64,000 nucleotides of DNA from positions 62,001 through 126,000 of the forward strand of contig JARLGY010000018.1 of the NCBI GenBank assembly GCA_031292525.1, given 5' to 3'. The stretch is from Flavipsychrobacter sp. GTDB lineage: Bacteria; Bacteroidota; Bacteroidia; Chitinophagales; Chitinophagaceae. The notes below the pieces were generated by a model, which saw nothing but the letters and a program-made list of their open reading frames with translations, was not told the origin of the DNA and did no database searches. Shown here piece by piece: positions 1 through 64,000 of this stretch; the stretch's first letter is position 1, and each line of letters opens with the position of its first letter. The translations under genes were made by a program, and so were the position numbers.

Positions 1-1
1 C

Positions 2-1762
2 GATACAATGATTAAAACAGGCTTCATTGGCATTTCCAAACCTCACGCAGCTTTTGCCGAGATCAACGGCTCCGGGGTTTGTGTGCCACTCATTACCCAG
101 TTCAATAACCTCTCTACTGGTGGTGCTACCTACGCGTGGATTTTTGGGAACACCAATACATCGGTAGCTACCAATCCTACTAACTCTTACACCACTCCCG
201 GTAACTACAATGTGCAGCTCATCACTACCGATGCTCATAGTTGCAAAGACACCGCTGCAGGGCATGTTACTTTATATGGTTATTCAGGCTCTTTTACTTA
301 TAGCCCACTGGCAGGATGCCCACCTTTGAATGTCAACTTCAGTGCTGCTATTACAGGCATACCATCCATTACCTGGGACTTCAGCGATGGTACCGTTACC
401 ACACCGTCTGCTGGTACCACAACATCACACATTTACAATAGTCCCGGCAAGTATGTACCTAAGCTCATTCTTGTCGACAGCAGCGGTTGTCATACCAGTA
501 GTTATGGTACAGACACTATCAGGGTAGATAAGGTACATGCAGGCTTTACAGAAACCAACGCTATCTGCGTTTATGACACGGTTCATTTTAAAGACACTTC
601 TTCAGGATTGTTCTTCCCGGCAAACAGCTGGATCTGGTTCACAGGTGATGGTGGGTCTTCTGTTGCTCAAAATCCATTACACAACTACCGCACTCCAGGC
701 TCGTTCACTGTTACACTTATTGCTTCTGATGCTGCAGGTTGCAAGGATACTGCGGTAAACAGTATTACTGTGCATCCGTTACCAACTATAACTACAACAG
801 GAGATACTACCATCTGCCCCGGCGATAGCGCACGAGTAGGCGCTGCAGGGGCGGTATCTTATGCATGGACTTCTGCCGGTGTAAAATGTACTTCCTGCGA
901 CCCTACCTACATAACCCCGGCAACACAAGGTTACTACCAGGTAACAGGTACCGATGCCTTTGGTTGTAAAAATAAAGACAGTGTCAAAATAACCTTCACT
1001 TACAAAACAGTAAGCTTTGCAGGCACCGGTGGGCAGATCTGTACAGGACAGTCCATTACTTTATCAGACTCGGGTGCACAAACGTATAACTGGTATCCAG
1101 CCAATGGCCTTTCAGACAGTCAGAGCCCTAACCCTATAGCAAGCCCCACAGGCAGCGTTACCTACCTGGCTATAGCTCAAACTGCAAGTTGTATTCCCGA
1201 TACCAACTTTGTGAACGTTATTGTAAAGCCATTACCAAAGGTTACTGCCTTGGGTGGGACCACTGTAACCGCAGGCTCTAAAGTAAACCTGCAGGCTTAT
1301 GGGCCAAACATTGTTTCATTCCTTTGGGACCATGCAGATCTGCTCAACTGCGACAATTGTACCAATCCAATAGCTACTATGCAGCAAACCACGCAGTTCA
1401 ATGTAACAGCCACCAACCAGTACGGTTGCCAGGATTCTGCACATGTTATTGTAGATGTGCTCTGCGATAAAAGCCAGGTCTTCATCCCTAACACCTTTAC
1501 ACCTAACGGTGATGGTCAAAATGATGTTTTTTACCCAAGGGGCATTGGTATAAAAGTGGTAAAATCTTTTCGCATCTACAACCGGTGGGGACAACTTGTT
1601 TTTGAACGTGACGATATACAACTCAATGATGAACACAGTGGCTGGGATGGGACTTTTAATGGAGCAAAACCGGTAGCTGATACTTACATTTATGCATTAG
1701 ATGCCGTTTGTGACAACGGAAGTCTTATAAACTGGAAAGGTGACGTAACTTTAATAAAATAG
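2..1762 (+). CDS. PKD-repeat surface protein with T9SS type B sorting domain (5' end outside window)
   Basis: This is the C-terminal 586 residues of a large secreted protein. The frame is open to the window edge, and the first visible codons (Asp-Thr) precede an internal Met. The downstream paralogue continues hundreds of residues further N-terminally at this point, so the first ATG at position 8 is not the real start. At least three PKD-type repeats are visible (WxFG/WDFSDG cores, each followed by a PGxYxVxL strand), then Cys-containing Ig-like modules. The last ~95 residues are a type B (gliding-motility/CHU_C-type) sorting domain with an IPNTFTPNGDGQND signature, a YNRWG core and WKGDVTLIK at the end. 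By family knowledge such proteins cross the outer membrane by T9SS and stay at or near the surface, where PKD repeats often act in adhesion. The C-terminal half is closely similar to the next gene. Ligand unknown. Confidence 0.88.
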   Translation, partial: DTMIKTGFIGISKPHAAFAEINGSGVCVPLITQFNNLSTGGATYAWIFGNTNTSVATNPTNSYTTPGNYNVQLITTDAHSCKDTAAGHVTLYGYSGSFTYSPLAGCPPLNVNFSAAITGIPSITWDFSDGTVTTPSAGTTTSHIYNSPGKYVPKLILVDSSGCHTSSYGTDTIRVDKVHAGFTETNAICVYDTVHFKDTSSGLFFPANSWIWFTGDGGSSVAQNPLHNYRTPGSFTVTLIASDAAGCKDTAVNSITVHPLPTITTTGDTTICPGDSARVGAAGAVSYAWTSAGVKCTSCDPTYITPATQGYYQVTGTDAFGCKNKDSVKITFTYKTVSFAGTGGQICTGQSITLSDSGAQTYNWYPANGLSDSQSPNPIASPTGSVTYLAIAQTASCIPDTNFVNVIVKPLPKVTALGGTTVTAGSKVNLQAYGPNIVSFLWDHADLLNCDNCTNPIATMQQTTQFNVTATNQYGCQDSAHVIVDVLCDKSQVFIPNTFTPNGDGQNDVFYPRGIGIKVVKSFRIYNRWGQLVFERDDIQLNDEHSGWDGTFNGAKPVADTYIYALDAVCDNGSLINWKGDVTLIK

Positions 1763-1805
1763 TACAACTAAAAAACTGATTACTTATAAAAACCCCACAC
1801 CCGAA

Positions 1806-4800
1806 ATGAATAATTTTAGAGTTTACCTTATACGGTTGTTCTGTCTTGTATGTATTGCAACTAGCAGCACAGCAAAAGGGCAGGTAGTCGCAAATTTTGT
1901 TGCCGACCACCAGGCCGGTTGTGCACCTTTAATCACACATTTTACCAACACATCTACAGGTGCTGTGTCGTATAGCTGGAACCTTGGCAATACTGCTACT
2001 TCCTTTCAGACAGATCCATCAACCAGCTACTTATCGCCAGGCACTTATACAGTAACACTTACTGCCACGGGCAGCAATGGGGCTACCAATACTAAAACCC
2101 TCACTATCACCGTATATGGCGTTCCACAAGTAAACTTTACCGCGCCTGCTTCAGTATGTGCGGGCTCTACTGTCAGTTTTAATAATCAAACTACTGCTGG
2201 CGTACCAGGTCCTGTTACTTACAGCTGGAACTTTGGCGATGGTGGCACATCAATCTCACAAAACCCAACCCATACTTATGCTACTGCAGGCTCTTATAAC
2301 GTCAGTTTATTAGCAACCAATAGCCAGGGATGCGACAGCCTGCTTATAAAAACTGCCTTTATAACGGTACTTCCATTACCTACGCCATCATTCACTGCAA
2401 ATAATATTCACTTTTGCAATGCTCCTGTCACTGCTGCTTTTACTGGGCAGGCAACAGGTAATGGCCCTTATACCTACGCATGGACATTTGGCGACAATGG
2501 GACTGGAGTGGGCGGCACACCAACACATAGCTATCTCAGCAACGGCACATACACAGTGTCTTTAACTGTAACTGATGTAAATGGTTGTCAAAATACAGAT
2601 ACGCAGCCCGCATACATAAGTGTGGGTGGTCCGCATGCATCTTTTACTCCCCCAACTGGCTGTGCTGGCTTTCCAGTTACTTTAACAAGCAACTCAACTC
2701 CAGCCGGCGTTAGCGCCAATTGGGATTTCGGCGATGCCACAACGGGTGCTGGTGGTTCTACAACCCATACCTATGCTGCTGCAGGTACCTACATGGTAAA
2801 GCTAGTAGCAAATGACGGTACCTGTTTAGATTCCGTTACCTTACCTGTGGTCATTAATCCCAACCCTGCAGCAAGTTTTACATTTACACCCAGTCAGCCA
2901 TGCAGTGCACCGGCTACAATCTCCTTTACGAGTACTGCACCGGCAGGTAGCAATTATGCATGGACATTTTCAGACGGTAGCACTAATGGCACAGCCAATC
3001 CAACCCATACATTCTCGTCATATGGCATAGATACAGCCACTCTCGTCGTCACCAACAACAATGGCTGTCAAACCACCATAAAACAACTAGTTGGAATATA
3101 CGATCTGTATGCCCGCATAACCGCACCTGTAATACAGGGTTGCATTCCACTCAATACACCTTTGTTTGCCTATGATAGCACCTCTATAAACGGAGGTTCA
3201 GGCACAAACTATCCCTACCCTGTCTCGTCCTATGTATGGCATTTTGGAGATGGTACGCCTACTTCAAACCAGGCAAACACAAATCATATATATACTACAG
3301 CCGGCAACTATACAGCTTACGTTGTTCTTACCACATCAAATGGCTGCACAGCTACCGATAGTGTTCATATAGCTACCGCTTCTATCCCTCCTGTTGCTAT
3401 TACAGTTTCAACCACTCATATATGTAACGACCAAAGAGTTACATTTCACGCCACACCCACAAATGGAGCGTTGTACATATGGCACTACGGCGATCATTCA
3501 GTTCCCTCTGGCGGCATAAATGACTCTGTGGATACTTATCAATATGTGTCACCTGGCGTGGACACACCATATGTTGTTGTAAGTGTGAACGGCTGTACGG
3601 ACACTGTGAAAGCCTTTAATATTCTTATAACGATAGACACCCCAAAATCTATATTTAATCCTGAATATCGTTGCGATACGCTTACCAAAGTATTTTTCCT
3701 CAACACGTCTTTGGGTGCCACTACCAATACCTGGTTATTTGGCGATGGTAATACAAGTACAGATACCAACCCGGTACATACATTTCCTGCATTGGGCACA
3801 TATATCACACAGCTTATAACCTACAATGCAGCAACCGGTTGTCACGACACCCTGCAGCTCCCCGTTAAGCTGCATAGTACGCAACCTTCTTTTACCGCGA
3901 ATGACACAGCCGTTTGTGTAGGCACAAACGTAACCTCAACAGCGGTTATTGTAGGTGGCCCGGTTGACGTTTATAAATGGTACGTAGATGGAAGTACCAT
4001 TTCAGGAGCTACCACTTATCAAATGACCGACTCATTCTACATTAAAGGACGACATAGTATAGAACTAATAACAGAAGATGACCATCAATGTTATGATACT
4101 GCAATACGCAACAACTATATACTTGTTGCCAAACCTGTTGACAGTTTCTATTTTTCACCTGTTACCGGATGCACTCCTCTTACCGTTAAGTTCACAGACA
4201 GCAGTAAGGATGTACCTGGTGCGTATGTAGTAAGTCATTCCTGGTTTTATTTTGACGGCGGTACTTCCCCAAACACAGGTGCATCAGTAACACATACGTA
4301 CAACACAGGCGGAGTATATTACCCAATGGAAACCATTATTGACAACCTGGGCTGTGTAGATACACTAACAAGCCCAACCCCCATAACTGTAACCAAACCT
4401 ACAGCCTCCTTCACCGCCACCACACTATTTCCATGCAAGTATATTCCTATGTCTTTTAACAATAATAGCGTCAACGCGGTTACCAATTACTGGACATTTG
4501 GCGATAATACAAACTCTTCACTTGTTTCGCCCCCTCATACCTATACACAAAACGGCAGTTATACCGTAGCGCTTACAGTAACAGATGCACATGGCTGTAA
4601 AGACAGCATCGTGCGCAATGTATATCTTAATGTAGGCAATCCAACTGCAGGCTTTAATCTAAGCGACAGTGTAAGTATTTGCTCTCCGTTAATAGAAAAC
4701 TTCACCAACACATCTGTAAACGCAGTAAGTTACCAATGGCTGTTCGGCAATAATTCATCCTCAGCGCTGGCAAATCCAAGTACGCCGTATAGCACCCCTG

Positions 4801-6371
4801 GCATATACAGCGTAATGCTTATAGCTACAGACGTACATGGATGTAAAGACACAGCGACAAAACATCTCAAGGTATATGGATATTCTGGCGAGATCACTTA
4901 TACTCCAATTACCGGATGCAGTCCGCTTACAGTAAACTTCATCGCCAACATTACCAATGTACCTCACATCACCTGGGATTTTAGTGATGGTAACGTCAGT
5001 GCTACTTCAAGCTCTGTAACTGCTACACACACATACACTTCCCCAGGCGCCTATGTACCAAAGCTCATTATTAGCGATAGTACAGGATGTTCAGCATCCA
5101 CAGTAGGCAAAGACACTATAAGAGTAGATGGTATTGTAGGCGGCTACACCACCCTGCCGTACCCGGTATGTATTTACGACACCGTTAAATTTATCGATAC
5201 ATCGAGAAGTTACTTCACACCTATTATAAGCCGCACATGGACATTCAATAATACAACGGTCAATAATCTTACCTCACCGCTGTATTACTTCAACAACAAC
5301 AATAATCTGTCTGTAAACCTGGTTGTTGTCAATACCAATGGCTGTAGAGATACTATTTCAGGTTCTGTTGCCGTTCACCCGTTGCCAACCATTACCGCGA
5401 GTACAGACACTGTTATATGCTTACACGATGCCGCAACCCTCACCGCGAACGGTGCCGTAACCTATGTCTGGTCTCCAGCCACAAACGTTAGTTGCGATAC
5501 CTGTCCAACTACCGCAGCATCACCGCTTACAACAACCACGTTCCTTGTAAAGGGTAAAGATGCATTTGGCTGTGTGAACATTGATTCTACACATGTCAGG
5601 CTTAAAACAAAAACAACGGACGTGGTAGGTGTTGGTGGTGAAATATGCAATAAACAAAGTATAGCGCTTAGCGATACCGGGGCGCAAACATATAGCTGGT
5701 TCCCCGCAACAGGGCTCAGCAACAGTACTATTGGCAACCCTATAGCATCACCATCCTCTAGTATCAATTACATGGTAGTTGCTTACCAGGGTAGCTGCAT
5801 CCCAGACACTAACTATGTAAATGTTATAGTGCATCCGTTACCGGTAGTAAAAGCTACAGCGGGTGAAAGTACCATAATAGCCGGTGGAAGCACTGACCTC
5901 TTGGCAAGTGGGGCAAACATCATTTCTTTTCTGTGGGAACCAGGTAACCTGCTCAATTGCGACAGCTGTTCGCGGGCACTCGCTAAACTACAGGAAACAA
6001 CAACATTCACTGTTATAGGTAAAACACAATTTGGCTGCGAAGATTCTGCCAAAGTAACGGTACAGGTACTTTGCGATAAAAGTCAGTTATTTATTCCCAA
6101 TACATTCACCCCTAACGGAGACGGACAAAATGATGTGTTTTATCCACGTGGCGTAGGTCTTAAGACCATTAACTCTTTCAGGATATACAACCGCTGGGGA
6201 GAATTGATCTTTGAACGTAAAGGCATACAACTCAACGATGAAAGTAATGCCTGGGATGGAACTATAAGCGGTGGCAAGCCATTACCTGATGTTTACGTTT
6301 ATGTAGTAGATGGCGTTTGTGATAACGGCTCTCCCATAAGCTGGAAAGGCGATGTGACACTCGTAAGGTAG
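1806..6371 (+). CDS. Large PKD-repeat surface protein with T9SS type B sorting domain
   Basis: A 1521-residue protein. It has an N-terminal signal peptide (basic, then hydrophobic, ending near AKGQ at about residue 26), then more than ten PKD-type repeats, each with a WxFGD/WDFSD core, a GxYTVxL strand and usually a Gly-Cys pair. Ig-like modules follow, and residues ~1425-1521 are a type B T9SS sorting domain (TFTPNGDGQND, YNRWGE, WKGDVTLVR). It begins 43 bases after the stop of the preceding paralogue. The last ~500 residues of the two proteins align almost module for module, which indicates tandem duplication. The predicted role is an adhesin-like or matrix protein exported by T9SS. There are no catalytic motifs. 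The ATG chosen places the signal peptide exactly at the N-terminus. Confidence 0.9.
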   Translation: MNNFRVYLIRLFCLVCIATSSTAKGQVVANFVADHQAGCAPLITHFTNTSTGAVSYSWNLGNTATSFQTDPSTSYLSPGTYTVTLTATGSNGATNTKTLTITVYGVPQVNFTAPASVCAGSTVSFNNQTTAGVPGPVTYSWNFGDGGTSISQNPTHTYATAGSYNVSLLATNSQGCDSLLIKTAFITVLPLPTPSFTANNIHFCNAPVTAAFTGQATGNGPYTYAWTFGDNGTGVGGTPTHSYLSNGTYTVSLTVTDVNGCQNTDTQPAYISVGGPHASFTPPTGCAGFPVTLTSNSTPAGVSANWDFGDATTGAGGSTTHTYAAAGTYMVKLVANDGTCLDSVTLPVVINPNPAASFTFTPSQPCSAPATISFTSTAPAGSNYAWTFSDGSTNGTANPTHTFSSYGIDTATLVVTNNNGCQTTIKQLVGIYDLYARITAPVIQGCIPLNTPLFAYDSTSINGGSGTNYPYPVSSYVWHFGDGTPTSNQANTNHIYTTAGNYTAYVVLTTSNGCTATDSVHIATASIPPVAITVSTTHICNDQRVTFHATPTNGALYIWHYGDHSVPSGGINDSVDTYQYVSPGVDTPYVVVSVNGCTDTVKAFNILITIDTPKSIFNPEYRCDTLTKVFFLNTSLGATTNTWLFGDGNTSTDTNPVHTFPALGTYITQLITYNAATGCHDTLQLPVKLHSTQPSFTANDTAVCVGTNVTSTAVIVGGPVDVYKWYVDGSTISGATTYQMTDSFYIKGRHSIELITEDDHQCYDTAIRNNYILVAKPVDSFYFSPVTGCTPLTVKFTDSSKDVPGAYVVSHSWFYFDGGTSPNTGASVTHTYNTGGVYYPMETIIDNLGCVDTLTSPTPITVTKPTASFTATTLFPCKYIPMSFNNNSVNAVTNYWTFGDNTNSSLVSPPHTYTQNGSYTVALTVTDAHGCKDSIVRNVYLNVGNPTAGFNLSDSVSICSPLIENFTNTSVNAVSYQWLFGNNSSSALANPSTPYSTPGIYSVMLIATDVHGCKDTATKHLKVYGYSGEITYTPITGCSPLTVNFIANITNVPHITWDFSDGNVSATSSSVTATHTYTSPGAYVPKLIISDSTGCSASTVGKDTIRVDGIVGGYTTLPYPVCIYDTVKFIDTSRSYFTPIISRTWTFNNTTVNNLTSPLYYFNNNNNLSVNLVVVNTNGCRDTISGSVAVHPLPTITASTDTVICLHDAATLTANGAVTYVWSPATNVSCDTCPTTAASPLTTTTFLVKGKDAFGCVNIDSTHVRLKTKTTDVVGVGGEICNKQSIALSDTGAQTYSWFPATGLSNSTIGNPIASPSSSINYMVVAYQGSCIPDTNYVNVIVHPLPVVKATAGESTIIAGGSTDLLASGANIISFLWEPGNLLNCDSCSRALAKLQETTTFTVIGKTQFGCEDSAKVTVQVLCDKSQLFIPNTFTPNGDGQNDVFYPRGVGLKTINSFRIYNRWGELIFERKGIQLNDESNAWDGTISGGKPLPDVYVYVVDGVCDNGSPISWKGDVTLVR

Positions 6372-6430
6372 CTGACATACTATCTAAATTGACCATAATG
6401 AAATATCTTGCAGCATAAACATGCCGCACA

Positions 6431-7339
6431 ATGGTGTATAGTATGGTTGCAGCAACGGTATTGTTAGCGCTGCTGAGCCTTTATTTTTTGGCACAAAGTC
6501 TCAACGGAAGCACAGGGCAAAGAATAATCCGGCTGTTATTCGCAATATCATTCGCATGTTTCATTTATCTCTACGGCTGCTGGGTATTTCTTTCTGTTTA
6601 TTTAAAATATGCATTTGCTATTGCTACACTTATTGCATGTATGACTGCAATATTTAAGCGCCGGAAAATACCGGGCAGAAGAAGGTCTGTTTTTGCTCAA
6701 TTATTTTTTGCAGTCATATTCACCACTATAAACATAATGTACTTCACTGGCACCACAGGTACTCCCGAGACTGTAGATCTTTCATTCCCATTAAAAGGAG
6801 ATAGTTACCTGGTTTTTCAGGGTGGCAAAGGGTTGCCCACAAACTTATTTCATTACAGCTACCGTGGCGCCATATACGCCATAGACCTCATAAAGCTTGA
6901 TAATGTTGGCAGAAGGGGCAAGCACATCTTTTCTGCCAACCTCAACGATTATTATACTTTCGGCGACACTGTCTACAGCCCTTGCAATGGGAGGATCATA
7001 AAAACGCAAACCAGTAATCCAGACAATATCCCTCCCAGCCGCGAACGTGGCCCCACCAATACCAATCAGGTACTTATTGATGGCGGTTCTTACTTCGTAT
7101 TTCTGGGGCACCTAAAACAATACAGCCTATTAGTGCATGAAGGCGACAGTATAGTTGCAGGTCAACCATTGGCACAGGTAGGTAACTCAGGCTTCAGTCT
7201 GGAACCGCACCTGCATATACAAGTACATGCAAAAGAAGAAGGTAAACCCTGGTACAAAGGCAGGCCGCTTTATATACAATTCAATGGCCGTAGCTACCGG
7301 TTGTTCCAGGAAATAGATACTAAACATTTAGACAAATGA
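6431..7339 (+). CDS. Membrane-anchored M23 family metallopeptidase
   Basis: The N-terminal ~105 residues form about four hydrophobic membrane segments with a basic KRRKIPGRRR loop near residues 76-85. The C-terminal half is an M23 (LytM-like) domain. Likely zinc ligands are His141 and Asp152 (in YAID), with the HLHIQVH motif giving His260 and His262; His227 in FLGHL fits the second conserved histidine. Relatives hydrolyse peptidoglycan cross-bridges, and the TM-first layout would hold the domain on the periplasmic side. The first ligand sits in a longer H-x10-D arrangement rather than the usual HxxxD, which is known in some M23 subgroups, so activity is likely but not certain. The stop codon overlaps the start of the next gene by four bases (ATGA), so the two are probably translationally coupled. 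Confidence 0.8.
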   Translation: MVYSMVAATVLLALLSLYFLAQSLNGSTGQRIIRLLFAISFACFIYLYGCWVFLSVYLKYAFAIATLIACMTAIFKRRKIPGRRRSVFAQLFFAVIFTTINIMYFTGTTGTPETVDLSFPLKGDSYLVFQGGKGLPTNLFHYSYRGAIYAIDLIKLDNVGRRGKHIFSANLNDYYTFGDTVYSPCNGRIIKTQTSNPDNIPPSRERGPTNTNQVLIDGGSYFVFLGHLKQYSLLVHEGDSIVAGQPLAQVGNSGFSLEPHLHIQVHAKEEGKPWYKGRPLYIQFNGRSYRLFQEIDTKHLDK

Positions 7340-7761
7340 AGAAACAATTACTGGTTTGCATTTTGTGCATAACCTATGGCATAACACATGCACAGTCTAA
7401 CGATGAAAAAGCTATACGCAATTTGCTTGCGCAACAAGTTATCCAATGGAACGCAGGCAGCATAGATGGATACATGCATGGCTACTGGGATAACGATAGC
7501 CTCCAGTTTATAGGCCGCACGGGACCCAGGTATGGCTATAAAACCACACTGGATAAATACAAAGAAGCCTATCCCGATGCTGCACATATGGGCCAACTTT
7601 CCTTTACAGTAACAAATGCCAAACGCCTTTCGCCCGACTATTTTTTTATCACGGGCCTATGGGCTTTAAAAAGAACTGTTGGCGATGTAAGTGGTGCATC
7701 AACATTACTGGTACATAAAATAAAAGGAAAGTGGGTGATTGTATCGGATCATAGTAGCTGA
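7336..7761 (+). CDS. Secreted NTF2-like (DUF4440/SnoaL-type) protein
   Basis: A 141-residue protein. A signal peptide (residues 1-20, ending THAQ) precedes a small alpha+beta domain with the features of the NTF2-like/DUF4440 superfamily. These are an N-terminal helix of the type AIRNLLAQQVIQWNAG, a YWDND segment, and C-terminal strands ending GKWVIVSDHSS. Members range from isomerase-like enzymes to ligand-binding domains, and no specific substrate can be assigned. Its start overlaps the M23 peptidase stop by four bases and another NTF2-like gene follows after 21 bases, so the three probably form one operon. Export is inferred from the signal peptide; the following paralogue lacks one. Confidence 0.75.
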   Translation: MKKQLLVCILCITYGITHAQSNDEKAIRNLLAQQVIQWNAGSIDGYMHGYWDNDSLQFIGRTGPRYGYKTTLDKYKEAYPDAAHMGQLSFTVTNAKRLSPDYFFITGLWALKRTVGDVSGASTLLVHKIKGKWVIVSDHSS

Positions 7762-7782
7762 TCTTTTTGTAAAATTGTACTG

Positions 7783-8139
7783 ATGAATAATAATCAAGAA
7801 ATAGCCAATCATTGGTTTGCATCTTTCAACGAACATGATCTTGAAAAACTCTTGTCATTATACGATGATGAAGCACAGCATTACAGTCCTAAACTAAAAG
7901 TACGCCAGCCAGCTACAAATGGTTATATCAGCGGTAAAGATGCATTGAGAAATTGGTGGCTGGATGCCTTTGACCGTCTTCCCACGTTGCAATACGATGT
8001 ACTCACCATAACAGCAAATGAAGAACGGGTGTTCATGGAATATATACGCCGTGTAGATGGCGAAGCAGATATGCAGGTAGGTGAAGTATTAGAAATACAG
8101 GATGGACTGATTGTGGCATCAAGGGTTTATCATAGCTAG
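7783..8139 (+). CDS. Cytoplasmic NTF2-like (SnoaL-type) protein
   Basis: A 118-residue single-domain protein without a signal peptide. The opening helix (NHWFASFNEHDLEKLLSLYDDEA), the LRNWWLDAFDRLPTLQYDV segment and the closing strands (GEVLEIQDGLIVASRVYHS) are typical of the nuclear transport factor 2-like/SnoaL fold: a cone-shaped domain used either as a small enzyme or as a ligand-binding module. It lies 21 bases behind the secreted NTF2-like gene and on the same strand, so it is probably co-transcribed. Substrate and reaction cannot be read from the sequence. The gene is complete and of usual family length. Confidence 0.72.
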   Translation: MNNNQEIANHWFASFNEHDLEKLLSLYDDEAQHYSPKLKVRQPATNGYISGKDALRNWWLDAFDRLPTLQYDVLTITANEERVFMEYIRRVDGEADMQVGEVLEIQDGLIVASRVYHS

Positions 8140-8147
8140 TTCACCAG

Positions 8148-8264
8148 CTAATTTTTCACCACCTTCATCACCTTCAGTACATTGTCATTATCATCACTTA
8201 GCGGTAGCATATAAACTTCGCCCACAAGCTCAGGAACAATCAACGAACAGCATACAAGAACACA
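8148..8264 (-). pseudogene. Possible decayed 3' end of a lost gene
   Basis: On the minus strand a short open frame reads ...LVGEVYMLPLSDDNDNVLKVMKVVKN and a stop. It looks like the natural C-terminal tail of a protein (strand, turn, strand, basic end) rather than random translation. Upstream the frame runs into a stop after about 40 codons, and there is no start codon. The 297-base gap to htpG contains nothing else coding. This is a weak call based on residue pattern only; the tail is reminiscent of the ends of secreted beta-propeller dehydrogenases, but it is too short to assign. Confidence 0.25.
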
Positions 8265-8436
8265 AAATATTTTTTAATATATAAAAAATACATAGTTGGC
8301 CATAAAAACATGGGGGATTTTCAGATTATTGAACTATAAACTAATACCCCACTGTCAATTTGTCAAAATCCTACAATTGGAACATACATTGATAGGTATT
8401 GTCTAGAATCATATTTAGTAAAATCATAAATAGGTT

Positions 8437-10323
8437 ATGCAAGAAAAAGGTACCATCTCGATACATACCGAGAACATTTTCCCGATTATTAAGAAATTCC
8501 TTTATTCAGACAACGAGATCTTCCTGCGCGAGCTGGTTTCAAATGCCGTTGATGCCGTACAGAAGGTAAAACGCCTGGCGTCCATCGGTCAGTACAATGG
8601 CGAACTGGGGCAACTCAAAGTATCTGTCTCCTTCGATAAGGAAGCAAAAACCATCACCATTTCAGACAATGGCCTGGGTATGACTGCCGAAGAGATCAAG
8701 AAATACATCAACCAGATCGCATTTTCAGGTGCTACTGAGTTTATGGAAAAGTTTAAAGACGCTAAAGATGCCAACGAGATCATAGGCAAATTTGGCCTTG
8801 GTTTCTATTCTGCATTTATGGTAGCAAGCGAGGTGGAGATCAATACCCTCTCTTACCAGGAGGGCGCTGAGCCTGCCCGCTGGATATGCGATGGCAGTAC
8901 AGAGTTTGAAATAACAGAAGGTACACGCACCACACGCGGTACAGATGTTATCCTCCACATCAACGCCGATTCAGAAGAATTCCTCGATGAGCACAAACTG
9001 GGACAGATACTTGAAAAATATGGCAAGTTCCTGCCCATCCCTATCTACTTCGGTACAAAATCAAAATCGGTACCCGATGGCGAAGACGAAGAGGGTAAGG
9101 CAAAGTATAAAACTGTAGAAGTTGATAACATCATCAATAACACGGTTCCTATCTGGACCAAAGCGCCTACCGGCCTTTCCGACGAAGATTACCTTAATTT
9201 CTATAAAGAGCTGTATCCATTTGCAGAAGACCCATTGTTCTGGATACATCTGAATGTAGATTATCCGTTCAACCTTACAGGGGTACTCTACTTCCCTAAG
9301 GTGAAGAACGAACTGGATATACAGCGCAACAAAATAAAACTCTACAGCCGCCAGGTATTTATTACCGATGAGGTAAAAGACATCGTTCCTGAATTCCTCA
9401 TGCTGCTGCACGGCGTTATTGATAGTCCTGATATTCCACTCAACGTATCACGCAGCTTCCTGCAGGCCGACAGCAACGTAAAGAAGATCAACAACTATAT
9501 CACCCGAAAGGTAGCAGACAAGCTCAGTGATCTGTTTAAGGCAGACCGTAAAGGCTTTGAGCAAAAATGGCCCGACATTGGCATCTTCGTAAAATATGGT
9601 ATGATCAGTGAAGAGAAGTTCTACGATAAGGCCAAAGATTTCGCACTGCTGCAGAATACAAAAGACGAATATTATACAATAGACGAGTACGGCGAAAAGA
9701 TAAAGCCACAACAGACAGACAAAAACGGCCAGGTCATCTATCTCTATACCAACGATCCTGCAAAACAAGATTCATTCATACAAGCTGCTAACCGTAAGGA
9801 ATACGATGTATTGCTGATGAACGGCCCATTGGATAATCACTTTGTACAGCAACTGGAGCAAAAGTTGGATAACATTGCCTTTAAACGTGTGGATGCAGAC
9901 GTTGCAGACAAACTAATAGGCAAGGAAGAATATCCACCACACATACTTACCGCTGAGCAAACTGAAGAAGTAAAGGCCATCTTCGATAAGGCTATAAACA
10001 AACCTTTGATGAAGGTGGAAGTAGAAAGCTTGAACCCTGAAGAACTGCCCGTAACTGTAACCATGGAAGAATTCATGCGCCGCATGAAAGAAATGGCCAA
10101 AATGGGCGGAGGCGGAATGAGCTTCTATGGCAGCCTTCCCGATAGTTACAATGTAGCTATTAATGGCAACCACAAGCTCATCAGCCGCATACTTGGAGCA
10201 GGTACTGAAGAAGAAAAAATCAACCTGGCACGCCAGGCGTTCGATCTTGCTTTATTATCGCAGGGCATGCTAACAGGTGCTGAGCTTACCGCATTTGTAA
10301 ACCGCAGCGTACAGCTCATATAA
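8437..10323 (+). CDS. htpG: Chaperone protein HtpG (Hsp90)
   Basis: A 628-residue bacterial Hsp90. The N-terminal GHKL ATPase motifs are all present: FLRELVSNAVDA (catalytic Glu and Mg/ATP Asn), SDNGLGM, and GKFGLGFYSAFMV (the lid glycine motif). The middle domain carries the catalytic-loop segment LDIQRNKIKLYSRQVFI and the conserved LNVSRSFLQ; a C-terminal dimerisation domain follows, with the AEQTEEVKAIFDK region. It works in the cytoplasm as an ATP-driven homodimeric chaperone for partly folded clients, usually induced by heat or oxidative stress. It stands alone: a 297-base gap precedes it and a long bidirectional terminator follows directly. Length is normal for Bacteroidota HtpG. Confidence 0.97.
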   Translation: MQEKGTISIHTENIFPIIKKFLYSDNEIFLRELVSNAVDAVQKVKRLASIGQYNGELGQLKVSVSFDKEAKTITISDNGLGMTAEEIKKYINQIAFSGATEFMEKFKDAKDANEIIGKFGLGFYSAFMVASEVEINTLSYQEGAEPARWICDGSTEFEITEGTRTTRGTDVILHINADSEEFLDEHKLGQILEKYGKFLPIPIYFGTKSKSVPDGEDEEGKAKYKTVEVDNIINNTVPIWTKAPTGLSDEDYLNFYKELYPFAEDPLFWIHLNVDYPFNLTGVLYFPKVKNELDIQRNKIKLYSRQVFITDEVKDIVPEFLMLLHGVIDSPDIPLNVSRSFLQADSNVKKINNYITRKVADKLSDLFKADRKGFEQKWPDIGIFVKYGMISEEKFYDKAKDFALLQNTKDEYYTIDEYGEKIKPQQTDKNGQVIYLYTNDPAKQDSFIQAANRKEYDVLLMNGPLDNHFVQQLEQKLDNIAFKRVDADVADKLIGKEEYPPHILTAEQTEEVKAIFDKAINKPLMKVEVESLNPEELPVTVTMEEFMRRMKEMAKMGGGGMSFYGSLPDSYNVAINGNHKLISRILGAGTEEEKINLARQAFDLALLSQGMLTGAELTAFVNRSVQLI

Positions 10324-10337
10324 CAGCATATATCTTC

Positions 10338-10376
10338 AAAAAGTAAAAAGCCGCTTCCCGCGGCTTTTTACTTTTT
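10338..10376. terminator. Bidirectional rho-independent terminator
   Basis: A perfect 17-bp inverted repeat (arms 10338-10354 and 10360-10376, loop TTCCC). The GC-rich core GCCGC/GCGGC is flanked by A-run and T-run arms, so it gives a T tail on either strand. It lies between htpG (plus) and the convergent membrane-protein gene (minus) and should serve both. Confidence 0.92.
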
Positions 10377-10437
10377 ATGTCATTACCCAACTATTCATTT
10401 TAATAGTCTCTTTTGTGTAGCGTAAATAACATTACAC

Positions 10438-12768
10438 TTATTCATGCTTACCCAGCAAATGATTATTGGCCATCACCTTGCCATCTGTAGATTTTGATAT
10501 AATAAGCGACGCAGCAGGACGCAGCAGCAACTCATCAAAAGCAAAGTAGCAAGGGAATTTATATTCTATCTGCCGGCACCAAACTGCCTTTGCATTCGCA
10601 GGCAGTTTAAAATAAGCCGACACTCTAAACCACATGCCTTTGTTGTCCACACTTTCCTTCCCATTCATACGTTCTTCTCGTATCATCTTGCCTGCACTAT
10701 CTATTATTTCAAGGCTATATTCAGGACTTCTGTAATCACTTGCTTGTAGCAATACCCACGCACTGCATTCATAACATTCATCAGCATATGCAGGCTGTAC
10801 GGCTATCTTGGCTATGTATTGTTTGCCATCGCCCGCAAACGGTACTGCAGAGCTGCTACCAAACAATTTCTGCGCAAATCTGCCGGTATCAAAATGGTTT
10901 ACGTACCAGCTCCCCGAAACAGATATACAGGTGTCCCCTTGTTTCATCCCCTGTGCAATATTCAGTGCACTATCATTGTATTTTTTATCACTGGCCAATA
11001 GTTTGTCAGGGTACAAGGCATACACATTGCAATCAGAAAAGCTGCCCATAGGCACGCTCACCGAGATCAAATATTTTTGGTCCAGGTCCAGCGAATCATT
11101 TTTAAAATGCAGTACCAGGAACGGCTTGTTGTTATGCATATCCCGCAGCAATGGTTTGTCTGCAAACGGACCACCCACCAGCCTCACTTGCTTTTCTGTT
11201 TGCGATAATGAGGTGCGCGACATCATCACATTCACAATGGGCAGGTGCAGTTGCAAAGCAGGTTTTGCACCCAGTGTCACCAGCCAGCCTTCCATTTCAT
11301 GTTCCCATAGCTTCTCACTTCCTATATGTATAAAGGGCAGTAATACCACTGCCTGGAAATCATTGCCCACCATATGATTCTTCCCCAGGAAATCTTCCCA
11401 GGTTTCCTGGTACGCAGAGAATAACGTAGTGAAATTATAGTACCCGCTCAGTGCCGCATTGCGGGTGTGCTTCATATATGCTTTGCTCTCCCTCGCCCAT
11501 ATCAGTATAGGTATCAGTAGTATGGCCCAGGCCCATGTTGCTTTTTTCTGTGCCTGTAGTTTTGCATACCAGCTATACAGTAGCACTGCAGCATATATGG
11601 TCATGATGTAATAAAATATCCACCCAAACCTTCCCAGCGCTCTAAACTGCCTCAGTATAGACATGTGCTCAAACAACCCTTCCATGTTCCATATAAATGG
11701 TATCCCAGATGCCAGCACTAGTGACCCAAATGCCATGAACAACCATATACCCGGAAACACTGGTGTTACCTTCACCTCTCTGTCTGCTTTCCTGCTTTTC
11801 GCCAGCGTCACAAGTGCCATTATCAGCCCTATAACACTCACCACAGTTGACGCAAGCCCAATGTATATATAACCCTCTTCCCATGTTTCACTAAAAGCAT
11901 GGCCTGTATGTGCGGTTACAAATTTCCAGAATGGAGAGAGTGATGATGTAGTAATCAGAGAAAGATTAGTGACCGTCTGCAATGCACCATAAGGATAAAC
12001 AGGTCTGTCCAATACCGGGTCTGTCAGCTTCATAAATACAGTTACCACAGCATATACACCCAGCAGGCATAGTATGGGTGGTAACGTGTGTTCCACTTTA
12101 TTCATTGCAACAGTACGGTACATCAGCCAGTAACCTGCAGTGTACAGTGCTATCCAAACAAACAACAACCCACCAAAATAAGGGTGTTGAAAAGACATAA
12201 GACTGCCTAGTATAAACACATACGCCATATACTTTTTACCACCTTGCATGTTGTACCGCACAAACCAGTAAAACAGCATAGGTACAAAGCACATATTAGC
12301 CAGCGCAAAATGCACTTCAAGCCGCACCACCTGCGGAGATAGAGAAATAATAAGCCCTGCGAATACAATAGCCGCCCATGGCGCCAGTTTAAATTGTAGT
12401 AGCGTCTTATACATATACACCACACCAACTACATAGCTAAGTGCAATAAACAGGTTCATGATCGCCAGCACGGTCGATTTCCTAAAATGCACTACCTGGT
12501 TCAGATAACTGATAGGTATGGTCAGCAGCGATTGTCCGTCTGCATATACTATATGCTCGCCGTACGGATAGTTCATACCATGGTACCACACGCCTTTATC
12601 GTACAAGCAATGGTAGAAATAAGACAGGTAATTTTTACCCGCATCTCCACCAAGCGTCATCATACTGCTCTGCGGGTGTATTACAAACTCCGACAGCATA
12701 TATACAGTCATGCATATGGCAAACACTATGGCTGCCAACAGCCATAAAAATCTTTTCCTGGAGTCCAT
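10438..12768 (-). CDS. Polytopic membrane protein, putative GT-C-type glycosyltransferase
   Basis: A 776-residue protein with roughly eleven to twelve hydrophobic segments in the first ~430 residues and a large soluble C-terminal part (~440-776) rich in beta-strand pattern. Just after the first membrane segment come an acidic GGDAG loop and a MNYPYGE segment, placed where GT-C enzymes carry their catalytic first periplasmic loop. I do not recognise an exact family. GT-C enzymes use polyprenyl-phosphate sugars as donors, and the gene starts 7 bases after a DPM1-like GT2 gene that would make such a donor. That pairing is the main reason for the call. The extracytoplasmic tail may bind carbohydrate. 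The substrate is unknown; a flippase or polymer-assembly role is the alternative. Confidence 0.55.
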   Translation of the reverse strand: MDSRKRFLWLLAAIVFAICMTVYMLSEFVIHPQSSMMTLGGDAGKNYLSYFYHCLYDKGVWYHGMNYPYGEHIVYADGQSLLTIPISYLNQVVHFRKSTVLAIMNLFIALSYVVGVVYMYKTLLQFKLAPWAAIVFAGLIISLSPQVVRLEVHFALANMCFVPMLFYWFVRYNMQGGKKYMAYVFILGSLMSFQHPYFGGLLFVWIALYTAGYWLMYRTVAMNKVEHTLPPILCLLGVYAVVTVFMKLTDPVLDRPVYPYGALQTVTNLSLITTSSLSPFWKFVTAHTGHAFSETWEEGYIYIGLASTVVSVIGLIMALVTLAKSRKADREVKVTPVFPGIWLFMAFGSLVLASGIPFIWNMEGLFEHMSILRQFRALGRFGWIFYYIMTIYAAVLLYSWYAKLQAQKKATWAWAILLIPILIWARESKAYMKHTRNAALSGYYNFTTLFSAYQETWEDFLGKNHMVGNDFQAVVLLPFIHIGSEKLWEHEMEGWLVTLGAKPALQLHLPIVNVMMSRTSLSQTEKQVRLVGGPFADKPLLRDMHNNKPFLVLHFKNDSLDLDQKYLISVSVPMGSFSDCNVYALYPDKLLASDKKYNDSALNIAQGMKQGDTCISVSGSWYVNHFDTGRFAQKLFGSSSAVPFAGDGKQYIAKIAVQPAYADECYECSAWVLLQASDYRSPEYSLEIIDSAGKMIREERMNGKESVDNKGMWFRVSAYFKLPANAKAVWCRQIEYKFPCYFAFDELLLRPAASLIISKSTDGKVMANNHLLGKHE

Positions 12769-12775
12769 ACCTGGC

Positions 12776-13474
12776 TTAGCGCAATAAAATTTTTATGAAA
12801 TTAATGATTTCTGGCAGCAGCACCTTATAATTCATGGGGCGGAAATGCACTCCCGGGTTCAGGCTCACTGGTATGGCGCTAATGCGATACCTCCCACTTT
12901 TGGATGCGTTACGTATAAACTCAAGATCAAACAGATACCTGTTAATAGTAGTAGCCAGGAATACAGGCTTGATATCCGCCTTAAATCCTTTAAGCCCGCA
13001 TTGTGTGTCAGTAATAGGTATAGATAAAAAAAGACGAATGAAGAACTGCAGAAACTTTGAAATGATACGACGTAGCCTGGGTACTTTCTCGTAATAGACT
13101 GCATCTTTTACACCTACTGCTATATCGCACATATTATCTTGTAGGGCACTGCAAATTTTATGCAAGCTTTCGTTTGTGTATGGGAAATCTATGTCGGTGT
13201 AAATAATGATATCGCCGTTGGCCTGCGCTATACCTGTTCGTAATGCATGCCCTTTGCCTTTGTTATGTTCTAATGATATCTGTTGTACACCAGGTATATT
13301 ATCATGAAGAAATACAAGGTCTGTGCCTTTTACTTCTTTACTTATTCCATCATACACTATTATCACTTCCAGCGGCTGTTGTAAGGATGCGCTAAGTACA
13401 CCATACTGGTGCACAATATTTTCAGCCCATCCCTGTGGTGGGTTATAGCAGGGTAAAACTATGGAAACGGACAT
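12776..13474 (-). CDS. GT2 glycosyltransferase, dolichol/polyprenyl-phosphate sugar synthase type
   Basis: A 232-residue GT-A fold enzyme. It opens with SIVLPCYNPP (nucleotide-sugar binding strand), has VIIVYDG, a YTDIDFP segment that supplies the DxD-type metal site, and the TQCGLKGF motif characteristic of DPM1-like transferases. There are no C-terminal membrane helices. These enzymes transfer a sugar from a nucleotide donor to polyprenyl phosphate on the cytoplasmic face of the inner membrane. The next gene on the strand, 7 bases downstream, encodes a polytopic protein that could use the product, so the two probably form one pathway for decorating envelope glycans or lipids. The sugar cannot be predicted. 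Confidence 0.85.
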   Translation of the reverse strand: MSVSIVLPCYNPPQGWAENIVHQYGVLSASLQQPLEVIIVYDGISKEVKGTDLVFLHDNIPGVQQISLEHNKGKGHALRTGIAQANGDIIIYTDIDFPYTNESLHKICSALQDNMCDIAVGVKDAVYYEKVPRLRRIISKFLQFFIRLFLSIPITDTQCGLKGFKADIKPVFLATTINRYLFDLEFIRNASKSGRYRISAIPVSLNPGVHFRPMNYKVLLPEIINFIKILLR

Positions 13475-13538
13475 TCTGGGTCAGGCATATGCATTAAGCC
13501 CTAAAAATACATGCTTTTGGCTTTAGGTGCATAAATAT

Positions 13539-14360
13539 CTACCATACCATGCCCGGGTATGCGCGTTGCATAAATTGCAGTTCGGCAAGCACATAGCCAA
13601 GATGCTCCGTATGGCGGCCATTTTTTCCTCCGGTATGCATCCATCCGTCGGCTGGTATTTGCAGGGTTGCTTCATTAAGTACAGCGCTCGTTCTCAGCTT
13701 CCAATCTGCCCTTATTTGTTCCAGGTCAGTGCCTATATTATGCTGCAATGCCCATTTATCGGTGTCATTCATTATCATCAGCTCGCCGCTATATGCCCAT
13801 AAGTCATTTATGGCGGCTTGCATGCGGCGGGTACTTTCTTCAGTACCATCTCCCAGGCGTATCACCCACTCGCTGCTCCAACGCATGTGGTAATCCACTT
13901 CCTTTAAAGATTTTTCAGCTATTGCAGCAAGGCTTTCATCTGCACTGCTTAGCAATTTTGTGTAAAACAGGTGGTTGTATGTGTCGTAAATAAAAGACCG
14001 TGCAATGGTGTATGCCCAATCATTATTAGGCATTTCAACAAGCATGGTGTTATAAAAATCCCAGCTGTCGCGCAGGTAAGCCAGGTCATCTTCATCTATT
14101 GGCTTACCTTCTGCAACTTTATTCTGCAAGGCAGTACTCGCAAAAAGTTGCATCTGCTCGCCAGGGGCCAGTTCGTTAAATAACGATGCCGCATACTGGT
14201 ATAGGTTACGTGCCTGTCCCAAGTGGTCAAGGGCCATATTAGTTATGGCTATGTCCTGTTCCAGCACTGGTCCGTGTCCGCACCATTCACTCAACCTGTG
14301 GCCTATTACAAGCGCATTATCAGCTATTTGCAGGGTATATTTTATAAGTTCTTTACTCAT
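13539..14360 (-). CDS. paaC: Phenylacetyl-CoA epoxidase subunit PaaC
   Basis: A 273-residue ferritin-like four-helix protein matching the structural subunit PaaC of the 1,2-phenylacetyl-CoA epoxidase. Recognisable segments are LSEWCGHGPVLEQDIAITNMALDHLGQAR near the N-terminus, DDLAYLRD, NDWAYTIARSF, and the ending GRHTEHLGYVLAELQFMQR. PaaC pairs with PaaA in the oxygenase core and lacks a complete diiron site. It is the last gene of paaA-paaB-paaC on this strand, 38 bases after paaB. The genes expected next in classical clusters (paaD, paaE) are not there; a GT2 gene follows instead. Confidence 0.95.
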   Translation of the reverse strand: MSKELIKYTLQIADNALVIGHRLSEWCGHGPVLEQDIAITNMALDHLGQARNLYQYAASLFNELAPGEQMQLFASTALQNKVAEGKPIDEDDLAYLRDSWDFYNTMLVEMPNNDWAYTIARSFIYDTYNHLFYTKLLSSADESLAAIAEKSLKEVDYHMRWSSEWVIRLGDGTEESTRRMQAAINDLWAYSGELMIMNDTDKWALQHNIGTDLEQIRADWKLRTSAVLNEATLQIPADGWMHTGGKNGRHTEHLGYVLAELQFMQRAYPGMVW

Positions 14361-14398
14361 CAGGATGTTTTATTGAATAACTAATTGAAGCAATGTTG

Positions 14399-14701
14399 TT
14401 ACATATGCGTCAACTCATCTGGCAAATTATAAAACGTAGGGTGCCTGTATATTTTATCATTTGCAGGCTCGTATAGTATTTCAGCATCCCCTGGGTCAGA
14501 TGCGTGTATGTATTTGCTTTCCACCACCCAAATGCTTATCCCTTCCATACGCCTGGTATATACATCGCGTGCATTTTCTATTGCCATGTCTGCATCTGCT
14601 GCGTGCAGGCTGCCTGCATGCTTATGGTCAAGCCCTGCTTTACTGCGTATAAAAACTTCCCAAAGGGGCCATTCCCTTTTACTGTCTGCTTTTTGTGACA
14701 T
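14399..14701 (-). CDS. paaB: Phenylacetyl-CoA epoxidase subunit PaaB
   Basis: A 100-residue protein matching the small PaaB subunit: WPLWEVFIRSKAGLDHKHAGSLHAAD at the start, ENARDVYTRRMEGISIWVVES in the middle, and ending with YRHPTFYNLPDELTHM. PaaB bridges PaaAC heterodimers in the multicomponent epoxidase that turns phenylacetyl-CoA into its ring 1,2-epoxide in aerobic phenylacetate degradation. It sits between paaA and paaC. A strong hairpin with a T-run separates it from paaA, so its expression may be set below that of paaA. Length is normal. Confidence 0.95.
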   Translation of the reverse strand: MSQKADSKREWPLWEVFIRSKAGLDHKHAGSLHAADADMAIENARDVYTRRMEGISIWVVESKYIHASDPGDAEILYEPANDKIYRHPTFYNLPDELTHM

Positions 14702-14732
14702 ACCTGTTTACAATTACTATTTACAAAAAACA

Positions 14733-14782
14733 GCAACGGCTACAAATAACAGCCAAGATGGCCTCGTTCCTGTAGCCGTTGC
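14733..14782 (-). terminator. Terminator-like hairpin between paaA and paaB
   Basis: A 12-bp perfect inverted repeat (14733-14744 with 14771-14782) whose 26-base loop can form a small extra AGCC/GGCT stem. Read on the minus strand it is followed by TGTTTTTTG. It begins 8 bases after the paaA stop codon, inside what otherwise looks like a paaABC operon, so it is either a partial terminator or an mRNA-stability hairpin. Confidence 0.7.
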
Positions 14783-14790
14783 CGGTTTAT

Positions 14791-15738
14791 TTATGCTGCC
14801 TTTTTTTCTTTCCGTTGTCTGCGTTTATCGCTGTATGCCAAGGCGGCTTCGCGCACCCATTGTCCTTCCTCCCATGCTTTCCTCCGGGTATCCAGTCGCT
14901 CCTTATTGCACGGGCCGTTCCCCTTAAGTATGTTGTAGAATTCATTCCAGTCGGGTGTACCAAAGTCATAGTGCCCTGTGGCTTCATTCCATTTCAGGTC
15001 CTTATCTGGTATGGTCAGCCCTAATATACGGGCCTGCTCTACCGTTACATCTACAAAACGCTGTCTCAACTCATCGTTGGTAAAGCGTTTTATACGCCAG
15101 CGCATGCTTTGTTCTGTATGTGGGCTGTCTGCATCGGGCGGGCCAAACATCATTAGCGATGGCCACCACCAGCGGTTCAATGAATCCTGTGCCATTTTTT
15201 TCTGCACTTCCGTACCATTGGCAAGGGTCAGCATTATTTCATATCCCTGGCGTTGGTGAAAGCTCTCTTCCTTGCATATGCGTACCATAGCACGTGCATA
15301 TGGCCCGTACGATGTGCGGCAAAGTGGCACCTGGTTCATAATGGCAGCGCCATCTACAAGCCATCCCACAGCACCCATATCTGCCCACGATATAGTGGGG
15401 TAATTAAAAATAGAAGAATATTTTTGCTTGCCGCTATGCAACTGCTCCATCATATCATCGCGACTGATGCCCAGGCTTTCAGCAGCGCTATATAAGTAAA
15501 GTCCATGTCCTGCTTCATCCTGTACTTTTGCAAGCAGTATAGCTTTGCGGCGCAGGTTAGGCGCACGGGTTATCCAGTTACCCTCAGGCAGCATGCCCAC
15601 TATTTCACTATGTGCATGTTGGGCTATCTGGCGTATCAGCGTTTTCCGGTAGTCATCCGGCATCCAGTCCTTGGCCTCTATGGCCTGGTCCTTATCCATC
15701 TTCTCATCAAAGTGTTCCTGGAACGAATGCACTGTCAT
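14791..15738 (-). CDS. paaA: Phenylacetyl-CoA epoxidase catalytic subunit PaaA
   Basis: A 315-residue catalytic subunit of the aerobic phenylacetyl-CoA epoxidase. Diiron ligands expected for the family are visible: Glu45 (HSEIVGM), Glu75 and His78 (KVQDEAGHG), and Glu158 and His161 ([11 protein letters not shown]), with Asp120 a candidate for the remaining site. The CoA-ester binding and C-terminal regions ([24 protein letters not shown]) are also typical. The enzyme adds one oxygen atom to the aromatic ring of phenylacetyl-CoA using electrons from a PaaE-type reductase, which is not encoded in this window. It is the first gene of the paaABC group and is insulated from the upstream flavin reductase gene by a terminator hairpin, so it probably has its own promoter in the ~50 bases before the start. 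Confidence 0.96.
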
Positions 15739-15775
15739 CTGATAAAATGTTTTGTGGCTGTAAATATACTAAGAA

Positions 15776-15811
15776 AACCGCAAACATACCTGTTTGGCAA
15801 CGTTTGCGGTT
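15776..15811 (-). terminator. Rho-independent terminator after the flavin reductase gene
   Basis: A 10-bp perfect stem (15776-15785 with 15802-15811), 16-base loop, followed on the minus strand by TTTTCTTAG. It lies between the flavin reductase stop and the paaA start, so paaA is unlikely to depend on read-through from upstream. Confidence 0.75.
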
Positions 15812-15863
15812 CAGTCAACCCTAGTCTTCAATTATTAAATGGAGTGTCCTTTTTAGCCCTTCC

Positions 15864-16745
15864 TTATTCACCGGCAAGTAGCACTTGCCAGGCTTTTTCC
15901 ACATCTGCTGTGTCCAGCAATTCCTTGGCATATATATGCAAAGCATTCTTTCTTGCTGTTTCGTTGTCTTCATATTCACGCATAATGCTCACCAGCCTGT
16001 CATCATACAGCACATCAGCAACTACCGGTACTGTCGTCACATTTCCCAACAACCCAAGGTTATTACCAGTTAAAATTGTGCTGTTGCGTATATGCGCCGG
16101 CAATACATCCACACCTACTCCACAGGTCATGTTAGGCTTGGCTACTTCAAATACAGCTGCTCCAGACGCCCGGCAATAATAATCCCCGCCCATACGGGCC
16201 ACCAGGTCTATTTTATGCGGGTCTATCCTGCCTTCCGCATCCAGTATGTTATCATCTATATGCATGCATACCACCTCGCATATCACCAGGTTCCCTGCGC
16301 CTCCTTCTTGTCCCGTCTCCACTACTTGCAATACTTTGCACTCCAATTGCACCGGCGATTCCTTTACCCTAAAGGGCTTTACTATATCAGAGGCAATAGG
16401 AGTAAACCCTGCTTTCTGAAATTCATTGATATGCTTCGGATACTCGCAACTGGCCAGGCTGGTTTGTTGCACTATATTATAGTTCACCACGTTTATCACA
16501 ACTTCCTTTGTGGCATATACATTTTCAAGGGTATGCTTAATGGTATTATCCCTTACTCTCCGCGCTGGCGAGAATATTAGGATAGGCGGCTTGCTGCCAA
16601 ATACGTTAAAGAAGCTAAAGGGCGATAGGTTAGCATTACCTTCACTATCTATCGTACTTGCAAAACATATAGGTCGGGGTGCTATAGAGCCTAATAGGTA
16701 AGCATGCAATTGGGCGGTCTTTATTTCGCCTGGTACTATCTTCAT
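15864..16745 (-). CDS. Flavin reductase family protein (FMN-binding split barrel)
   Basis: A 293-residue protein with an N-terminal flavin reductase-like domain. APRPICFASTIDSEGNANLSPFSFFNVF is the classic FMN-binding stretch, followed by PPILIFSP and the EVVINVVNYN strand. About 100 extra C-terminal residues are helical and not recognised. Family members reduce FMN with NAD(P)H or bind it as a cofactor. I chose the ATG at 16745 (MKIVPGE...). The open frame extends 34 codons further, but that extension covers the terminator hairpin of the upstream DUF2911 gene and has no family resemblance. The gene precedes paaA but is separated from it by a terminator, so a link to the epoxidase is only a possibility. 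Confidence 0.82.
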   Translation of the reverse strand: MKIVPGEIKTAQLHAYLLGSIAPRPICFASTIDSEGNANLSPFSFFNVFGSKPPILIFSPARRVRDNTIKHTLENVYATKEVVINVVNYNIVQQTSLASCEYPKHINEFQKAGFTPIASDIVKPFRVKESPVQLECKVLQVVETGQEGGAGNLVICEVVCMHIDDNILDAEGRIDPHKIDLVARMGGDYYCRASGAAVFEVAKPNMTCGVGVDVLPAHIRNSTILTGNNLGLLGNVTTVPVVADVLYDDRLVSIMREYEDNETARKNALHIYAKELLDTADVEKAWQVLLAGE

Positions 16746-16822
16746 GGCTGCAAAATAATTAAAAAACACGGTAATGAACTTGATGCTTCCTCCAGACACG
16801 GCACAATTGCGACAAAACAAAA

Positions 16823-16844
16823 AGCCTGCATAATTATGCAGGCT
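16823..16844 (-). terminator. Rho-independent terminator after the DUF2911 gene
   Basis: A perfect 22-base palindrome (AGCCTGCATAA and its complement) followed on the minus strand by TTTTTGTTTTG. It lies 26 bases beyond the DUF2911 stop. Its position argues against the long N-terminal extension of the flavin reductase frame. Confidence 0.85.
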
Positions 16845-16869
16845 CACGCTCTTTATAAAAATTTGATTC

Positions 16870-17373
16870 TTATTCTACAGACATCGGCACAGTAACACCG
16901 GTTTTGTCCCACTGTATATTCAGGCTGGCATCGGTTACGTTAATTGTCAGCTTTTCAACGGGTGCATTCAATTGTTGTACCGGTACAGTTACATGTAGCA
17001 CATCATTCTTCTTTATTTCATCGTACTTAAAAGATCCCCACTGTTTCAGTTTGCTGTTTAGTATAATGGTCCACTCATTCTTTTCAGGTGTGGTAAACAA
17101 AGTATAGGTACCTGGCTTTACTGTCTTGCCTCCAAATTTGGTCACCTTGCTAAACGTGATCTCTGTGGCTTCATTAGCGCCTGTGCGCCATACCTGCCCG
17201 TAAGGTACAAGCCCCCCAAATATTTCACGTCCTTTTTTAGATGGTTGGCCATAAGATACGGTCACGTTTTCGCTCTTCGCTGTTACCCGTGGGCTGGCTA
17301 CTGTCTTCTCCTGGGCAAACGTGCTTGTTGCGGCTAGTGTGGCAATAGCAATAAATGAGGCTATTTTTTTCAT
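16870..17373 (-). CDS. Secreted DUF2911 protein
   Basis: A 167-residue protein. A signal peptide (residues 1-20, ending STFAQ) precedes a single DUF2911 domain. The hallmark segments are VTVSYGQPSKKGREIFGG, VPYGQVWRTGANEATEI, and KPGTYTLFTTPEKNEWTIILN. The family is widespread in Bacteroidota, is predicted periplasmic or surface-exposed, and has no proven function. It is transcribed alone: a terminator follows, and a divergent gene lies about 210 bases upstream. The gene is intact and of normal length. Confidence 0.88.
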   Translation of the reverse strand: MKKIASFIAIATLAATSTFAQEKTVASPRVTAKSENVTVSYGQPSKKGREIFGGLVPYGQVWRTGANEATEITFSKVTKFGGKTVKPGTYTLFTTPEKNEWTIILNSKLKQWGSFKYDEIKKNDVLHVTVPVQQLNAPVEKLTINVTDASLNIQWDKTGVTVPMSVE

Positions 17374-17584
17374 GGTATTGTATTTTTTTTACAAAGTAAA
17401 TGCTTTATTCACTAATCACAGACATTCCCCCAGTAGTATTAGACAGTATATCTCACAAAAAATTCGTTAAAAATCCACATGCTACCTATGTTCATAACGT
17501 GTGTATTTCATAATGTGTTAACATACATCTCATTATTATGTAACAATTATATCGGTATCTTTAATAGAACAAAATAACATCCAT

Positions 17585-18058
17585 ATGCTGTGGAGAACTT
17601 TTAAAGGTGAAGCATTGAAATTACCTATAAAAAAAGCAGTGGAAGATGCTATAGTACGCGAAACATCTGCAGGGTACAAGCTAAAGGTATGCATCGGTAC
17701 AGACTCGCAGGTAAAGGGCTTGGAAACAGAGTTTGCTACTGTTATCGTTTTCCTTCGCGAGAAACAGGGTGGTTTTATGTTCATCTGCAACGACAGGACA
17801 ACTACTAGTTATTCAATAAAAGAAAGAATGTTGGTAGAAGTAGCAAGAAGCATTGAAATAGCCTACGAACTCTGCGATCTTTTTAACCGCTACGATATCG
17901 AAATGGAAGTACACGTGGATATAAACACCAGCCCCCATTTTAAAAGCAACGAGGCCTTGCGCGAAGCAATGGGATATATCTTAGGTATGGGGTTTGCCTT
18001 CAAAGCTAAACCGGAAGCATTTGCAAGTAGTTGCTGTGCTAATAAGATTGTTAATTAA
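17585..18058 (+). CDS. YkuK/DUF458 ribonuclease H-like protein
   Basis: A 157-residue protein matching the YkuK-type RNase H-like family (DUF458). An acidic first strand, VCIGTDSQV, holds the expected metal-binding Asp. The central EVHVDINTSPHFKSN segment provides a second Asp, and the C-terminus GYILGMGFAFKAKPEAFASSCCANKIVN is strongly conserved in the family. The RNase H fold and acidic residues suggest a nuclease or nucleic-acid-binding role, but no activity is established to my knowledge. It is divergent from the DUF2911 gene and convergent with the small-gene pair that follows. No signal peptide; cytoplasmic. Confidence 0.82.
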   Translation: MLWRTFKGEALKLPIKKAVEDAIVRETSAGYKLKVCIGTDSQVKGLETEFATVIVFLREKQGGFMFICNDRTTTSYSIKERMLVEVARSIEIAYELCDLFNRYDIEMEVHVDINTSPHFKSNEALREAMGYILGMGFAFKAKPEAFASSCCANKIVN

Positions 18059-18083
18059 TGCTCATATATCTTGCTGCCTGCAC

Positions 18084-18206
18084 TTACCCATGCAGTATCC
18101 TGCTGCTCAGATAAAAGATCACTCCAAGCGATAAGAAAAAGAGAATTCCCCGATAAAAAAGTTGAGCGTTAAAACGCTTTCTCCTCTTCGACGACCTATA
18201 TGACAT
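18084..18206 (-). CDS. Very small basic single-pass membrane protein
   Basis: A 40-residue frame. An extremely basic N-terminus (MSYRSSKRRKRFNAQ) is followed by one hydrophobic segment (residues ~21-37) and a short tail, a plausible N-in/C-out single-span protein by the positive-inside rule. It starts 12 bases after the stop of the 70-residue gene on the same strand, so the two are probably co-translated. The codons look ordinary. No known family recognised. The call rests on composition, membrane prediction by eye and spacing, and could be wrong. Confidence 0.45.
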   Translation of the reverse strand: MSYRSSKRRKRFNAQLFYRGILFFLSLGVIFYLSSRILHG

Positions 18207-18218
18207 ACTATTTATTCA

Positions 18219-18431
18219 TTACTTAATAGGACATACAATATCATATTCCAGCTTGTTGTTCCCGCTAACAGCTGTAACGGTAAAACCATGTTCCCTAAGC
18301 TTTTCTGACGTTTCCGGATTGGTCAAAGAAAAGCGAAGTTGCAGGTGTCCATGACGCTTATAATCCTGAAATTTATCTAAGATCATTTGATACTCATCTG
18401 TAACACTCATATGATTTTTACTTTTAGTCAT
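18219..18431 (-). CDS. Small hypothetical protein
   Basis: A 70-residue soluble protein starting at ATG 18431; a TTG one codon earlier is possible, and MSVTDEY seven codons in is another option. It has an alternating helix/strand pattern: a helix (DEYQMILDKFQDYK), then strand HLQLRFSL, a helix SEKLREHG, and two strands (FTVTAVSG, KLEYDIVCPI). No family recognised. It lies ahead of the 40-residue membrane protein gene with a 12-base gap. About 220 AT-rich bases with no visible gene separate it from the parA-like gene upstream. Confidence 0.5.
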   Translation of the reverse strand: MTKSKNHMSVTDEYQMILDKFQDYKRHGHLQLRFSLTNPETSEKLREHGFTVTAVSGNNKLEYDIVCPIK

Positions 18432-18654
18432 CAATAGAAATTAATGAAATAATACAATAGTGCATAATAAAGTTAATGCGTATTTACTTCACTATCAAAT
18501 AAAAAAATGCATTAACGTTTTATTAGCAAATATTGTTGGGTAATATTATTTTATGTGTAATTATGTTAACTTAAAATTAATAAAGTAATAGATAGATACA
18601 AATTCTGTACCACAAGTGGAGAAGTAAGCAGTAATGAATTGAGGAGAATGGTCG

Positions 18655-19389
18655 CTAAAAAATGCCTTCTTTTATTTCTTGCCAAAGGGCATTGTAGCAT
18701 ATTGCAGCATAGCTCGAGGGTGCAAATGCGGGAACAGGGGCATTATATATCCCCATTTTCTCAATATCGGAAAGGTTGGGAATGTAGTGTTCAAAAAACT
18801 TTTTGTCCTTGTATAACTGTTGCATCACGTCACTATGCATGCTCTTACGCATATCCACCATAGTAAAGAAACACATCAGCTTGTCTATGTCGCCCTTCTC
18901 TGCCAAATGTTCTTTTACTTGCTCATAGGTGCGTATAGATAATGTAGTAGGTATCACTGGCATCAGTACCGCATTCGATGCGTGGAAAATATTATCGGCT
19001 AATATAGAAAAACCAGGCGGGCAGTCAAAAAGCACAAAATCATAGTCATACGCAATCTTTTTCAGCAAGGTCTTTAATTGCTTTTTAGATGCATGATGAT
19101 CCAGCAATATATCCATCTTCCTTGCCGATGTGTCAGCGGGTATAATGTGCAGGTTTTCATAATCAGTCTCCATTATGATGTCCTGTATCTCTATCTCGTT
19201 CTCAAGTAGCTTTTTTACATTATTCTTATGGCTGGGGTGCGCTTTGTAGTAAAAACTCGCCGCCCCCTGTGGATCAAGGTCCCAAAGTAGGGTTCTGTAG
19301 CCGTCGCGGGCGCTCATGTATGCAAAGTTTACACATGATGCTGTTTTACCTACCCCACCTTTAAGATTGTATAATGAAACAATGAACAT
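18655..19389 (-). CDS. Orphan ParA/Soj-type ATPase
   Basis: A 244-residue ParA-family P-loop ATPase. The deviant Walker A motif KGGVGKT is at residues 10-16, with the signature first lysine; WDLDPQGAAS gives Walker A', and VLFDCPPGF Walker B. Members bind DNA or partner proteins in an ATP-dependent dimer to position chromosomes, plasmids or protein complexes. No parB gene or obvious parS site lies nearby; the neighbours are the small-gene pair and a large secreted protein. It may therefore be a chromosomal orphan that positions something other than an origin, or a MinD-like factor, though no C-terminal amphipathic helix is evident. Confidence 0.85.
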   Translation of the reverse strand: MFIVSLYNLKGGVGKTASCVNFAYMSARDGYRTLLWDLDPQGAASFYYKAHPSHKNNVKKLLENEIEIQDIIMETDYENLHIIPADTSARKMDILLDHHASKKQLKTLLKKIAYDYDFVLFDCPPGFSILADNIFHASNAVLMPVIPTTLSIRTYEQVKEHLAEKGDIDKLMCFFTMVDMRKSMHSDVMQQLYKDKKFFEHYIPNLSDIEKMGIYNAPVPAFAPSSYAAICYNALWQEIKEGIF

Positions 19390-19451
19390 AGCGGAAGATT
19401 TACATTTTCACTTTAAATAATAAAACTAATGCAAATATTCTTTACAGGATA

Positions 19452-21530
19452 TTATTTTCCCTTATCCTTTGGCTGGTCAGGCTCCTTACCACCAATATTA
19501 AATATCCGGTAGCCAAGGCTCACACCCGCTTCATCGGCTTTTTGGCAGGCAAAAGACTGCCTGTTTACTAAAACATTCCCACCTTTACCGGTCACAAAAT
19601 ATTGTATGTCTTTCTTATTACCATTCTTCACAAAAACAACATACACATCAGGCGCTGGTATCGCTAAATCAGTCACCCAATTTATATTACATGCTTTCAG
19701 CCTGTCGGCAACTTCTTTATCCACTGCACCACTCATATGTAAGTTCATATTCATTTGCAGGCCTGTATAAGGCACCAGTTGCGGGTAGGTAGCATATAAA
19801 CGATACATCCAGTCATCATAAGCCACATTATCCTTACGTTCTTTTGCGCACTCTGCTTGTGCCTGGAAAACACGAGCTATAAAAAGCTTTTCAAAGTCAA
19901 CATCAATATCCGGCGATCGCAAAATGCCATCTAGCATGGTCCGCGCGTATTGGTAATTACCCTCTTTTATCTCCAGCAGGGCTACAAAAAGCTGGAAATA
20001 TTTTCGCACATATTTACGGTCGTCTGTCAGCGCTTCTTTCTTGAATTTATCCAAAAAATAACTGGTGCTAAAATCTTTTATAAGGTACCATATTTCGTCC
20101 CACGATACTGTACTCTCTGTCGAAAACAGTTTGTATATCACCATGTCCCTTTCCGGGTTCTGCGAAAACTGGTTAATGATCAGGAACTGCTGCAGGTATT
20201 TATCCACCTTCAGGCTGGTCATGTTGGCCAATACACGCGGGTTATACCACCAGTTACGATTTTCAAATTCCTGCTGCTGAAAGGCAGCATCTTTATTAAT
20301 AAGTTTCAATAGTTGTATACTGAAATCATACTGACTCTGCCCCAATGTAGTACCAATATGCAGCTCTTTAAAAGAGGCTGCCTTATCTGCATACCTGTTT
20401 GCTTCTTCCACTTGCCCGTCATAAAGCATACACCGTGCAAGGGCTATATTATACCATCCAAATCCCGGTGTTGATCCTGCAGATCGTATCATATCCTTCA
20501 TCAACGCTACACCCGTCTTGGGCTGGGCTTTATAGTTGTCTATTATTGATGAATAATATGCCCACTCCTGCAGACGCTTATCGCCGCCATCACTGCTCAC
20601 TGATTTTTTATACTCACTTTCTGCAGTTCTGAAATCACCACAAATGGCTCTGAAGGTAGCATAGTTATTATGCGGGAATATAGGGCTATTGCGCAGCAGG
20701 TTAAAGTAGTATTCTGCCGAGTCTATGCTGATAGAGTAACTGTACAAAATAGATTTGTAATGGTATACACCAAGTATGTCATTTGCCTCATACCCCGGCG
20801 GGAAAATATGTGCATTAGTTACTTTGTCCCTTTTTATTTTATGTAAACCAGAATCCAGCATCCTGTTTGCAAGCGCTTCATTCTCCTTAATAGAATTTTT
20901 CAGGAACGGATACTTTGCGCTGGTATAAAAACGGTTGCGATGCACCGTCCAGCCCAGGTAATTATAAGCATCCATATAAAAATCGCGCTGAAAATTCCAG
21001 TGCAACACCCTCCGCAGTAACAAGTAAACTTTTTCAGCTTCATCCATGTTACTATAACAGTTCATTAAATATAGGGCTGTCAGCGTATAGTCTATATCAA
21101 ACTTATAGGCGGGATAGTACAACATCAGGTTGTCAGTACGTGTAGCCAGTTGCTTTTTGTAATCACGCTCCAGCAAACGTAAGGCATGTTCCAACGGTAC
21201 CGATGCATTTTTAAAACCCAGGTAGTCTGCTGCGTGATTATACTTATACGCTCCCTCATATAGCCACCCAACATAGTAGGTACTATCTACACGCAAAAAC
21301 TCGCGCGATCTGGGCAACGCATCTTCACTGTTCACATTCACCCCCATACGTTTGGCATCTATTTCACTACGCGCAGCTATTTTGGCGGGCGGGTGTGGCG
21401 ATGCAAACTGTATTATCTGTTGCTGCCCTTGCTGTTGAGCCTGTTGGCCCTGCGCATGGCACAGGCAGCTACACAGCAGTATAAGTGCAGTACAAAAATA
21501 AACATATCCTTTTTTCAGTAAGCCGGTCAT
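19452..21530 (-). CDS. Large secreted helical-repeat (TPR-like) protein
   Basis: A 692-residue protein. A signal peptide (residues 1-27, ending LCHAQ) is followed by a short glutamine-rich stretch (28-40). The body is almost entirely helical with repeating aromatic/Ala patterns such as WYNIALARCMLYDGQVEEANRYADKA and YQYARTMLDGIL, resembling tetratricopeptide-type repeats. The tail is basic. It is predicted periplasmic or outer-membrane associated, perhaps as a scaffold. No enzymatic motif is visible. It follows moxR on the same strand after a 75-base gap and precedes the parA-like gene by 62 bases, but a functional link is not shown. I do not recognise a named family. Confidence 0.7.
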   Translation of the reverse strand: MTGLLKKGYVYFCTALILLCSCLCHAQGQQAQQQGQQQIIQFASPHPPAKIAARSEIDAKRMGVNVNSEDALPRSREFLRVDSTYYVGWLYEGAYKYNHAADYLGFKNASVPLEHALRLLERDYKKQLATRTDNLMLYYPAYKFDIDYTLTALYLMNCYSNMDEAEKVYLLLRRVLHWNFQRDFYMDAYNYLGWTVHRNRFYTSAKYPFLKNSIKENEALANRMLDSGLHKIKRDKVTNAHIFPPGYEANDILGVYHYKSILYSYSISIDSAEYYFNLLRNSPIFPHNNYATFRAICGDFRTAESEYKKSVSSDGGDKRLQEWAYYSSIIDNYKAQPKTGVALMKDMIRSAGSTPGFGWYNIALARCMLYDGQVEEANRYADKAASFKELHIGTTLGQSQYDFSIQLLKLINKDAAFQQQEFENRNWWYNPRVLANMTSLKVDKYLQQFLIINQFSQNPERDMVIYKLFSTESTVSWDEIWYLIKDFSTSYFLDKFKKEALTDDRKYVRKYFQLFVALLEIKEGNYQYARTMLDGILRSPDIDVDFEKLFIARVFQAQAECAKERKDNVAYDDWMYRLYATYPQLVPYTGLQMNMNLHMSGAVDKEVADRLKACNINWVTDLAIPAPDVYVVFVKNGNKKDIQYFVTGKGGNVLVNRQSFACQKADEAGVSLGYRIFNIGGKEPDQPKDKGK

Positions 21531-21605
21531 GTGTCGATACAGACAGTGCAGGTTTATTCAATAGTGAATCATGGCAGTATATAACCTATACGTTGCCAGG
21601 CAAAA

Positions 21606-22601
21606 TTAGGCATATAGCTTCAGGCGGGCTAGTCTTTCAGCTTCTTTATTAATAATGCCGTCCAACGCTTTTTGCCTCCCCTCTTTGTTGCGGTATATAA
21701 GCCGGTGGTCTATCACGGCATGTGCTATATCTTTTACATCATCTTCTATCACAAAGGTGCGGCCACGCACCAGCGCGTAAGCACGTAAACATTTCAGGAA
21801 AGCAATACCGCTGCGTGTCGATGCGCCAAGTGCTATATCCTGGTGGCTGCGTGTATTGCGCACTATATTGGCAACTGCTTTTACTATTTCTTCATGCACA
21901 TATACCTGTCCTGCCTGGTCTTGTAGCGATAATATGTCTGCCATGCTTAGTACTTGTTCCAAATGCACCAGGTTATTGGCTATATTCAGGTATTCACGGT
22001 ATATATCAAGTTCTGTTTCTTCATTCACATACCCAAATATGATTTTCATAAAGAAACGATCCAGCTGGGCAGCAGGCAATGGGTAAGTCCCCTCCATCTC
22101 TACAGGGTTCTGTGTAGCAATGGTAAAGAAAAGGCGTTCCAGCTTCAGCGTTGTGTCTCCTACTGTTATCTGGCTTTCAGCCATAGATTCCAGCAGTGCA
22201 CTTTGCACTTTAGGGGAGGCTCGGTTGATCTCATCTGCTAAAAGTATATTACAAAAAAGAGGACCTTTTTTAAATACAAATTCTTTGTTGCTGTCGTCAA
22301 AAATATGGGTACCTATCAGGTCCATCGGTAACAGGTCTGGAGTAAATTGTATACGCTTAAAAATAACGTGTTCTTCTCCTCTTGCCCCGCTTATGCATTG
22401 TGCCAGTGTACGCGCCAATACAGTTTTACCTGTGCCGGGGTTGTCTTCCATTAGTATATGGCCACCGGCTAGCAGGCAGGTAAGCACAAGTTCCACCTTG
22501 TCTCGTTTGCCGCGTATTACTTTTTCTACCTGGTTTATTAAATGTTGTATTGCTTCTGTAGCATTTATTACTGCCGGTGCTGCGGTATCTTGTTCCATCA
22601 T
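21606..22601 (-). CDS. MoxR-family AAA+ ATPase
   Basis: A 331-residue AAA+ protein. Walker A NPGTGKT is at residues 54-60, Walker B ILLADEINRA with the MoxR hallmark PKVQSALLESM, sensor 1 FFTIATQNPVE, and the conserved YPLPAAQLDRFFMKI. A C-terminal lid carries GASTRSG. MoxR ATPases act as chaperones that mature or activate partner complexes, often VWA- or DUF58-containing proteins. Those partners are missing here; the flanking genes are a DUF1648 membrane protein and a large secreted helical protein. Residue 1 could be either of two adjacent ATG codons. Confidence 0.92.
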   Translation of the reverse strand: MMEQDTAAPAVINATEAIQHLINQVEKVIRGKRDKVELVLTCLLAGGHILMEDNPGTGKTVLARTLAQCISGARGEEHVIFKRIQFTPDLLPMDLIGTHIFDDSNKEFVFKKGPLFCNILLADEINRASPKVQSALLESMAESQITVGDTTLKLERLFFTIATQNPVEMEGTYPLPAAQLDRFFMKIIFGYVNEETELDIYREYLNIANNLVHLEQVLSMADILSLQDQAGQVYVHEEIVKAVANIVRNTRSHQDIALGASTRSGIAFLKCLRAYALVRGRTFVIEDDVKDIAHAVIDHRLIYRNKEGRQKALDGIINKEAERLARLKLYA

Positions 22602-22682
22602 ACAATATTTCCTTTATACAAGTTTACACATTTATATAATGTAGAAATAAAGCGGGGTGGTAATTTTTTGTGAAAAGATGGT

Positions 22683-23201
22683 TTACTGCTTAGCCAGCAA
22701 GGCTTTCTTTACATTGTTTATTTCAGTAGCCATAAAGATCATAGGTATCAATATCAGCAAGGCCGCGAGCGCATTACATTCCCAGTCATATTCACCACCA
22801 ATATTTAAAGCACGGTGTATGTATTCAGCCGTAACAATTATACCTGAAAAAAGTATCAGTAATTTTAAAAAACCTAGCAGCTTTGTCATACTGCTGTAGT
22901 AAGCTTCTGTTCTCCTTATACCTGGCTTTTTGGTAGGGATGTATGTAAATTTCTCAAAGTAACTCACTAGCAAGTATAGGGACATTCCTATAGCAGGTAC
23001 AATAAATACCTGTGCTTTATTGCTAAACTTGTCAGGCAGTCCCCCTGTAAAGTGTATAGGTATATTAAATGGCAGGTTAACATAGCCTACTATTGCTATC
23101 AGGCAAAATAGTATCAGCAACAGCGTACACGCTCTCCCTAAAAATTTATCCGCGCTTAAGTGATGCTTGTCAATTGGGGCACTGTATTTCAAAATAAACA
23201 A
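22683..23201 (-). CDS. DUF1648 membrane protein
   Basis: About 172 residues with five predicted hydrophobic segments. The first loop contains NIPIHFTGGLPDKFSNK, the DUF1648 signature (P-x-HF-x-x-x-G-x-P-D), as found in small membrane proteins related to SdpI-type immunity/signal proteins. The frame has no upstream ATG: the most likely start is TTG at 23201, with a stop only a codon further up, so the exact start is uncertain. It stands alone, about 80 bases upstream of moxR on the same strand. Confidence 0.68.
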   Translation of the reverse strand: MFILKYSAPIDKHHLSADKFLGRACTLLLILFCLIAIVGYVNLPFNIPIHFTGGLPDKFSNKAQVFIVPAIGMSLYLLVSYFEKFTYIPTKKPGIRRTEAYYSSMTKLLGFLKLLILFSGIIVTAEYIHRALNIGGEYDWECNALAALLILIPMIFMATEINNVKKALLAKQ

Positions 23202-23429
23202 ATTTAGCGGGTGATATTTCTGTTAATTGTCAATTAAGTAAATGTAAATAGTTTATTCATTAAAATTTAAAAAAAATGACAATATAGTTTTACACATTTT
23301 AAGCACAAAAATGTGCAAAACGTTGATAATGGAAGACACACATATTTACACAACAAAATCTAATAATTTCATAATGAAATATACAATCTCATTATTTGCA
23401 TATTATCTTCACACCTCTAAAACTTATCT

Positions 23430-24089
23430 ATGAAAAAAATAATTTTATCTATTTTTATGGCATCGGCAATAACAAGTGTAATAAAAGCTCAAAGCTTATT
23501 TGGTCCCGAAGCCGGCCTCAACCTTACTAACGTAAAAGAAAAATATGATGGCGCGTCAATTAGCGGCACAACAAGGCCCGGCTTTAAGATCGGCATCATA
23601 ACAGACAACTACCTGGGCAGCAATCTTTATTTGCAGCCAGGTCTTTTCTTTTCCACAAAAGGCACAAATGCTTCCCAGGGTACCAAAATCGGGATTAACT
23701 ATATTGAGGTACCTGTTAACTTGCTCTATAAGTTCAAGACAAATACTGGCAACTATGTCTTTGCTGGGGCGGGACCTTACTTTGCTGTTGCCGTAGGCGG
23801 GCAAGCTACCGCTAATGGCTATACAGCTAAGATCAATATTGGCTCTTCTGAAACCGACGACGTAAAAACTTTCGACTTTGGCTTAGGATTTAATGCTGGT
23901 TACCAACTAAGACAAGGACTCTTTTTCCGTGGTCAGTATCAATTTGGTTTGGTTAATATAAATCCTGCCCACAATACATACGGCGGCGGCGATGCTACTG
24001 TAAAAAATAATGGCTTCAGCATCACCGTGGGTTGGCTATTTGGCGATAAAGGCCATCCCCACAAGAATAAAAAGCCAATCAAAAAATAA
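23430..24089 (+). CDS. Outer membrane beta-barrel (PorT-like) protein, first of tandem pair
   Basis: A 219-residue protein. A signal peptide (residues 1-20, ending VIKAQ) is followed by an eight-strand-type barrel pattern of alternating hydrophobic residues: LFGPEAGLNLTNVK, YLQPGLFFSTKG, NYIEVPVNLLYKF, YVFAGAGPYFAVAVGG, and FGLGFNAGYQL. The end is basic and Pro/Lys-rich. It belongs to the small outer-membrane barrel families common in Bacteroidota (PorT/OMP_b-brl_2 type). The next gene encodes a close paralogue with the same strand order, so this is a tandem duplication. A terminator between them implies separate transcripts. Ligand or function unknown. Confidence 0.85.
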   Translation: MKKIILSIFMASAITSVIKAQSLFGPEAGLNLTNVKEKYDGASISGTTRPGFKIGIITDNYLGSNLYLQPGLFFSTKGTNASQGTKIGINYIEVPVNLLYKFKTNTGNYVFAGAGPYFAVAVGGQATANGYTAKINIGSSETDDVKTFDFGLGFNAGYQLRQGLFFRGQYQFGLVNINPAHNTYGGGDATVKNNGFSITVGWLFGDKGHPHKNKKPIKK

Positions 24090-24099
24090 AAATGGATAT

Positions 24100-24140
24100 A
24101 GTAAAGGCCTATTTAACTTACATTAAATAGGCCTTTTACT
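24100..24140 (+). terminator. Rho-independent terminator between barrel genes
   Basis: The arms GTAAAGGCCTATTTAA and TTAAATAGGCCTTTTAC pair almost perfectly around a six-base loop, with a T run at the 3' end. It begins 11 bases after the stop of the first barrel gene. Confidence 0.82.
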
Positions 24141-24334
24141 TTGCCATTGCGGTAGGCAACTATTACTCACATAACGGGCATTCCGAGAGATCTAAATAGG
24201 CAATGTCACGAACAACGACCTAGCTATTCTACTACCGTTGCAATGATACTAGAGGGTCATCATTGGGCCGGAGGCAATAAAGTTTTAAAAAATTAGGTGT
24301 CTCGGCATAGTTTCATTCCATCATAATAAATACT

Positions 24335-25009
24335 ATGAAGAATATCCTTCTAATTATTCTCGCAGCTGGGGTTGCAGCGGTTGCCCATGCTCAAGTAGCT
24401 CTAGGGCCTGAGATAGGGATCAACATTTCCAACATAAAGCTGAACAAGGAGTACCAAACAGGAGAACACGGATTCAGGGGCGGTGGTATTTTAGATATAC
24501 GACTTGGCAAAAATTCCATTGTTTATTTTCAAACAGGCGCATTTTCCTCGGTTGAAGGTGCTGGTTTTGGCTATGGTACGAATAGCGGCAAACTGGTCAT
24601 CGACTATCTGCAAGTGCCCGCAAACCTAGTTTTTAAGTTCTGGACGGTCGGTGATAATCATTTCTTTGCAGGCGTTGGCCCATACACAGGCTTGGTTGTT
24701 GGCGGTACTGCAACAGAAAACGGAGATACGCGAAAAATAATTACCGGCCGCAACACAAGTAAAGATGACGTTCGGCCAAACGATATTGGGTTAGGCTTCC
24801 AGGCTGGTTACCAGTTCGCATTTGGCTTGTTCTTTCACGCCCAGTACGGCTTTAGTATCATGAATATAGCACCAGATGAGAACTCCTATGGTGCAAATAA
24901 CCAGATCAATGCAAAAAATAGTGTGTTTAGCTATTCTGCTGGCTGGTTATTTGATAACATCCACTTTAATAAAAGAAGAAAAGCATATTACGAAAAAAAG
25001 GGTTGGTAA
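24335..25009 (+). CDS. Outer membrane beta-barrel (PorT-like) protein, second of tandem pair
   Basis: A 224-residue paralogue of the preceding gene product. It has a signal peptide (residues 1-19, ending AVAHAQ), then ALGPEIGINISNIKLN, IVYFQTGAFSSVEG, IDYLQVPANLVFKF, FFAGVGPYTGLVVGG and IGLGFQAGYQFAFGLFF, matching the first copy strand for strand. Both end in a basic tail. About 245 bases with no visible gene separate the copies after the terminator, leaving room for a separate promoter. It converges on porX with a 46-base gap. The function is presumably outer-membrane, but no ligand can be inferred. Confidence 0.84.
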   Translation: MKNILLIILAAGVAAVAHAQVALGPEIGINISNIKLNKEYQTGEHGFRGGGILDIRLGKNSIVYFQTGAFSSVEGAGFGYGTNSGKLVIDYLQVPANLVFKFWTVGDNHFFAGVGPYTGLVVGGTATENGDTRKIITGRNTSKDDVRPNDIGLGFQAGYQFAFGLFFHAQYGFSIMNIAPDENSYGANNQINAKNSVFSYSAGWLFDNIHFNKRRKAYYEKKGW

Positions 25010-25055
25010 TAGAAAATATGGGAAAGCCAATAGGCCCTCCCATACCTGCTACAAC

Positions 25056-26615
25056 CTATTTACTTTGCAGCCTTATTACAGGCACTAGCATTTCCTCTAG
25101 CGATATACCTCCATGCTGGAAGGTATTCTTATAATAATTTACGTAGTAGTTATAGTTGTTGGGGTAGCACAGAAAAACATCTCCTTTAGCAAAAATAAAG
25201 GTCGAGCTTACGTTTGGCCTGGGCAGTCCCGCCAACTTAGGGTCGCGGAAAGCCAGTACATCTTTTTCTTCATATTGCAGGTTGCGCCCGTGCTTGTAGC
25301 GCAGGTTGGTAGTTGTCTGCCTGTCGCCTACACACTTGCTAGGTGTCTTCACACGCTGAGTTCCATGGTCTGTAGTCAGTATGATCTGTATGTCCTTATC
25401 TGCAATTTTTTTCAATGCGCGATACAGCGGCGAGTGCTCAAACCAGCTTACCGTAAGCGACCTATACGATACTTCGTCACTGGCCAATTCTTTCAGCACT
25501 TCCATTTCTGTACGTGCGTGCGAAAGCATATCCACAAAATTATAAACGATAACGGTCAGGTCGTTGGATAGATAATTATGGATGTTATCCTCCATATTCT
25601 TACCATTCTCATTATTGGTGATCTTTAGGTACTGTGTCTTTAAATGATCCAGTTTCAACTGTTTCAGTTGGTATCGTAAAAACAGCTCTTCGGATAAGTT
25701 CTTACCACCTTCTTCATCATCATTTTTCCACTCCAGCGGAAATTTTGCTTCAATGTCTATCGGCAACATCCCTGCAAATATGGCATTGCGCGCATATTGT
25801 GTGGCTGTCGGCAATATGCTGTAAAACATATCTTCTTCCACCACCCTGAAAGAATCATTAATGATAGGCTGTAACACCTTCCACTGGTCATAGCGCAGGT
25901 TATCTATCACTACCAAGAAGGTAGGTTTTCCTTGTTCCAGGTGAGGGGCTATCTTTTTCTTAAACAACCTATGCGAAAACAACGGCCCTTCCTGGCTGTC
26001 TTTCTGCACCCAGTTGCTGTAGTTTTTAGAAATGTATTTAAAGAATTCTGTATTAGCTTCCGTTTTCTGCGACTGAAATACTTCCATCATCTCTTCACTG
26101 TCGCTTTTCCCCATTTCCAGTTCCCAGTACACCAGGCGCTTGTATAGTTCCTTCCATTCTTCATGGTTAGGGCCAGAGCTTAGTGCCATAAACAGGTTCC
26201 TGAAATCCTGTTGATAGGCAGTGGTGGTCTTTTCAGATACCAACCGCTTTCCGTCCATTATCTTTTTCAGCGATAGCAATACCTGGTTAGGGTTCACTGG
26301 CTTTATCAGGTAATCTGTTATTTGCGAGCCTATCGCATCATCCATTATATCTTCAGCCTCATTCTTTGTTACCATAACCACAGGCATCTGTGGTTGCAAT
26401 TCTTTTATCTTCAAAAGCGTTTCCAGGCCTGTCATACCGGGCATGCTTTCGTCAAGCAGTACTACGTCTATATTTTTCTCCTTCAGCAATTCCAGCGCGT
26501 CATATCCGTTGGTTAGGGGCGTTACCTCGTAACCTTTGTTCTTTAAAAAAAGTATTTGTGATTTTAATGAATCTATTTCGTCATCTACCCATAGTATCTC
26601 GCCTTGTGTGCTCAT
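25056..26615 (-). CDS. porX: PorX: T9SS response regulator with PglZ-type effector domain
   Basis: A 519-residue protein. The receiver domain (1-120) has the acidic pair Asp11/Asp12, phosphoacceptor Asp55 (VVLLDESMPG) and Lys105 (YLIKPVNP). A helical linker follows, then a PglZ/alkaline-phosphatase-like domain (~235-515) with FLVVIDNLRYDQW and ILTTDHGTQRV supplying metal-ligand Asp, Thr, Asp and His. This is the layout of PorX, which with the kinase PorY and an ECF sigma factor controls T9SS genes in Porphyromonas gingivalis and is essential for secretion and gliding in other Bacteroidota. It is transcribed alone here; no porY-like kinase is adjacent. Several predicted T9SS cargos and PorG lie in the same window. 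Confidence 0.93.
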   Translation of the reverse strand: MSTQGEILWVDDEIDSLKSQILFLKNKGYEVTPLTNGYDALELLKEKNIDVVLLDESMPGMTGLETLLKIKELQPQMPVVMVTKNEAEDIMDDAIGSQITDYLIKPVNPNQVLLSLKKIMDGKRLVSEKTTTAYQQDFRNLFMALSSGPNHEEWKELYKRLVYWELEMGKSDSEEMMEVFQSQKTEANTEFFKYISKNYSNWVQKDSQEGPLFSHRLFKKKIAPHLEQGKPTFLVVIDNLRYDQWKVLQPIINDSFRVVEEDMFYSILPTATQYARNAIFAGMLPIDIEAKFPLEWKNDDEEGGKNLSEELFLRYQLKQLKLDHLKTQYLKITNNENGKNMEDNIHNYLSNDLTVIVYNFVDMLSHARTEMEVLKELASDEVSYRSLTVSWFEHSPLYRALKKIADKDIQIILTTDHGTQRVKTPSKCVGDRQTTTNLRYKHGRNLQYEEKDVLAFRDPKLAGLPRPNVSSTFIFAKGDVFLCYPNNYNYYVNYYKNTFQHGGISLEEMLVPVIRLQSK

Positions 26616-26780
26616 AATTGTTGCTGTCTGGTTTGTTGTGTGAGGATTGATTTGCCTGCCAAGTAGCCGATAAATTTACATGACTATTTTTTTATATTGT
26701 AGTGTTTAACGCAATTTTGGCAGGCGTAAGTGTTGCAATAACGTGCGATACCTATTAGTATTGCATACAAAATAAATTTT

Positions 26781-27233
26781 ATGCCAACTATAACAGTACG
26801 TAGGGCCATAGAAACCGATTGCCCAAGGATGCTGGAACTCATAAATGAACTCGCTGTATTCGAACGCGCACCGCACGAGGTCACCGTAACGCTTGAGCAC
26901 TTTATAGAAAGCGGATTTGGCACCAACCCTGTATGGTGGGCGTTTGTAGCAGAAGAAGCAGGCACAGTAATAGGCTTTGCGTTATACTACATACGTTATA
27001 GCACATGGAAGGGGCAGCGCATGTACCTTGAAGATATATTGGTTACCGAACAGCACCGCGGCCGCAACGCGGGTCGTTTGCTCATGGAGCAGCTCATAAT
27101 AGAAGCTCGCCAAAAAAAATTGGCAGGTATCACCTGGCAGGTACTCGACTGGAATACAACAGCCATAAAATTTTATGAAAAATACACCTCTAAATTTGAT
27201 GGTGAATGGGTGAATGTGAGTATGGATATTTAA
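26781..27233 (+). CDS. GNAT N-acetyltransferase (SSAT/diamine acetyltransferase-like)
   Basis: A 150-residue GNAT enzyme. Acetyl-CoA binding motif A is seen as LEDILVTEQHRGRNAGRLLMEQLI (the QxxGxG-type loop is HRGRNAG), preceded by VIGFALYYIRYSTWKGQRMY. The C-terminal WQVLDWNTTAIKFYEKY is characteristic of the spermidine/diamine acetyltransferase-like subgroup, which acetylates polyamines or thialysine. It is divergent from porX with a 165-base gap and is followed by a T9SS cargo gene with its own promoter. Substrate is inferred from subgroup resemblance only. Confidence 0.85.
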   Translation: MPTITVRRAIETDCPRMLELINELAVFERAPHEVTVTLEHFIESGFGTNPVWWAFVAEEAGTVIGFALYYIRYSTWKGQRMYLEDILVTEQHRGRNAGRLLMEQLIIEARQKKLAGITWQVLDWNTTAIKFYEKYTSKFDGEWVNVSMDI

Positions 27234-27333
27234 GTGTGTATAAATTTTTCTCCTATTGGCAGTTTGTGCAATGCGTTAACACTAAATAACAGTATATAAC
27301 ATACTATAACCTACTTCCGGTAGTTATGAAGCT

Positions 27334-27341
27334 AAGTTTGT
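27334..27341 (+). promoter_or_regulatory. Bacteroidota -7 promoter box (TAAGTTTG)
   Basis: An exact match to the TAnnTTTG consensus about 60 bases before the ATG of the T9SS type A cargo gene. No convincing -33 TTTG element is visible upstream, so it is a candidate only. Confidence 0.45.
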
Positions 27342-27401
27342 AAAGACAGGATAGCACGTACACGGCTTTCCATATCTATCCAAAACATCAAAACCGGAAA
27401 A

Positions 27402-28151
27402 ATGAAAAAAGGATTTTTACTCGTTTGCCTTTCTATTGGTTCACTTTGCTCTTTCGCGCAGCGCAATGCAGATCTGGCACTAACTATGTCATCACCAAGC
27501 AGTAGCGCTCCCATTGTAGGTTCTTCAGCTTTTAATTTTACAGCAACCATTACCAACAACGGACCAGATGTAATTAAAACAACAGATACATTGGTGATAG
27601 GATTTCTTCTCGACAATGGAACATCTCCCGTTAGTGTTATTTATAGTGGTCAAACCTATTCTTCACTTGCCAGTGTATTTAGCTCACAATTAGCGTCAGG
27701 TGCCAGTGGAAACATAAATGTGTCTATTGCACTGGCTACATTTCCAGGAACAGGCACTCATAATTTTTGCGCTGTGGCACTCGCCCTTAACCGAAGTCAT
27801 GATTCAGTTCACGATGCGCAATCAGCAAATAATAAAGCGTGCGCTAGCATTACCGTTCAGAATGCTACTTCCGTCCCGGTCATATCTGGCGATTATCAAA
27901 ACGTAACAGTGTATCCAAACCCTGCAATATCTGTTGCTAATTTTAAACTTGAACTACCCGCCGATGAAGAAGTAAACATTTTACTTGAGGATATGTATGG
28001 GCGTACTGTTTGCAGCATCAATAAAGGAATTGTACACGCTGGCACATCTACCATTCATTTAGACATACAAAATTTACCTGCAGGCACATATATATATAAC
28101 GTCCATGCAGGTTCTGACATTAATCGGGGCAGGCTTGTTGTCGCACATTAA
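27402..28151 (+). CDS. Secreted protein with CARDB-like domain and T9SS type A sorting domain
   Basis: A 249-residue protein. A signal peptide (residues 1-20, ending SFAQ) precedes one Ig-like domain with a DLALTMSSPSS start and an FTATITNNGPDV motif typical of CARDB/DUF11 domains. Residues ~168-249 form a type A T9SS sorting domain (VYPNPA...; LPAGTYIYNVHAG...; GRLVVAH end). It should be exported by T9SS and released or anchored by the sortase step. Role unknown; small cargos of this kind are often modules of larger surface complexes. A terminator follows 60 bases after the stop, so it is monocistronic. Confidence 0.88.
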   Translation: MKKGFLLVCLSIGSLCSFAQRNADLALTMSSPSSSAPIVGSSAFNFTATITNNGPDVIKTTDTLVIGFLLDNGTSPVSVIYSGQTYSSLASVFSSQLASGASGNINVSIALATFPGTGTHNFCAVALALNRSHDSVHDAQSANNKACASITVQNATSVPVISGDYQNVTVYPNPAISVANFKLELPADEEVNILLEDMYGRTVCSINKGIVHAGTSTIHLDIQNLPAGTYIYNVHAGSDINRGRLVVAH

Positions 28152-28211
28152 TGTCAGTAAGCTTTTCATAGGTATATCTACAACTTTTTTCTAAATGAGG
28201 TAGGTTTAGCC

Positions 28212-28245
28212 AGGCAGGTACCGCAAGAGGGCCTGCCTATTTTTT
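28212..28245 (+). terminator. Rho-independent terminator
   Basis: A 7-bp stem AGGCAGG/CCTGCCT (28212-28218 with 28232-28238) followed by ATTTTTTATT. It ends the transcript of the T9SS type A cargo gene and insulates the downstream kinase gene. Confidence 0.8.
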
Positions 28246-28374
28246 ATTATAGTATTCCCTATTGGGTAAAAATGAGAACAGTGTTATTTAGTGTTAATGC
28301 GCTTCTATCCTGTCGTATATATCATTACTTTTATAAGCATAGTAATCGGCAATAATTATATCGGCTAGCATGTT

Positions 28375-29772
28375 ATGTTTAAACACCTAAAGGCTATTTC
28401 TTTTAATAAACTCGCCCTTTATATTGTGATGGTGTTGTTTGTTGTAGCATTCCAATCTTATTGGTTGTGGGATAACTATCGCATGCAGAAGAACGGGTTG
28501 CTAAAAGAGATAGAAAATAAAGTTCAAAAGCAGGCGCTGGCGTTAACGCTGCAAGAGCTAATTGGAAATATTCAAACTACAGGCGTAGATAGCAATACAA
28601 ACACAACACTTGCCGCAGCTATAAAAAAAGATACTTCTGTCTTAGATGATAACTCCGAGAAAGTGACTAAGAAGGATTTACAAGAATACTCAAAGTTATC
28701 ATCCATCTCTTTTACACTATCCAATCCCTCAGTGTTAACCGATGACAATAATCACGATAGTGCTATTTATTACTTCTTAAATAAGAACATAGCAGAGCTT
28801 GGCGGTATCAATGGAGGCAATATTGTTATCTACAATCATTCACAACATGGCTTTAGATCGTATCCCCGTAACAAACCGTTTATTAACCAGAACAATACAC
28901 TGCCTATAGTTGCCAAATTAAATTACGGCTCCAAATTCCAGGTGCATATTCGTCATCTGAATTTGATCATACTCCATAAAATGTATGGTGACTTTATATT
29001 TTCGCTATGCTACCTTTTACTTTTCACAGCAACAATGTTCGCAATAATACAAGCAGATAAACAAAGTAAAAAATTGCTCGAAAGCAAAACCAACTTTACA
29101 AACAATATGACACATGAGTTGAAAATACCGCTATCAACCTTGTTTCTGGCTACCGAATCGCTGGATAAATACAGCAGTCATGCCGATCCTAAACAAGTAC
29201 AAAAACATGTTTCCATTATTTATAGTGGTTTACGTCAACTGTCAGACATTATAGATAAAATATTGGCTACGGCGCGCTTTCAGCAACACCAGGTACACCT
29301 GCATTGTCAGGCCGTAAACATTAAGTCTTTAATTGAAGAGGTATTGAAAAATATGCAATTACAATTAGCACAGAAAAATGCTACAGTTGATATTTCTGGC
29401 TTCTATGGCAATGCATATATCTATGCAGATTACGAACAAATGTTGCACGTTATTTTTAATCTTATTGACAATGCTATAAAATATACAACCGTCGATCCTT
29501 TAATAACGATCTCACTAAAAAAACACAACAACAAATACGTGATATTACTCACCGATAATGGCAAAGGTATTCCCCAGAAATATTTCCGGGAAGTATTCCA
29601 ACCTTATTTCAGGGTTCCGGAACACGACATGCATAATGTAAAAGGATATGGCTTGGGGCTCAGTTTCGCATCGCATATTATTCGCTTACACTCTGGTAAT
29701 ATACGTGTTGTAAGTTCCGATGAAAATGTAGGAACGATCATAGAAATAAAATTGCCTGTGCACGATGTTTAA
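28375..29772 (+). CDS. Sensor histidine kinase (two-TM, HAMP-less)
   Basis: A 465-residue kinase. Membrane segments at ~12-32 and ~198-225 enclose a ~165-residue periplasmic sensor region with no recognised fold. The HisKA box FTNNMTHELKIPLST places the phosphoacceptor at His247. The ATPase domain has the N box (HVIFNLIDNAIKY), G1 (LTDNGKGIP), F box (YFREVFQPYF) and G2 (GYGLGLSF). The catalytic core follows the second TM almost directly, without a HAMP domain. Its stop overlaps the start of the response regulator gene by 8 bases, so the two are a cognate pair. The signal is unknown; position between PorX and PorG hints at envelope or secretion sensing but does not prove it. Confidence 0.93.
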   Translation: MFKHLKAISFNKLALYIVMVLFVVAFQSYWLWDNYRMQKNGLLKEIENKVQKQALALTLQELIGNIQTTGVDSNTNTTLAAAIKKDTSVLDDNSEKVTKKDLQEYSKLSSISFTLSNPSVLTDDNNHDSAIYYFLNKNIAELGGINGGNIVIYNHSQHGFRSYPRNKPFINQNNTLPIVAKLNYGSKFQVHIRHLNLIILHKMYGDFIFSLCYLLLFTATMFAIIQADKQSKKLLESKTNFTNNMTHELKIPLSTLFLATESLDKYSSHADPKQVQKHVSIIYSGLRQLSDIIDKILATARFQQHQVHLHCQAVNIKSLIEEVLKNMQLQLAQKNATVDISGFYGNAYIYADYEQMLHVIFNLIDNAIKYTTVDPLITISLKKHNNKYVILLTDNGKGIPQKYFREVFQPYFRVPEHDMHNVKGYGLGLSFASHIIRLHSGNIRVVSSDENVGTIIEIKLPVHDV

Positions 29773-30451
29773 AAAACATGTTTTATACTTAGAAGATGAT
29801 CATCAGCTGGGTGAACTTACTTCGGAATTACTGGAGAAATCCGGGTTTGCTGTAACATGGGCTAAAGATGGAGCTTCAGGCCTTAGTAAGTTTAGAGAGC
29901 AACAATTTTCCATTTGCATTATAGACATTATGATGCCCAGGCTCGACGGCTATACGCTTGTAAAAACGATACGCACCACCAACACCTTAATTCCTATTAT
30001 CTTTCTTTCCGCCCGCGTACTCACAGACGATATTATAAAAGGGTTTGAAATAGGTGGCGATGACTATATGAGAAAACCATTTAGCATTGAGGAGCTTATT
30101 GTCCGGATGAAAAGGTTATTAAGCCGCCATACCATTGAGTCAATAAATCAGAAAATAGTAACTATTGGCAGGTATGTTTTTAATTATGAGAGTCTTGAGC
30201 TAAAGATTGACGATCATACAGTAGCCCTTTCTCCTCGTGCGGGCGAATTGCTTTACCGCATGGCGATCGATAAAAATAGAACGTTACTCCGGCGCGAAAC
30301 ATTACTAGATCTTTGGGGCGATGATACTTTTTTTAACGGGCGAAGTATGGACGTATTCATTTCTAAGATCCGGAAGCACTTATCAGCAGACAACCGCATA
30401 AAGATTATCAATATTCGAGGTATGGGTTATAAACTTATAATTTACGCTTAA
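29765..30451 (+). CDS. OmpR/PhoB-type response regulator
   Basis: A 228-residue regulator. The receiver domain has acidic residues Asp11/Asp12, phosphoacceptor Asp54 (CIIDIMMPRLDG) and Lys104 (YMRKPF). A C-terminal winged-helix DNA-binding domain spans ~130-228, with LSPRAGELLYRM, TLLRRETLLDLWGDD, and the recognition-helix region RSMDVFISKIRKHL plus the NIRGMGYKL wing. Overlap with the kinase gene indicates coupled translation and a dedicated pair. Targets cannot be read from the sequence. It ends 13 bases from the convergent porG stop. Confidence 0.94.
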   Translation: MFKKHVLYLEDDHQLGELTSELLEKSGFAVTWAKDGASGLSKFREQQFSICIIDIMMPRLDGYTLVKTIRTTNTLIPIIFLSARVLTDDIIKGFEIGGDDYMRKPFSIEELIVRMKRLLSRHTIESINQKIVTIGRYVFNYESLELKIDDHTVALSPRAGELLYRMAIDKNRTLLRRETLLDLWGDDTFFNGRSMDVFISKIRKHLSADNRIKIINIRGMGYKLIIYA

Positions 30452-30464
30452 GGTTTCTTCCTAA

Positions 30465-31322
30465 CTACAACTTCATAAAGCCCCTCTTCAAATATCCCGG
30501 GCAGCGATATACTTTCAGCTGAAAGGAAAAGTTGATCACGAAGACAAGGTACTGATCCTTAGTGCTGGCGTTGCCACGTTGCTTACCTGCTTCACCAAGC
30601 GTGCTGGCAGGGTTGGTTACCAAGGTACGGTTCTGCAGTAAATATGCAGGATTAGGATAACCGGGAGGCCCTACAGGGAAGTTTGCAGCGCCCACATAAG
30701 TAGCATGTACATCATCCAGGTATCCTGTTGTGGTCAGCCTGTCAGATATTTCGGCGCCTATATTCATACCGGGATGCACCCAATATTTTACACCTGCACC
30801 TACAGGAAAACAAATTGCAACATCTCCATATTTCCTGCCGTTGAAACCTACCATCTGCCCTTCAGTACCTAACGGCCGCAAATAGTATTTTGTTCCATTC
30901 AAGGTTGTATATGGGTTATAGTAAAAAGCGCCTATTCCACCTGTAAGGTATGGGGTAAACCTGCTGTCTTCCTCGCCGGTTGCAAACCTGAAAAAATTAA
31001 ATTCAGCTTGTGCAAGCCCCTCAATAATATTACTCTTAAAGTTCAGGTTACGCTCTTGCTGATATGGGTTGCTGCTGTATTTATCATCATATCCTACCGA
31101 TGTATAGCCCACTGACCCCCTCAAAGATATGTACGGATTAAGATGTATACGGGTATAGGCAAGTACTGCTGGCTTTATTTCTTTAAATCCATAGTTGGTA
31201 TTAAGGTCGCCAAAGTATTGGCTGCCACCTAAAGAAATTCCATATTCAGTTCCCGAAAAAAAGGTTTGTGCCTGGGCTGTTAGCGTACCCAATAACAAAA
31301 TAAAAAGTATGATTTTCCGCAT
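30465..31322 (-). CDS. porG: PorG-like outer membrane protein (DUF6089), T9SS component
   Basis: A 285-residue protein. A signal peptide (residues ~1-19, ending TAQAQ) precedes an outer-membrane barrel with GTEYGISLGGSQYFGDLN near the N-terminus, NPYISLRGSVGYTSVGYDD, FTPYLTGGIGAFYYNPYT and WVHPGMNIGAEISDRLTTTGYLDDV. These are hallmarks of the PorG/DUF6089 family, an outer-membrane partner of the T9SS PorK-PorN ring. I start at ATG 31322; a GTG three codons earlier is less likely and would spoil the signal peptide start. nadK lies 51 bases upstream of this stretch on the same strand, a plausible co-transcript. Confidence 0.8.
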   Translation of the reverse strand: MRKIILFILLLGTLTAQAQTFFSGTEYGISLGGSQYFGDLNTNYGFKEIKPAVLAYTRIHLNPYISLRGSVGYTSVGYDDKYSSNPYQQERNLNFKSNIIEGLAQAEFNFFRFATGEEDSRFTPYLTGGIGAFYYNPYTTLNGTKYYLRPLGTEGQMVGFNGRKYGDVAICFPVGAGVKYWVHPGMNIGAEISDRLTTTGYLDDVHATYVGAANFPVGPPGYPNPAYLLQNRTLVTNPASTLGEAGKQRGNASTKDQYLVFVINFSFQLKVYRCPGYLKRGFMKL

Positions 31323-31382
31323 ATCAGCCACCTAATAGATAAATAGAACTGTAAATTAACGTATTTATTGTTTTTGAGGTCG

Positions 31383-32261
31383 TTAATTACGCTTGTCAAT
31401 CCCCCAATACAATTTCTGGCGTATAGTTTTCAAAAAGTTATGTTCATCGGGCCGCACTAGGCTCACTGTAAACGATTCTCTTTTTACGGCTATCTGTACA
31501 CTGCTTTTTATAGTCTCCGTCCGCGCATCAAGCGTACACAAAAACTGCTCCGTGCGGCCTTCTACTTCAAACGATATTACATTATCGTCTGGCACTACTA
31601 TGGATCTTGTATTTAAGTTGTGTGGCGATACCGGCGTTATAACAAAGCTGGAAGTTTGCGGAAATACAACCGGGCCACCGCAACTCAGCGAGTACCCTGT
31701 AGAACCCGTTGGGGTAGCCACAATAAGTCCATCAGCCCAATAGGTATTCAGAAACTCGCCATTCAGGTAAGTGTGTATTTTTATCATAGACGATGTATCG
31801 TTGCGATGAATGGTAAATTCATTCAGGGCAAACGGCGAACCGTCAAACAGTGGTACGCTGGAATCCAAGTGCAGCAACGTACGTTTTTCAAGCGTATAAG
31901 AACCGCGCACTAGCGATAGTATGGCATCATCTACTTCTTCCTCAGGTATAGCGGCCAAAAAACCTAGCCGCCCCAAGTTGATGCCTATGAGCGGTATATT
32001 GGAGTTGCCCACAAAGCACACAGTATCAAGTAAGGTTCCGTCGCCCCCCAGGCTAAAGAGCATGTCGGTATGTGGCGGAAGGTCTTTTTTACCGGTAAAG
32101 AATCGGGGCTCTGTTTCTATATGCGTATGCGCTACCAGTCTTTCATAAAAATCTTTATAGAAAACCAGTTGCAGCTTTTGCTCCTTAAGTTTATTAATAA
32201 TACGCAACAGCACTGGCAAGTCCTGTACGTCAAATGTTCTGTTATAAAGTGCTACAAGCAT
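31383..32261 (-). CDS. nadK: NAD kinase
   Basis: A 292-residue ATP-NAD kinase, which makes NADP in the cytoplasm. The diagnostic GGDGT motif is at residues 72-76, followed by INLGRLGFLA, the NEFTIHR segment of the NAD site, and the glycine-rich ATPTGSTGYSLSCGGP motif. All key parts are present and length is typical. It is upstream of porG on the same strand with a 60-base gap; nadK next to envelope genes is a frequent arrangement in Bacteroidota. The 215 bases upstream hold no gene I can support. Confidence 0.95.
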   Translation of the reverse strand: MLVALYNRTFDVQDLPVLLRIINKLKEQKLQLVFYKDFYERLVAHTHIETEPRFFTGKKDLPPHTDMLFSLGGDGTLLDTVCFVGNSNIPLIGINLGRLGFLAAIPEEEVDDAILSLVRGSYTLEKRTLLHLDSSVPLFDGSPFALNEFTIHRNDTSSMIKIHTYLNGEFLNTYWADGLIVATPTGSTGYSLSCGGPVVFPQTSSFVITPVSPHNLNTRSIVVPDDNVISFEVEGRTEQFLCTLDARTETIKSSVQIAVKRESFTVSLVRPDEHNFLKTIRQKLYWGIDKRN

Positions 32262-32476
32262 AAAAAATATCGCGACACAGATGCATAAGGCTCTGTAATA
32301 AATTTAAAATTGGTGACATTGATGAAACAAATACTACCCGGTGGCGCAGTTGTTTTTCTTTTCCTCGAGGCGTAAAATCTGCGAATAGAAGCCTATTTAA
32401 AGATTTTTACAACAAAGAAGAAATGGAAAAGAGCAAGTCAAACGGTGGTATTTATTTTGTCATTGTCACTTACCCC

Positions 32477-33910
32477 CTATTCACTGCCGCTGTGTAAATA
32501 TAATCCATTTTGCCCCAATTGATTATATGCCAGTTCCAGCCTTATCTTTATTTCATAAAATGTTATTATATCTAAACCTGCACCTATCGAATACAATAAA
32601 CGGTTACCCAGGTAGGCATTGCCGGGCACACCTGTTCTCACATACGCAATATCTGTAAATATTTTAGGATATACGCGCAAGGGCAGTGTTGTAAAGTATT
32701 TCACAGGTATTTCCTTCAGCTTAAAGTTAATGAGCTCCCTTTTCAGATCCAGCCGCAACACCCCATAATTACCCCCGTTGATCACATAATATTCATAACC
32801 TCTTATGTAGTCCATAGATGTGCCCAGTCCACCCTCAAAAGCGTAGGGTTGGTTTTCTGGTGCCATCACTCTGCCTCTGAAAATAACAGACGTGTACCAT
32901 TTGCGCAAAGGGTTACGAAAGTACCCTACTTCAACGTTCAGGTAGTTTTGAAATTTAAAGCCTTCTATTCCCACCCGCGATAGTGCATAGGCCACTACCT
33001 TTTCTCCCACCAATGGGTAGTTCCAGTTATCCACATGGTTATACTCAAACCGATACAATAATTCCAATAACTTCAGTTGCCTGCTTCCGTTCAGGTAATA
33101 GTCGTGGTTCAGTTTCGGCACTGTATCGTTTACAGAATAATCTTTGTAGCTCAATTGTAGTATATGCCGTGTGGCATAGCCTGGCCTGTATATATAACTC
33201 ACCGCCCCTTCAAACTGGGTAAGCATATAAGGCCCGGTATAGTTACCTACATACTGCAGCTTGTTCGAGTCTGTAGCAAAGAATATCTGGTGGTTTCGGG
33301 AGTAGGATAATGATATACCCAAGCCATTTTTCTGGGCCTTATCCACATACGGCTTAGTATAGCTGATAGCTAGTTTTTGGGTATAGCCTGCTTGTACTGT
33401 CGCCGATAGCACATCAAGGTTGCCGCTTATATTTTTGTCCACACCTGTAAGGCCCAGGTTAATGCGGTTCAGGTTGTGGTTCTGTTCATACCACCACACA
33501 TTAAAGTTTCGGTCTGCCAGCTGGAAGGTTATTTGTGGAAAAACATAAAAACGCTCCTTTACGTATATGTACCAGTCCATTTCACCTTCATCTATACGTA
33601 CTACCTTTATTTCCACTTCATTAAAAATGGTCAGGTTTGTAAGCCGCAGTTTACATTCCTCTACAAAATAATTAAGCGAATCTGTCGATATCACATCGCC
33701 CTCCTCTATACTTAGCTCTCGCAATAATACTTTCCTACGCGATACTTCATTACCAGATAGTTCTATTTTTCGTACAGTCAACTGTACGGGTTTCTTTGGC
33801 ACCGTAAAAAAATCCAGGGTGTCTGGGTAGTGGGAAATACTTTTAGGAGCCTGCCCGTGCACACCCGTTACAATACAGAAAGCAAAAAAAATAAGCAGGA
33901 GGTGCTTCAT
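32477..33910 (-). CDS. BamA/Omp85-like outer membrane protein with one POTRA domain
   Basis: A 477-residue protein. A signal peptide (residues 1-20, ending GVHGQ) is followed by one POTRA-type domain (~45-120: VRKIELSGNEVSRRKVLLRELSIEEGD, then RLTNLTIFNEVEIKVV). The rest (~130-477) is a beta-barrel rich in aromatic/alternating strands with Omp85 C-terminal features such as FEGGLGTSMDYIRGYEYYVINGG (VRGY-type lid-lock motif) and PVKYFTTLPLRVYPKIFTDIAYV. Single-POTRA Omp85 relatives insert or translocate outer-membrane proteins or act on lipids; the specific role is unknown. It is shorter than BamA or TamA. It is divergent from the cytochrome/propeller gene. Confidence 0.8.
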   Translation of the reverse strand: MKHLLLIFFAFCIVTGVHGQAPKSISHYPDTLDFFTVPKKPVQLTVRKIELSGNEVSRRKVLLRELSIEEGDVISTDSLNYFVEECKLRLTNLTIFNEVEIKVVRIDEGEMDWYIYVKERFYVFPQITFQLADRNFNVWWYEQNHNLNRINLGLTGVDKNISGNLDVLSATVQAGYTQKLAISYTKPYVDKAQKNGLGISLSYSRNHQIFFATDSNKLQYVGNYTGPYMLTQFEGAVSYIYRPGYATRHILQLSYKDYSVNDTVPKLNHDYYLNGSRQLKLLELLYRFEYNHVDNWNYPLVGEKVVAYALSRVGIEGFKFQNYLNVEVGYFRNPLRKWYTSVIFRGRVMAPENQPYAFEGGLGTSMDYIRGYEYYVINGGNYGVLRLDLKRELINFKLKEIPVKYFTTLPLRVYPKIFTDIAYVRTGVPGNAYLGNRLLYSIGAGLDIITFYEIKIRLELAYNQLGQNGLYLHSGSE

Positions 33911-34075
33911 CTATCGGCGCAAAGATACTAAAGCAGAATTTTTATGGGACTTGTCATTCTTAAAACAGCACACTTAAAAACCGTGCTACTCTTTAACAGA
34001 GCACCTTTGGCCACTTAAATTACAACAAATATTATCCCAAAACTTCCGTAATTTTAGTATTATCATTCCCCTGCC

Positions 34076-35593
34076 ATGAAATACATATGTTCCATTCTTG
34101 CTTTAGCTATGCTAGGCATAACCGCATGCACGCACAAGTCGGGTGATGTTGTTGCTAACGATGGTAACTTCCCTGCGCCTATTGCCGCTATAATGATCAC
34201 CAAATGCGCCATAGCAGGGTGCCACAACCAGGCTAGCTATGGTAACGCTGATAGTCTTCTGCTCGATACCTGGGAACATTTGTTTCATGGTAGCTCAAGC
34301 GGTGCAGAAGTAGTAGCTTACAATGCCCAGTATAGTCCGCTTTTGTATTTTGTAAATACCGATAGTACACTCGGCCCCGTAGTAGCGCCTACAATGCCTT
34401 ATAGCACTGCAAACAGGCCGCTTCCTGCTTTAAGTAAAGAAGAGTACATGACGCTTTATAACTGGATACAGAATGGCGCACCAGATAAGTATGGCAATAT
34501 CCCATTTGCTTCTAATCCTGAAACTCGTCAAAAAACATATCTCACACAGCAGGGTTGCGATTTGCTCGCAGTCATAGATGCACAGTCACACGTCGTAATG
34601 CGCTACATCCCTATCGGTATGAGCAATGCCATTGAAAGTCCTCACTGTGTGCGCATATCTGATGATGGTATGTATGCTTATGTCAGTTTCCTGGCTGGTC
34701 AGTATGTACAGAAGATCGACACCAAAACCGACCAGGTGATAGGTAGCGCATCATTAGCGTCCACGGTTGCTAACGGTTCCTGGAACATTGTTCACGTTTC
34801 TCCGGGCGATACCGAATTACTCACAAGCGACTGGGTAGCAAATGGCTGGGTGGTAGCTATCGATGCTAACACAATGCAGGTTCAACCTCAAAAAAACTGG
34901 AACTCAAGCAGTAACGGTATTTCATGGCCTCATGGCATCGAAACCAATGCTACATTTGATACCTTTTTTGTAACATCACAATACAGCAACTTTATTTATA
35001 AACTGGTACCAGATGGCTTTGGGCTCTTTAAAGTTAGCCTCGATGGCAATAAGCCATCAACTTACACAGACAGCAATAATAGTAACCCTAACCCCCACGA
35101 AATATTAATGACACCCGACTATTCAAAATACTTTGTTACCTGCCAGGGTACAAACAAAGTAGTGGTGGTCGATGCTCATACAGATGCTATATTAGCAACC
35201 ATACCGGTTGGCGTTTTTCCTCAAGAGCTGGCTATGTCACGCACTAAACCATACATGTTTGTTACCTGCATGGAAGATGCCGCTTCAGCTGCATACTATC
35301 CCCACTCTCATGGATCGGTATATGTCATCAACTACAATACATTTCAAATTGTGAAAGTGCTGTATGGCGATTTCTACCAACCCCATGGTATTAGTGTCGA
35401 TGATCAAAACGGCACCATACTTGTAGCCAGCACTAATGCTAACCCCAACGGACCTGCACCGCACCACGTCACCTCTTGCGGTGGTCGCGACGGTTGGTAC
35501 ACTTACTACGATTTAAATACCCTTACACCACTCAACAACCGCCGTTACGAGGTTACTGTAATGCCATATTCTTCCGCCACACGTTTTAAATAA
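34076..35593 (+). CDS. Lipoprotein with c-type haem motif fused to YVTN-type beta-propeller
   Basis: A 505-residue protein. It has a lipoprotein signal (LGITAC, lipid-attached Cys18) and a short domain whose KCAIAGCHN stretch (Cys44, Cys49, His50) gives a CX4CH haem-binding motif in place of the usual CxxCH. The CX4CH form is known from cytochrome c3-type proteins. About 125 residues in, a YVTN/40-residue beta-propeller begins (repeats such as VVMRYIPIGMSNAIESPHCV and DAILATIPVGVFPQELAMS) and runs to the end. The cytochrome-like part could receive electrons from a substrate at the propeller. Neither haem attachment nor substrate is certain. It precedes folB by 43 bases, probably coincidentally. 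Confidence 0.72.
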   Translation: MKYICSILALAMLGITACTHKSGDVVANDGNFPAPIAAIMITKCAIAGCHNQASYGNADSLLLDTWEHLFHGSSSGAEVVAYNAQYSPLLYFVNTDSTLGPVVAPTMPYSTANRPLPALSKEEYMTLYNWIQNGAPDKYGNIPFASNPETRQKTYLTQQGCDLLAVIDAQSHVVMRYIPIGMSNAIESPHCVRISDDGMYAYVSFLAGQYVQKIDTKTDQVIGSASLASTVANGSWNIVHVSPGDTELLTSDWVANGWVVAIDANTMQVQPQKNWNSSSNGISWPHGIETNATFDTFFVTSQYSNFIYKLVPDGFGLFKVSLDGNKPSTYTDSNNSNPNPHEILMTPDYSKYFVTCQGTNKVVVVDAHTDAILATIPVGVFPQELAMSRTKPYMFVTCMEDAASAAYYPHSHGSVYVINYNTFQIVKVLYGDFYQPHGISVDDQNGTILVASTNANPNGPAPHHVTSCGGRDGWYTYYDLNTLTPLNNRRYEVTVMPYSSATRFK

Positions 35594-35635
35594 CCGGTTG
35601 TGTTTCTATAATGCATAGTCTATATCTTTGAGTCT

Positions 35636-35974
35636 ATGCTTACAGTTTCATTACATGGCATCACTCTGCATGCACCACATGGCCTCTACCCCCAAGAGCA
35701 GGTACTGGGCAACGATTTTGAAGTAGATGTAGATATTTGGTTGCACACAGATCAGAACAAACCATGGCCTTTTGTCGATTATACCCTCATTCGCAGTACT
35801 GTAGCTACTGTGTTTAACCAACCTGGCCAGTTGCTCGAAACCTTTGTCCAACATATACATACAGCTCTGAAGCAATACGTCCCCAACTCCGAAAAAGTAA
35901 GAGTAGCCGTAAGAAAGTTGCATCCACCGATGGAAGGCCAAGTGAAGTATGCACAAGTTTGCTATGAAGGATAA
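35636..35974 (+). CDS. folB: Dihydroneopterin aldolase
   Basis: A 112-residue FolB-type enzyme of folate synthesis, which splits 7,8-dihydroneopterin into 6-hydroxymethyl-dihydropterin and glycolaldehyde. Family signatures are LHGITLHAPHGLYPQEQVLGNDFEVDVDI at the start, the VDYTLIRSTVATVF central segment, and VRVAVRKLHPPMEGQVKYAQV near the C-terminus. A Tyr/His pair near the start is where the pterin-binding residues lie. Length is normal. It converges on purL with a terminator hairpin between the stops. Confidence 0.93.
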   Translation: MLTVSLHGITLHAPHGLYPQEQVLGNDFEVDVDIWLHTDQNKPWPFVDYTLIRSTVATVFNQPGQLLETFVQHIHTALKQYVPNSEKVRVAVRKLHPPMEGQVKYAQVCYEG

Positions 35975-36009
35975 TAGATGCTGTCTACTAATTTTCCAGC
36001 ATAAAATGC

Positions 36010-36039
36010 AATAGCCCCCGCGTTTCGGCAGGGGCTATT
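36010..36039. terminator. Terminator between folB and purL
   Basis: A 9-bp stem AATAGCCCC/GGGGCTATT with an inner CCG/CGG pair in the loop. It lies between convergent genes. The T-run is short, so efficiency on either strand is uncertain. Confidence 0.7.
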
Positions 36040-36077
36040 CTATAAAATATTCAATTTAAAAGCTGTGCTTTAAGCGT

Positions 36078-38282
36078 CTAGCTATTCACCAGGTTACCAA
36101 GGGCATTATCATACGCCTCTTTCCAATCACTTATATAGCCCCAAGCCACATCATCTATATGTATCTCACCAGTTGCGTTCACATGCCCTATCTTGGTATG
36201 CGGTATGTTCTTTAGTTCAGCCTCAAACAACTGCTGTATGAAAGGATTGATACTCACAACCACACGACTCTGTCCTTCGCCAAACAACCATGCATCTTTG
36301 CGTATGCTTGGGTCTGTTGCTACGCTAAAGCCCAAACCGTTAGTCATAGCGCTCTCCAGCAAGCATGCAAACAATCCCCCTTCCGATACATCGTGTACTG
36401 AGTTCACCAGTTTTTGGCCTATCAGCTTTTGTATCGTCTGCTGTAGTTTGTATTCTTCTTCCAGTTCAAAATATGGTGCCGGGCTCAGGCTCACACCTTG
36501 TATATGGTGCAGGTATTCAGAACAGTTGATATCGTTGTGGCTGGTACCTATTACATATACCAGGTCACCTGCTTTTTTAAAGTTCAGCGTCATTTTCTGG
36601 TCCAGCGATTCTAATACACCCACCATACCTATTGTAGGGGTTGGGTACACAGGGCCGTCTTCGCTCTGGTTATAAAAGCTCACATTACCACCGGTTACCG
36701 GAGTATTGAATTTTTCGCAAGCAGCGCCCATCCCTTTTATGGCATGTACAAACTGGTAATATACTTCCGGGTTATAAGGGTTACCAAAGTTTAGGCAGTT
36801 GGTTACACCAACTGGTAGTCCGCCACTACATACTATGTTACGTGCAGCCTCGCTCACCGCTATCATAGTACCCTTGTAAGGGTCTGCATACACGTACCTG
36901 CTATTACAATCAGTTGTTACAGCCAGTGCTTTTGGTGTACCATGCACACGCACTACTGCCGCATCGCTTGGGGCGTTGGTGTGCGTATTGCCGGTACCCA
37001 CCATGCTGTCATATTGCTCATATATCCACTTCTTGCTGGCAATATTCGGCAATTGTACCAGTTGATAAGCTATATCGCGCAGGTCGGCAGGTATAGCTAC
37101 TGAGTTTATATCAAACTTAGCAATTTCTGTCAGGTACTTAGGTGTAGTATATTCTCTTTCATACACAGGTGCACCGCCGCCCAATACCATACTTTCAGCA
37201 GGTACATCGGCAACCAGTTCACCGTTCATGTAGTACTTTAGGTTTTTATCTGTGGTCACTTCGCCTATTTGCACACAGTGTATATCCCATTTGTCAAATA
37301 TCTGCTGTATCTCAGCTTCATGCCCTTTCTTCACTACTATCAGCATGCGCTCCTGGCTTTCGCTCAGCAGCATTTCCCATGGCTTCATATTGGCCTGGCG
37401 TGTTGGCACTTTATCCAGGTGTATTATCATACCATGCTCACCTTTGGCGCTCATTTCGCTGGTACTGCAGGTTATTCCCGCTGCACCCATATCTTGCATA
37501 CCTATAACGGCGCTGGTCTGTAAAACTTCCAGGCACGCTTCCAGCAGTTTCTTTTCTTCAAATGGATCGCCCACCTGTACTGCCGGCAGTTTTTCCGCAC
37601 TGTTCTCGCTAATGTCAGCCGATGCAAACGACGCACCACCTATACCATCCTTACCTGTAGATGCACCCACTATAAACACTGGGTTACCTGCACCATAAGA
37701 GGTCGCTGAAGCGGTTTGTCCCACTCGTACCACACCTACACTCATGGCATTCACCAATGGGTTGGTTTGGTAGCAGCTTTCAAAGTATGCTTCACCCGCC
37801 ACTGTTGGTACACCAAAGCAGTTGCCATAGTGGCCTATGCCTTTTACCACCCCTTTCAGCAGGTGTTTTGTTTTTGCATTGTCCATCTCGCCAAAGCGTA
37901 GCGAGTTCAGCGATGCTATTGGACGGGCGCCCATCGTAAATATATCCCTATGTATACCACCTACACCCGTAGCCGCCCCCTGGAAGGGTTCTATTGCAGA
38001 TGGGTGATTATGCGACTCTATTTTAAATACGCATGCCCAGCCATCGCCTATATCTACCAGGCCGGCATTTTCTTCCCCTGCCTTCACTAGTAACCTATCT
38101 CCGTCACGTGGCAGTGTTTTCAGCCATTTTATCGAGTTCTTGTAACTGCAATGCTCGCTCCACATTACCGAGTACATAGCTGTTTCAGTAAAGTTGGGCG
38201 TACGACCCAGCACTTCCTTTAGTTTTTCAAATTCATCTTCCCGAAGCCCTAATTTAACTGCCTGTTCTAATGTTGCCTGCAT
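36078..38282 (-). CDS. purL: Phosphoribosylformylglycinamidine synthase subunit PurL
   Basis: A 734-residue PurL of the small type that works with separate PurQ and PurS. It converts FGAR to FGAM with ATP and glutamine-derived ammonia in purine synthesis. Recognisable segments are MYSVMWSEHCSYKNS, KIESHNHPSAIEPFQGAATGVGGI, GVPTVAGE, VQVGDPFEEKKLLEACL, MQDMGAAGITCSTSEM, AMDTDCNSRYVY-type loop (AVTTDCNSRYVYADP), and NVSFYNQ. The domain order is AIRS-N, AIRS-C, AIRS-N, AIRS-C. No glutaminase domain is fused, which fits the small form. It is monocistronic, bounded by terminators. No purine riboswitch is evident in the ~215 bases upstream. Confidence 0.96.
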   Translation of the reverse strand: MQATLEQAVKLGLREDEFEKLKEVLGRTPNFTETAMYSVMWSEHCSYKNSIKWLKTLPRDGDRLLVKAGEENAGLVDIGDGWACVFKIESHNHPSAIEPFQGAATGVGGIHRDIFTMGARPIASLNSLRFGEMDNAKTKHLLKGVVKGIGHYGNCFGVPTVAGEAYFESCYQTNPLVNAMSVGVVRVGQTASATSYGAGNPVFIVGASTGKDGIGGASFASADISENSAEKLPAVQVGDPFEEKKLLEACLEVLQTSAVIGMQDMGAAGITCSTSEMSAKGEHGMIIHLDKVPTRQANMKPWEMLLSESQERMLIVVKKGHEAEIQQIFDKWDIHCVQIGEVTTDKNLKYYMNGELVADVPAESMVLGGGAPVYEREYTTPKYLTEIAKFDINSVAIPADLRDIAYQLVQLPNIASKKWIYEQYDSMVGTGNTHTNAPSDAAVVRVHGTPKALAVTTDCNSRYVYADPYKGTMIAVSEAARNIVCSGGLPVGVTNCLNFGNPYNPEVYYQFVHAIKGMGAACEKFNTPVTGGNVSFYNQSEDGPVYPTPTIGMVGVLESLDQKMTLNFKKAGDLVYVIGTSHNDINCSEYLHHIQGVSLSPAPYFELEEEYKLQQTIQKLIGQKLVNSVHDVSEGGLFACLLESAMTNGLGFSVATDPSIRKDAWLFGEGQSRVVVSINPFIQQLFEAELKNIPHTKIGHVNATGEIHIDDVAWGYISDWKEAYDNALGNLVNS

Positions 38283-38433
38283 TGTGTATAATTGGTTGAT
38301 GGTGCGACTATCTTACACGTCACCTGTATTTTTAAAGTGCAAAAATATTAAAAGTGGATTTGTTTTCAGGATATTTATAAAACCTGCAACATATTAAACA
38401 ATAATACACCTCAAAACAGACGTTATTTTACAT

Positions 38434-38472
38434 AAAGAGAGCTGTCCCTCACCGAAACAGCCCTCTTTTTTT
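38434..38472. terminator. Terminator downstream of the OmpA-like gene
   Basis: The stem AAAGAG-GCTGT/ACAGC-CTCTTT, with one mismatch and an 11-base loop, is flanked by AAAG on one side and a seven-T run on the other. It lies beyond the stop of the minus-strand OmpA-like gene and 150 bases upstream of purL. Confidence 0.7.
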
Positions 38473-38497
38473 ATATATTTATATTTTATATTAAAAT

Positions 38498-39016
38498 CTA
38501 CTTCCCTTCATATATCACAAATTCCACCCTGCGGTTCGCTTGTCGCCCTTCAGGAGTTTTGTTGGACATTATCGGGTTTGCCGAACCCAAACCGTGGGTT
38601 ACAATGCGGGTATTTCCAACACCATCGGTTTCCAGGGTATTTTTTGCGTTTTCAGCCCTTCTCTTCGATAAAGATAGGTTCACTTCATCGGTCCCTGTGT
38701 TGTCAGTATATCCGTTTACAATAACATGCACCAGGCAGTAGTCCCTCAAGGTGTTGGCAAACCGCTCCATAGATGGTAGTGCTTGTGCTTTCACCTGGTC
38801 TTTATCAAAGTCAAACATCACCAGTTCAGGATACACTACCCTTACCGTATCGCCTGCCTTACTTACGTCTGCATCTTTTATATGCCTTTTCAAGTCCCTT
38901 TTCAGGGTACTCATATATCTTCTGTTGGTTACTTTTTTAGAAGTGTGGCAAGCGGTCATCGATGTCAACATCGTTACGGCTACAAGTAAAACGCTTAAAA
39001 ACTTTGTGGTTCGCAT
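38498..39016 (-). CDS. OmpA-family lipoprotein
   Basis: A 172-residue protein. A lipoprotein signal ending MTAC (lipid-attached Cys23) precedes a short basic linker and a C-terminal OmpA-like peptidoglycan-binding domain. The domain shows MFDFDKDQVKAQAL, VNGYTDNTGTDEVNLSLSKRRAENA (the Asp and Arg that bind meso-diaminopimelate), and GSANPIMSNKTPEGRQANRRVEFVI. It is predicted to tether the outer membrane to the wall (Pal-like). The YARHG lipoprotein gene upstream on the same strand ends in its own terminator, so this gene is probably separate. Confidence 0.9.
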   Translation of the reverse strand: MRTTKFLSVLLVAVTMLTSMTACHTSKKVTNRRYMSTLKRDLKRHIKDADVSKAGDTVRVVYPELVMFDFDKDQVKAQALPSMERFANTLRDYCLVHVIVNGYTDNTGTDEVNLSLSKRRAENAKNTLETDGVGNTRIVTHGLGSANPIMSNKTPEGRQANRRVEFVIYEGK

Positions 39017-39099
39017 ATGTATTAGTGTTTAGTTCTAATAGGTTACCAAATAAAACCGTGCCCACTATAATGGTTCGGGGATATCCCAAACAAAGAAAA

Positions 39100-39128
39100 T
39101 GCCACTCACAATAGTATCGCGAGTGGCA
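39100..39128 (-). terminator. Terminator after the YARHG lipoprotein gene
   Basis: An 8-bp stem TGCCACTC/GAGTGGCA followed on the minus strand by ATTTTCTTTG, 18 bases beyond the YARHG stop. Confidence 0.78.
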
Positions 39129-39146
39129 AAGAACTTACTTAATAAA

Positions 39147-39737
39147 TTAAGCGGGTATCTGTGGCGTATATTTATACGCCTTTATAAAGGCTACATTCCG
39201 CCTTTCTGTAGGCGATAATTTACTATCTACGTTGTCTGCACCACCTTTATACCAACCTTGGTGACTAAAGTGGTTTTGCAGGTCGCTGTCAGTAAATCGC
39301 ATACCGTGGCGCGCATATATTTCGTTCAGCATCACTTTCAGTCCCCATTCACTCAGGAATTTAAGATCCTTTTCGGTCAGCACCCTTGCACTTCCTTCCG
39401 GAAATTCTCCCGGGTATTTGGCATGCAGGTCAGCAGGTATAGTATGTGCTTTTTTCATTTTATAAAAGGTTCTTCCCGTACTTGCACTACTATTTTCGTT
39501 TCCTCCTCCCAATGTAGCATTATTAATACTAGCAGTGTCAGTTGTGGTAGTTGTAGTGGTACTTCCGCCTGTAGCATTTTTTAAACTGTCCAGCAAAACG
39601 TTTATACGCGTGTCCCGGCTTGCTATTTCCCGTTGCAGGCTATCCGTACTGGTAGCACAGTTATTTCCGCCCATATCGCTCTTGCACGATGCAAACAATA
39701 TTGCGGTAACAGATAAAATGAGAAGTGGTTTGATCAT
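39147..39737 (-). CDS. YARHG-domain lipoprotein
   Basis: A 196-residue protein. The lipoprotein signal ends at LFASC (Cys18). It is followed by a Ser/Thr/Asn-rich linker including TTTTTTTD, then a YARHG domain (~110-196) built around LNEIYARHGMRFTDSDLQNHF and ending in RRNVAFIKAYKY. The YARHG domain is an extracellular module of unknown biochemical role, usually in lipoproteins or at the ends of penicillin-binding-like and signalling proteins. It is predicted to be anchored in a membrane facing the periplasm or surface. It is transcribed alone between two terminators. Confidence 0.85.
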   Translation of the reverse strand: MIKPLLILSVTAILFASCKSDMGGNNCATSTDSLQREIASRDTRINVLLDSLKNATGGSTTTTTTTDTASINNATLGGGNENSSASTGRTFYKMKKAHTIPADLHAKYPGEFPEGSARVLTEKDLKFLSEWGLKVMLNEIYARHGMRFTDSDLQNHFSHQGWYKGGADNVDSKLSPTERRNVAFIKAYKYTPQIPA

Positions 39738-39814
39738 GATTAAGTGATTTTAATTGTGATAAAATATCAATATAAAAACCATCATAAAAAAACTGTGCCC
39801 CGCACTTTACACAA

Positions 39815-39846
39815 TAAAAAAGCGGATGGCTTTTCAAACCATCCGC
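39815..39846 (-). terminator. Terminator after the M3 peptidase gene
   Basis: A perfect 8-bp stem GCGGATGG/CCATCCGC with a 9-base loop, followed on the minus strand by TTTTTTATT. It lies 26 bases beyond the M3 peptidase stop. Confidence 0.88.
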
Positions 39847-39871
39847 AATATTTATATTCCAAAGTTATTCT

Positions 39872-41602
39872 TTATCCTTTCACCCCTGCCGCCACCAGTG
39901 CGTCCTTTACAAACGATCCCAATTCTTTTACATACGCTGGCGAGAAATCAAATTTAATCCCCGCAGTCGCGTATAGCTCTTTAAGTGTTTTAGTGTAGCC
40001 AAGGCTTAAAGCTTTCATATAGTTGTCCAGTGCCTGCTCTTTATTCTGGCGATATTGGCGCCACATAGCTATCGCACCCAGTTGGGCTATACCATATTCT
40101 ATATAGTAGAATGGCACTTCAAACAAGTGCAGTTGCTTCTGCCAGAAGTTGGTACGGTACTCTTCAAATCCGCTCCAGTCTGTAATACCGGTCGAGAATT
40201 CATTCAGTATAGCCAGCCATTGTGTCTCACGTTCTTCATTGGTATGACCTGGGTGTGTATATAACCAGTGTTGGAATTTATCTATAGTAGCTATCCATGG
40301 CAATACAGATATCACTCGTTCCAGTTCTTCAAGCTGTGCACGTTTTAGTTCAGTCTCGTTAAAGAATACATCCCAGTGCTCCATGCTAAACAGCTCCATA
40401 CTCATACTGGCCAGCTCTGCTATTTCCATTGGGTATTCCTTAAAGGCACTCAGCTTCAGCGGATGCGACAAGAACGAATGCACCGCATGGCCACCTTCAT
40501 GCATCATCGTGATCACGTCGCCAATAGTTCCGGCAGCATTCATAAATATAAAGGGTACACCTGTTTCTGCCAGCGGGCAGTTATAGCCACCGGGTGCTTT
40601 GCCTTTGCGGCTCTCCAGGTCCAGGCGCTTCATGTCGGTCATAGTATCCAGGCATTTGCTGAAGTATGGGCGCAACCGGCTAAACACCTCTGCCGCTTTT
40701 TCAGAAAGTTCTTGCCCTGTTTCAAATGGGCGCAGTGGTTGGGTACCTACTGGTTCAGCATCACTATCCCATGGCCGCATTACGTCCAGTCCCAGGCGTT
40801 GCTGCCTGTATTTTATCAGCATCGTTTGTAGTGGCATTATATGCTCGCGTACCGCATCATGAAATGCGTAGCAGTCTTCAGGGGTATAATCAAACCGCCC
40901 CAGTTCCTTAAATTTATAATCCCTATAATTCTCAAAGCCTGCATTCACAGCTATCTGCTGTCTTATCACGAGCAGTTTATTAAATAGTTCATTCAGTTGG
41001 TCCTTATCCTGCATGCGGCGTGCAGCCACTGCTCTAAATGTTTTTTCGCGTAGTTCACGGTCTGGATTTTGCAAAAATTTTGCGGCCTGTTGCAGCGTAT
41101 ATTCCTTACTATCTATCTCTACGCTCATTTTTGCGCTTATAGCGCCATATTGTTGTGCAAGCACGCTTGCCTCTGCCTGCAGCGCCACGTTCTCTGGCCG
41201 GTACAGTTGTATGGCGGTACCTACGCTACGTAAATAAGGAAAGTATTGTGCCGTATCCAGTTCCTTTGCGTAAGGGCTTTCCTGTAGTTTTTTGTTCAGT
41301 TCAAAACCATAGGGCTTCATATGCGGTTCTATCTCCATACAGAAGTAAGTAAACGCATCTTCGTATTCTTTATTCTCTGTATAGCAGGTCATATTTATCT
41401 GGCGCCACGCAGCATCTTCGCTTATCACTGCTTCCAGTTCGCTTATATCAGCCAGCCATTCTTCCAGTTCTTTTTTATTATTTATAGTCCGGTTTTGCAA
41501 TTGTTCAAAGTAAGGTTGCAGCGCATCCCATGTAGTTACTTTAAAGTCTTCTGGCAAAAATGTCCGTATCGGTTTTTCTATTGCTACAAAAGTGGTATCC
41601 AT
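39872..41602 (-). CDS. M3 family oligoendopeptidase (PepF-like)
   Basis: A 576-residue cytoplasmic zinc peptidase with no signal peptide. The HEXXH motif is HEGGH at 368-372 (TMMHEGGHAVHSFLSH), with the third ligand Glu expected in the following helix (EYPMEIAELASMSMELF). The C-terminal FYYIEYGIAQLGAIAMWRQY is the conserved M3 substrate-binding stretch with its Tyr pair. Members degrade short peptides. It is monocistronic, ending in a strong terminator, and divergent from radA across a 377-base gap. Length matches the family. Confidence 0.93.
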   Translation of the reverse strand: MDTTFVAIEKPIRTFLPEDFKVTTWDALQPYFEQLQNRTINNKKELEEWLADISELEAVISEDAAWRQINMTCYTENKEYEDAFTYFCMEIEPHMKPYGFELNKKLQESPYAKELDTAQYFPYLRSVGTAIQLYRPENVALQAEASVLAQQYGAISAKMSVEIDSKEYTLQQAAKFLQNPDRELREKTFRAVAARRMQDKDQLNELFNKLLVIRQQIAVNAGFENYRDYKFKELGRFDYTPEDCYAFHDAVREHIMPLQTMLIKYRQQRLGLDVMRPWDSDAEPVGTQPLRPFETGQELSEKAAEVFSRLRPYFSKCLDTMTDMKRLDLESRKGKAPGGYNCPLAETGVPFIFMNAAGTIGDVITMMHEGGHAVHSFLSHPLKLSAFKEYPMEIAELASMSMELFSMEHWDVFFNETELKRAQLEELERVISVLPWIATIDKFQHWLYTHPGHTNEERETQWLAILNEFSTGITDWSGFEEYRTNFWQKQLHLFEVPFYYIEYGIAQLGAIAMWRQYRQNKEQALDNYMKALSLGYTKTLKELYATAGIKFDFSPAYVKELGSFVKDALVAAGVKG

Positions 41603-41884
41603 ACTTTATTTATATCTTTCTTTATGCACTGCAAATTACGTTCCTGTCGTCTAGCAGAACAACTTTTTTAGAATAATATTAAGATAATATATTATTTAAT
41701 AATGCGTTTTGGACTCGGTTTCACTAACAAAGCTATGCAACTTATACACATTCTTTAATCATTAATCCTTTATAATCAATTAATAATCAATAATAAACAA
41801 AACTATTTTTATTTAAATTGCAGTTTATTAAATAGTACATATACCCCTCCCAACATTTCCTTTTTTTAAAATCGGGGGGAGTCT

Positions 41885-41892
41885 TATATTTG
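41885..41892 (+). promoter_or_regulatory. Bacteroidota -7 promoter box (TATATTTG) for the radA leader
   Basis: An exact TAnnTTTG match, with a T-rich stretch about 19 bases upstream near the -33 position. Transcription would begin around 41898-41900 and give an ~80-base leader that contains a terminator hairpin before the radA ATG. Confidence 0.55.
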
Positions 41893-41924
41893 CATCAAGT
41901 TGTGAATTTAATGGGTTAGTAAGT

Positions 41925-41963
41925 AGAGCCGCCGGATTCCTCCAGTGGCTCTTTCTTTTTTTA
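41925..41963 (+). terminator. Terminator/attenuator hairpin in the radA leader
   Basis: AGAGCC (41925-41930) pairs with GGCTCT (41947-41952); an inner G-U, C-G and GG/CC extend the stem to about ten pairs with one mismatch. The tail TTCTTTTTTTATC follows. The start codon of radA is 16 bases after the T-run. It either attenuates radA or ends a ~65-base independent small RNA. Confidence 0.7.
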
Positions 41964-41979
41964 TCTCTTCCTTTTCTCT

Positions 41980-43347
41980 ATGGCCAAAACACGATCAGCT
42001 TTTTTCTGTCAGCAATGCGGCTACGAAAGCGCAAAATGGGTGGGTAAATGCACGTCCTGCAATAGTTGGAATACTATGGTCGAGGAGATCATTATAAAGG
42101 AAGAAAAACAGAAACCTGTTGCGTGGCAAGATGAAAAGCAAAGTCCCAATAAAGCATACAGCATAGAAGATGTTATACCGCAAGACGAGGCACGTATGCA
42201 CATGCCCGATGACGAATTAAACCGTGTATTAGGCGGTGGTATGGTACCTGGCTCTGTGATATTAATAGCGGGTGAACCAGGCATTGGTAAATCAACGCTG
42301 TTCCTGCAATGCGCCTTGCAATGGAAAAACATCACAACATTATATGTATCGGGCGAGGAAAGCGCTCATCAAATAAAGCTGCGCGCCGATAGGCTGGGCA
42401 TGCACAATCCCAACCTCTTCCTGCTTACCGCTACCGATACCAACACACTCTTTCAGGAAGTAAAAAAAGTAAAACCACAATTACTAATTATAGATTCCAT
42501 TCAAACAATGGAGTCACCTTATATCGAATCTGCTGCAGGCAGTGTATCTCAGGTACGCGAATGCGCGGCAGAATTGCAGCGCTTTGCCAAAGCTTCCAAT
42601 ATTCCCGTATGCATTATAGGCCATATCACTAAAGACGGCACCATTGCCGGCCCCAAAGTGCTGGAACATATGGTCGATACAGTTTTACAGTTCGAGGGCG
42701 ACAGGCATTATGCATACCGTATTTTACGCACGCTTAAGAATAGGTTCGGTTCCACATCCGAATTGGGTATTTATGAAATGGTCGCCGCAGGCATGCGTCC
42801 TGTTACAAATCCATCCGAGATATTATTATCACAGCACGATGAAGCCCTGAGCGGAATAGCCATTGCAGCCACACTAGAGGGCTTACGCCCCATGATGGTA
42901 GAAGTGCAGGCATTGGTAACCCAGGCCGTCTATGGCACTCCGCAACGCACCGTAAGCGGTCTCGACCTCCGCAGGCTACAATTATTGCTCGCCGTTCTTG
43001 AAAAAAGAGGCGGTTTTCATTTTGGCGCAAAAGATGTTTTTGTAAATATTGCAGGTGGCTTTAAAATAGAAGATCCGTCTATTGAATTGGCATTGGTATG
43101 TTCCCTCCTCTCTTCTTTCGAAGATAAACCCCTGCCATCCAACATATGCCTGGTAGGCGAAATAGGTTTAAGTGGTGAGATACGCGCAGTAAACCGAATA
43201 GACCAACGTATAGCTGAAGCTGACAAGTTGGGCATGGATGCTATTTTCATCCCCAAAGCCAATGCCAAAGGACTTGAAGAAAAGAATTTTAAAATCGCTA
43301 TCCGCACTGTGAACAAAGTAGAAGATGTGTATCGGCTACTATTTTAG
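41980..43347 (+). CDS. radA: DNA repair protein RadA
   Basis: A 455-residue RadA (Sms). An N-terminal four-cysteine zinc finger (Cys10, 13, 24, 27) leads to the RecA-like ATPase core: Walker A GEPGIGKST at 98-106, Walker B LLIIDSIQT, and the RadA-specific KNRFG motif followed by STSELGIYEM. The C-terminal Lon-protease-like domain (without a protease site) includes GGFHFGAKDVFVNIAGGF and VGEIGLSGEIRAV. RadA is a hexameric helicase that drives branch migration in recombination. It has its own promoter, and the leader contains a terminator-like hairpin. Cytoplasmic; length normal. Confidence 0.96.
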   Translation: MAKTRSAFFCQQCGYESAKWVGKCTSCNSWNTMVEEIIIKEEKQKPVAWQDEKQSPNKAYSIEDVIPQDEARMHMPDDELNRVLGGGMVPGSVILIAGEPGIGKSTLFLQCALQWKNITTLYVSGEESAHQIKLRADRLGMHNPNLFLLTATDTNTLFQEVKKVKPQLLIIDSIQTMESPYIESAAGSVSQVRECAAELQRFAKASNIPVCIIGHITKDGTIAGPKVLEHMVDTVLQFEGDRHYAYRILRTLKNRFGSTSELGIYEMVAAGMRPVTNPSEILLSQHDEALSGIAIAATLEGLRPMMVEVQALVTQAVYGTPQRTVSGLDLRRLQLLLAVLEKRGGFHFGAKDVFVNIAGGFKIEDPSIELALVCSLLSSFEDKPLPSNICLVGEIGLSGEIRAVNRIDQRIAEADKLGMDAIFIPKANAKGLEEKNFKIAIRTVNKVEDVYRLLF

Positions 43348-43506
43348 CAATACATCTAACCCGCCGACTAATGCTCAATCTTATTTAATTTTTCAATTCT
43401 CCGCTAAATTTTTATATAAAATATCGTTTAAAAACAGTACTTTACAGGTAACATTACGTCTTTATCAATATTGCATATAGTTTGTACTTTATAAAATTGT
43501 AGCTAA

Positions 43507-45492
43507 ATGGATAAGATCAATTACATACTTATTTCTATAGGGCTATTCTTTATAGGTTTACAATGTAAAGCCCAGGTGATCACAACCGCTGCAGTTGGTA
43601 TGGCTAACCCCTATGGTATTGCTACCGACGATAGTGGTAATGTATATATTTGCGACTATGGTACGGCATGCGTAAAGAAATTAAATAAAGCAGGTATTGT
43701 TACCACATTCGCAGGCAACGGCATATTTGCATATTCAGGCGATGGCGGTCCGGCAACATCTGCAAGTATATTTGAAGTGGTTTCAGTAGCGGTCGATAAG
43801 CATCATAATGTATACATAGCAGATGGCCAGAGTGCTGTAATACGTAAAGTGAATCCGTCTGGAATCATCAGCACATTTGCCGGTACCGGTACAAGGGGGC
43901 ATTCTGGTGATGGAGGTCCTGCCACAGCTGCAAAACTAAACTTCCCGCAGGGGGTGGCTGTAGATGATGTGGGTAACGTGTATGTTGCTGACGGTTTCAA
44001 TTACGACGTTCGCAAAATTGATACGACTGGCATTATCACAACTTTTGCTGGTACAGGCACTTCAGGCTTTACCGCCGATGGAGCTGTAGCCACCATGGCT
44101 AAGTTGACTATGCCGACAGGCGTGGCCACAGACCATAATGGTAACGTTTACATTGCAGATGTTTCCATGGTCCGCAGGGTAAATGCAATAGGTATTCTTA
44201 CTACAGTCGCTGGCAATGACTCATCCGGTTACAGTGGCGATGGCGGGCCTGCAACATCCGCATTATTATCGTACGTAGAGGGCTTAACTATAGATGCCGC
44301 TGGCAATATATTTATTGCAGACGAGGATAACAATGTCATACGAAAGGTAGATAATAGCGGCATCATCACTACTGTAGCAGGTAATTCGCTGAATGCTAGT
44401 CTTGCATCAGGACAGGGCAGCTACACAGGTGATGGTGGCCTGGCAGATTCTGCCGGCTTTAATACGCCGGTAAGCGTTGCTGTCGACTCTGTCGGGAACT
44501 TGTACATATCCGATCGTTTTAATAATGCAATCCGTAAGGTATCAGCTATATCAGGCACCACACACATTTGTTTAGGCGATACCACAAAATTCAGTGTTCC
44601 TTTTACTGGCGGCATATGGTCCTCATCCGTCCCCGGTGTAGCCCGCGTTAATACAACAGGGGTGGTAACGGGCGTTGTCGCAGGCACTGCGGCCATATAT
44701 TATTCTTTAGGTGCCGACACTGCTGCTACTTCTGTGTTTGTAAATGCAACACCTTCTGCAGGTGTAATAACCGGCACAGACAGCACCTGTTTCGGAACCA
44801 TAACTTTCCTTACAGATACAATGCCGGGAGGCATGTGGTCTCTAACTAACACCAATGCAAATATATTGGGCAATAAGGTCACCCCTGTGCTACCGGGAAG
44901 AGATACTGCCATATATAAGACACATTACACTTGCGGCACCGCTACTGCACAATTCCCATTAACGTTTATTAGCCCAGATGCCGGAACTATTACGGGAGCA
45001 AGGGCCGTATGTGCTGGTGATACTATTGTTTTTTCAGATACTGCATTAGGTGGCATATGGAGTTTAGCCGATACTACAATTGCCAATATGATATCCCCTG
45101 GGGTCGTTAAAGCAATAGCTCCTGGCCTTAACGATATCGAATATACAGTTACCACGGCCCTTCCGGGCTGTGAAGCATTTGCGAGTATTTATTTTAATAT
45201 AGATTCCGCCTCACATTGCGCAGCTACAGGTTTACAAAATACTTCCATAGTCTATCACAAACTGCTTATATACCCCAATCCGGCAGGCAATAGCGTAACA
45301 ATTACGTCAGGCGTTAGTATCACTTCCCTGCACATTATAGATTGCCTTGGCACAACTATATACGCTCAAACTACTTCCGGTCAAAAAAATATCATTATTA
45401 ATACCATCAAACTTACAAGCGGCATCTACTTCGTAACCTGCGAAACTGATTTGGGAGACCGGATATGCGAAAAACTGATCATTCAGCATTAG
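43507..45492 (+). CDS. NHL-repeat secreted protein with T9SS type A sorting domain
   Basis: A 661-residue protein. The signal peptide ends near CKAQ (residue 22). About six NHL-type beta-propeller blades follow (~25-350) with recurrent FAGTGTxGxSGDGGPATxA and VAVDxxGNVYIADxxNxxIRKV units. Next come Ig-like (BIG2-type) modules, including GVARVNTTGVVTGVVAGTAAIYY, and a type A T9SS sorting domain (IYPNPAGNSVTI...; ends KLIIQH). It is predicted to be exported to the surface, where the propeller may bind protein or glycan. No catalytic residues evident. It stands alone between radA and the minus-strand SIMPL gene. Confidence 0.9.
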   Translation: MDKINYILISIGLFFIGLQCKAQVITTAAVGMANPYGIATDDSGNVYICDYGTACVKKLNKAGIVTTFAGNGIFAYSGDGGPATSASIFEVVSVAVDKHHNVYIADGQSAVIRKVNPSGIISTFAGTGTRGHSGDGGPATAAKLNFPQGVAVDDVGNVYVADGFNYDVRKIDTTGIITTFAGTGTSGFTADGAVATMAKLTMPTGVATDHNGNVYIADVSMVRRVNAIGILTTVAGNDSSGYSGDGGPATSALLSYVEGLTIDAAGNIFIADEDNNVIRKVDNSGIITTVAGNSLNASLASGQGSYTGDGGLADSAGFNTPVSVAVDSVGNLYISDRFNNAIRKVSAISGTTHICLGDTTKFSVPFTGGIWSSSVPGVARVNTTGVVTGVVAGTAAIYYSLGADTAATSVFVNATPSAGVITGTDSTCFGTITFLTDTMPGGMWSLTNTNANILGNKVTPVLPGRDTAIYKTHYTCGTATAQFPLTFISPDAGTITGARAVCAGDTIVFSDTALGGIWSLADTTIANMISPGVVKAIAPGLNDIEYTVTTALPGCEAFASIYFNIDSASHCAATGLQNTSIVYHKLLIYPNPAGNSVTITSGVSITSLHIIDCLGTTIYAQTTSGQKNIIINTIKLTSGIYFVTCETDLGDRICEKLIIQH

Positions 45493-45593
45493 CCATAAAC
45501 CGCAAACGCCGGTATATGGTCTTCTTACTAATTGGCAATGTGAATAATGTGGAGGTTGTGTATAGGGTGTAGGTTTAACAGGCCAGCCTAATC

Positions 45594-46325
45594 CTATTCC
45601 AATGTATATTCCATCCTTACTATCACATTGGCAGTTTTGTTCTTGCTCGCAGTATTAAAGGTCCCGCTGTAAGTGAAACTTTCATTGCTGTATTGCCCGG
45701 TAATTTGGAACACACCCATGTCTGCTTCTTTTAGATTACCTAATTTGCTGTGCGCATTTTTCGCAATTGTCAGTGCACGGCTATAGGCATCGGCCGATGC
45801 TTTCGCAAGCAAATCTATTTTCAGGTCGGCAAGTTTTGTATAATAATATAATGGCTCAGCAGAATTCACTTCCACACCTTGCTGTAACAGTTCAGTTATT
45901 TCACGAGATACTTTTTCAACCCTGTCAATGTTTATCGATTTCACCTTTACCACCTGTTCCAGCATATATCCTTTAAATACTTTGCCTGTTTGGCGTCCAT
46001 CAGCATTGTAAATATCCTCGTATTGCTTGTTACTCGATATAGATGAAAAAACGATCTCACTATCGGCTATACCGTGGCCCCTGAGATATGCAAGTATCTG
46101 CTGATCATCAGTTTTTAATTTAGTATAGGCGTCTTTTATATCCGCAGAAGCGCACTCAACTGAGGCAGACCATACAATAAGGTCCGAAGCAAAATTATAG
46201 TAGGCACTCCCTGCAACACTTACCCTATTTCTGTTTTTATATTTATAGGTATAGGAATGCCCAAGAATAAGACCCAGAATGATGGCCGTCACTGATATGA
46301 TGATAATAGGGCCGTAATTGCGCAT
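45594..46325 (-). CDS. SIMPL-domain (DUF541) protein
   Basis: A 243-residue protein. One N-terminal membrane segment or uncleaved signal (residues ~4-26) precedes a SIMPL domain. Typical features are the VSVAGSAYYNFASDLIVWSASVE strands, the helix KAYTKLKTDDQQILAYLRGHGI, the KVKSINIDRVEKVSREIT segment, and DLLAKASADAYSRALTIAKNAHSKLG. Family members form periplasmic or surface oligomers of unclear function and are often stress-related. It is monocistronic and divergent from the following large cargo gene across a ~600-base gap full of repeats. Confidence 0.88.
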   Translation of the reverse strand: MRNYGPIIIISVTAIILGLILGHSYTYKYKNRNRVSVAGSAYYNFASDLIVWSASVECASADIKDAYTKLKTDDQQILAYLRGHGIADSEIVFSSISSNKQYEDIYNADGRQTGKVFKGYMLEQVVKVKSINIDRVEKVSREITELLQQGVEVNSAEPLYYYTKLADLKIDLLAKASADAYSRALTIAKNAHSKLGNLKEADMGVFQITGQYSNESFTYSGTFNTASKNKTANVIVRMEYTLE

Positions 46326-46480
46326 AAGTATTAAATTATACTAAAGCTAATGAGCAAATGTCGAATAATGAAATAAAAGGCAATACCTGATACATTTCAG
46401 GAAATCACACAAGGCATGTAATTAGTTGCATACCGTAGGTTCTATAACCTCATTGCATAACATGTGTGTTGTCCCTGTTG

Positions 46481-46555
46481 CTGTGGAACATTCCACCACG
46501 TGGAACTGTGCATATCATCTTTGGGAAAACATACTCCGCCAACCGTATCTTGCAT
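46481..46555 (+). repeat. Dispersed repeat, copy A
   Basis: A 75-base stretch, aligned by eye at about 79% identity to the reverse complement of 60876-60949. Conserved blocks are CTGTGGAACA, GTGGAAC.GTGCATA and GTATCTTGCAT. It contains nested palindromes (GTGGAACATTCCAC, CACGTG). It lies in the 597-base gap upstream of a T9SS cargo gene, otherwise without coding signal. Confidence 0.7.
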
Positions 46556-46603
46556 TCGGCCAAGTTTATTATCTTATGCAATCATACACTTTCACCGCAA
46601 TGC

Positions 46604-46748
46604 AAAATGCCCGGCATCAGGCATAATCGGGCACAATTCAGGCATTTATTTTTATTGACTTATAACAACATCAGCTACAGCAGCGTATTTAAGCAATTTA
46701 TAAGTCTAAATAATGCCTTCTTTCAATTTTCAAATATCGTCGGGCATT
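46604..46748. repeat. Variant TGCCC palindromes next to copy A
   Basis: AAAATGCCCGG (46604-46614) faces GGCATTT (46641-46647), with an internal TGCCCG/CGGGCA stem (46608-46613 with 46628-46633). A further AATGCC/GGCATT pair lies at 46712-46748. TTCACCGCAAT occurs twice in the stretch. The order resembles the AAAATGTCC/GGACATTTT arrays near copy B but with C for T and G for A. Confidence 0.5.
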
Positions 46749-46922
46749 CACCGCAATTCAGAATCATAATTTGTAAGGCCCACAGCTATTATTAACCCTT
46801 AACAATGCCCAACCACTTGGTATTTTTAGTTTTAAACCAACCTTATGATACGATATCTCGTCTATAAACAATTATTAAGAATAAATGATTTTCATATTTT
46901 TAAGTAGTTAAAAATTATACCT

Positions 46923-49604
46923 ATGCGGATCCTAAAATTTACTCTTTCAGTTTTTATTATTTTTTGTTGCATCACAGTTCATGCACAAACCTGGTTAAAA
47001 GACTACCTGTACAGTCCCAACAACTATAGCTACAACCCAACAACATCTGTCTTTAATGATACCCATGGTGGGCTAATAGCTACACAGTATTACAATGGTG
47101 TCGATTCTGTTTACCAGAATATCTTGTTACGAATAAATTACAAAGGCGATTCCATATGGTCCAAAGTCGTGCCCGATACCGAAACGGTATATTCAATTGC
47201 AAACCTTACTAATGGCGACTATATAGTTGGGAAATATGTGGGCTCCTTTGCTGTATTTGGCACCCAAACCTACATCATAGATCACCTCGATACCAATGGA
47301 AATCTTCTGAATGAACGGGTAATCAACTCCTCCTTTTTTAACGCATCTCCCGGTGTCTATAACAACGGGGCCACACAGTGCCCTATGATAGTAGCAGACC
47401 ACCACAACCACTACTATGTACTGTACTATATGGACACTACCTATACAACCCAGCATTGGGATCCCATTAACCAGGTTTATTTTACTGTTGATTCTTCTTA
47501 TAACCGCACCTACATCGATAAATACAATTCCGCAAATGCCTTAATATGGAGAAAGATTGACGTGATACCGGCAGATATTACCAGCGCCGGCGTCCACTTC
47601 GATAATAGCCGCATACAAGCAGGTAGCGCTATATTAAACGAGAAAGAAGGCTTGTTGTATGGCAGGTTTGTGGACAAGCCTGATGACGATGACTCGCTTC
47701 ATTACTACCTTGAAAAAAGAGATTCAACAGGGGTTGTGCTATGGAGTAAAAATGCAAAAACTTATTTCTCTCATGCCGATACAGGATTGTATTATTGGCC
47801 CTATATAAATGCAACTAACGATTCCAATTACTTGCTCTTGTTCCAGGTTCTAAATGATAGCGCCCACAATTTTGCACCCATAAAACAAACATTAGCAAAG
47901 CTATATAGTAATGGTAACCTCATAAAGTCGGTAACTGTAGATAGCGCCTTTGGAGTTACGGGTGTATTAGCCAGCAGCATGACTATGGGCATACAAACAT
48001 CCGCAGGGAATTATATGTTCCCCGCTACTATGATATATGATACGCTTGGCGACCAAACATCTGGTATAAACATTTATGACAAGAATCTGAACTTGCTTTC
48101 ATTTACACCTGAACCAATACCTTATTATAACGGAGCAGCGCTGGTAGCTAATAAACAGGGTGGGGCTTTCTGTGCCTATGCCCCCATAATTAATTATTAC
48201 GCCAACTTCACTACCGTATGCAATTTTGATAGTTCTTTTAATGCTAATCCAGTCAATTTATCAGGTAAGATAATTCAGGATAATAACAACAATTGTCTTA
48301 CAGATAATGGCGATTATAAGATACAAAACAGCATCGTTACCGTCACCGACCAGTATAATACGTCCTGGTACGGCATTACAGATACAGGCGGTAATTACAA
48401 AGTAAATCTGCCCGACAATACCTACAATCTAACGCATAGCTTAACCGGCTACAAACAAAATGAATGTCCATCAAGCGGTACGCTTAACTATACATTCTCT
48501 GGTTACAACACCACAACAAACGCTAACTTCTACGATAAATTGACACCTAATATTAAAGACATTGCGGTGTCTATGTATTCCGATTGTTTTGTACCCGGGT
48601 ATGGTAGCAACATTTATGTCATGGTAAGTAATGTAGGCACCACAACTGCTTCTGTAACACTCACTGTCGATCTTGACCCTTCTGTTACGTACGTTTCTTC
48701 ATCACCCTCACCCGTCTTGGTTAGTGGGAATACACTTACATACAACATTAGCAACCTGGATGTAGACAGCATAGAAAATATCCTGATCAGCACCTCAACC
48801 AGCACAAGCGTATCGTTAGGTACTGCGCTTAACTTTTCAGCAACTGCACCGTTGCTGAACGATTATGCTCCTGCAAATAATGCTGATACCCTGCTTACCC
48901 AGGTGGTTGGCTCTTTCGATCCTAATGGCAAAACCGTGAACAGGCCATACAAAATGATTCCTGGCAAGGAGATGATATATACAGTCAATTTCCAGAACAC
49001 AGGTACTTATCCGGCCAGGAATATTGTGGTGGTTGATACGCTTTCACCATTACTCGATATGTCTACGTTCAGAATGATAAGCGGCAGTCCTAAACTCCCG
49101 GTTGTAACGAGCAAGGATGGTAGAAGATTGATCTTTAAATTCAACAATATAAACCTACCTGATAAGAAATCAAACGAACCCGCAAGCCATGGCAAGTTTG
49201 TCTACGCTATAAGCGCTAAAAAAACATTATCCCTGGGTGATACCATAAATAATACGGCATTCATTTTCTTCGATTTTAATTCTGCCGTTGTTACAAATAC
49301 TGCAACCAATGTTATAAGCAAGAAAAATGGTTTAGCGGTTCCAGCTATGGTGCGTGAACAGGATGTTCAGGTATACCCCAATCCTACCTCCGGTAACATA
49401 AACATTATTGTTCCTGCAACTGCAAATGATTGGATAGTATCTGTAGTAGATATCGCAGGCCGAGAAATATACAGCCAGGCGGAAGTGGGTGGCCGTACTT
49501 TGCTTAGCTGCTATGTAAAAGCGGTTCCGGGTATTTACTTTGTAAAGATTGCCAATGCTGCAACGGGCGAGGTAACCGTTAAAAAGTTGCTTATTAAGAA
49601 TTAA
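46923..49604 (+). CDS. Large T9SS type A cargo with SdrD-like and DUF11-type domains
   Basis: An 893-residue protein. The signal peptide (1-22) ends at VHAQ. Residues ~25-435 form a repetitive beta-rich region resembling a propeller (repeated LDTNGN.., DSTGVVLWSK, LYSNGNL units). At ~440-530 is a Cna-B/SdrD-like module (GKIIQDNNNNCLTDNGDYKIQNSIV). Two DUF11/CARDB-like domains follow, the second beginning FDPNGKTVNRPYKMIPGKEMIYTVNFQNTG and typical of Bacteroidota secreted proteins. The final ~80 residues are a type A T9SS sorting domain (VYPNPTSGNINI...; ends KKLLIKN). It is predicted surface-exposed or released. Binding partner unknown. Confidence 0.88.
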   Translation: MRILKFTLSVFIIFCCITVHAQTWLKDYLYSPNNYSYNPTTSVFNDTHGGLIATQYYNGVDSVYQNILLRINYKGDSIWSKVVPDTETVYSIANLTNGDYIVGKYVGSFAVFGTQTYIIDHLDTNGNLLNERVINSSFFNASPGVYNNGATQCPMIVADHHNHYYVLYYMDTTYTTQHWDPINQVYFTVDSSYNRTYIDKYNSANALIWRKIDVIPADITSAGVHFDNSRIQAGSAILNEKEGLLYGRFVDKPDDDDSLHYYLEKRDSTGVVLWSKNAKTYFSHADTGLYYWPYINATNDSNYLLLFQVLNDSAHNFAPIKQTLAKLYSNGNLIKSVTVDSAFGVTGVLASSMTMGIQTSAGNYMFPATMIYDTLGDQTSGINIYDKNLNLLSFTPEPIPYYNGAALVANKQGGAFCAYAPIINYYANFTTVCNFDSSFNANPVNLSGKIIQDNNNNCLTDNGDYKIQNSIVTVTDQYNTSWYGITDTGGNYKVNLPDNTYNLTHSLTGYKQNECPSSGTLNYTFSGYNTTTNANFYDKLTPNIKDIAVSMYSDCFVPGYGSNIYVMVSNVGTTTASVTLTVDLDPSVTYVSSSPSPVLVSGNTLTYNISNLDVDSIENILISTSTSTSVSLGTALNFSATAPLLNDYAPANNADTLLTQVVGSFDPNGKTVNRPYKMIPGKEMIYTVNFQNTGTYPARNIVVVDTLSPLLDMSTFRMISGSPKLPVVTSKDGRRLIFKFNNINLPDKKSNEPASHGKFVYAISAKKTLSLGDTINNTAFIFFDFNSAVVTNTATNVISKKNGLAVPAMVREQDVQVYPNPTSGNINIIVPATANDWIVSVVDIAGREIYSQAEVGGRTLLSCYVKAVPGIYFVKIANAATGEVTVKKLLIKN

Positions 49605-49749
49605 GTATAAAAGGCGTAAACACAAGTGCAGTCACTTCTAAGCTTGATTGCATTGTGTTTACTGCGATTAAGACACCTGGTAATCAGGTCTTTGTCTGCT
49701 TGTAGGGCTAAAGCTTTGTAGGATATTATAAATACGATCGCTAAACTAC

Positions 49750-49874
49750 AAATGTCCTAAACGGACATTTTAAGACATTTTGTTTTTAAGCAATAAGAGC
49801 CCCAGCAAATGCATTGTAAAATATATCGTGCTCAAAATGTCCGTTTTATATTTTAAGATCCTACAGACATTTTG
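49750..49874. repeat. AAAATGTCCGTT motif cluster I
   Basis: At least five copies of a 12-bp motif in both orientations: AAATGTCC at 49750 facing AACGGACATTTT at 49760 with a 2-base gap; GACATTTT at 49774; AAAATGTCCGTT at 49834; GACATTTT at 49866. They lie in the 403-base gap between convergent genes, where no promoter is needed. Nothing else is recognisable in this gap. Confidence 0.75.
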
Positions 49875-50007
49875 CAAAAAGGGCCACCACAATTACAATT
49901 AAGGACACAAATATTCAATTACTCAATGTTGTAAAAAAGCTAAACTAGTATCTCCAACATAGAGCATAACTCTTGCTTTATGAAAGTTCTGAAACAGTAG
50001 CACTGGG

Positions 50008-51156
50008 TCAGCCGTTCAGCTTACTCAATCGTTCTACAGCAGTTCTTAATGTTTCATCCTTTTTGGCAAAGCAAAACCTTACAAGCTTATCGTCCTTTTT
50101 ATTGCTGTAAAATGGACTTACGGGTATAGTAGCAACACCGTATTCTTTGGTAAGCCATTGCGCAAATTCCACATCACCAAGGTCGCTGATGCGCTCGTAA
50201 CCCGCCACCTGGAAGTAACTGCCCGATGCTGGCTTATATATGCTAAAACCAGTCTGGGAAAGAAGATCAAGGAAAAGGTCTCTCTTTTGTTGCAGCATCT
50301 TATACACGGGCTGCCTGCCACCATTGGCCAGGTGGTGTGCCAGCGCGTATTGTGCAGGAGTATTAACAGAAAAACAAAGATATTGGTGCAATCTGCGGAA
50401 GGCGGTAGTAAAATCAGCAGGTGCTATACAAAACCCTATCTTCCAGCCGGTGTTATGAAACACCTTACCAAAGGAGTATAGTGCAAAGCTCCGTGCGCGC
50501 AGTTCAGGGTGTTGCATTACAGTGTAGTGTTGCTGCCCGTCAAAGATCAGTTGTTCATACACTTCGTCCGATAGGATAACGATATCAGTATCTCGGACAA
50601 CATCGGCCAGCTTATCCCAGTCACTTTTCTGCCACACAGCACCGGTGGGGTTGTGCGGAGTATTTAGGATGAGTGCTTTCGTTTTGGGCGTTATTGCATT
50701 TTTAACCTTGTCCCAATCTACATGAAAGTCTGGTGCAGTAAGTTGTACAGGTACAGCTATAGCGCCGTTGGTTTCTATATTAGGAATATAGCTGTCGTAG
50801 GCAGGCTCCAGCACTATCACTTCATCGCCTGGCTGCAATATGGCAGAAAAGGCAGTGTATATAGCATAGGTCGCCCCCGGTGTAATGGTGATTTCGGTGT
50901 CCTTATCTACATCAATGCCATAACGGCTTTTAAAATCATTGGCTATGGCTTCACGTAGCATAGGCAACCCAGCCATTGGTGCATACTGGTTAAACCCTTT
51001 TGCCGCAGCTTCCGCTACCAGCGCCGATAGCTCCTCATCAATAGGAAAATCAGGAAAACCCTGGCTTAGGTTTATCGCATTATACTCCTGGGCCAGGGCA
51101 CTCATTATGGTAAATATGGTAGTGCCTGTGAAGGAATGTTTTTGTGGCAGTATCAT
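50008..51156 (-). CDS. PLP-dependent aminotransferase (methionine/kynurenine aminotransferase type)
   Basis: A 382-residue class I/II aminotransferase. Residue signatures are INLSQGFPDFP and NQYAPMAGLPMLREAI near the N-terminus, ITITPGATYAIYTAFSAI, LNTPHNPTGAVW, ILSDEVYEQLIFDG, and the SFGK motif with the Schiff-base Lys (YSFGKVFHNTGWKIG). The opening and the FHNTGWKIG segment fit the YbdL/methionine aminotransferase-like group, active on methionine, kynurenine or aromatic amino acids. It starts 3 bases after the stop of the mannose-1-phosphate guanylyltransferase gene, so the two share an operon despite unrelated chemistry. Confidence 0.9.
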   Translation of the reverse strand: MILPQKHSFTGTTIFTIMSALAQEYNAINLSQGFPDFPIDEELSALVAEAAAKGFNQYAPMAGLPMLREAIANDFKSRYGIDVDKDTEITITPGATYAIYTAFSAILQPGDEVIVLEPAYDSYIPNIETNGAIAVPVQLTAPDFHVDWDKVKNAITPKTKALILNTPHNPTGAVWQKSDWDKLADVVRDTDIVILSDEVYEQLIFDGQQHYTVMQHPELRARSFALYSFGKVFHNTGWKIGFCIAPADFTTAFRRLHQYLCFSVNTPAQYALAHHLANGGRQPVYKMLQQKRDLFLDLLSQTGFSIYKPASGSYFQVAGYERISDLGDVEFAQWLTKEYGVATIPVSPFYSNKKDDKLVRFCFAKKDETLRTAVERLSKLNG

Positions 51157-51159
51157 CGT

Positions 51160-52245
51160 CTATAAAAATTTATCGCCTTTGTTCCTTTTTACTTCAGCCA
51201 CGTAGTCTTTTATCTGTTGTTCGCGTGTACGTTCACAGATCAGCAGCACGTCAGGAGTATCTATCACAATAAATTTTTCAAGCCCTTGTACAAGCACCAG
51301 CTTTTCTTTAGGCGCTTTTATCATGCACTCGCTTGCATCTATAACCATTATGTTATCACCCATTACCGCGTTGCCCAAGTAGTCTTTACTTGCATTCTCA
51401 TAAGCCGATTCCCATGTACCAAGGTCACACCACCCAAAATAAGATGGCAGCACAAATACATTTTTGGCTTTCTCCATTATACCATAGTCTATTGATATAT
51501 TGGTACACTGTGCATACAGTTCACCCACCACCGTACTTTCGGCAGGGGTATTATACACTTCGGTTGCCTGCAGGAATACTTCATTCATCTCTGGCATGTA
51601 CTTCTCCAGGGCCTGCATAATGCTCTTTACACTCCATACAAATATGCCCGAGTTCCATAAAAAGTCACCACTCTTTATAAAGGTCTGTGCCAGTTCCAGC
51701 GATGGTTTTTCTGTAAATGTCTTCACTCTGTAAACCTTGTCTAGCTCCTCTTCCGATTCGTATTGAATATAACCATAACCCGTATCAGGCCGCGTAGGCT
51801 TTATTCCCAAAGTTAAGAGTGCATCATGTTTGGCTACAAAATTCAGAGCCTCATTACACGTTTCTTTAAACGTATGCTCATCCATTATCAGGTGGTCAGC
51901 TGGCGATATAATGATGTTAGCATCGGGGTTCAGTGCCATTATCTTATGCGCAAAGTATGCTGCACAAGCGGCAGTGTTCTTTCTCGATGGTTCACTTACT
52001 ATATTGGCATCATTAAGGTCTGGCAACTGCTGTTTCAAGTGGCCTATGTAACTATGATTAATTATAAAGTAGATGTTCTCTTTAGGGCATATATGGCTGA
52101 ACCGGTTATAGGTCCATTGTATCAGCGACTTCCCGGTACCAAGCAGGTCCAGGAACTGTTTGGGGTATGCAGTACGGCTCTCGGGCCAAAAACGGCTGCC
52201 AATACCACCTGCCATTATAGCTACATAATTGTTCTTGTTGCTCAT
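51160..52245 (-). CDS. manC: Mannose-1-phosphate guanylyltransferase
   Basis: A 361-residue nucleotidyltransferase, forming GDP-mannose from GTP and mannose-1-phosphate for surface glycans. The signature YVAIMAGGIGSRFWPESRTAYPKQFLDL starts at residue 7; other family segments are NIIISPADHLIMDE, GYGYIQYE, KTFTEKPSLELAQTFIKSGDFLWNSGIFVW, and SIDYGIMEKAKNVFVLPSYFGWCDLGTW. The frame is open 18 codons further upstream, but homology begins at the MSNKNN Met, so I start at 52245. No C-terminal isomerase domain is present. It is upstream of the aminotransferase with a 3-base gap. Confidence 0.93.
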   Translation of the reverse strand: MSNKNNYVAIMAGGIGSRFWPESRTAYPKQFLDLLGTGKSLIQWTYNRFSHICPKENIYFIINHSYIGHLKQQLPDLNDANIVSEPSRKNTAACAAYFAHKIMALNPDANIIISPADHLIMDEHTFKETCNEALNFVAKHDALLTLGIKPTRPDTGYGYIQYESEEELDKVYRVKTFTEKPSLELAQTFIKSGDFLWNSGIFVWSVKSIMQALEKYMPEMNEVFLQATEVYNTPAESTVVGELYAQCTNISIDYGIMEKAKNVFVLPSYFGWCDLGTWESAYENASKDYLGNAVMGDNIMVIDASECMIKAPKEKLVLVQGLEKFIVIDTPDVLLICERTREQQIKDYVAEVKRNKGDKFL

Positions 52246-52305
52246 TGTATATCTAAAAGAGATGTTTAAAAGTAAAAACAAATCGGCATATTGCCGCAAA
52301 CTTAA

Positions 52306-52327
52306 ACGGCAGCCTGTCGGCTGCCGT
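52306..52327 (-). terminator. Rho-independent terminator after nfuA-like gene
   Basis: A 9-bp perfect stem ACGGCAGCC/GGCTGCCGT with a 4-base loop, followed on the minus strand by TTTAAGTTTG. It separates the NifU-like gene from the manC operon. Confidence 0.82.
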
Positions 52328-52352
52328 CTGCAATATATGTATTCCTTTAAAA

Positions 52353-52943
52353 TTATTCTGCTTCCGCTACAACTTCCTTCACTTCAGGTATCATACGTTT
52401 CATCATGCCTTCTATACCTGCCTTAAGGGTTATCATAGACGATGGGCAGCCACTGCATGATCCTTGCAGCATTAAAGTTACCGTACCTTCATTAAAACCC
52501 TTAAAACTTATGGCTCCGCCGTCCATTTCAACAGCTGGCTTTACGTAGTTTTCAAGCAATTCCTTAATACGTACTACAACATCAGTGTCATCTGCACTTA
52601 CGGTATTAGTATCAGTCTTTACTACTATCTGGTCTTCGTTTATTACCACTTTGCCTTCTTCAAGGTATTGCTTCAAAAACTCGCGTACAGGTGGTATTAC
52701 ATCATCCCATTCAGTATCTACAGTTTTGGTAAGTGTCACAAAATTGCTAGCTATAAATACACTCCGTATAAAAGGAAATGCAAACAGTTCTTTTGCCAGT
52801 GGCGAAGGTGCAGCGCTTGATTCATCAGGGAAATCTATACTCTTGCCCGGGTACAAAAGCTTGTTGGCTACAAACTTCATTGTTTCCGGATTGGGGGTCA
52901 TTTCGGTATAGATGCTCACAACTGTATTGCCTGTCTTCAACAT
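52353..52943 (-). CDS. NifU/NfuA-type iron-sulfur cluster carrier
   Basis: A 196-residue protein. The N-terminal Nfu_N domain has IYTEMTPNPETMKFVANKLLYPG. The C-terminal NifU-like domain has VKPAVEMDGGAISFKGFNEG and the CSGCPSS motif with the two cysteines that bind a 4Fe-4S cluster between subunits. It transfers clusters to target proteins in the cytoplasm and protects them under stress. The middle segment (~95-125) is typical of the family. It is transcribed alone, ending in a clear terminator. Confidence 0.92.
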   Translation of the reverse strand: MLKTGNTVVSIYTEMTPNPETMKFVANKLLYPGKSIDFPDESSAAPSPLAKELFAFPFIRSVFIASNFVTLTKTVDTEWDDVIPPVREFLKQYLEEGKVVINEDQIVVKTDTNTVSADDTDVVVRIKELLENYVKPAVEMDGGAISFKGFNEGTVTLMLQGSCSGCPSSMITLKAGIEGMMKRMIPEVKEVVAEAE

Positions 52944-53152
52944 GATTCGTTTCTATTTTTTACAAAAATACTTAATTATTAAAAGTTAATCTAATTGTTT
53001 GGACTGATAGCCATAGTTAAGAAAATGATACCGAGCAATATGGGCAATACTTAGTGAAGTTTAAGAATTATTTACCCTTCTATAAGGCTTACTGGTATGG
53101 TGTTTTAGAAATAATTGATGAATGCTTATTGCAAATAATTAAAAAAACGACT

Positions 53153-53548
53153 ATGAAACGTATAATTCTTATTACCGGTATTATCGGTATGATAACAACG
53201 GGCCTCTCGGCACAGGTTCAAACAGGTACCAATACAAACAGTAACACTGGTACTTCCCAATCGCAAAACTACAACAATACGGCACCATTACCCGTAAATG
53301 TACAGTCCGCTCAACCACAAATGAGTACTCATACCAGTAGTGGCACTAACGTGATACAGAACAATGCTACGCCTGGGGCTAATGCTATATACCCAAGCAG
53401 CCATAATCGCAATACACAACATACAAATGCCAATAGTCTAAATCCTAATACTACGCCTTTCACAACACCTGCAAGTAGCAATGGAACACTTATGAATGGC
53501 ACAAGCCCCCGCACTACAGGCGGTACTACTACCGGCCAGTCTCATTAA
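53153..53548 (+). CDS. Small secreted Asn/Thr/Ser-rich protein
   Basis: A 131-residue protein starting at the ATG (MKRIILITG...) that puts a signal peptide (residues 1-20, ending GLSAQ) at the N-terminus; an earlier in-frame ATG would add 33 residues without sense. The mature part is low-complexity and rich in Asn, Thr, Ser and Gln, without cysteines. No domain is recognised. It is probably a surface or matrix-like filler protein. It precedes another small secreted protein on the same strand by about 165 bases; the two are not similar. Confidence 0.6.
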   Translation: MKRIILITGIIGMITTGLSAQVQTGTNTNSNTGTSQSQNYNNTAPLPVNVQSAQPQMSTHTSSGTNVIQNNATPGANAIYPSSHNRNTQHTNANSLNPNTTPFTTPASSNGTLMNGTSPRTTGGTTTGQSH

Positions 53549-53714
53549 GTCAATGTTGCTTAATATCTACCCTGTGGTGTTCACATTTATATGTCAAGCT
53601 CCCCAATTTGGGCCAAAAATGGACAACTTTTCTTTAAGAAAGCTTTAACAAGGGGTGGAACGCTTTTTACTCTATCTACTATGAATGCTATTATTAACTA
53701 AAAAAACAAATACT

Positions 53715-54158
53715 ATGAAAACGATATTAATAGCGCTGATAGTAGTAGGAATAACCAACTTCAGCGCTGACGCACAAGCCAAGAAAAGTTCTGCAAATCA
53801 GAATTATAAAGTCTGTTTGAATAACGGCACTTACAACATATGTGGTAAGGAAGGTACGTCAAGGGCTGGCACATCCAACCGGACGCGAATAAGCAAGATG
53901 CATAATATGGATAAACAAGCGTGGACAACACCTATGGCTGAGCCTGCTGAACCAATAGCAATGAACACTGTGAATTCCTATGAAGGGTTCTACAGGAGAC
54001 ATAACATTGTAGTATCTGACGACATGCACAAACCATACGAAGGTGAAGCAAGTCGCCAGTATGATGGACCTGCCAAGAATGAAGAACGTAACCTGAATGT
54101 AAACCAGACCAGCATATATCTGCCACCAAACTCAGGTGGTATAGAAGGCCGCAGGTAA
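53715..54158 (+). CDS. Small secreted protein of unknown function
   Basis: A 147-residue protein. The signal peptide (residues 1-20) ends at SADAQ. The mature part has a basic start, two cysteines (VCLNNGTYNICGKEG), then a charged, Met- and Pro-containing region and a C-terminus NSGGIEGRR. No family recognised. I start at the ATG that leaves a clean signal peptide; an earlier Met ten codons up is less likely. A rho-independent terminator follows 31 bases after the stop. Confidence 0.6.
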   Translation: MKTILIALIVVGITNFSADAQAKKSSANQNYKVCLNNGTYNICGKEGTSRAGTSNRTRISKMHNMDKQAWTTPMAEPAEPIAMNTVNSYEGFYRRHNIVVSDDMHKPYEGEASRQYDGPAKNEERNLNVNQTSIYLPPNSGGIEGRR

Positions 54159-54189
54159 AGAGAGTGTGGTGTTTGAAATGTGAAGTGTG

Positions 54190-54217
54190 AAGCTGCTCTT
54201 TTGGGCAGCTTTTTTTA
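54190..54217 (+). terminator. Rho-independent terminator
   Basis: A 7-bp stem AAGCTGC/GCAGCTT with an 8-base loop and a run of seven or more T. It ends the transcript of the small secreted protein gene and lies upstream of scoA. Confidence 0.9.
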
Positions 54218-54267
54218 TGTGTATAAGCATTCTAAAAACTCCTAATTTAGCGCCAAAATTAGAATAA

Positions 54268-54972
54268 ATGGGCTTGAACAAGGTTGTAAAGAATGCCGAA
54301 GAAGCTATCCACGATATAAAAAGTGGCGTAACCATAATGCTGGGCGGTTTTGGGCTGTGCGGCATACCAGAAAATTGCATCAATGCGCTTGCCGCTACAG
54401 ACCTGAATGGGCTTACCTGCATATCTAATAATGCAGGAGTTGACAACTTTGGCTTGGGATTATTGCTAAAGAAGCACCAGATTAAGAAAATGATCGCCTC
54501 TTACGTTGGGGAAAATGCCGAGTTTGAAAGGCAATTACTAAGTGGGGAAATGGAAGTAGAACTTATACCCCAGGGCACATTGGCTACCCGCTGCCTGGCA
54601 GCTGGCTATGGTATGCCGGCTATTTTTACCCCCGCTGGTTATGGTACAGAATGCGCAGAGGGAAAAGAAGTGCGTGAATTTAATGGCAAACAATACCTTA
54701 TGGAATATGCCTTTGATGCCGACTATGCAATAGTAAAAGCATGGAAAGGAGATACCCAGGGCAATCTAATTTTTAAAGATACTGCACGCAACTTTAACCC
54801 ACTGATGGCTATGGCAGGAAAGATAACTATTGCAGAGGTTGAAGAGCTAGTACCGGTAGGGGAACTTGACCCCAATTTTATACATACCCCAGGCATATAT
54901 GTGCACAGGATATTTCAAGGAACGAACTACGAGAAACGTATTGAGCAGAGAACTGTACGCAAGCGTAATTAA
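54268..54972 (+). CDS. scoA: 3-oxoacid CoA-transferase subunit A
   Basis: A 234-residue alpha subunit of the succinyl-CoA:3-ketoacid CoA-transferase type. The glycine-rich [21 protein letters not shown] segment is the CoA-binding site. Other family segments are [45 protein letters not shown], and [20 protein letters not shown]. The enzyme moves CoA from succinyl-CoA to acetoacetate or a similar acid. It sits 44 bases before scoB on the same strand. The end RTVRKRN is usual. Confidence 0.93.
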
Positions 54973-55016
54973 TGTTCTTCATTATTGAATTTCTTCCACA
55001 CTTTAATTAGAATATA

Positions 55017-55673
55017 ATGGCTTTAGATAAAGTGCAAATAGCACAGCGTATTGCAAAAGAACTACAAGATGGATTTTATGTGAACCTGGGTATTGGAATA
55101 CCCACTTTGGTTGCAAACTATATACCTGAAGGTATTGATGTAGTGCTGCAAAGTGAGAATGGCTTATTGGGCATGGGGCCGTTCCCATATGAAGGCGAAG
55201 AAGATGCCGACCTGATAAATGCGGGTAAGCAAACCATCACTACCCTGCCTGGCTCTGCAATTTTTGACAGTGCTATGAGCTTTGGCATGATACGGGCCGG
55301 AAAGGTACACCTAACAGTACTCGGTGCAATGGAAGTTGCCGACAACGGCGATATTGCCAACTGGAAAATTCCCAAAAAACTAGTAAAGGGTATGGGTGGC
55401 GCGATGGACCTTGTTGCCAGCGCAAAGAACATTATAGTAGCCATGCAACATACTAACCCCAAGGGAGAAAGTAAGTTGCTATCTAACTGTACACTACCAC
55501 TAACAGGAGTTGGTTGTGTGAAAAAAGTAGTTACCGATTTGGGTGTGTTTGATATAAATGAACATGGATTTTACTGTATAGAAATAGCACCTGGTGTAAC
55601 CGCTGATGAGATAAAAGCAAAGACAGCAGGGCGTTTAGTGATAGCAGATGATGTGAAGAAAATGGTAGTATAG
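55017..55673 (+). CDS. scoB: 3-oxoacid CoA-transferase subunit B
   Basis: A 218-residue beta subunit. GFYVNLGIGIPTLVANYIP is followed by the catalytic Glu in QSENGLLGMGPFP; the other hallmarks are PGSAIFDSAMSFGMIRAGKVHLTVLGAMEVADNGDIANW and GCVKKVVTDLGVF. With scoA it forms the heterotetrameric or heterodimeric CoA-transferase, which links acetoacetate or branched-chain and aromatic acid breakdown to the TCA cycle via succinyl-CoA. It is the second gene of a two-gene operon that ends in a strong hairpin. Confidence 0.94.
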   Translation: MALDKVQIAQRIAKELQDGFYVNLGIGIPTLVANYIPEGIDVVLQSENGLLGMGPFPYEGEEDADLINAGKQTITTLPGSAIFDSAMSFGMIRAGKVHLTVLGAMEVADNGDIANWKIPKKLVKGMGGAMDLVASAKNIIVAMQHTNPKGESKLLSNCTLPLTGVGCVKKVVTDLGVFDINEHGFYCIEIAPGVTADEIKAKTAGRLVIADDVKKMVV

Positions 55674-55703
55674 CAGAAGTAATAGTAAAGCAATAAAAAC
55701 AAC

Positions 55704-55727
55704 AATGGCCCGGTATCCCGGGCCATT
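55704..55727. terminator. Terminator hairpin between scoB and the C1 peptidase gene
   Basis: A perfect 10-bp stem AATGGCCCGG/CCGGGCCATT with a TATC loop, 31 bases after scoB and 27 bases beyond the convergent peptidase stop. The T-runs are short, but the stem is very strong and may serve both directions. Confidence 0.78.
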
Positions 55728-55753
55728 ACTATATACACTAAGCAGCAGTTGTA

Positions 55754-56932
55754 TTAAATATCCAGCTTCTCCCTGATATCAGCAGGAATGGCATTTTTGT
55801 GGAGGAGGAACGCTGTAGTCTTGTATTTTACATAAGCTTTACTTACGTAGAGATATCCTTTGTAATCATTCTTTTCGCCCCATGAGTTTTTTACTTTGTA
55901 GTATTCTCTGCCGTTCTGGTCTTTGGCAAGGCCTACGATGTGCATACCATGATCATCTGTAGTAGCGTAGTTGTCATATGCTTCCTGGCGCACCTCTGGG
56001 GTGATTGTTTTTTCAGGTTTAGGACCGTCAAACATTTGTTTCTTTTCACTGTCATCCATGTCTTCATATTCCTTTTCAGGTACATAGGCTACACCATTCT
56101 TCCAGCTGAATGACTTCTCGCTTACATCGGCAGCCCAAGCTACTGTATAACCATGTTTCAAGGCGTTGTCTATGATGTTGGTTACATCTGGCAGCTTAAC
56201 ATTATAAACCTTCTGGAAAGTCCAGTTATCAGGCACCATGAGCATGGTCTTCTTGTAGTAAGGGGCATCTGTAAAGGAAGAAAGCTCAACATAGTCTTTA
56301 GGATTAATGCCTACTCTTTCTTTAGCAAAGCTCTGCGGAGTATAAGTTTTACCGTCGTACTCAAAATGGTCGGGTACTGCACCCAAGTAGGTATCCAGTA
56401 CGGCCTGGAAAGCTTGTTTCCATGCGGTGCTTAGCGTGCCATTATGATTAGCAACAACAGCATCCAGCATGCCTTTTAGTATAGCCTGCAGCTCGCCAAA
56501 CTTGTTTTTTTCTGTACCGTAGTGTAACCCTGTATAAACAGACTGCGGCATTGCACCGTACTTAGCATACATGTTTATAACATCGTGACACTCCCCACCA
56601 TCCCCCCAGCTAAGGCCACCATGAAGACGTACATAGGTATCGGCTTTGTTGATATACACCCAACGTGCACTGTATAGCTGTGCCAACTGTACAGGCTGTT
56701 TGCCCATACGTATCATTTCACTTTCGAGGAAGGAGTTTGTGGAATAGCTCCAGCAGGTACCAGAACTGGCCTGGTTACGTACGGGTGTGGTTTCCAGATC
56801 AACTATTGTTGTAAAAATGTATTTCTTTTTGGCGCTGTCGCTTTTGTTGTTCTCCAGCTTTTTTACCAGATCGTCTTGGGCGTTTGCCATAAGCGGCAGG
56901 CAAGCTGCCAGTATCCATGCAAATTTCTTCAT
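55754..56932 (-). CDS. Secreted C1-family cysteine peptidase (bleomycin hydrolase/aminopeptidase C-like)
   Basis: A 392-residue peptidase with a signal peptide (residues 1-18, ending LMANAQ). The papain-type site is visible: oxyanion Gln and catalytic Cys in NQASSGTCWSYSTNSFLESE, catalytic His in DDHGMHIVGLAKD, and Asn in YKVKNSWGEKND. It resembles the bleomycin hydrolase/PepC group, which trims peptides as aminopeptidases. The frame is open 27 codons further up, but that part covers the terminator of the upstream gene, and only the ATG at 56932 yields a signal peptide. Periplasmic or exported. Confidence 0.88.
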   Translation of the reverse strand: MKKFAWILAACLPLMANAQDDLVKKLENNKSDSAKKKYIFTTIVDLETTPVRNQASSGTCWSYSTNSFLESEMIRMGKQPVQLAQLYSARWVYINKADTYVRLHGGLSWGDGGECHDVINMYAKYGAMPQSVYTGLHYGTEKNKFGELQAILKGMLDAVVANHNGTLSTAWKQAFQAVLDTYLGAVPDHFEYDGKTYTPQSFAKERVGINPKDYVELSSFTDAPYYKKTMLMVPDNWTFQKVYNVKLPDVTNIIDNALKHGYTVAWAADVSEKSFSWKNGVAYVPEKEYEDMDDSEKKQMFDGPKPEKTITPEVRQEAYDNYATTDDHGMHIVGLAKDQNGREYYKVKNSWGEKNDYKGYLYVSKAYVKYKTTAFLLHKNAIPADIREKLDI

Positions 56933-57005
56933 GCTTAATATATTAATTGGAATGGATGCAAAAGTAGTTAAATTACTATGCACTAAAGTACTGGTAGATG
57001 CTAAA

Positions 57006-57035
57006 AACCCCACCTGATAGCAAACAGGAGGGGTT
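57006..57035 (-). terminator. Rho-independent terminator after the small membrane protein gene
   Basis: An 11-bp stem with one mismatch (AACCCC-CCTG/CAGG-GGGGTT) and an 8-base loop, followed on the minus strand by TTTTTAG. It lies 30 bases beyond the stop of the small membrane protein gene. Confidence 0.83.
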
Positions 57036-57064
57036 ACATTAGGGGGGATTTTTACTAACGGAGG

Positions 57065-57427
57065 TTAAAGCGCTGATTCTGGGTTGTAGCGCATTTGCCA
57101 ACTGGCAACATACTGGTGAACATTATACTCATTCCTGCTGGCATTATCGGTGGAATAGCTTTCACTATCGGAACCTTGCCACTGGCCATCGCGACCACCA
57201 CGTTGGTGTTTGCAATGCCTGCCACCATGTGTGCCTCTACGAAAACCGCCAAATAGCAAGCGTGTAAGCACTATTAAGCCTGCGCCTTGTAATAGCGTGA
57301 TTGTACCCGCATGAAAGACAGCAGGGATTATTGCGTTCCATAGTACCATAACCAAGGCACCCATGGCCAGTGCGCCTGCTATGGCAAAGAGTATAAAGAG
57401 CGGTGCACGTTTAGTCCATCTTTTCAT
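57065..57427 (-). CDS. Small two-TM membrane protein with His/Gly-rich tail
   Basis: A 120-residue protein starting MKRWTKRAPL (another ATG 11 codons up is possible). Two membrane segments (residues ~8-29 and ~42-58) are followed by a glycine/histidine/arginine-rich stretch (GGFRRGTHGGRHCKHQRGGRDGQW) and a polar tail. Small proteins of this layout are common in Bacteroidota, often near transition-metal or stress genes, but the function is unknown. His/Cys-rich segments could bind metal (inference). It is transcribed alone, ended by a terminator. Confidence 0.55.
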   Translation of the reverse strand: MKRWTKRAPLFILFAIAGALAMGALVMVLWNAIIPAVFHAGTITLLQGAGLIVLTRLLFGGFRRGTHGGRHCKHQRGGRDGQWQGSDSESYSTDNASRNEYNVHQYVASWQMRYNPESAL

Positions 57428-57601
57428 AAAAATATGTGGTTTTAAAATGTGATTATTCATTTTTATAAACCAAAAGTACAGGAGTGGCAGACTGTAAGGA
57501 AAGGCTATTCGGTAATGGAGCGTGGAACATCGGTGAACGAGCAAAAAGAAAAGGTAAGCAATGCTGCTTACCTTTTAAGGGAAACCTATTCTAAACAAGC
57601 A

Positions 57602-59665
57602 TTATTTTTGTTTCCACAACCTGTAACCCAGGGTGAGGCGTATATATGGCTGCGTATATAAGCTTTTGATATCGGCATTCTTGATGTTGCTAAAGCCTCC
57701 CAGACTTTGCTGTATGAGCCCGTCGAGCATAAAGCGCTTGGTTAAATTGTAAGAGAAACCCAGCATATACCCTACGCTAAACACATTGCCACCCTGGCTC
57801 TGATAGACCGGATTAGCTAGTGTAAGGTAAGGTGATGCAGTGTGAGGAATAGCGGCATTGATACCCGGAGCCTGCGTTACCGTACCATATGGATAAGTAT
57901 AACTTACAGACCCTTTTAAATTGTAGTTACCATAGCCCACTGAATCTTGAGAAATGCTGACCAGCTTGCTGTATATCATTGATATGCCAGCAAGTAATGA
58001 CAACTCTTTAGTAACCTGGTAGCTAAACATTATAGGAATCTCGAACTGCACAAAGTTGCGCCGTGCAACATTGTGGGCCACCTTAAATGAATCTACATTT
58101 TCTGTAAAATTATAAGTGGTAGTTGAATTTCCCATGTAAACCCCAGTAGTCTGAGAATCAACAGTTGAGGAATTGATCTTGTAATAATTTTTACCAGGAT
58201 CGATAGCTGTATTTTTGATGCTTGCGAACTTGATACCGGGCTGCAATATTAGTGAAGCCTTTGAAGAGATGTTATATTTAAGGAACGGTGCAAAGTCGTA
58301 CTTGCTGGCTATAAGCCCTTTGGTACCACTCTCATAACCTGCCTTCACACCTGCTTCCCAACGAGGTGTATGCGCTTTTGCAGCATCGGCAGTACCGCCG
58401 CCTGCATTACCACTTGCACTTGCTGCGGGTGCATCCATCTTTATAAAAGATACTGTTTCCGTAAAGGCATTTTTTGATCTCAACTGACGCACTTCATTAA
58501 CGGCCAATTTTTGCGGCGCTGGATTTTGCGGCGTAGCATTTGCTGGTGCTGCTGAAGTAGTTGCTGGTGCTGTAACGGGCTTGCTTACAGCCAGTTTTGC
58601 CGCTTCAGCTTTTTGCTGCTGAGCGGCAAGCACATCGGCAGGGACTTCTGATACTACTTTTATGTTGTTTTGTTTAGATGATACAACAGCTACTTTATTA
58701 TTAGTATTAGAGACTGGCTGAGTTGCACCCGGAGTAGTGGTCTTATCACCGGCATTTGTGTTTTTAGTGGCTGAAGCATTTTTAGCAACTGTGGTTGTTT
58801 TGGCAGTAGCAGATTGCTTGCTGTGATGTTTATGATTGGTATTTTTAGTTGCGACAGCGATTGGTGCAGCGCTAACCACATTTACAGAAGGCGCATCTGT
58901 GCCCGTACTCTTGGTGGCGCTTCCTGCCTTTGTTAGTACGCTATTATTATCTGCATTTGCAGCAGGAACAATACTTTGAGCTGAACTAGTTGACTTTACA
59001 ATTGCGTGACTACCCTGAGCAAATGATGCCATAGCAGTTTTTGTTTTTACATTACCAGCAACTGCAGCTTTATTAACCCCAACAGCTTTTGTGGCAGTGT
59101 TTTTTGCTTTTTTGTCAACAGCAACTACAGCATTATTAACTACAGCATTATTATTGTATGGGCCGTTACCTATGCCACTTTCTTTAATGCCGTTATTGTC
59201 GCCCATCACTTTTATAACATGGGCCTTATTGCTACTGCGATTGTTATTGACTGCAACTACATTGCTTTCCTTCTGAGCAACGTCTTCGGTTGCCGTTGGG
59301 GTAGTTGAAGCCTGGGGATTTACCACATTGCTGCCATGTGATGGTGTACCTGTTGCAGGTGCAGTTGTTGCATCTACATTATTTGTAGCTGCAGATGTAG
59401 CGTTGTGCGTTGTTGAAGACACATCGGCATTTGCAACTGTTTCGCTTGTATTTGTTCCGCCGGATGGCTTTTTAGTTACCAGTATGCCCATTACTATGGC
59501 CGATGAAACGAATGCAAGAAGGAGCCACTGATAGGGCAGGCGTTTCCTGACTGGTTGCGCCAGTCTTTTTTCCAGCGCATCCCAGGCAGCGGGAGGCGGG
59601 CTCTCGGTGTAGTCACCGAGTCCCTCGCGGAAAAGGTTATCAATATAATTTTTCTGTTCTTCCAT
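57602..59665 (-). CDS. Envelope-spanning protein: cytosolic/IM N-terminus, long low-complexity linker, outer membrane beta-barrel
   Basis: A 687-residue protein. The N-terminal ~42 residues (LFREGLGDYTESPPPAAWDALEKRL) are soluble and resemble the cytoplasmic head of membrane-bound proteins encoded next to ECF sigma factors. One membrane segment (~44-64) follows. Then ~350 residues are Ala/Asn/Thr/Lys/Val-rich and largely without predicted fold, long enough to cross the periplasm. Residues ~440-687 are a PorT-like beta-barrel (WEAGVKAGYESG, LILQPGIKFASI, FVQFEIPIMFSYQV, YLTLANPVYQSQGG, ending YIRLTLGYRLWKQK). Its gene starts 20 bases after the ECF sigma gene. An anti-sigma or surface-signal role is inferred, not proven. 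Confidence 0.72.
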   Translation of the reverse strand: MEEQKNYIDNLFREGLGDYTESPPPAAWDALEKRLAQPVRKRLPYQWLLLAFVSSAIVMGILVTKKPSGGTNTSETVANADVSSTTHNATSAATNNVDATTAPATGTPSHGSNVVNPQASTTPTATEDVAQKESNVVAVNNNRSSNKAHVIKVMGDNNGIKESGIGNGPYNNNAVVNNAVVAVDKKAKNTATKAVGVNKAAVAGNVKTKTAMASFAQGSHAIVKSTSSAQSIVPAANADNNSVLTKAGSATKSTGTDAPSVNVVSAAPIAVATKNTNHKHHSKQSATAKTTTVAKNASATKNTNAGDKTTTPGATQPVSNTNNKVAVVSSKQNNIKVVSEVPADVLAAQQQKAEAAKLAVSKPVTAPATTSAAPANATPQNPAPQKLAVNEVRQLRSKNAFTETVSFIKMDAPAASASGNAGGGTADAAKAHTPRWEAGVKAGYESGTKGLIASKYDFAPFLKYNISSKASLILQPGIKFASIKNTAIDPGKNYYKINSSTVDSQTTGVYMGNSTTTYNFTENVDSFKVAHNVARRNFVQFEIPIMFSYQVTKELSLLAGISMIYSKLVSISQDSVGYGNYNLKGSVSYTYPYGTVTQAPGINAAIPHTASPYLTLANPVYQSQGGNVFSVGYMLGFSYNLTKRFMLDGLIQQSLGGFSNIKNADIKSLYTQPYIRLTLGYRLWKQK

Positions 59666-59685
59666 TACAATTACTTCTTTATCAA

Positions 59686-60288
59686 TTACTTCAGTTTTTC
59701 CAGTTTTTCTTTCAGCCTGCGACGCGCATCGTTAAGGTGCCACTTGCTGTTGTTCTCATTTATACCCAGGCAGGTGCCTATCTCTTTGTGCGACAAACTT
59801 TCGAACACAAAAAGATTGAATACGGCCCGTTGCGTTTCGGGCAATGTATGTACCAGCATCAGCAGCTCTTTATAAGACAGCGTACCCAAGGATTCACTCT
59901 CTGTAAATGCATGCATGGGCTCGGCTTCGACCTTATGCACCTGTGTTTCTTTTACATATTTCCTTATGTGATCGGTTACGGAGTTGACTATGATACGCCG
60001 TATCCAACCTTCAAAAGAGCCTGTAAAAGCATACTGATCGAGCTTGGTAAAAATTTTAAAAAAAGCATCGTTCAGTATTTCCTGTGCACTTTGCTCATTA
60101 TACTCGTACCGTTTTATGATACCATAAGCAAAGGGTGAAAATTTCTCATACATTTTTTTTTGCGCAGAGCGGCTCTTCCCAATACACTCGTTGATCAGTA
60201 CATGAAGGTCATTCTGCGCTGATAAACTTCTATTCAAAATAGACTTGTTTTGTATGTTTAGTGCCTGCTCGACCAATTGTGCTGTCAT
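59686..60288 (-). CDS. ECF-type RNA polymerase sigma factor
   Basis: A 200-residue group 4 sigma factor. Region 2 is seen in FSPFAYGIIKRYEYNEQSAQEILNDAFFKIFTKLDQY and FEGWIRRIIVNSVTDHIRK. Region 4 has LPETQRAVFNLFVFESLSHKEIGTCLGINENNSKWHLNDARRRLKEKL, with its helix-turn-helix. An N-terminal ~38-residue extension is unusual but short. It is followed by the envelope-spanning protein gene with a 20-base gap, the usual place for a cognate anti-sigma factor. Its promoter region carries the AAAATGTCCGTT motif cluster. It may control surface genes, by analogy with other Bacteroidota ECF factors. Confidence 0.93.
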   Translation of the reverse strand: MTAQLVEQALNIQNKSILNRSLSAQNDLHVLINECIGKSRSAQKKMYEKFSPFAYGIIKRYEYNEQSAQEILNDAFFKIFTKLDQYAFTGSFEGWIRRIIVNSVTDHIRKYVKETQVHKVEAEPMHAFTESESLGTLSYKELLMLVHTLPETQRAVFNLFVFESLSHKEIGTCLGINENNSKWHLNDARRRLKEKLEKLK

Positions 60289-60438
60289 TACTAAAAAGTA
60301 ATACCCACCAACATAGACGAATGGAATGCATCAAATGTTAGTATCTGATAAAGATAATTTATTTATGGGTGTGGTTTCATGATGTTTTATGTTAATTTAA
60401 TCTGTTAAACGGCTTAGTTTTTAGTCGCTATTTTACCT

Positions 60439-60836
60439 AAAATGTCTGTTGGATGTTTAATGGTACAAAGGACATTTTAGTATTTTTTTTCTTAAAAAGG
60501 CGTACCACAGCAGTTATGAGCTAAAAATAAAATATCTTAAAATGTCCGTTGATAGGTATTGTCATTGGGATGTGAAGAAATTATTGCGAGGTGGTTTGTC
60601 TGAACTATAATTTTTTGATTAAAGTGATTTTTGAGCCCGTGAAACGTGATACCACAAAAACCAGAGATCAGAGGGGGTATGCTGGGTTGGTACTAAAATG
60701 TCTATTTTCCTTCGGAATGTCTTAAAATGTCCGTTGGAGAACATTTTAATTTTTGGTAAAACCTTTTACCGGTTAGGGTTTCAGTGCATCCACCTTTTAA
60801 ATGTCTGTTGGAATATTTAAATGGAACGGACATTTT
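60439..60836. repeat. AAAATGTCCGTT motif cluster II
   Basis: At least eight copies of the motif in both orientations within ~400 bases. Plus orientation starts: 60439, 60539, 60695 (partial), 60724 and 60799, several extended to AAAATGTCNGTTGGA. Reverse copies: 60470, 60740 (partial) and 60825. Pairs 60439/60470 and 60799/60825 form inverted repeats. It lies in the 720-base gap upstream of the ECF sigma gene; no coding signal is visible there. Confidence 0.78.
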
Positions 60837-60875
60837 GTGTATGATACCCGGGGTACCAGAGGAAACACAACCACG

Positions 60876-60949
60876 ATGCAAGATACTATTGGTGGAACTT
60901 GTTTACCAAAGAAGTTATGCACCGTTCCACGGTAGGGAGTGTTCCACAG
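60876..60949 (-). repeat. Dispersed repeat, copy B
   Basis: Reverse complement of the copy A sequence, at about 79% identity over 75 columns by eye, 14 kb away and inverted. Adjacent to motif cluster II: in both copies ATCATACAC and an AAAATG(T/C)CCG motif follow the conserved block. Confidence 0.7.
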
Positions 60950-61008
60950 GAAAACCCTGATAATATTAAATATTTACCTATATTAAAGTTAAATGCATCG
61001 TATCCGGA

Positions 61009-61620
61009 TCATTGTTTTATAAGGCACCATGTTGTCATGCAACGTATATTGCTGACGTTAGTGGTTTTGATGGGATCGGACAGAATACCGTTGAGTTGAT
61101 GTGTATAATTGAGCAGGAACTGTTCATTTACCAAGAAGCGTTCTGAACCATCGGGTAGCAGGTACCTGCCGTTGCCAAGTGGCTGCACCAAGTTTTCTAT
61201 TCCAATATCGGACGCCAACCTTGCAAACAGAAAACCACCGGGTTTTAATATGCGCCAAATACTGCGCAGCATTTTATCGAAGTGGGCTTCATTGTTTGCA
61301 AAGTGCAGTACTGCGCTGCATATTGCCAGATGGAACGACTGATCTGCAAATGGTATGTCTTCTACATTTGCCACTTTAAAGTTGGCGACGGGATTGCCCG
61401 GCGCGAGACGCAGCGATAAGCTTTTTACTTCTTCAACAGCAGATGCATCTCTATCAATACCATATACTTCGTACCCGTTTTGCAGGAAGTACACTATATT
61501 TCTGCCACCGCCACAACCTATATCAATCACTTTTTTACAATCGTTGTACCTGCCTTTCAACAATTGATCGAACAGGTAGATATCTATGTTGCCAAAAGTT
61601 TCTTGTAAAGTTTGGTTCAT
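61009..61620 (-). CDS. SAM-dependent class I methyltransferase
   Basis: A 203-residue Rossmann methyltransferase. Motif I is VIDIGCGGGRNIVYFLQNG with the acidic YGIDRD end of strand 2. Motif II/post I is VANVEDIPFADQSFHLAICSAVLHFANN, followed by MLRSIWRILKPGGFLFARLA. It resembles the small-molecule or SAM-binding-only group (Methyltransf_11/25). Substrate unknown. It stands alone between two repeat-laden or structured gaps. Confidence 0.85.
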   Translation of the reverse strand: MNQTLQETFGNIDIYLFDQLLKGRYNDCKKVIDIGCGGGRNIVYFLQNGYEVYGIDRDASAVEEVKSLSLRLAPGNPVANFKVANVEDIPFADQSFHLAICSAVLHFANNEAHFDKMLRSIWRILKPGGFLFARLASDIGIENLVQPLGNGRYLLPDGSERFLVNEQFLLNYTHQLNGILSDPIKTTNVSNIRCMTTWCLIKQ

Positions 61621-61763
61621 TTTTTTGATGAATATGAGTGTAAGGTAAAGCAGGCGAGTAAATATTTTGAGATTGGCGGTGGTATTCTGTGAGCAGAAAA
61701 TTAGTTTTCGGAAACAGATAAACAGATCTTCCAGGGTGTAAGGACCTCTGGGACGAATTGGGG

Positions 61764-61865
61764 GACCGGGAAAGCTCGACTTTAAGAAATATACAATGGC
61801 TCTTGAATACTGTTCAACTAGTGCAACTCAAAAATTCAGCTTTCAAATCCCGGTCGGGAGACCGG
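61764..61865 (+). other. Structured intergenic segment with mutually exclusive stems
   Basis: GACCGGGAAAGCT (61764-61776) can pair with AGCTTT-CAAA-TCCCGGTC (61838-61855) as a 14-bp stem with a 4-base bulge. The same CCGGTC (61850-61855) can instead pair with GACCGG (61860-61865) through a GGGA tetraloop. The region is GC-richer than its flanks. TTCAAATCCCGGTCGGGAG resembles the T-arm/acceptor end of a tRNA, but no 5' acceptor partner was found. It might be a decayed tRNA-like element or a small structured RNA. Confidence 0.4.
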
Positions 61866-62046
61866 CTGGTTTGGTTAGACTCGAGTCATCCTATCGGGAA
61901 ACTTTGTTCAGGCGGGAGTGCTACTATTCTGCATGGCTAAAGAATTTTACCTCGTGGTGGGAGCTCAACGCGGAATAAGAAATCTCAAAAACTACAGAAT
62001 GCAACTTAAATTATTTCTTAAGTGTATTTTATTACCCGTTTATATT

Positions 62047-62054
62047 TATATTTG
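62047..62054 (+). promoter_or_regulatory. Bacteroidota -7 promoter box (TATATTTG)
   Basis: An exact TAnnTTTG match 57 bases before the ATG of the small secreted protein gene, in an AT-rich stretch. The -33 element is not clear. Confidence 0.45.
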
Positions 62055-62110
62055 TTTTAACCACTATTTAAAGCTGTTACACCCTTATTTTAACTATTTT
62101 CTAATCATTA

Positions 62111-62578
62111 ATGAAAAATCTTATGAAACAATTCCTTTTGGCCTTTTCCCTTATTATTAGCGGCTTTGCAGTCAATGCACAAATTAGTTTACCTATTGCA
62201 CTTACGTTTACAGCAAATAGCGGTACATACGTTACACCACCAGGTGGAGGGAGTCCTTGCGCTTCTGTAGTTACTGTTAGCTATACATCTATCGCGGGTG
62301 GGGCTCCCAGCACTGTAGTGTTAAGCCATACCTTTAACTTAGGTGATACTTACACGTTTCTTTTAACTTCTCCGGCGCCTTCACCGATGATTGAATTTTC
62401 TTTTGATGTTCCATGTCGCCCAGGGCTGATTTATGGACTATATTCAGAAAGTACTGTTGATAGCAACCCTGAATATTCATCAGAACCTAATGGCGGAGGA
62501 GAAACAATGCTTGTGATATACCATTCAGGCACCAACTATTCATACCAGTTTGAAAATCCAACCGGGGTTTACCCATAA
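62111..62578 (+). CDS. Small secreted protein of unknown function
   Basis: A 155-residue protein. A signal peptide (residues 1-23, ending VNAQ) is followed by a beta-rich domain with two cysteines that could form a disulphide (GGGSPCASVVTVSY and SFDVPCRPG), regular Thr/Ser/Gly-rich strands, and no T9SS sorting domain. It may start at the second Met (residue 5). No family recognised. It is upstream of, and convergent with, the response regulator/kinase pair. Confidence 0.6.
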   Translation: MKNLMKQFLLAFSLIISGFAVNAQISLPIALTFTANSGTYVTPPGGGSPCASVVTVSYTSIAGGAPSTVVLSHTFNLGDTYTFLLTSPAPSPMIEFSFDVPCRPGLIYGLYSESTVDSNPEYSSEPNGGGETMLVIYHSGTNYSYQFENPTGVYP

Positions 62579-62711
62579 TGGATGAGTGGCAGTTTTAATA
62601 GTGGTTACTCCTTTTTTCTTTACGAATTGCTACCAAATATTCACCGGTATAGTGGCTTTTTTACTTGCATGATAGCTTGCAGATTGTTTAATACTTCAAG
62701 ATATAGTAGAG

Positions 62712-63098
62712 TTATTCTGCTGTAACAAGATTTAAGAAATCTTCTGTTGACAAAGGTTTACGCAGGTATCCTGATAAATAATTGTAGGCGGTTGCTTTTT
62801 GCTGATCTGTACTGCTGTTTGAAGAACTGACAATATATATTTTCATATCCTTTTTAGCCAAATAAAGTTTAGCAATTTCGTCTAAAAATTGCCATCCGTC
62901 AATATAGGGCATGTTAATATCCAGCAATATTAAATCAGGTAAATTTTCAGCATTGCCCTGATTACTTATAAAATACTCCAATGCTTCCTGCCCATCATAA
63001 AATTGCAACAACGTGCCTGGGATGCCTGAATTGTACAGTTGCTTTTTTATAATAAAATGGTAAAGCGGATCATCGTCAATTAAACTGATTAGCATCAT
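62712..63098 (-). CDS. Stand-alone response regulator receiver
   Basis: A 128-residue single receiver domain. Acidic residues are Asp8-Asp10 (LIDDDP), phosphoacceptor Asp is in LILLDINMPYIDGWQF, and Lys in YLRKPL. It has no output domain. It starts 9 bases after the stop of the PAS/histidine kinase gene, so the pair is co-transcribed. Single-domain regulators of this kind in Bacteroidota often receive phosphate from a cytoplasmic PAS kinase and act by protein contact. Confidence 0.9.
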   Translation of the reverse strand: MMLISLIDDDPLYHFIIKKQLYNSGIPGTLLQFYDGQEALEYFISNQGNAENLPDLILLDINMPYIDGWQFLDEIAKLYLAKKDMKIYIVSSSNSSTDQQKATAYNYLSGYLRKPLSTEDFLNLVTAE

Positions 63099-63107
63099 AT
63101 GTAAAGG

Positions 63108-64000
63108 TTATAAGTAAACAATAAATCTGGTTCCAACACCAGGTGTACTTTCTACTGAAATACTCCCACCATGCATCTCCAATTGGTTTTTGGTAATAAA
63201 TAGCCCTACCCCTCTACTGTCAAATCCTTTATGGAATATTTTGTTGAGTTTAAAAATTTGCTGACCGTACCTGGTGAGGTCTATTCCCAAACCATTATCC
63301 TCAAAAACGATACGAGTTTTCCCATCCTCGTGCCTGGAGGAAATATTTATCTCTACAGGTACATTTTCTTTTCTGTATTTGAGGCTATTACTGATCAAAT
63401 TATAAAACAGGCTCTCCAGGTACACCCTAGGAAACTTAACTTCTGATACAAGAAAACTGGTATGAATACTAGCTTTTGAATGAAGGATATCGCCTTGTAA
63501 CATTTGGGTGGCTGTTTGCACTATCTGCGTCAAATCACAATTGCTATATTCTATATCCTGATTCAGCTTGATCTCTAAAACCTGCATGAGATCTTGCAAT
63601 GTAGCATTCAGTGATCTGCTGGAACCTAGTACCAACCGTAACATGTCTTCTTTTTCTGCAGGATTTTTCTCCTCAAGGATAATATCCAGCATCATTTCTA
63701 TACCACCAGCGGGGCCGCGGAGATTATGTGCTACGATGCGATTAAACTCCTCTAATTGACCAATTCTATTTTCGAGTTCTGCAGATGTTTGCAAAAGCAC
63801 CTGGTTTTTTAGTTCCAGTTCTTGTATCATGTTCCGAGTGGCGGTAATATCCTCAATCTGTGAAACAAAAAAACGTGGCTCACCGTTTTCATAATGAACC
63901 AATGAAACGGTAAGCATAGTCCAAACGATGTAACCCTCTTTATGGAAATATCTTTTCTCCATTTTATAGGTGTCTAACTCGCCCTTTAATACACGATGAA
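63108..64000 (-). CDS. PAS-domain sensor histidine kinase (5' end outside window)
   Basis: The visible 297 residues. The frame stays open past the first Met to the window edge, with residues (RVLKGELDTYKMEKRYFHKEGYIVW) typical of a PAS/PAC domain C-terminal half, so the true start is upstream. After PAC (SQIEDITATRNM) comes a coiled helix, then HisKA with phosphoacceptor His in FNRIVAHNLRGPAGG, and a HATPase domain with YNLISNSLKY (N box), FEDNGLGID (G1), and GVGLFITK (G2). It appears cytoplasmic. It pairs with the downstream stand-alone regulator. Confidence 0.88.
   Translation of the reverse strand, partial: HRVLKGELDTYKMEKRYFHKEGYIVWTMLTVSLVHYENGEPRFFVSQIEDITATRNMIQELELKNQVLLQTSAELENRIGQLEEFNRIVAHNLRGPAGGIEMMLDIILEEKNPAEKEDMLRLVLGSSRSLNATLQDLMQVLEIKLNQDIEYSNCDLTQIVQTATQMLQGDILHSKASIHTSFLVSEVKFPRVYLESLFYNLISNSLKYRKENVPVEINISSRHEDGKTRIVFEDNGLGIDLTRYGQQIFKLNKIFHKGFDSRGVGLFITKNQLEMHGGSISVESTPGVGTRFIVYL

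Follow-up and report, generated by a model that had tools for sequence, protein, structure and literature searches.

A window of 64,000 nucleotides (the whole stretch of DNA that was analysed) contains a block of 75 bases at 46481-46555 which resembles the reverse complement of 60876-60949, and the question arises what kind of sequence has been repeated here. As an answer we propose, with a probability of about 0.55, that the repeat forms the promoter-bearing end of a dispersed and putatively non-coding transcription unit present in many copies, in which a promoter of the rRNA type is followed by arrays of phased sites.

The two blocks are homologous repeat copies, with a BLAST identity of 78.7%. 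When 46381-46700 was aligned locally, with gaps, to the reverse complement of 60741-61040, the score was 44, compared to a mean of 13.2 (sd 2.2, maximum 22) for 500 dinucleotide-shuffled pairs. The initial annotation had also noticed two words common to both places, and both were recovered: ATCATACAC stands 3' of each block (46581-46589, and 60837-60845 on the reverse strand), and it is followed in both copies by AAAATG(T/C)CCG, in the form of AAAATGCCCG or AAAATGTCCG. The following features were assigned in the window; R2 denotes a model of the downstream modules, which is described below.

46483..46506, plus strand: two GTGGAAC boxes of copy 1 (46483-46489 and 46500-46506), 17 bp apart, read from the sequence
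46507..46553, plus strand: putative promoter core of copy 1, with TGTGCATATC..., TTTG at 46520-46523 and TATCTTGC at 46546-46553, from the sequence and the TANNTT spacing
46605..46748, plus strand: module of copy 1 with the word CGGGCA/AGGCA (46628-46633 and 46640-46645, 11 bp apart); last site at 46741-46748
60924..60947, minus strand: two GTGGAAC boxes of copy 2 (60941-60947 and 60924-60930), from the sequence
60878..60923, minus strand: putative promoter core of copy 2, with CTTTGG at 60906-60911 and TATCTTGC at 60878-60885, from the sequence and the TANNTT spacing
60437..60836, minus strand: module region of copy 2 with the words GGACATTTT/AGACATTTT in both orientations, as direct and inverted repeats
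49750..49875, plus strand: module of the same kind with repeats and an R2 match (49758-49808, E 0.0013), without a block within 1.2 kb

By BLAST, the module of copy 1 resembles those of the copies C14b, C4a and C16a, and the module region of copy 2 shows a type similarity of 61-81% to those of C24b, C24c, C60b, C45 and C23b. The gene faced by copy 1 encodes a T9SS-type protein (DUF7619, Por_Secre_tail), and the product of the gene faced by copy 2 is a sigma factor containing regions 2 and 4. Copy 1 is flanked on both sides by T9SS-sorted secreted proteins, an NHL/teneurin-like propeller and the DUF7619 protein (43507-45492 and 46923-49604 of the window), and a SIMPL-domain gene is located between these two.

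Copies are by no means restricted to this pair. When the genome of the window (G000; 4.44 Mb in 75 contigs) was searched at the DNA level, 29 and 39 matches were obtained, which gave 39 distinct block copies. From 36 of these a model of the sequence alone, R1, was constructed; it matched G000 55 times at E <= 0.01 (60 times at E <= 1), a few matches being split or confined to the core, and thus the possibility that there were no further copies is removed. When 59 genomes, G000 included, were searched with R1, three matched: G000, a sister genome of the same genus (G001, 69% complete; 35 matches) and one genome of the same family, whose 28 matches were to the downstream part of the model only. 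Among 294 family genomes, which were drawn evenly and with stricter filters, 13 matched at E <= 0.001 (8 of 101 genera), some with one or two weak matches only; 11 genomes besides G000 and G001 carry the core form. An exact-pattern scan of the genome collection detected 14 stretches in five assemblies, namely the Bacteroidetes MAGs SZAS-30, SZAS-26, UBA1947 and BWMinControl_Nextera91_MAG4, and Taibaiella sp. MGR_bin411 (Taibaiella belongs to the Chitinophagaceae). The exact core pattern had no match in viral contigs; since, in addition, copy 2 was without a phage match and copy 1 without a plasmid match, an origin from phages or plasmids was rejected. In the window no Rfam family reached its gathering score, and over 15 loci there was one sub-threshold match at E <= 1.

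The block itself is conserved in an uneven manner. In 129 of 134 copies from eight genomes, TGTGSATATCTTYTTTTGG is followed by TANNTT at a distance of 37-38 bases from the GTG (1.7 expected with shuffled letters). When the 134 copies were aligned on this GTG, the ATAT letters were kept in 92-98% and the run TTT(T)GG in 78-96%, whereas the twelve spacer letters after the run were kept in 33-55%, despite the fixed distance of TANNTT. Because of this pattern, with conserved ATAT and TTT(T)GG, a fixed TANNTT and a free spacer, a promoter is the most plausible interpretation of the block. Promoters of Bacteroidota consist of TTTG and TANNTTTG about 20 bp apart, and the block agrees with this arrangement through its TANNTT geometry. 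The last letters of its -7 word are mostly TTGC, where the textbook word has TTTG, and it would thus be a variant. TAnnTTTG is named as the Bacteroidetes promoter in PMC10309648. Judged from its letters, the 75-base block is therefore best regarded as a putative promoter of the Bacteroidota type which is similar to rRNA promoters. Two boxes of the form [GA]TG[GA]AAC precede it in 59 of the 75 copies of G000 and G001, 17 bp apart in 56 of the 59; in the relatives examined this position is usually occupied by a run of A.

The resemblance to rRNA promoters extends into the leader. In five relatives, GYTCTTTGA was found not more than 300 bases downstream in 26 of 58 copies (15/20, 4/14, 0/5, 7/14 and 0/5 in the single genomes), with none in antisense and about 0.06 expected. 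The rRNA leaders of three family genomes contain the same word in three of six cases and GATCTTTGA in the other three, and these boxA words of the family are preceded by a promoter with the arrangement TTTGG-spacer-TANNTTTGC. The promoter and leader of Chitinophagaceae rRNA operons are like the element in having TTTGG, a spacer, TANNTT(T)GC and then GTTCTTTGA, the latter in part of the element copies of relatives; they differ from it in that no rRNA follows the element, which is present in tens of copies and has TGTGSATAT, the GTGGAAC boxes (in this genus) and the downstream phased modules in addition. The exact GYTCTTTGA was absent from all 75 copies of G000 and G001, and a loose form occurred in 12 of the 75, with about 2.5 expected; one subfamily of the window's genus has AGTTCTTAAAAAT and CTGTAAACC at the boxA position. 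The boxA-like signal would appear, as far as the words themselves tell, to be clear in the relatives and decayed in the genus of the window. A 16S rRNA match was not found anywhere in G000, which is probably due to an assembly gap. According to PMC12691694, NusB and S10 are recruited by boxA, which protects rRNA operons against Rho; the same paper counts CRISPR arrays among those that benefit from boxA, with reference to Stringer et al. 2020.

Downstream of the block, in intergenic DNA, modules were recognized by eye, between one and three per copy and each about 130-150 bp long. Their layout comprises one arm, a pair of direct words at a spacing of 10 or 11 bp, a core (CATATNAGCTACCACAAANCATTTCAGCC as consensus) which ends in TTTCAG, and further arms. 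The word is common to both arms of one module and different from locus to locus: GGACATTTT, GGACAG and CGGGCA occur in the window's genome, and GGAAATAAC, GGAAGTTTG, CCGGAAA, TGGGGCA, CGGCAGAAA, GTGAAAC and others in relatives. With six G000 copies excluded beforehand, exact 6-mers recurred at a lag of 10 or 11 in 100 of 128 loci, compared to 19 expected; 277 and 146 pairs were counted at lags 10 and 11, respectively, versus about 14 per lag in shuffled sequences. The lag table is also raised at 19-22 and 30 bp, as expected of two and three helical turns.

Model R2 was trained on modules found downstream of blocks, and 17 of its 54 matches in G000 are part of the model. Forty-seven of the 54 lie downstream of a block at a distance of up to 1.2 kb and share its strand, whereas no match has the opposite strand and seven are without a block; 19 of the 55 G000 blocks, both copies of the window included, are without an R2 match, and the modules of the two window copies were assigned by eye. 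At 60 loci of other genomes, 27 of 29 matches were on the strand of the promoter, and the two opposite ones (L122, L185) are weak; in G092, the GGAAGTTTG modules seem, by eye, to be inverted. The initial annotation had joined the block and the AAAATG(T/C)CCG-type cluster into a single element of about 120-130 bp. Their fixed order and orientation bear out the joining; the proposed size is too small, since the unit measures about 300-700 bp by eye, and the two parts differ in kind, the block having promoter-type conservation and the motif cluster being a separate module of phased repeats with a 10-11-bp period.

On transcription, antitermination, protein binding and the purpose of the unit we infer the following. 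The block would start an untranslated transcript, and in this genus the pair of GTGGAAC sequences would represent activator-like boxes upstream of the promoter. A boxA-like antitermination signal in the leader could then allow the polymerase to run through one to three modules, each consisting of short sites on one helix face, 10-11 bp apart, around the conserved core ending in TTTCAG. These sites would most likely be bound by members of a diversified family of DNA-binding proteins, and the unit would act as a transcribed site array, i.e., an anchor, a decoy or a transposition end, and not as the promoter of the next gene. More tentatively, and with less than even confidence, the elements could constitute a new class of chromosomal elements, in which rRNA-type, antiterminated and untranslated transcription proceeds through helically phased words that are renewed from locus to locus; this would imply a diversifying set of DNA-binding proteins, so far undescribed in bacteria, that serve in defence, in transposition or in anchoring the chromosome. 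Provided that the units are transcribed, tens of ribosomal-type promoters yielding neither rRNA nor protein would be present in some Bacteroidota, with a bearing on the economy of RNA polymerase and on genome layout. The locus-specific phased words would point to a searchable set of undescribed DNA-binding proteins.

A structured regulatory RNA is an alternative which we consider possible, although rather unlikely. The words would in this case be base-pairing arms, with local hairpins in competition with pairings across the core, and the phasing on DNA would be a by-product. The arms indeed change together between words, eight of ten modules from G000 and G001 have folding z values of -3 or below, and a long untranslated RNA would suit the function of boxA as described in PMC12691694. 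However, only one of eight modules from the relative G305, which consist of direct repeats, reached this z value, and the idea of an RNA fold as a general principle is weakened by the other seven, which fold unremarkably. Furthermore, 12 of 13 perfect-pattern hairpins have a TGTCY arm which differs from its partner by a wobble or a mismatch, and a lag of 10-11 bp has no reason in single-stranded RNA. Since phasing is general and strong hairpins are not, sites on double-stranded DNA are favoured, with RNA as the less likely alternative.

Non-autonomous mobile elements similar to MITEs would be another explanation, which is unlikely in our opinion. Here the phased words would bind related transposases, with one word per subfamily, and the promoter would be carried along. 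Subfamilies of the body are about 20% apart, and some modules stand alone, as is the case at 49750..49875 in the window. One pair of loci, L141 of G001 and C65e of G000, has both flanks orthologous and encloses elements of different subfamilies, as if one had been replaced. On the other hand, inspection by eye of 39 aligned copies showed neither terminal inverted repeats nor, at the left edge of the block, a target-site duplication (the right end being undefined), and neither an autonomous parent nor a clean empty site was found. The promoter geometry, which is fixed across genera, suggests selection.

It appears quite improbable that the left edge with its GTGGAAC boxes serves for recombination or insertion and that the elements mark the borders where foreign or variable DNA enters. 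In favour of this idea are the flanks in the sister genome, where homology between G001 and G000 commonly ends near the left edge of the block. The downstream flank is common to a G000 element locus in 14 of 20 G001 element loci; two of the 14 are situated at a G000 contig end, and among the other 12, which can be judged, two share at least 900 bp upstream. Eight of 12 upstream pieces of G001 were without a match in G000. In the converse test the downstream pieces of G000 had a strong match in G001 in 7 of 23 cases and the upstream pieces in 1 of 24, this single one being a repeated sequence. Insertions of an IS110 element in the boxes (see below) would also fit a border. These figures have to be read with the 69% completeness of G001; moreover, two further upstream pieces of G000 match weakly, and among the four upstream pieces of G001 with a match, one is repetitive, and the remaining three agree with the same locus, in two cases across contig ends. 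Relatives keep the promoter without the boxes, and intergenic DNA upstream may simply turn over fast.

A regulon, in which the blocks would be normal promoters under common regulation, each serving the gene that follows by way of a long leader, is very improbable. In its favour are the conserved upstream boxes and the orientation of genes in relatives: of 32 judged copies from five genomes, 24 have a co-oriented next gene (39 copies in all, with 24 co-oriented, 8 opposed and 7 without a next gene), as have 12 of 19 from the sister (7 opposed, and one more without a gene). In G000, however, 29 next genes are co-oriented and 24 opposed, two blocks have none, and the median distance is 561 bases; several downstream genes appear, by eye, to own a TANNTTTG promoter past the modules. 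A plain promoter function for the next gene thus fails in G000 by orientation, and is less unlikely for some copies in relatives. None of the 55 G000 blocks lies inside an ORF of at least 150 aa; with a lax rule for relatives (at least 100 aa, open ends allowed, 1-kb pieces), 2 of 20 blocks in the sister and 6 of 39 in the other relatives overlap an ORF. The chance that the block is decayed coding sequence is practically negligible: LWNxPxRGTVHxxFGK, from which a coding origin had been considered initially, can be read in an open frame in both window copies, but length changes break the frame in C23b and C24a, and the 109-aa ORF over copy 1 is without a Pfam match.

The transcription unit proposed here was also compared with known systems. 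We know of none which combines an rRNA leader, an array expressed by means of boxA, REP- or MITE-like repetition and phased sites, and a description of such an element was not found in the open-licence literature. OmpR-type boxes and ParR-parC are regulator or partition sites with phased direct repeats; they are like the modules in having direct repeats of 10-11 bp on one helix face and two clusters around a core, and unlike them in that the word of the element varies by locus. CRISPR arrays with boxA antitermination would share with the element an untranslated array, which is reported to be protected by a complex of this kind (PMC12691694), but fixed-length repeat-spacer units were not seen by eye in the element, whose repeats are shorter and irregular, with words of 6-10 bases at a lag of 10-11 bp. 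REP, BIME and REPIN sequences with their RAYT proteins are also intergenic and multicopy with palindromic arms; REPs, however, are not known to have a promoter. The nearest systems share one feature each with the element. It is read as a new family, a kind of non-coding element, occurring in some Bacteroidota, that has apparently not been described so far.

Two of three Y1_Tnp genes in G000 are located within 700 bp of a block (C14:4145-4336, locus L060, and C5:22816-23085, locus L156). Membership in the RAYT/REP group was rejected, since the hairpins on either side of these two block-adjacent RAYT-type genes have a different sequence. Directly upstream of several copies, for example L141, L149, C4b, C65b and the end of C60, there are short hairpins which fall into a small number of recurring types, such as CTTGTGCT..GCAAG and TCGTTTATAACGAG; these are probably REPs.

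Identical sequences, 130-134 bases in length, recur at contig ends of G000, where they abut pieces of the boxes. They belong to an insertion sequence of the IS110 family, which has inserted at least four times into GTGGAAC boxes:

C45 start, C30 start and C60 end: IS110 junctions at CGTGGA
C24 start, C5 start, C23 end and C26 end: IS110 junctions at GGAAC
L257:7-1337: complete IS110 copy, 358-aa protein with matches to DEDD_Tnp_IS110 and Transposase_20

The non-coding end of this IS110 folds with a z of -2.9 (1 of 200 shuffled sequences was as good) into a stem whose loop has ACTGTTC on its 5' and CCGTGGA on its 3' side; in the reading direction of the insertion sequence, these fit the flipped box ACTGTTCCACGG. 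The loop spells the box, as would be expected of a target guide in a bridge RNA. IS110 elements such as IS621 target REPs, as reported in PMC11208160; the likeness consists in a multicopy intergenic repeat as IS110 target, and the difference in the target itself, which is here a box within a promoter-like block. The boxes are a natural multicopy target of this IS110 with its putative guide loop, and a clean case for guide-target pairing. Six 12-mers in the 64-kb window are within two mismatches of ACTGTTCCACGG, four of them being the boxes of copies 1 and 2; among the 120 boxes of the 75 copies, 87 lie within this limit, partly by construction, as the boxes were picked by GTGRAAC.
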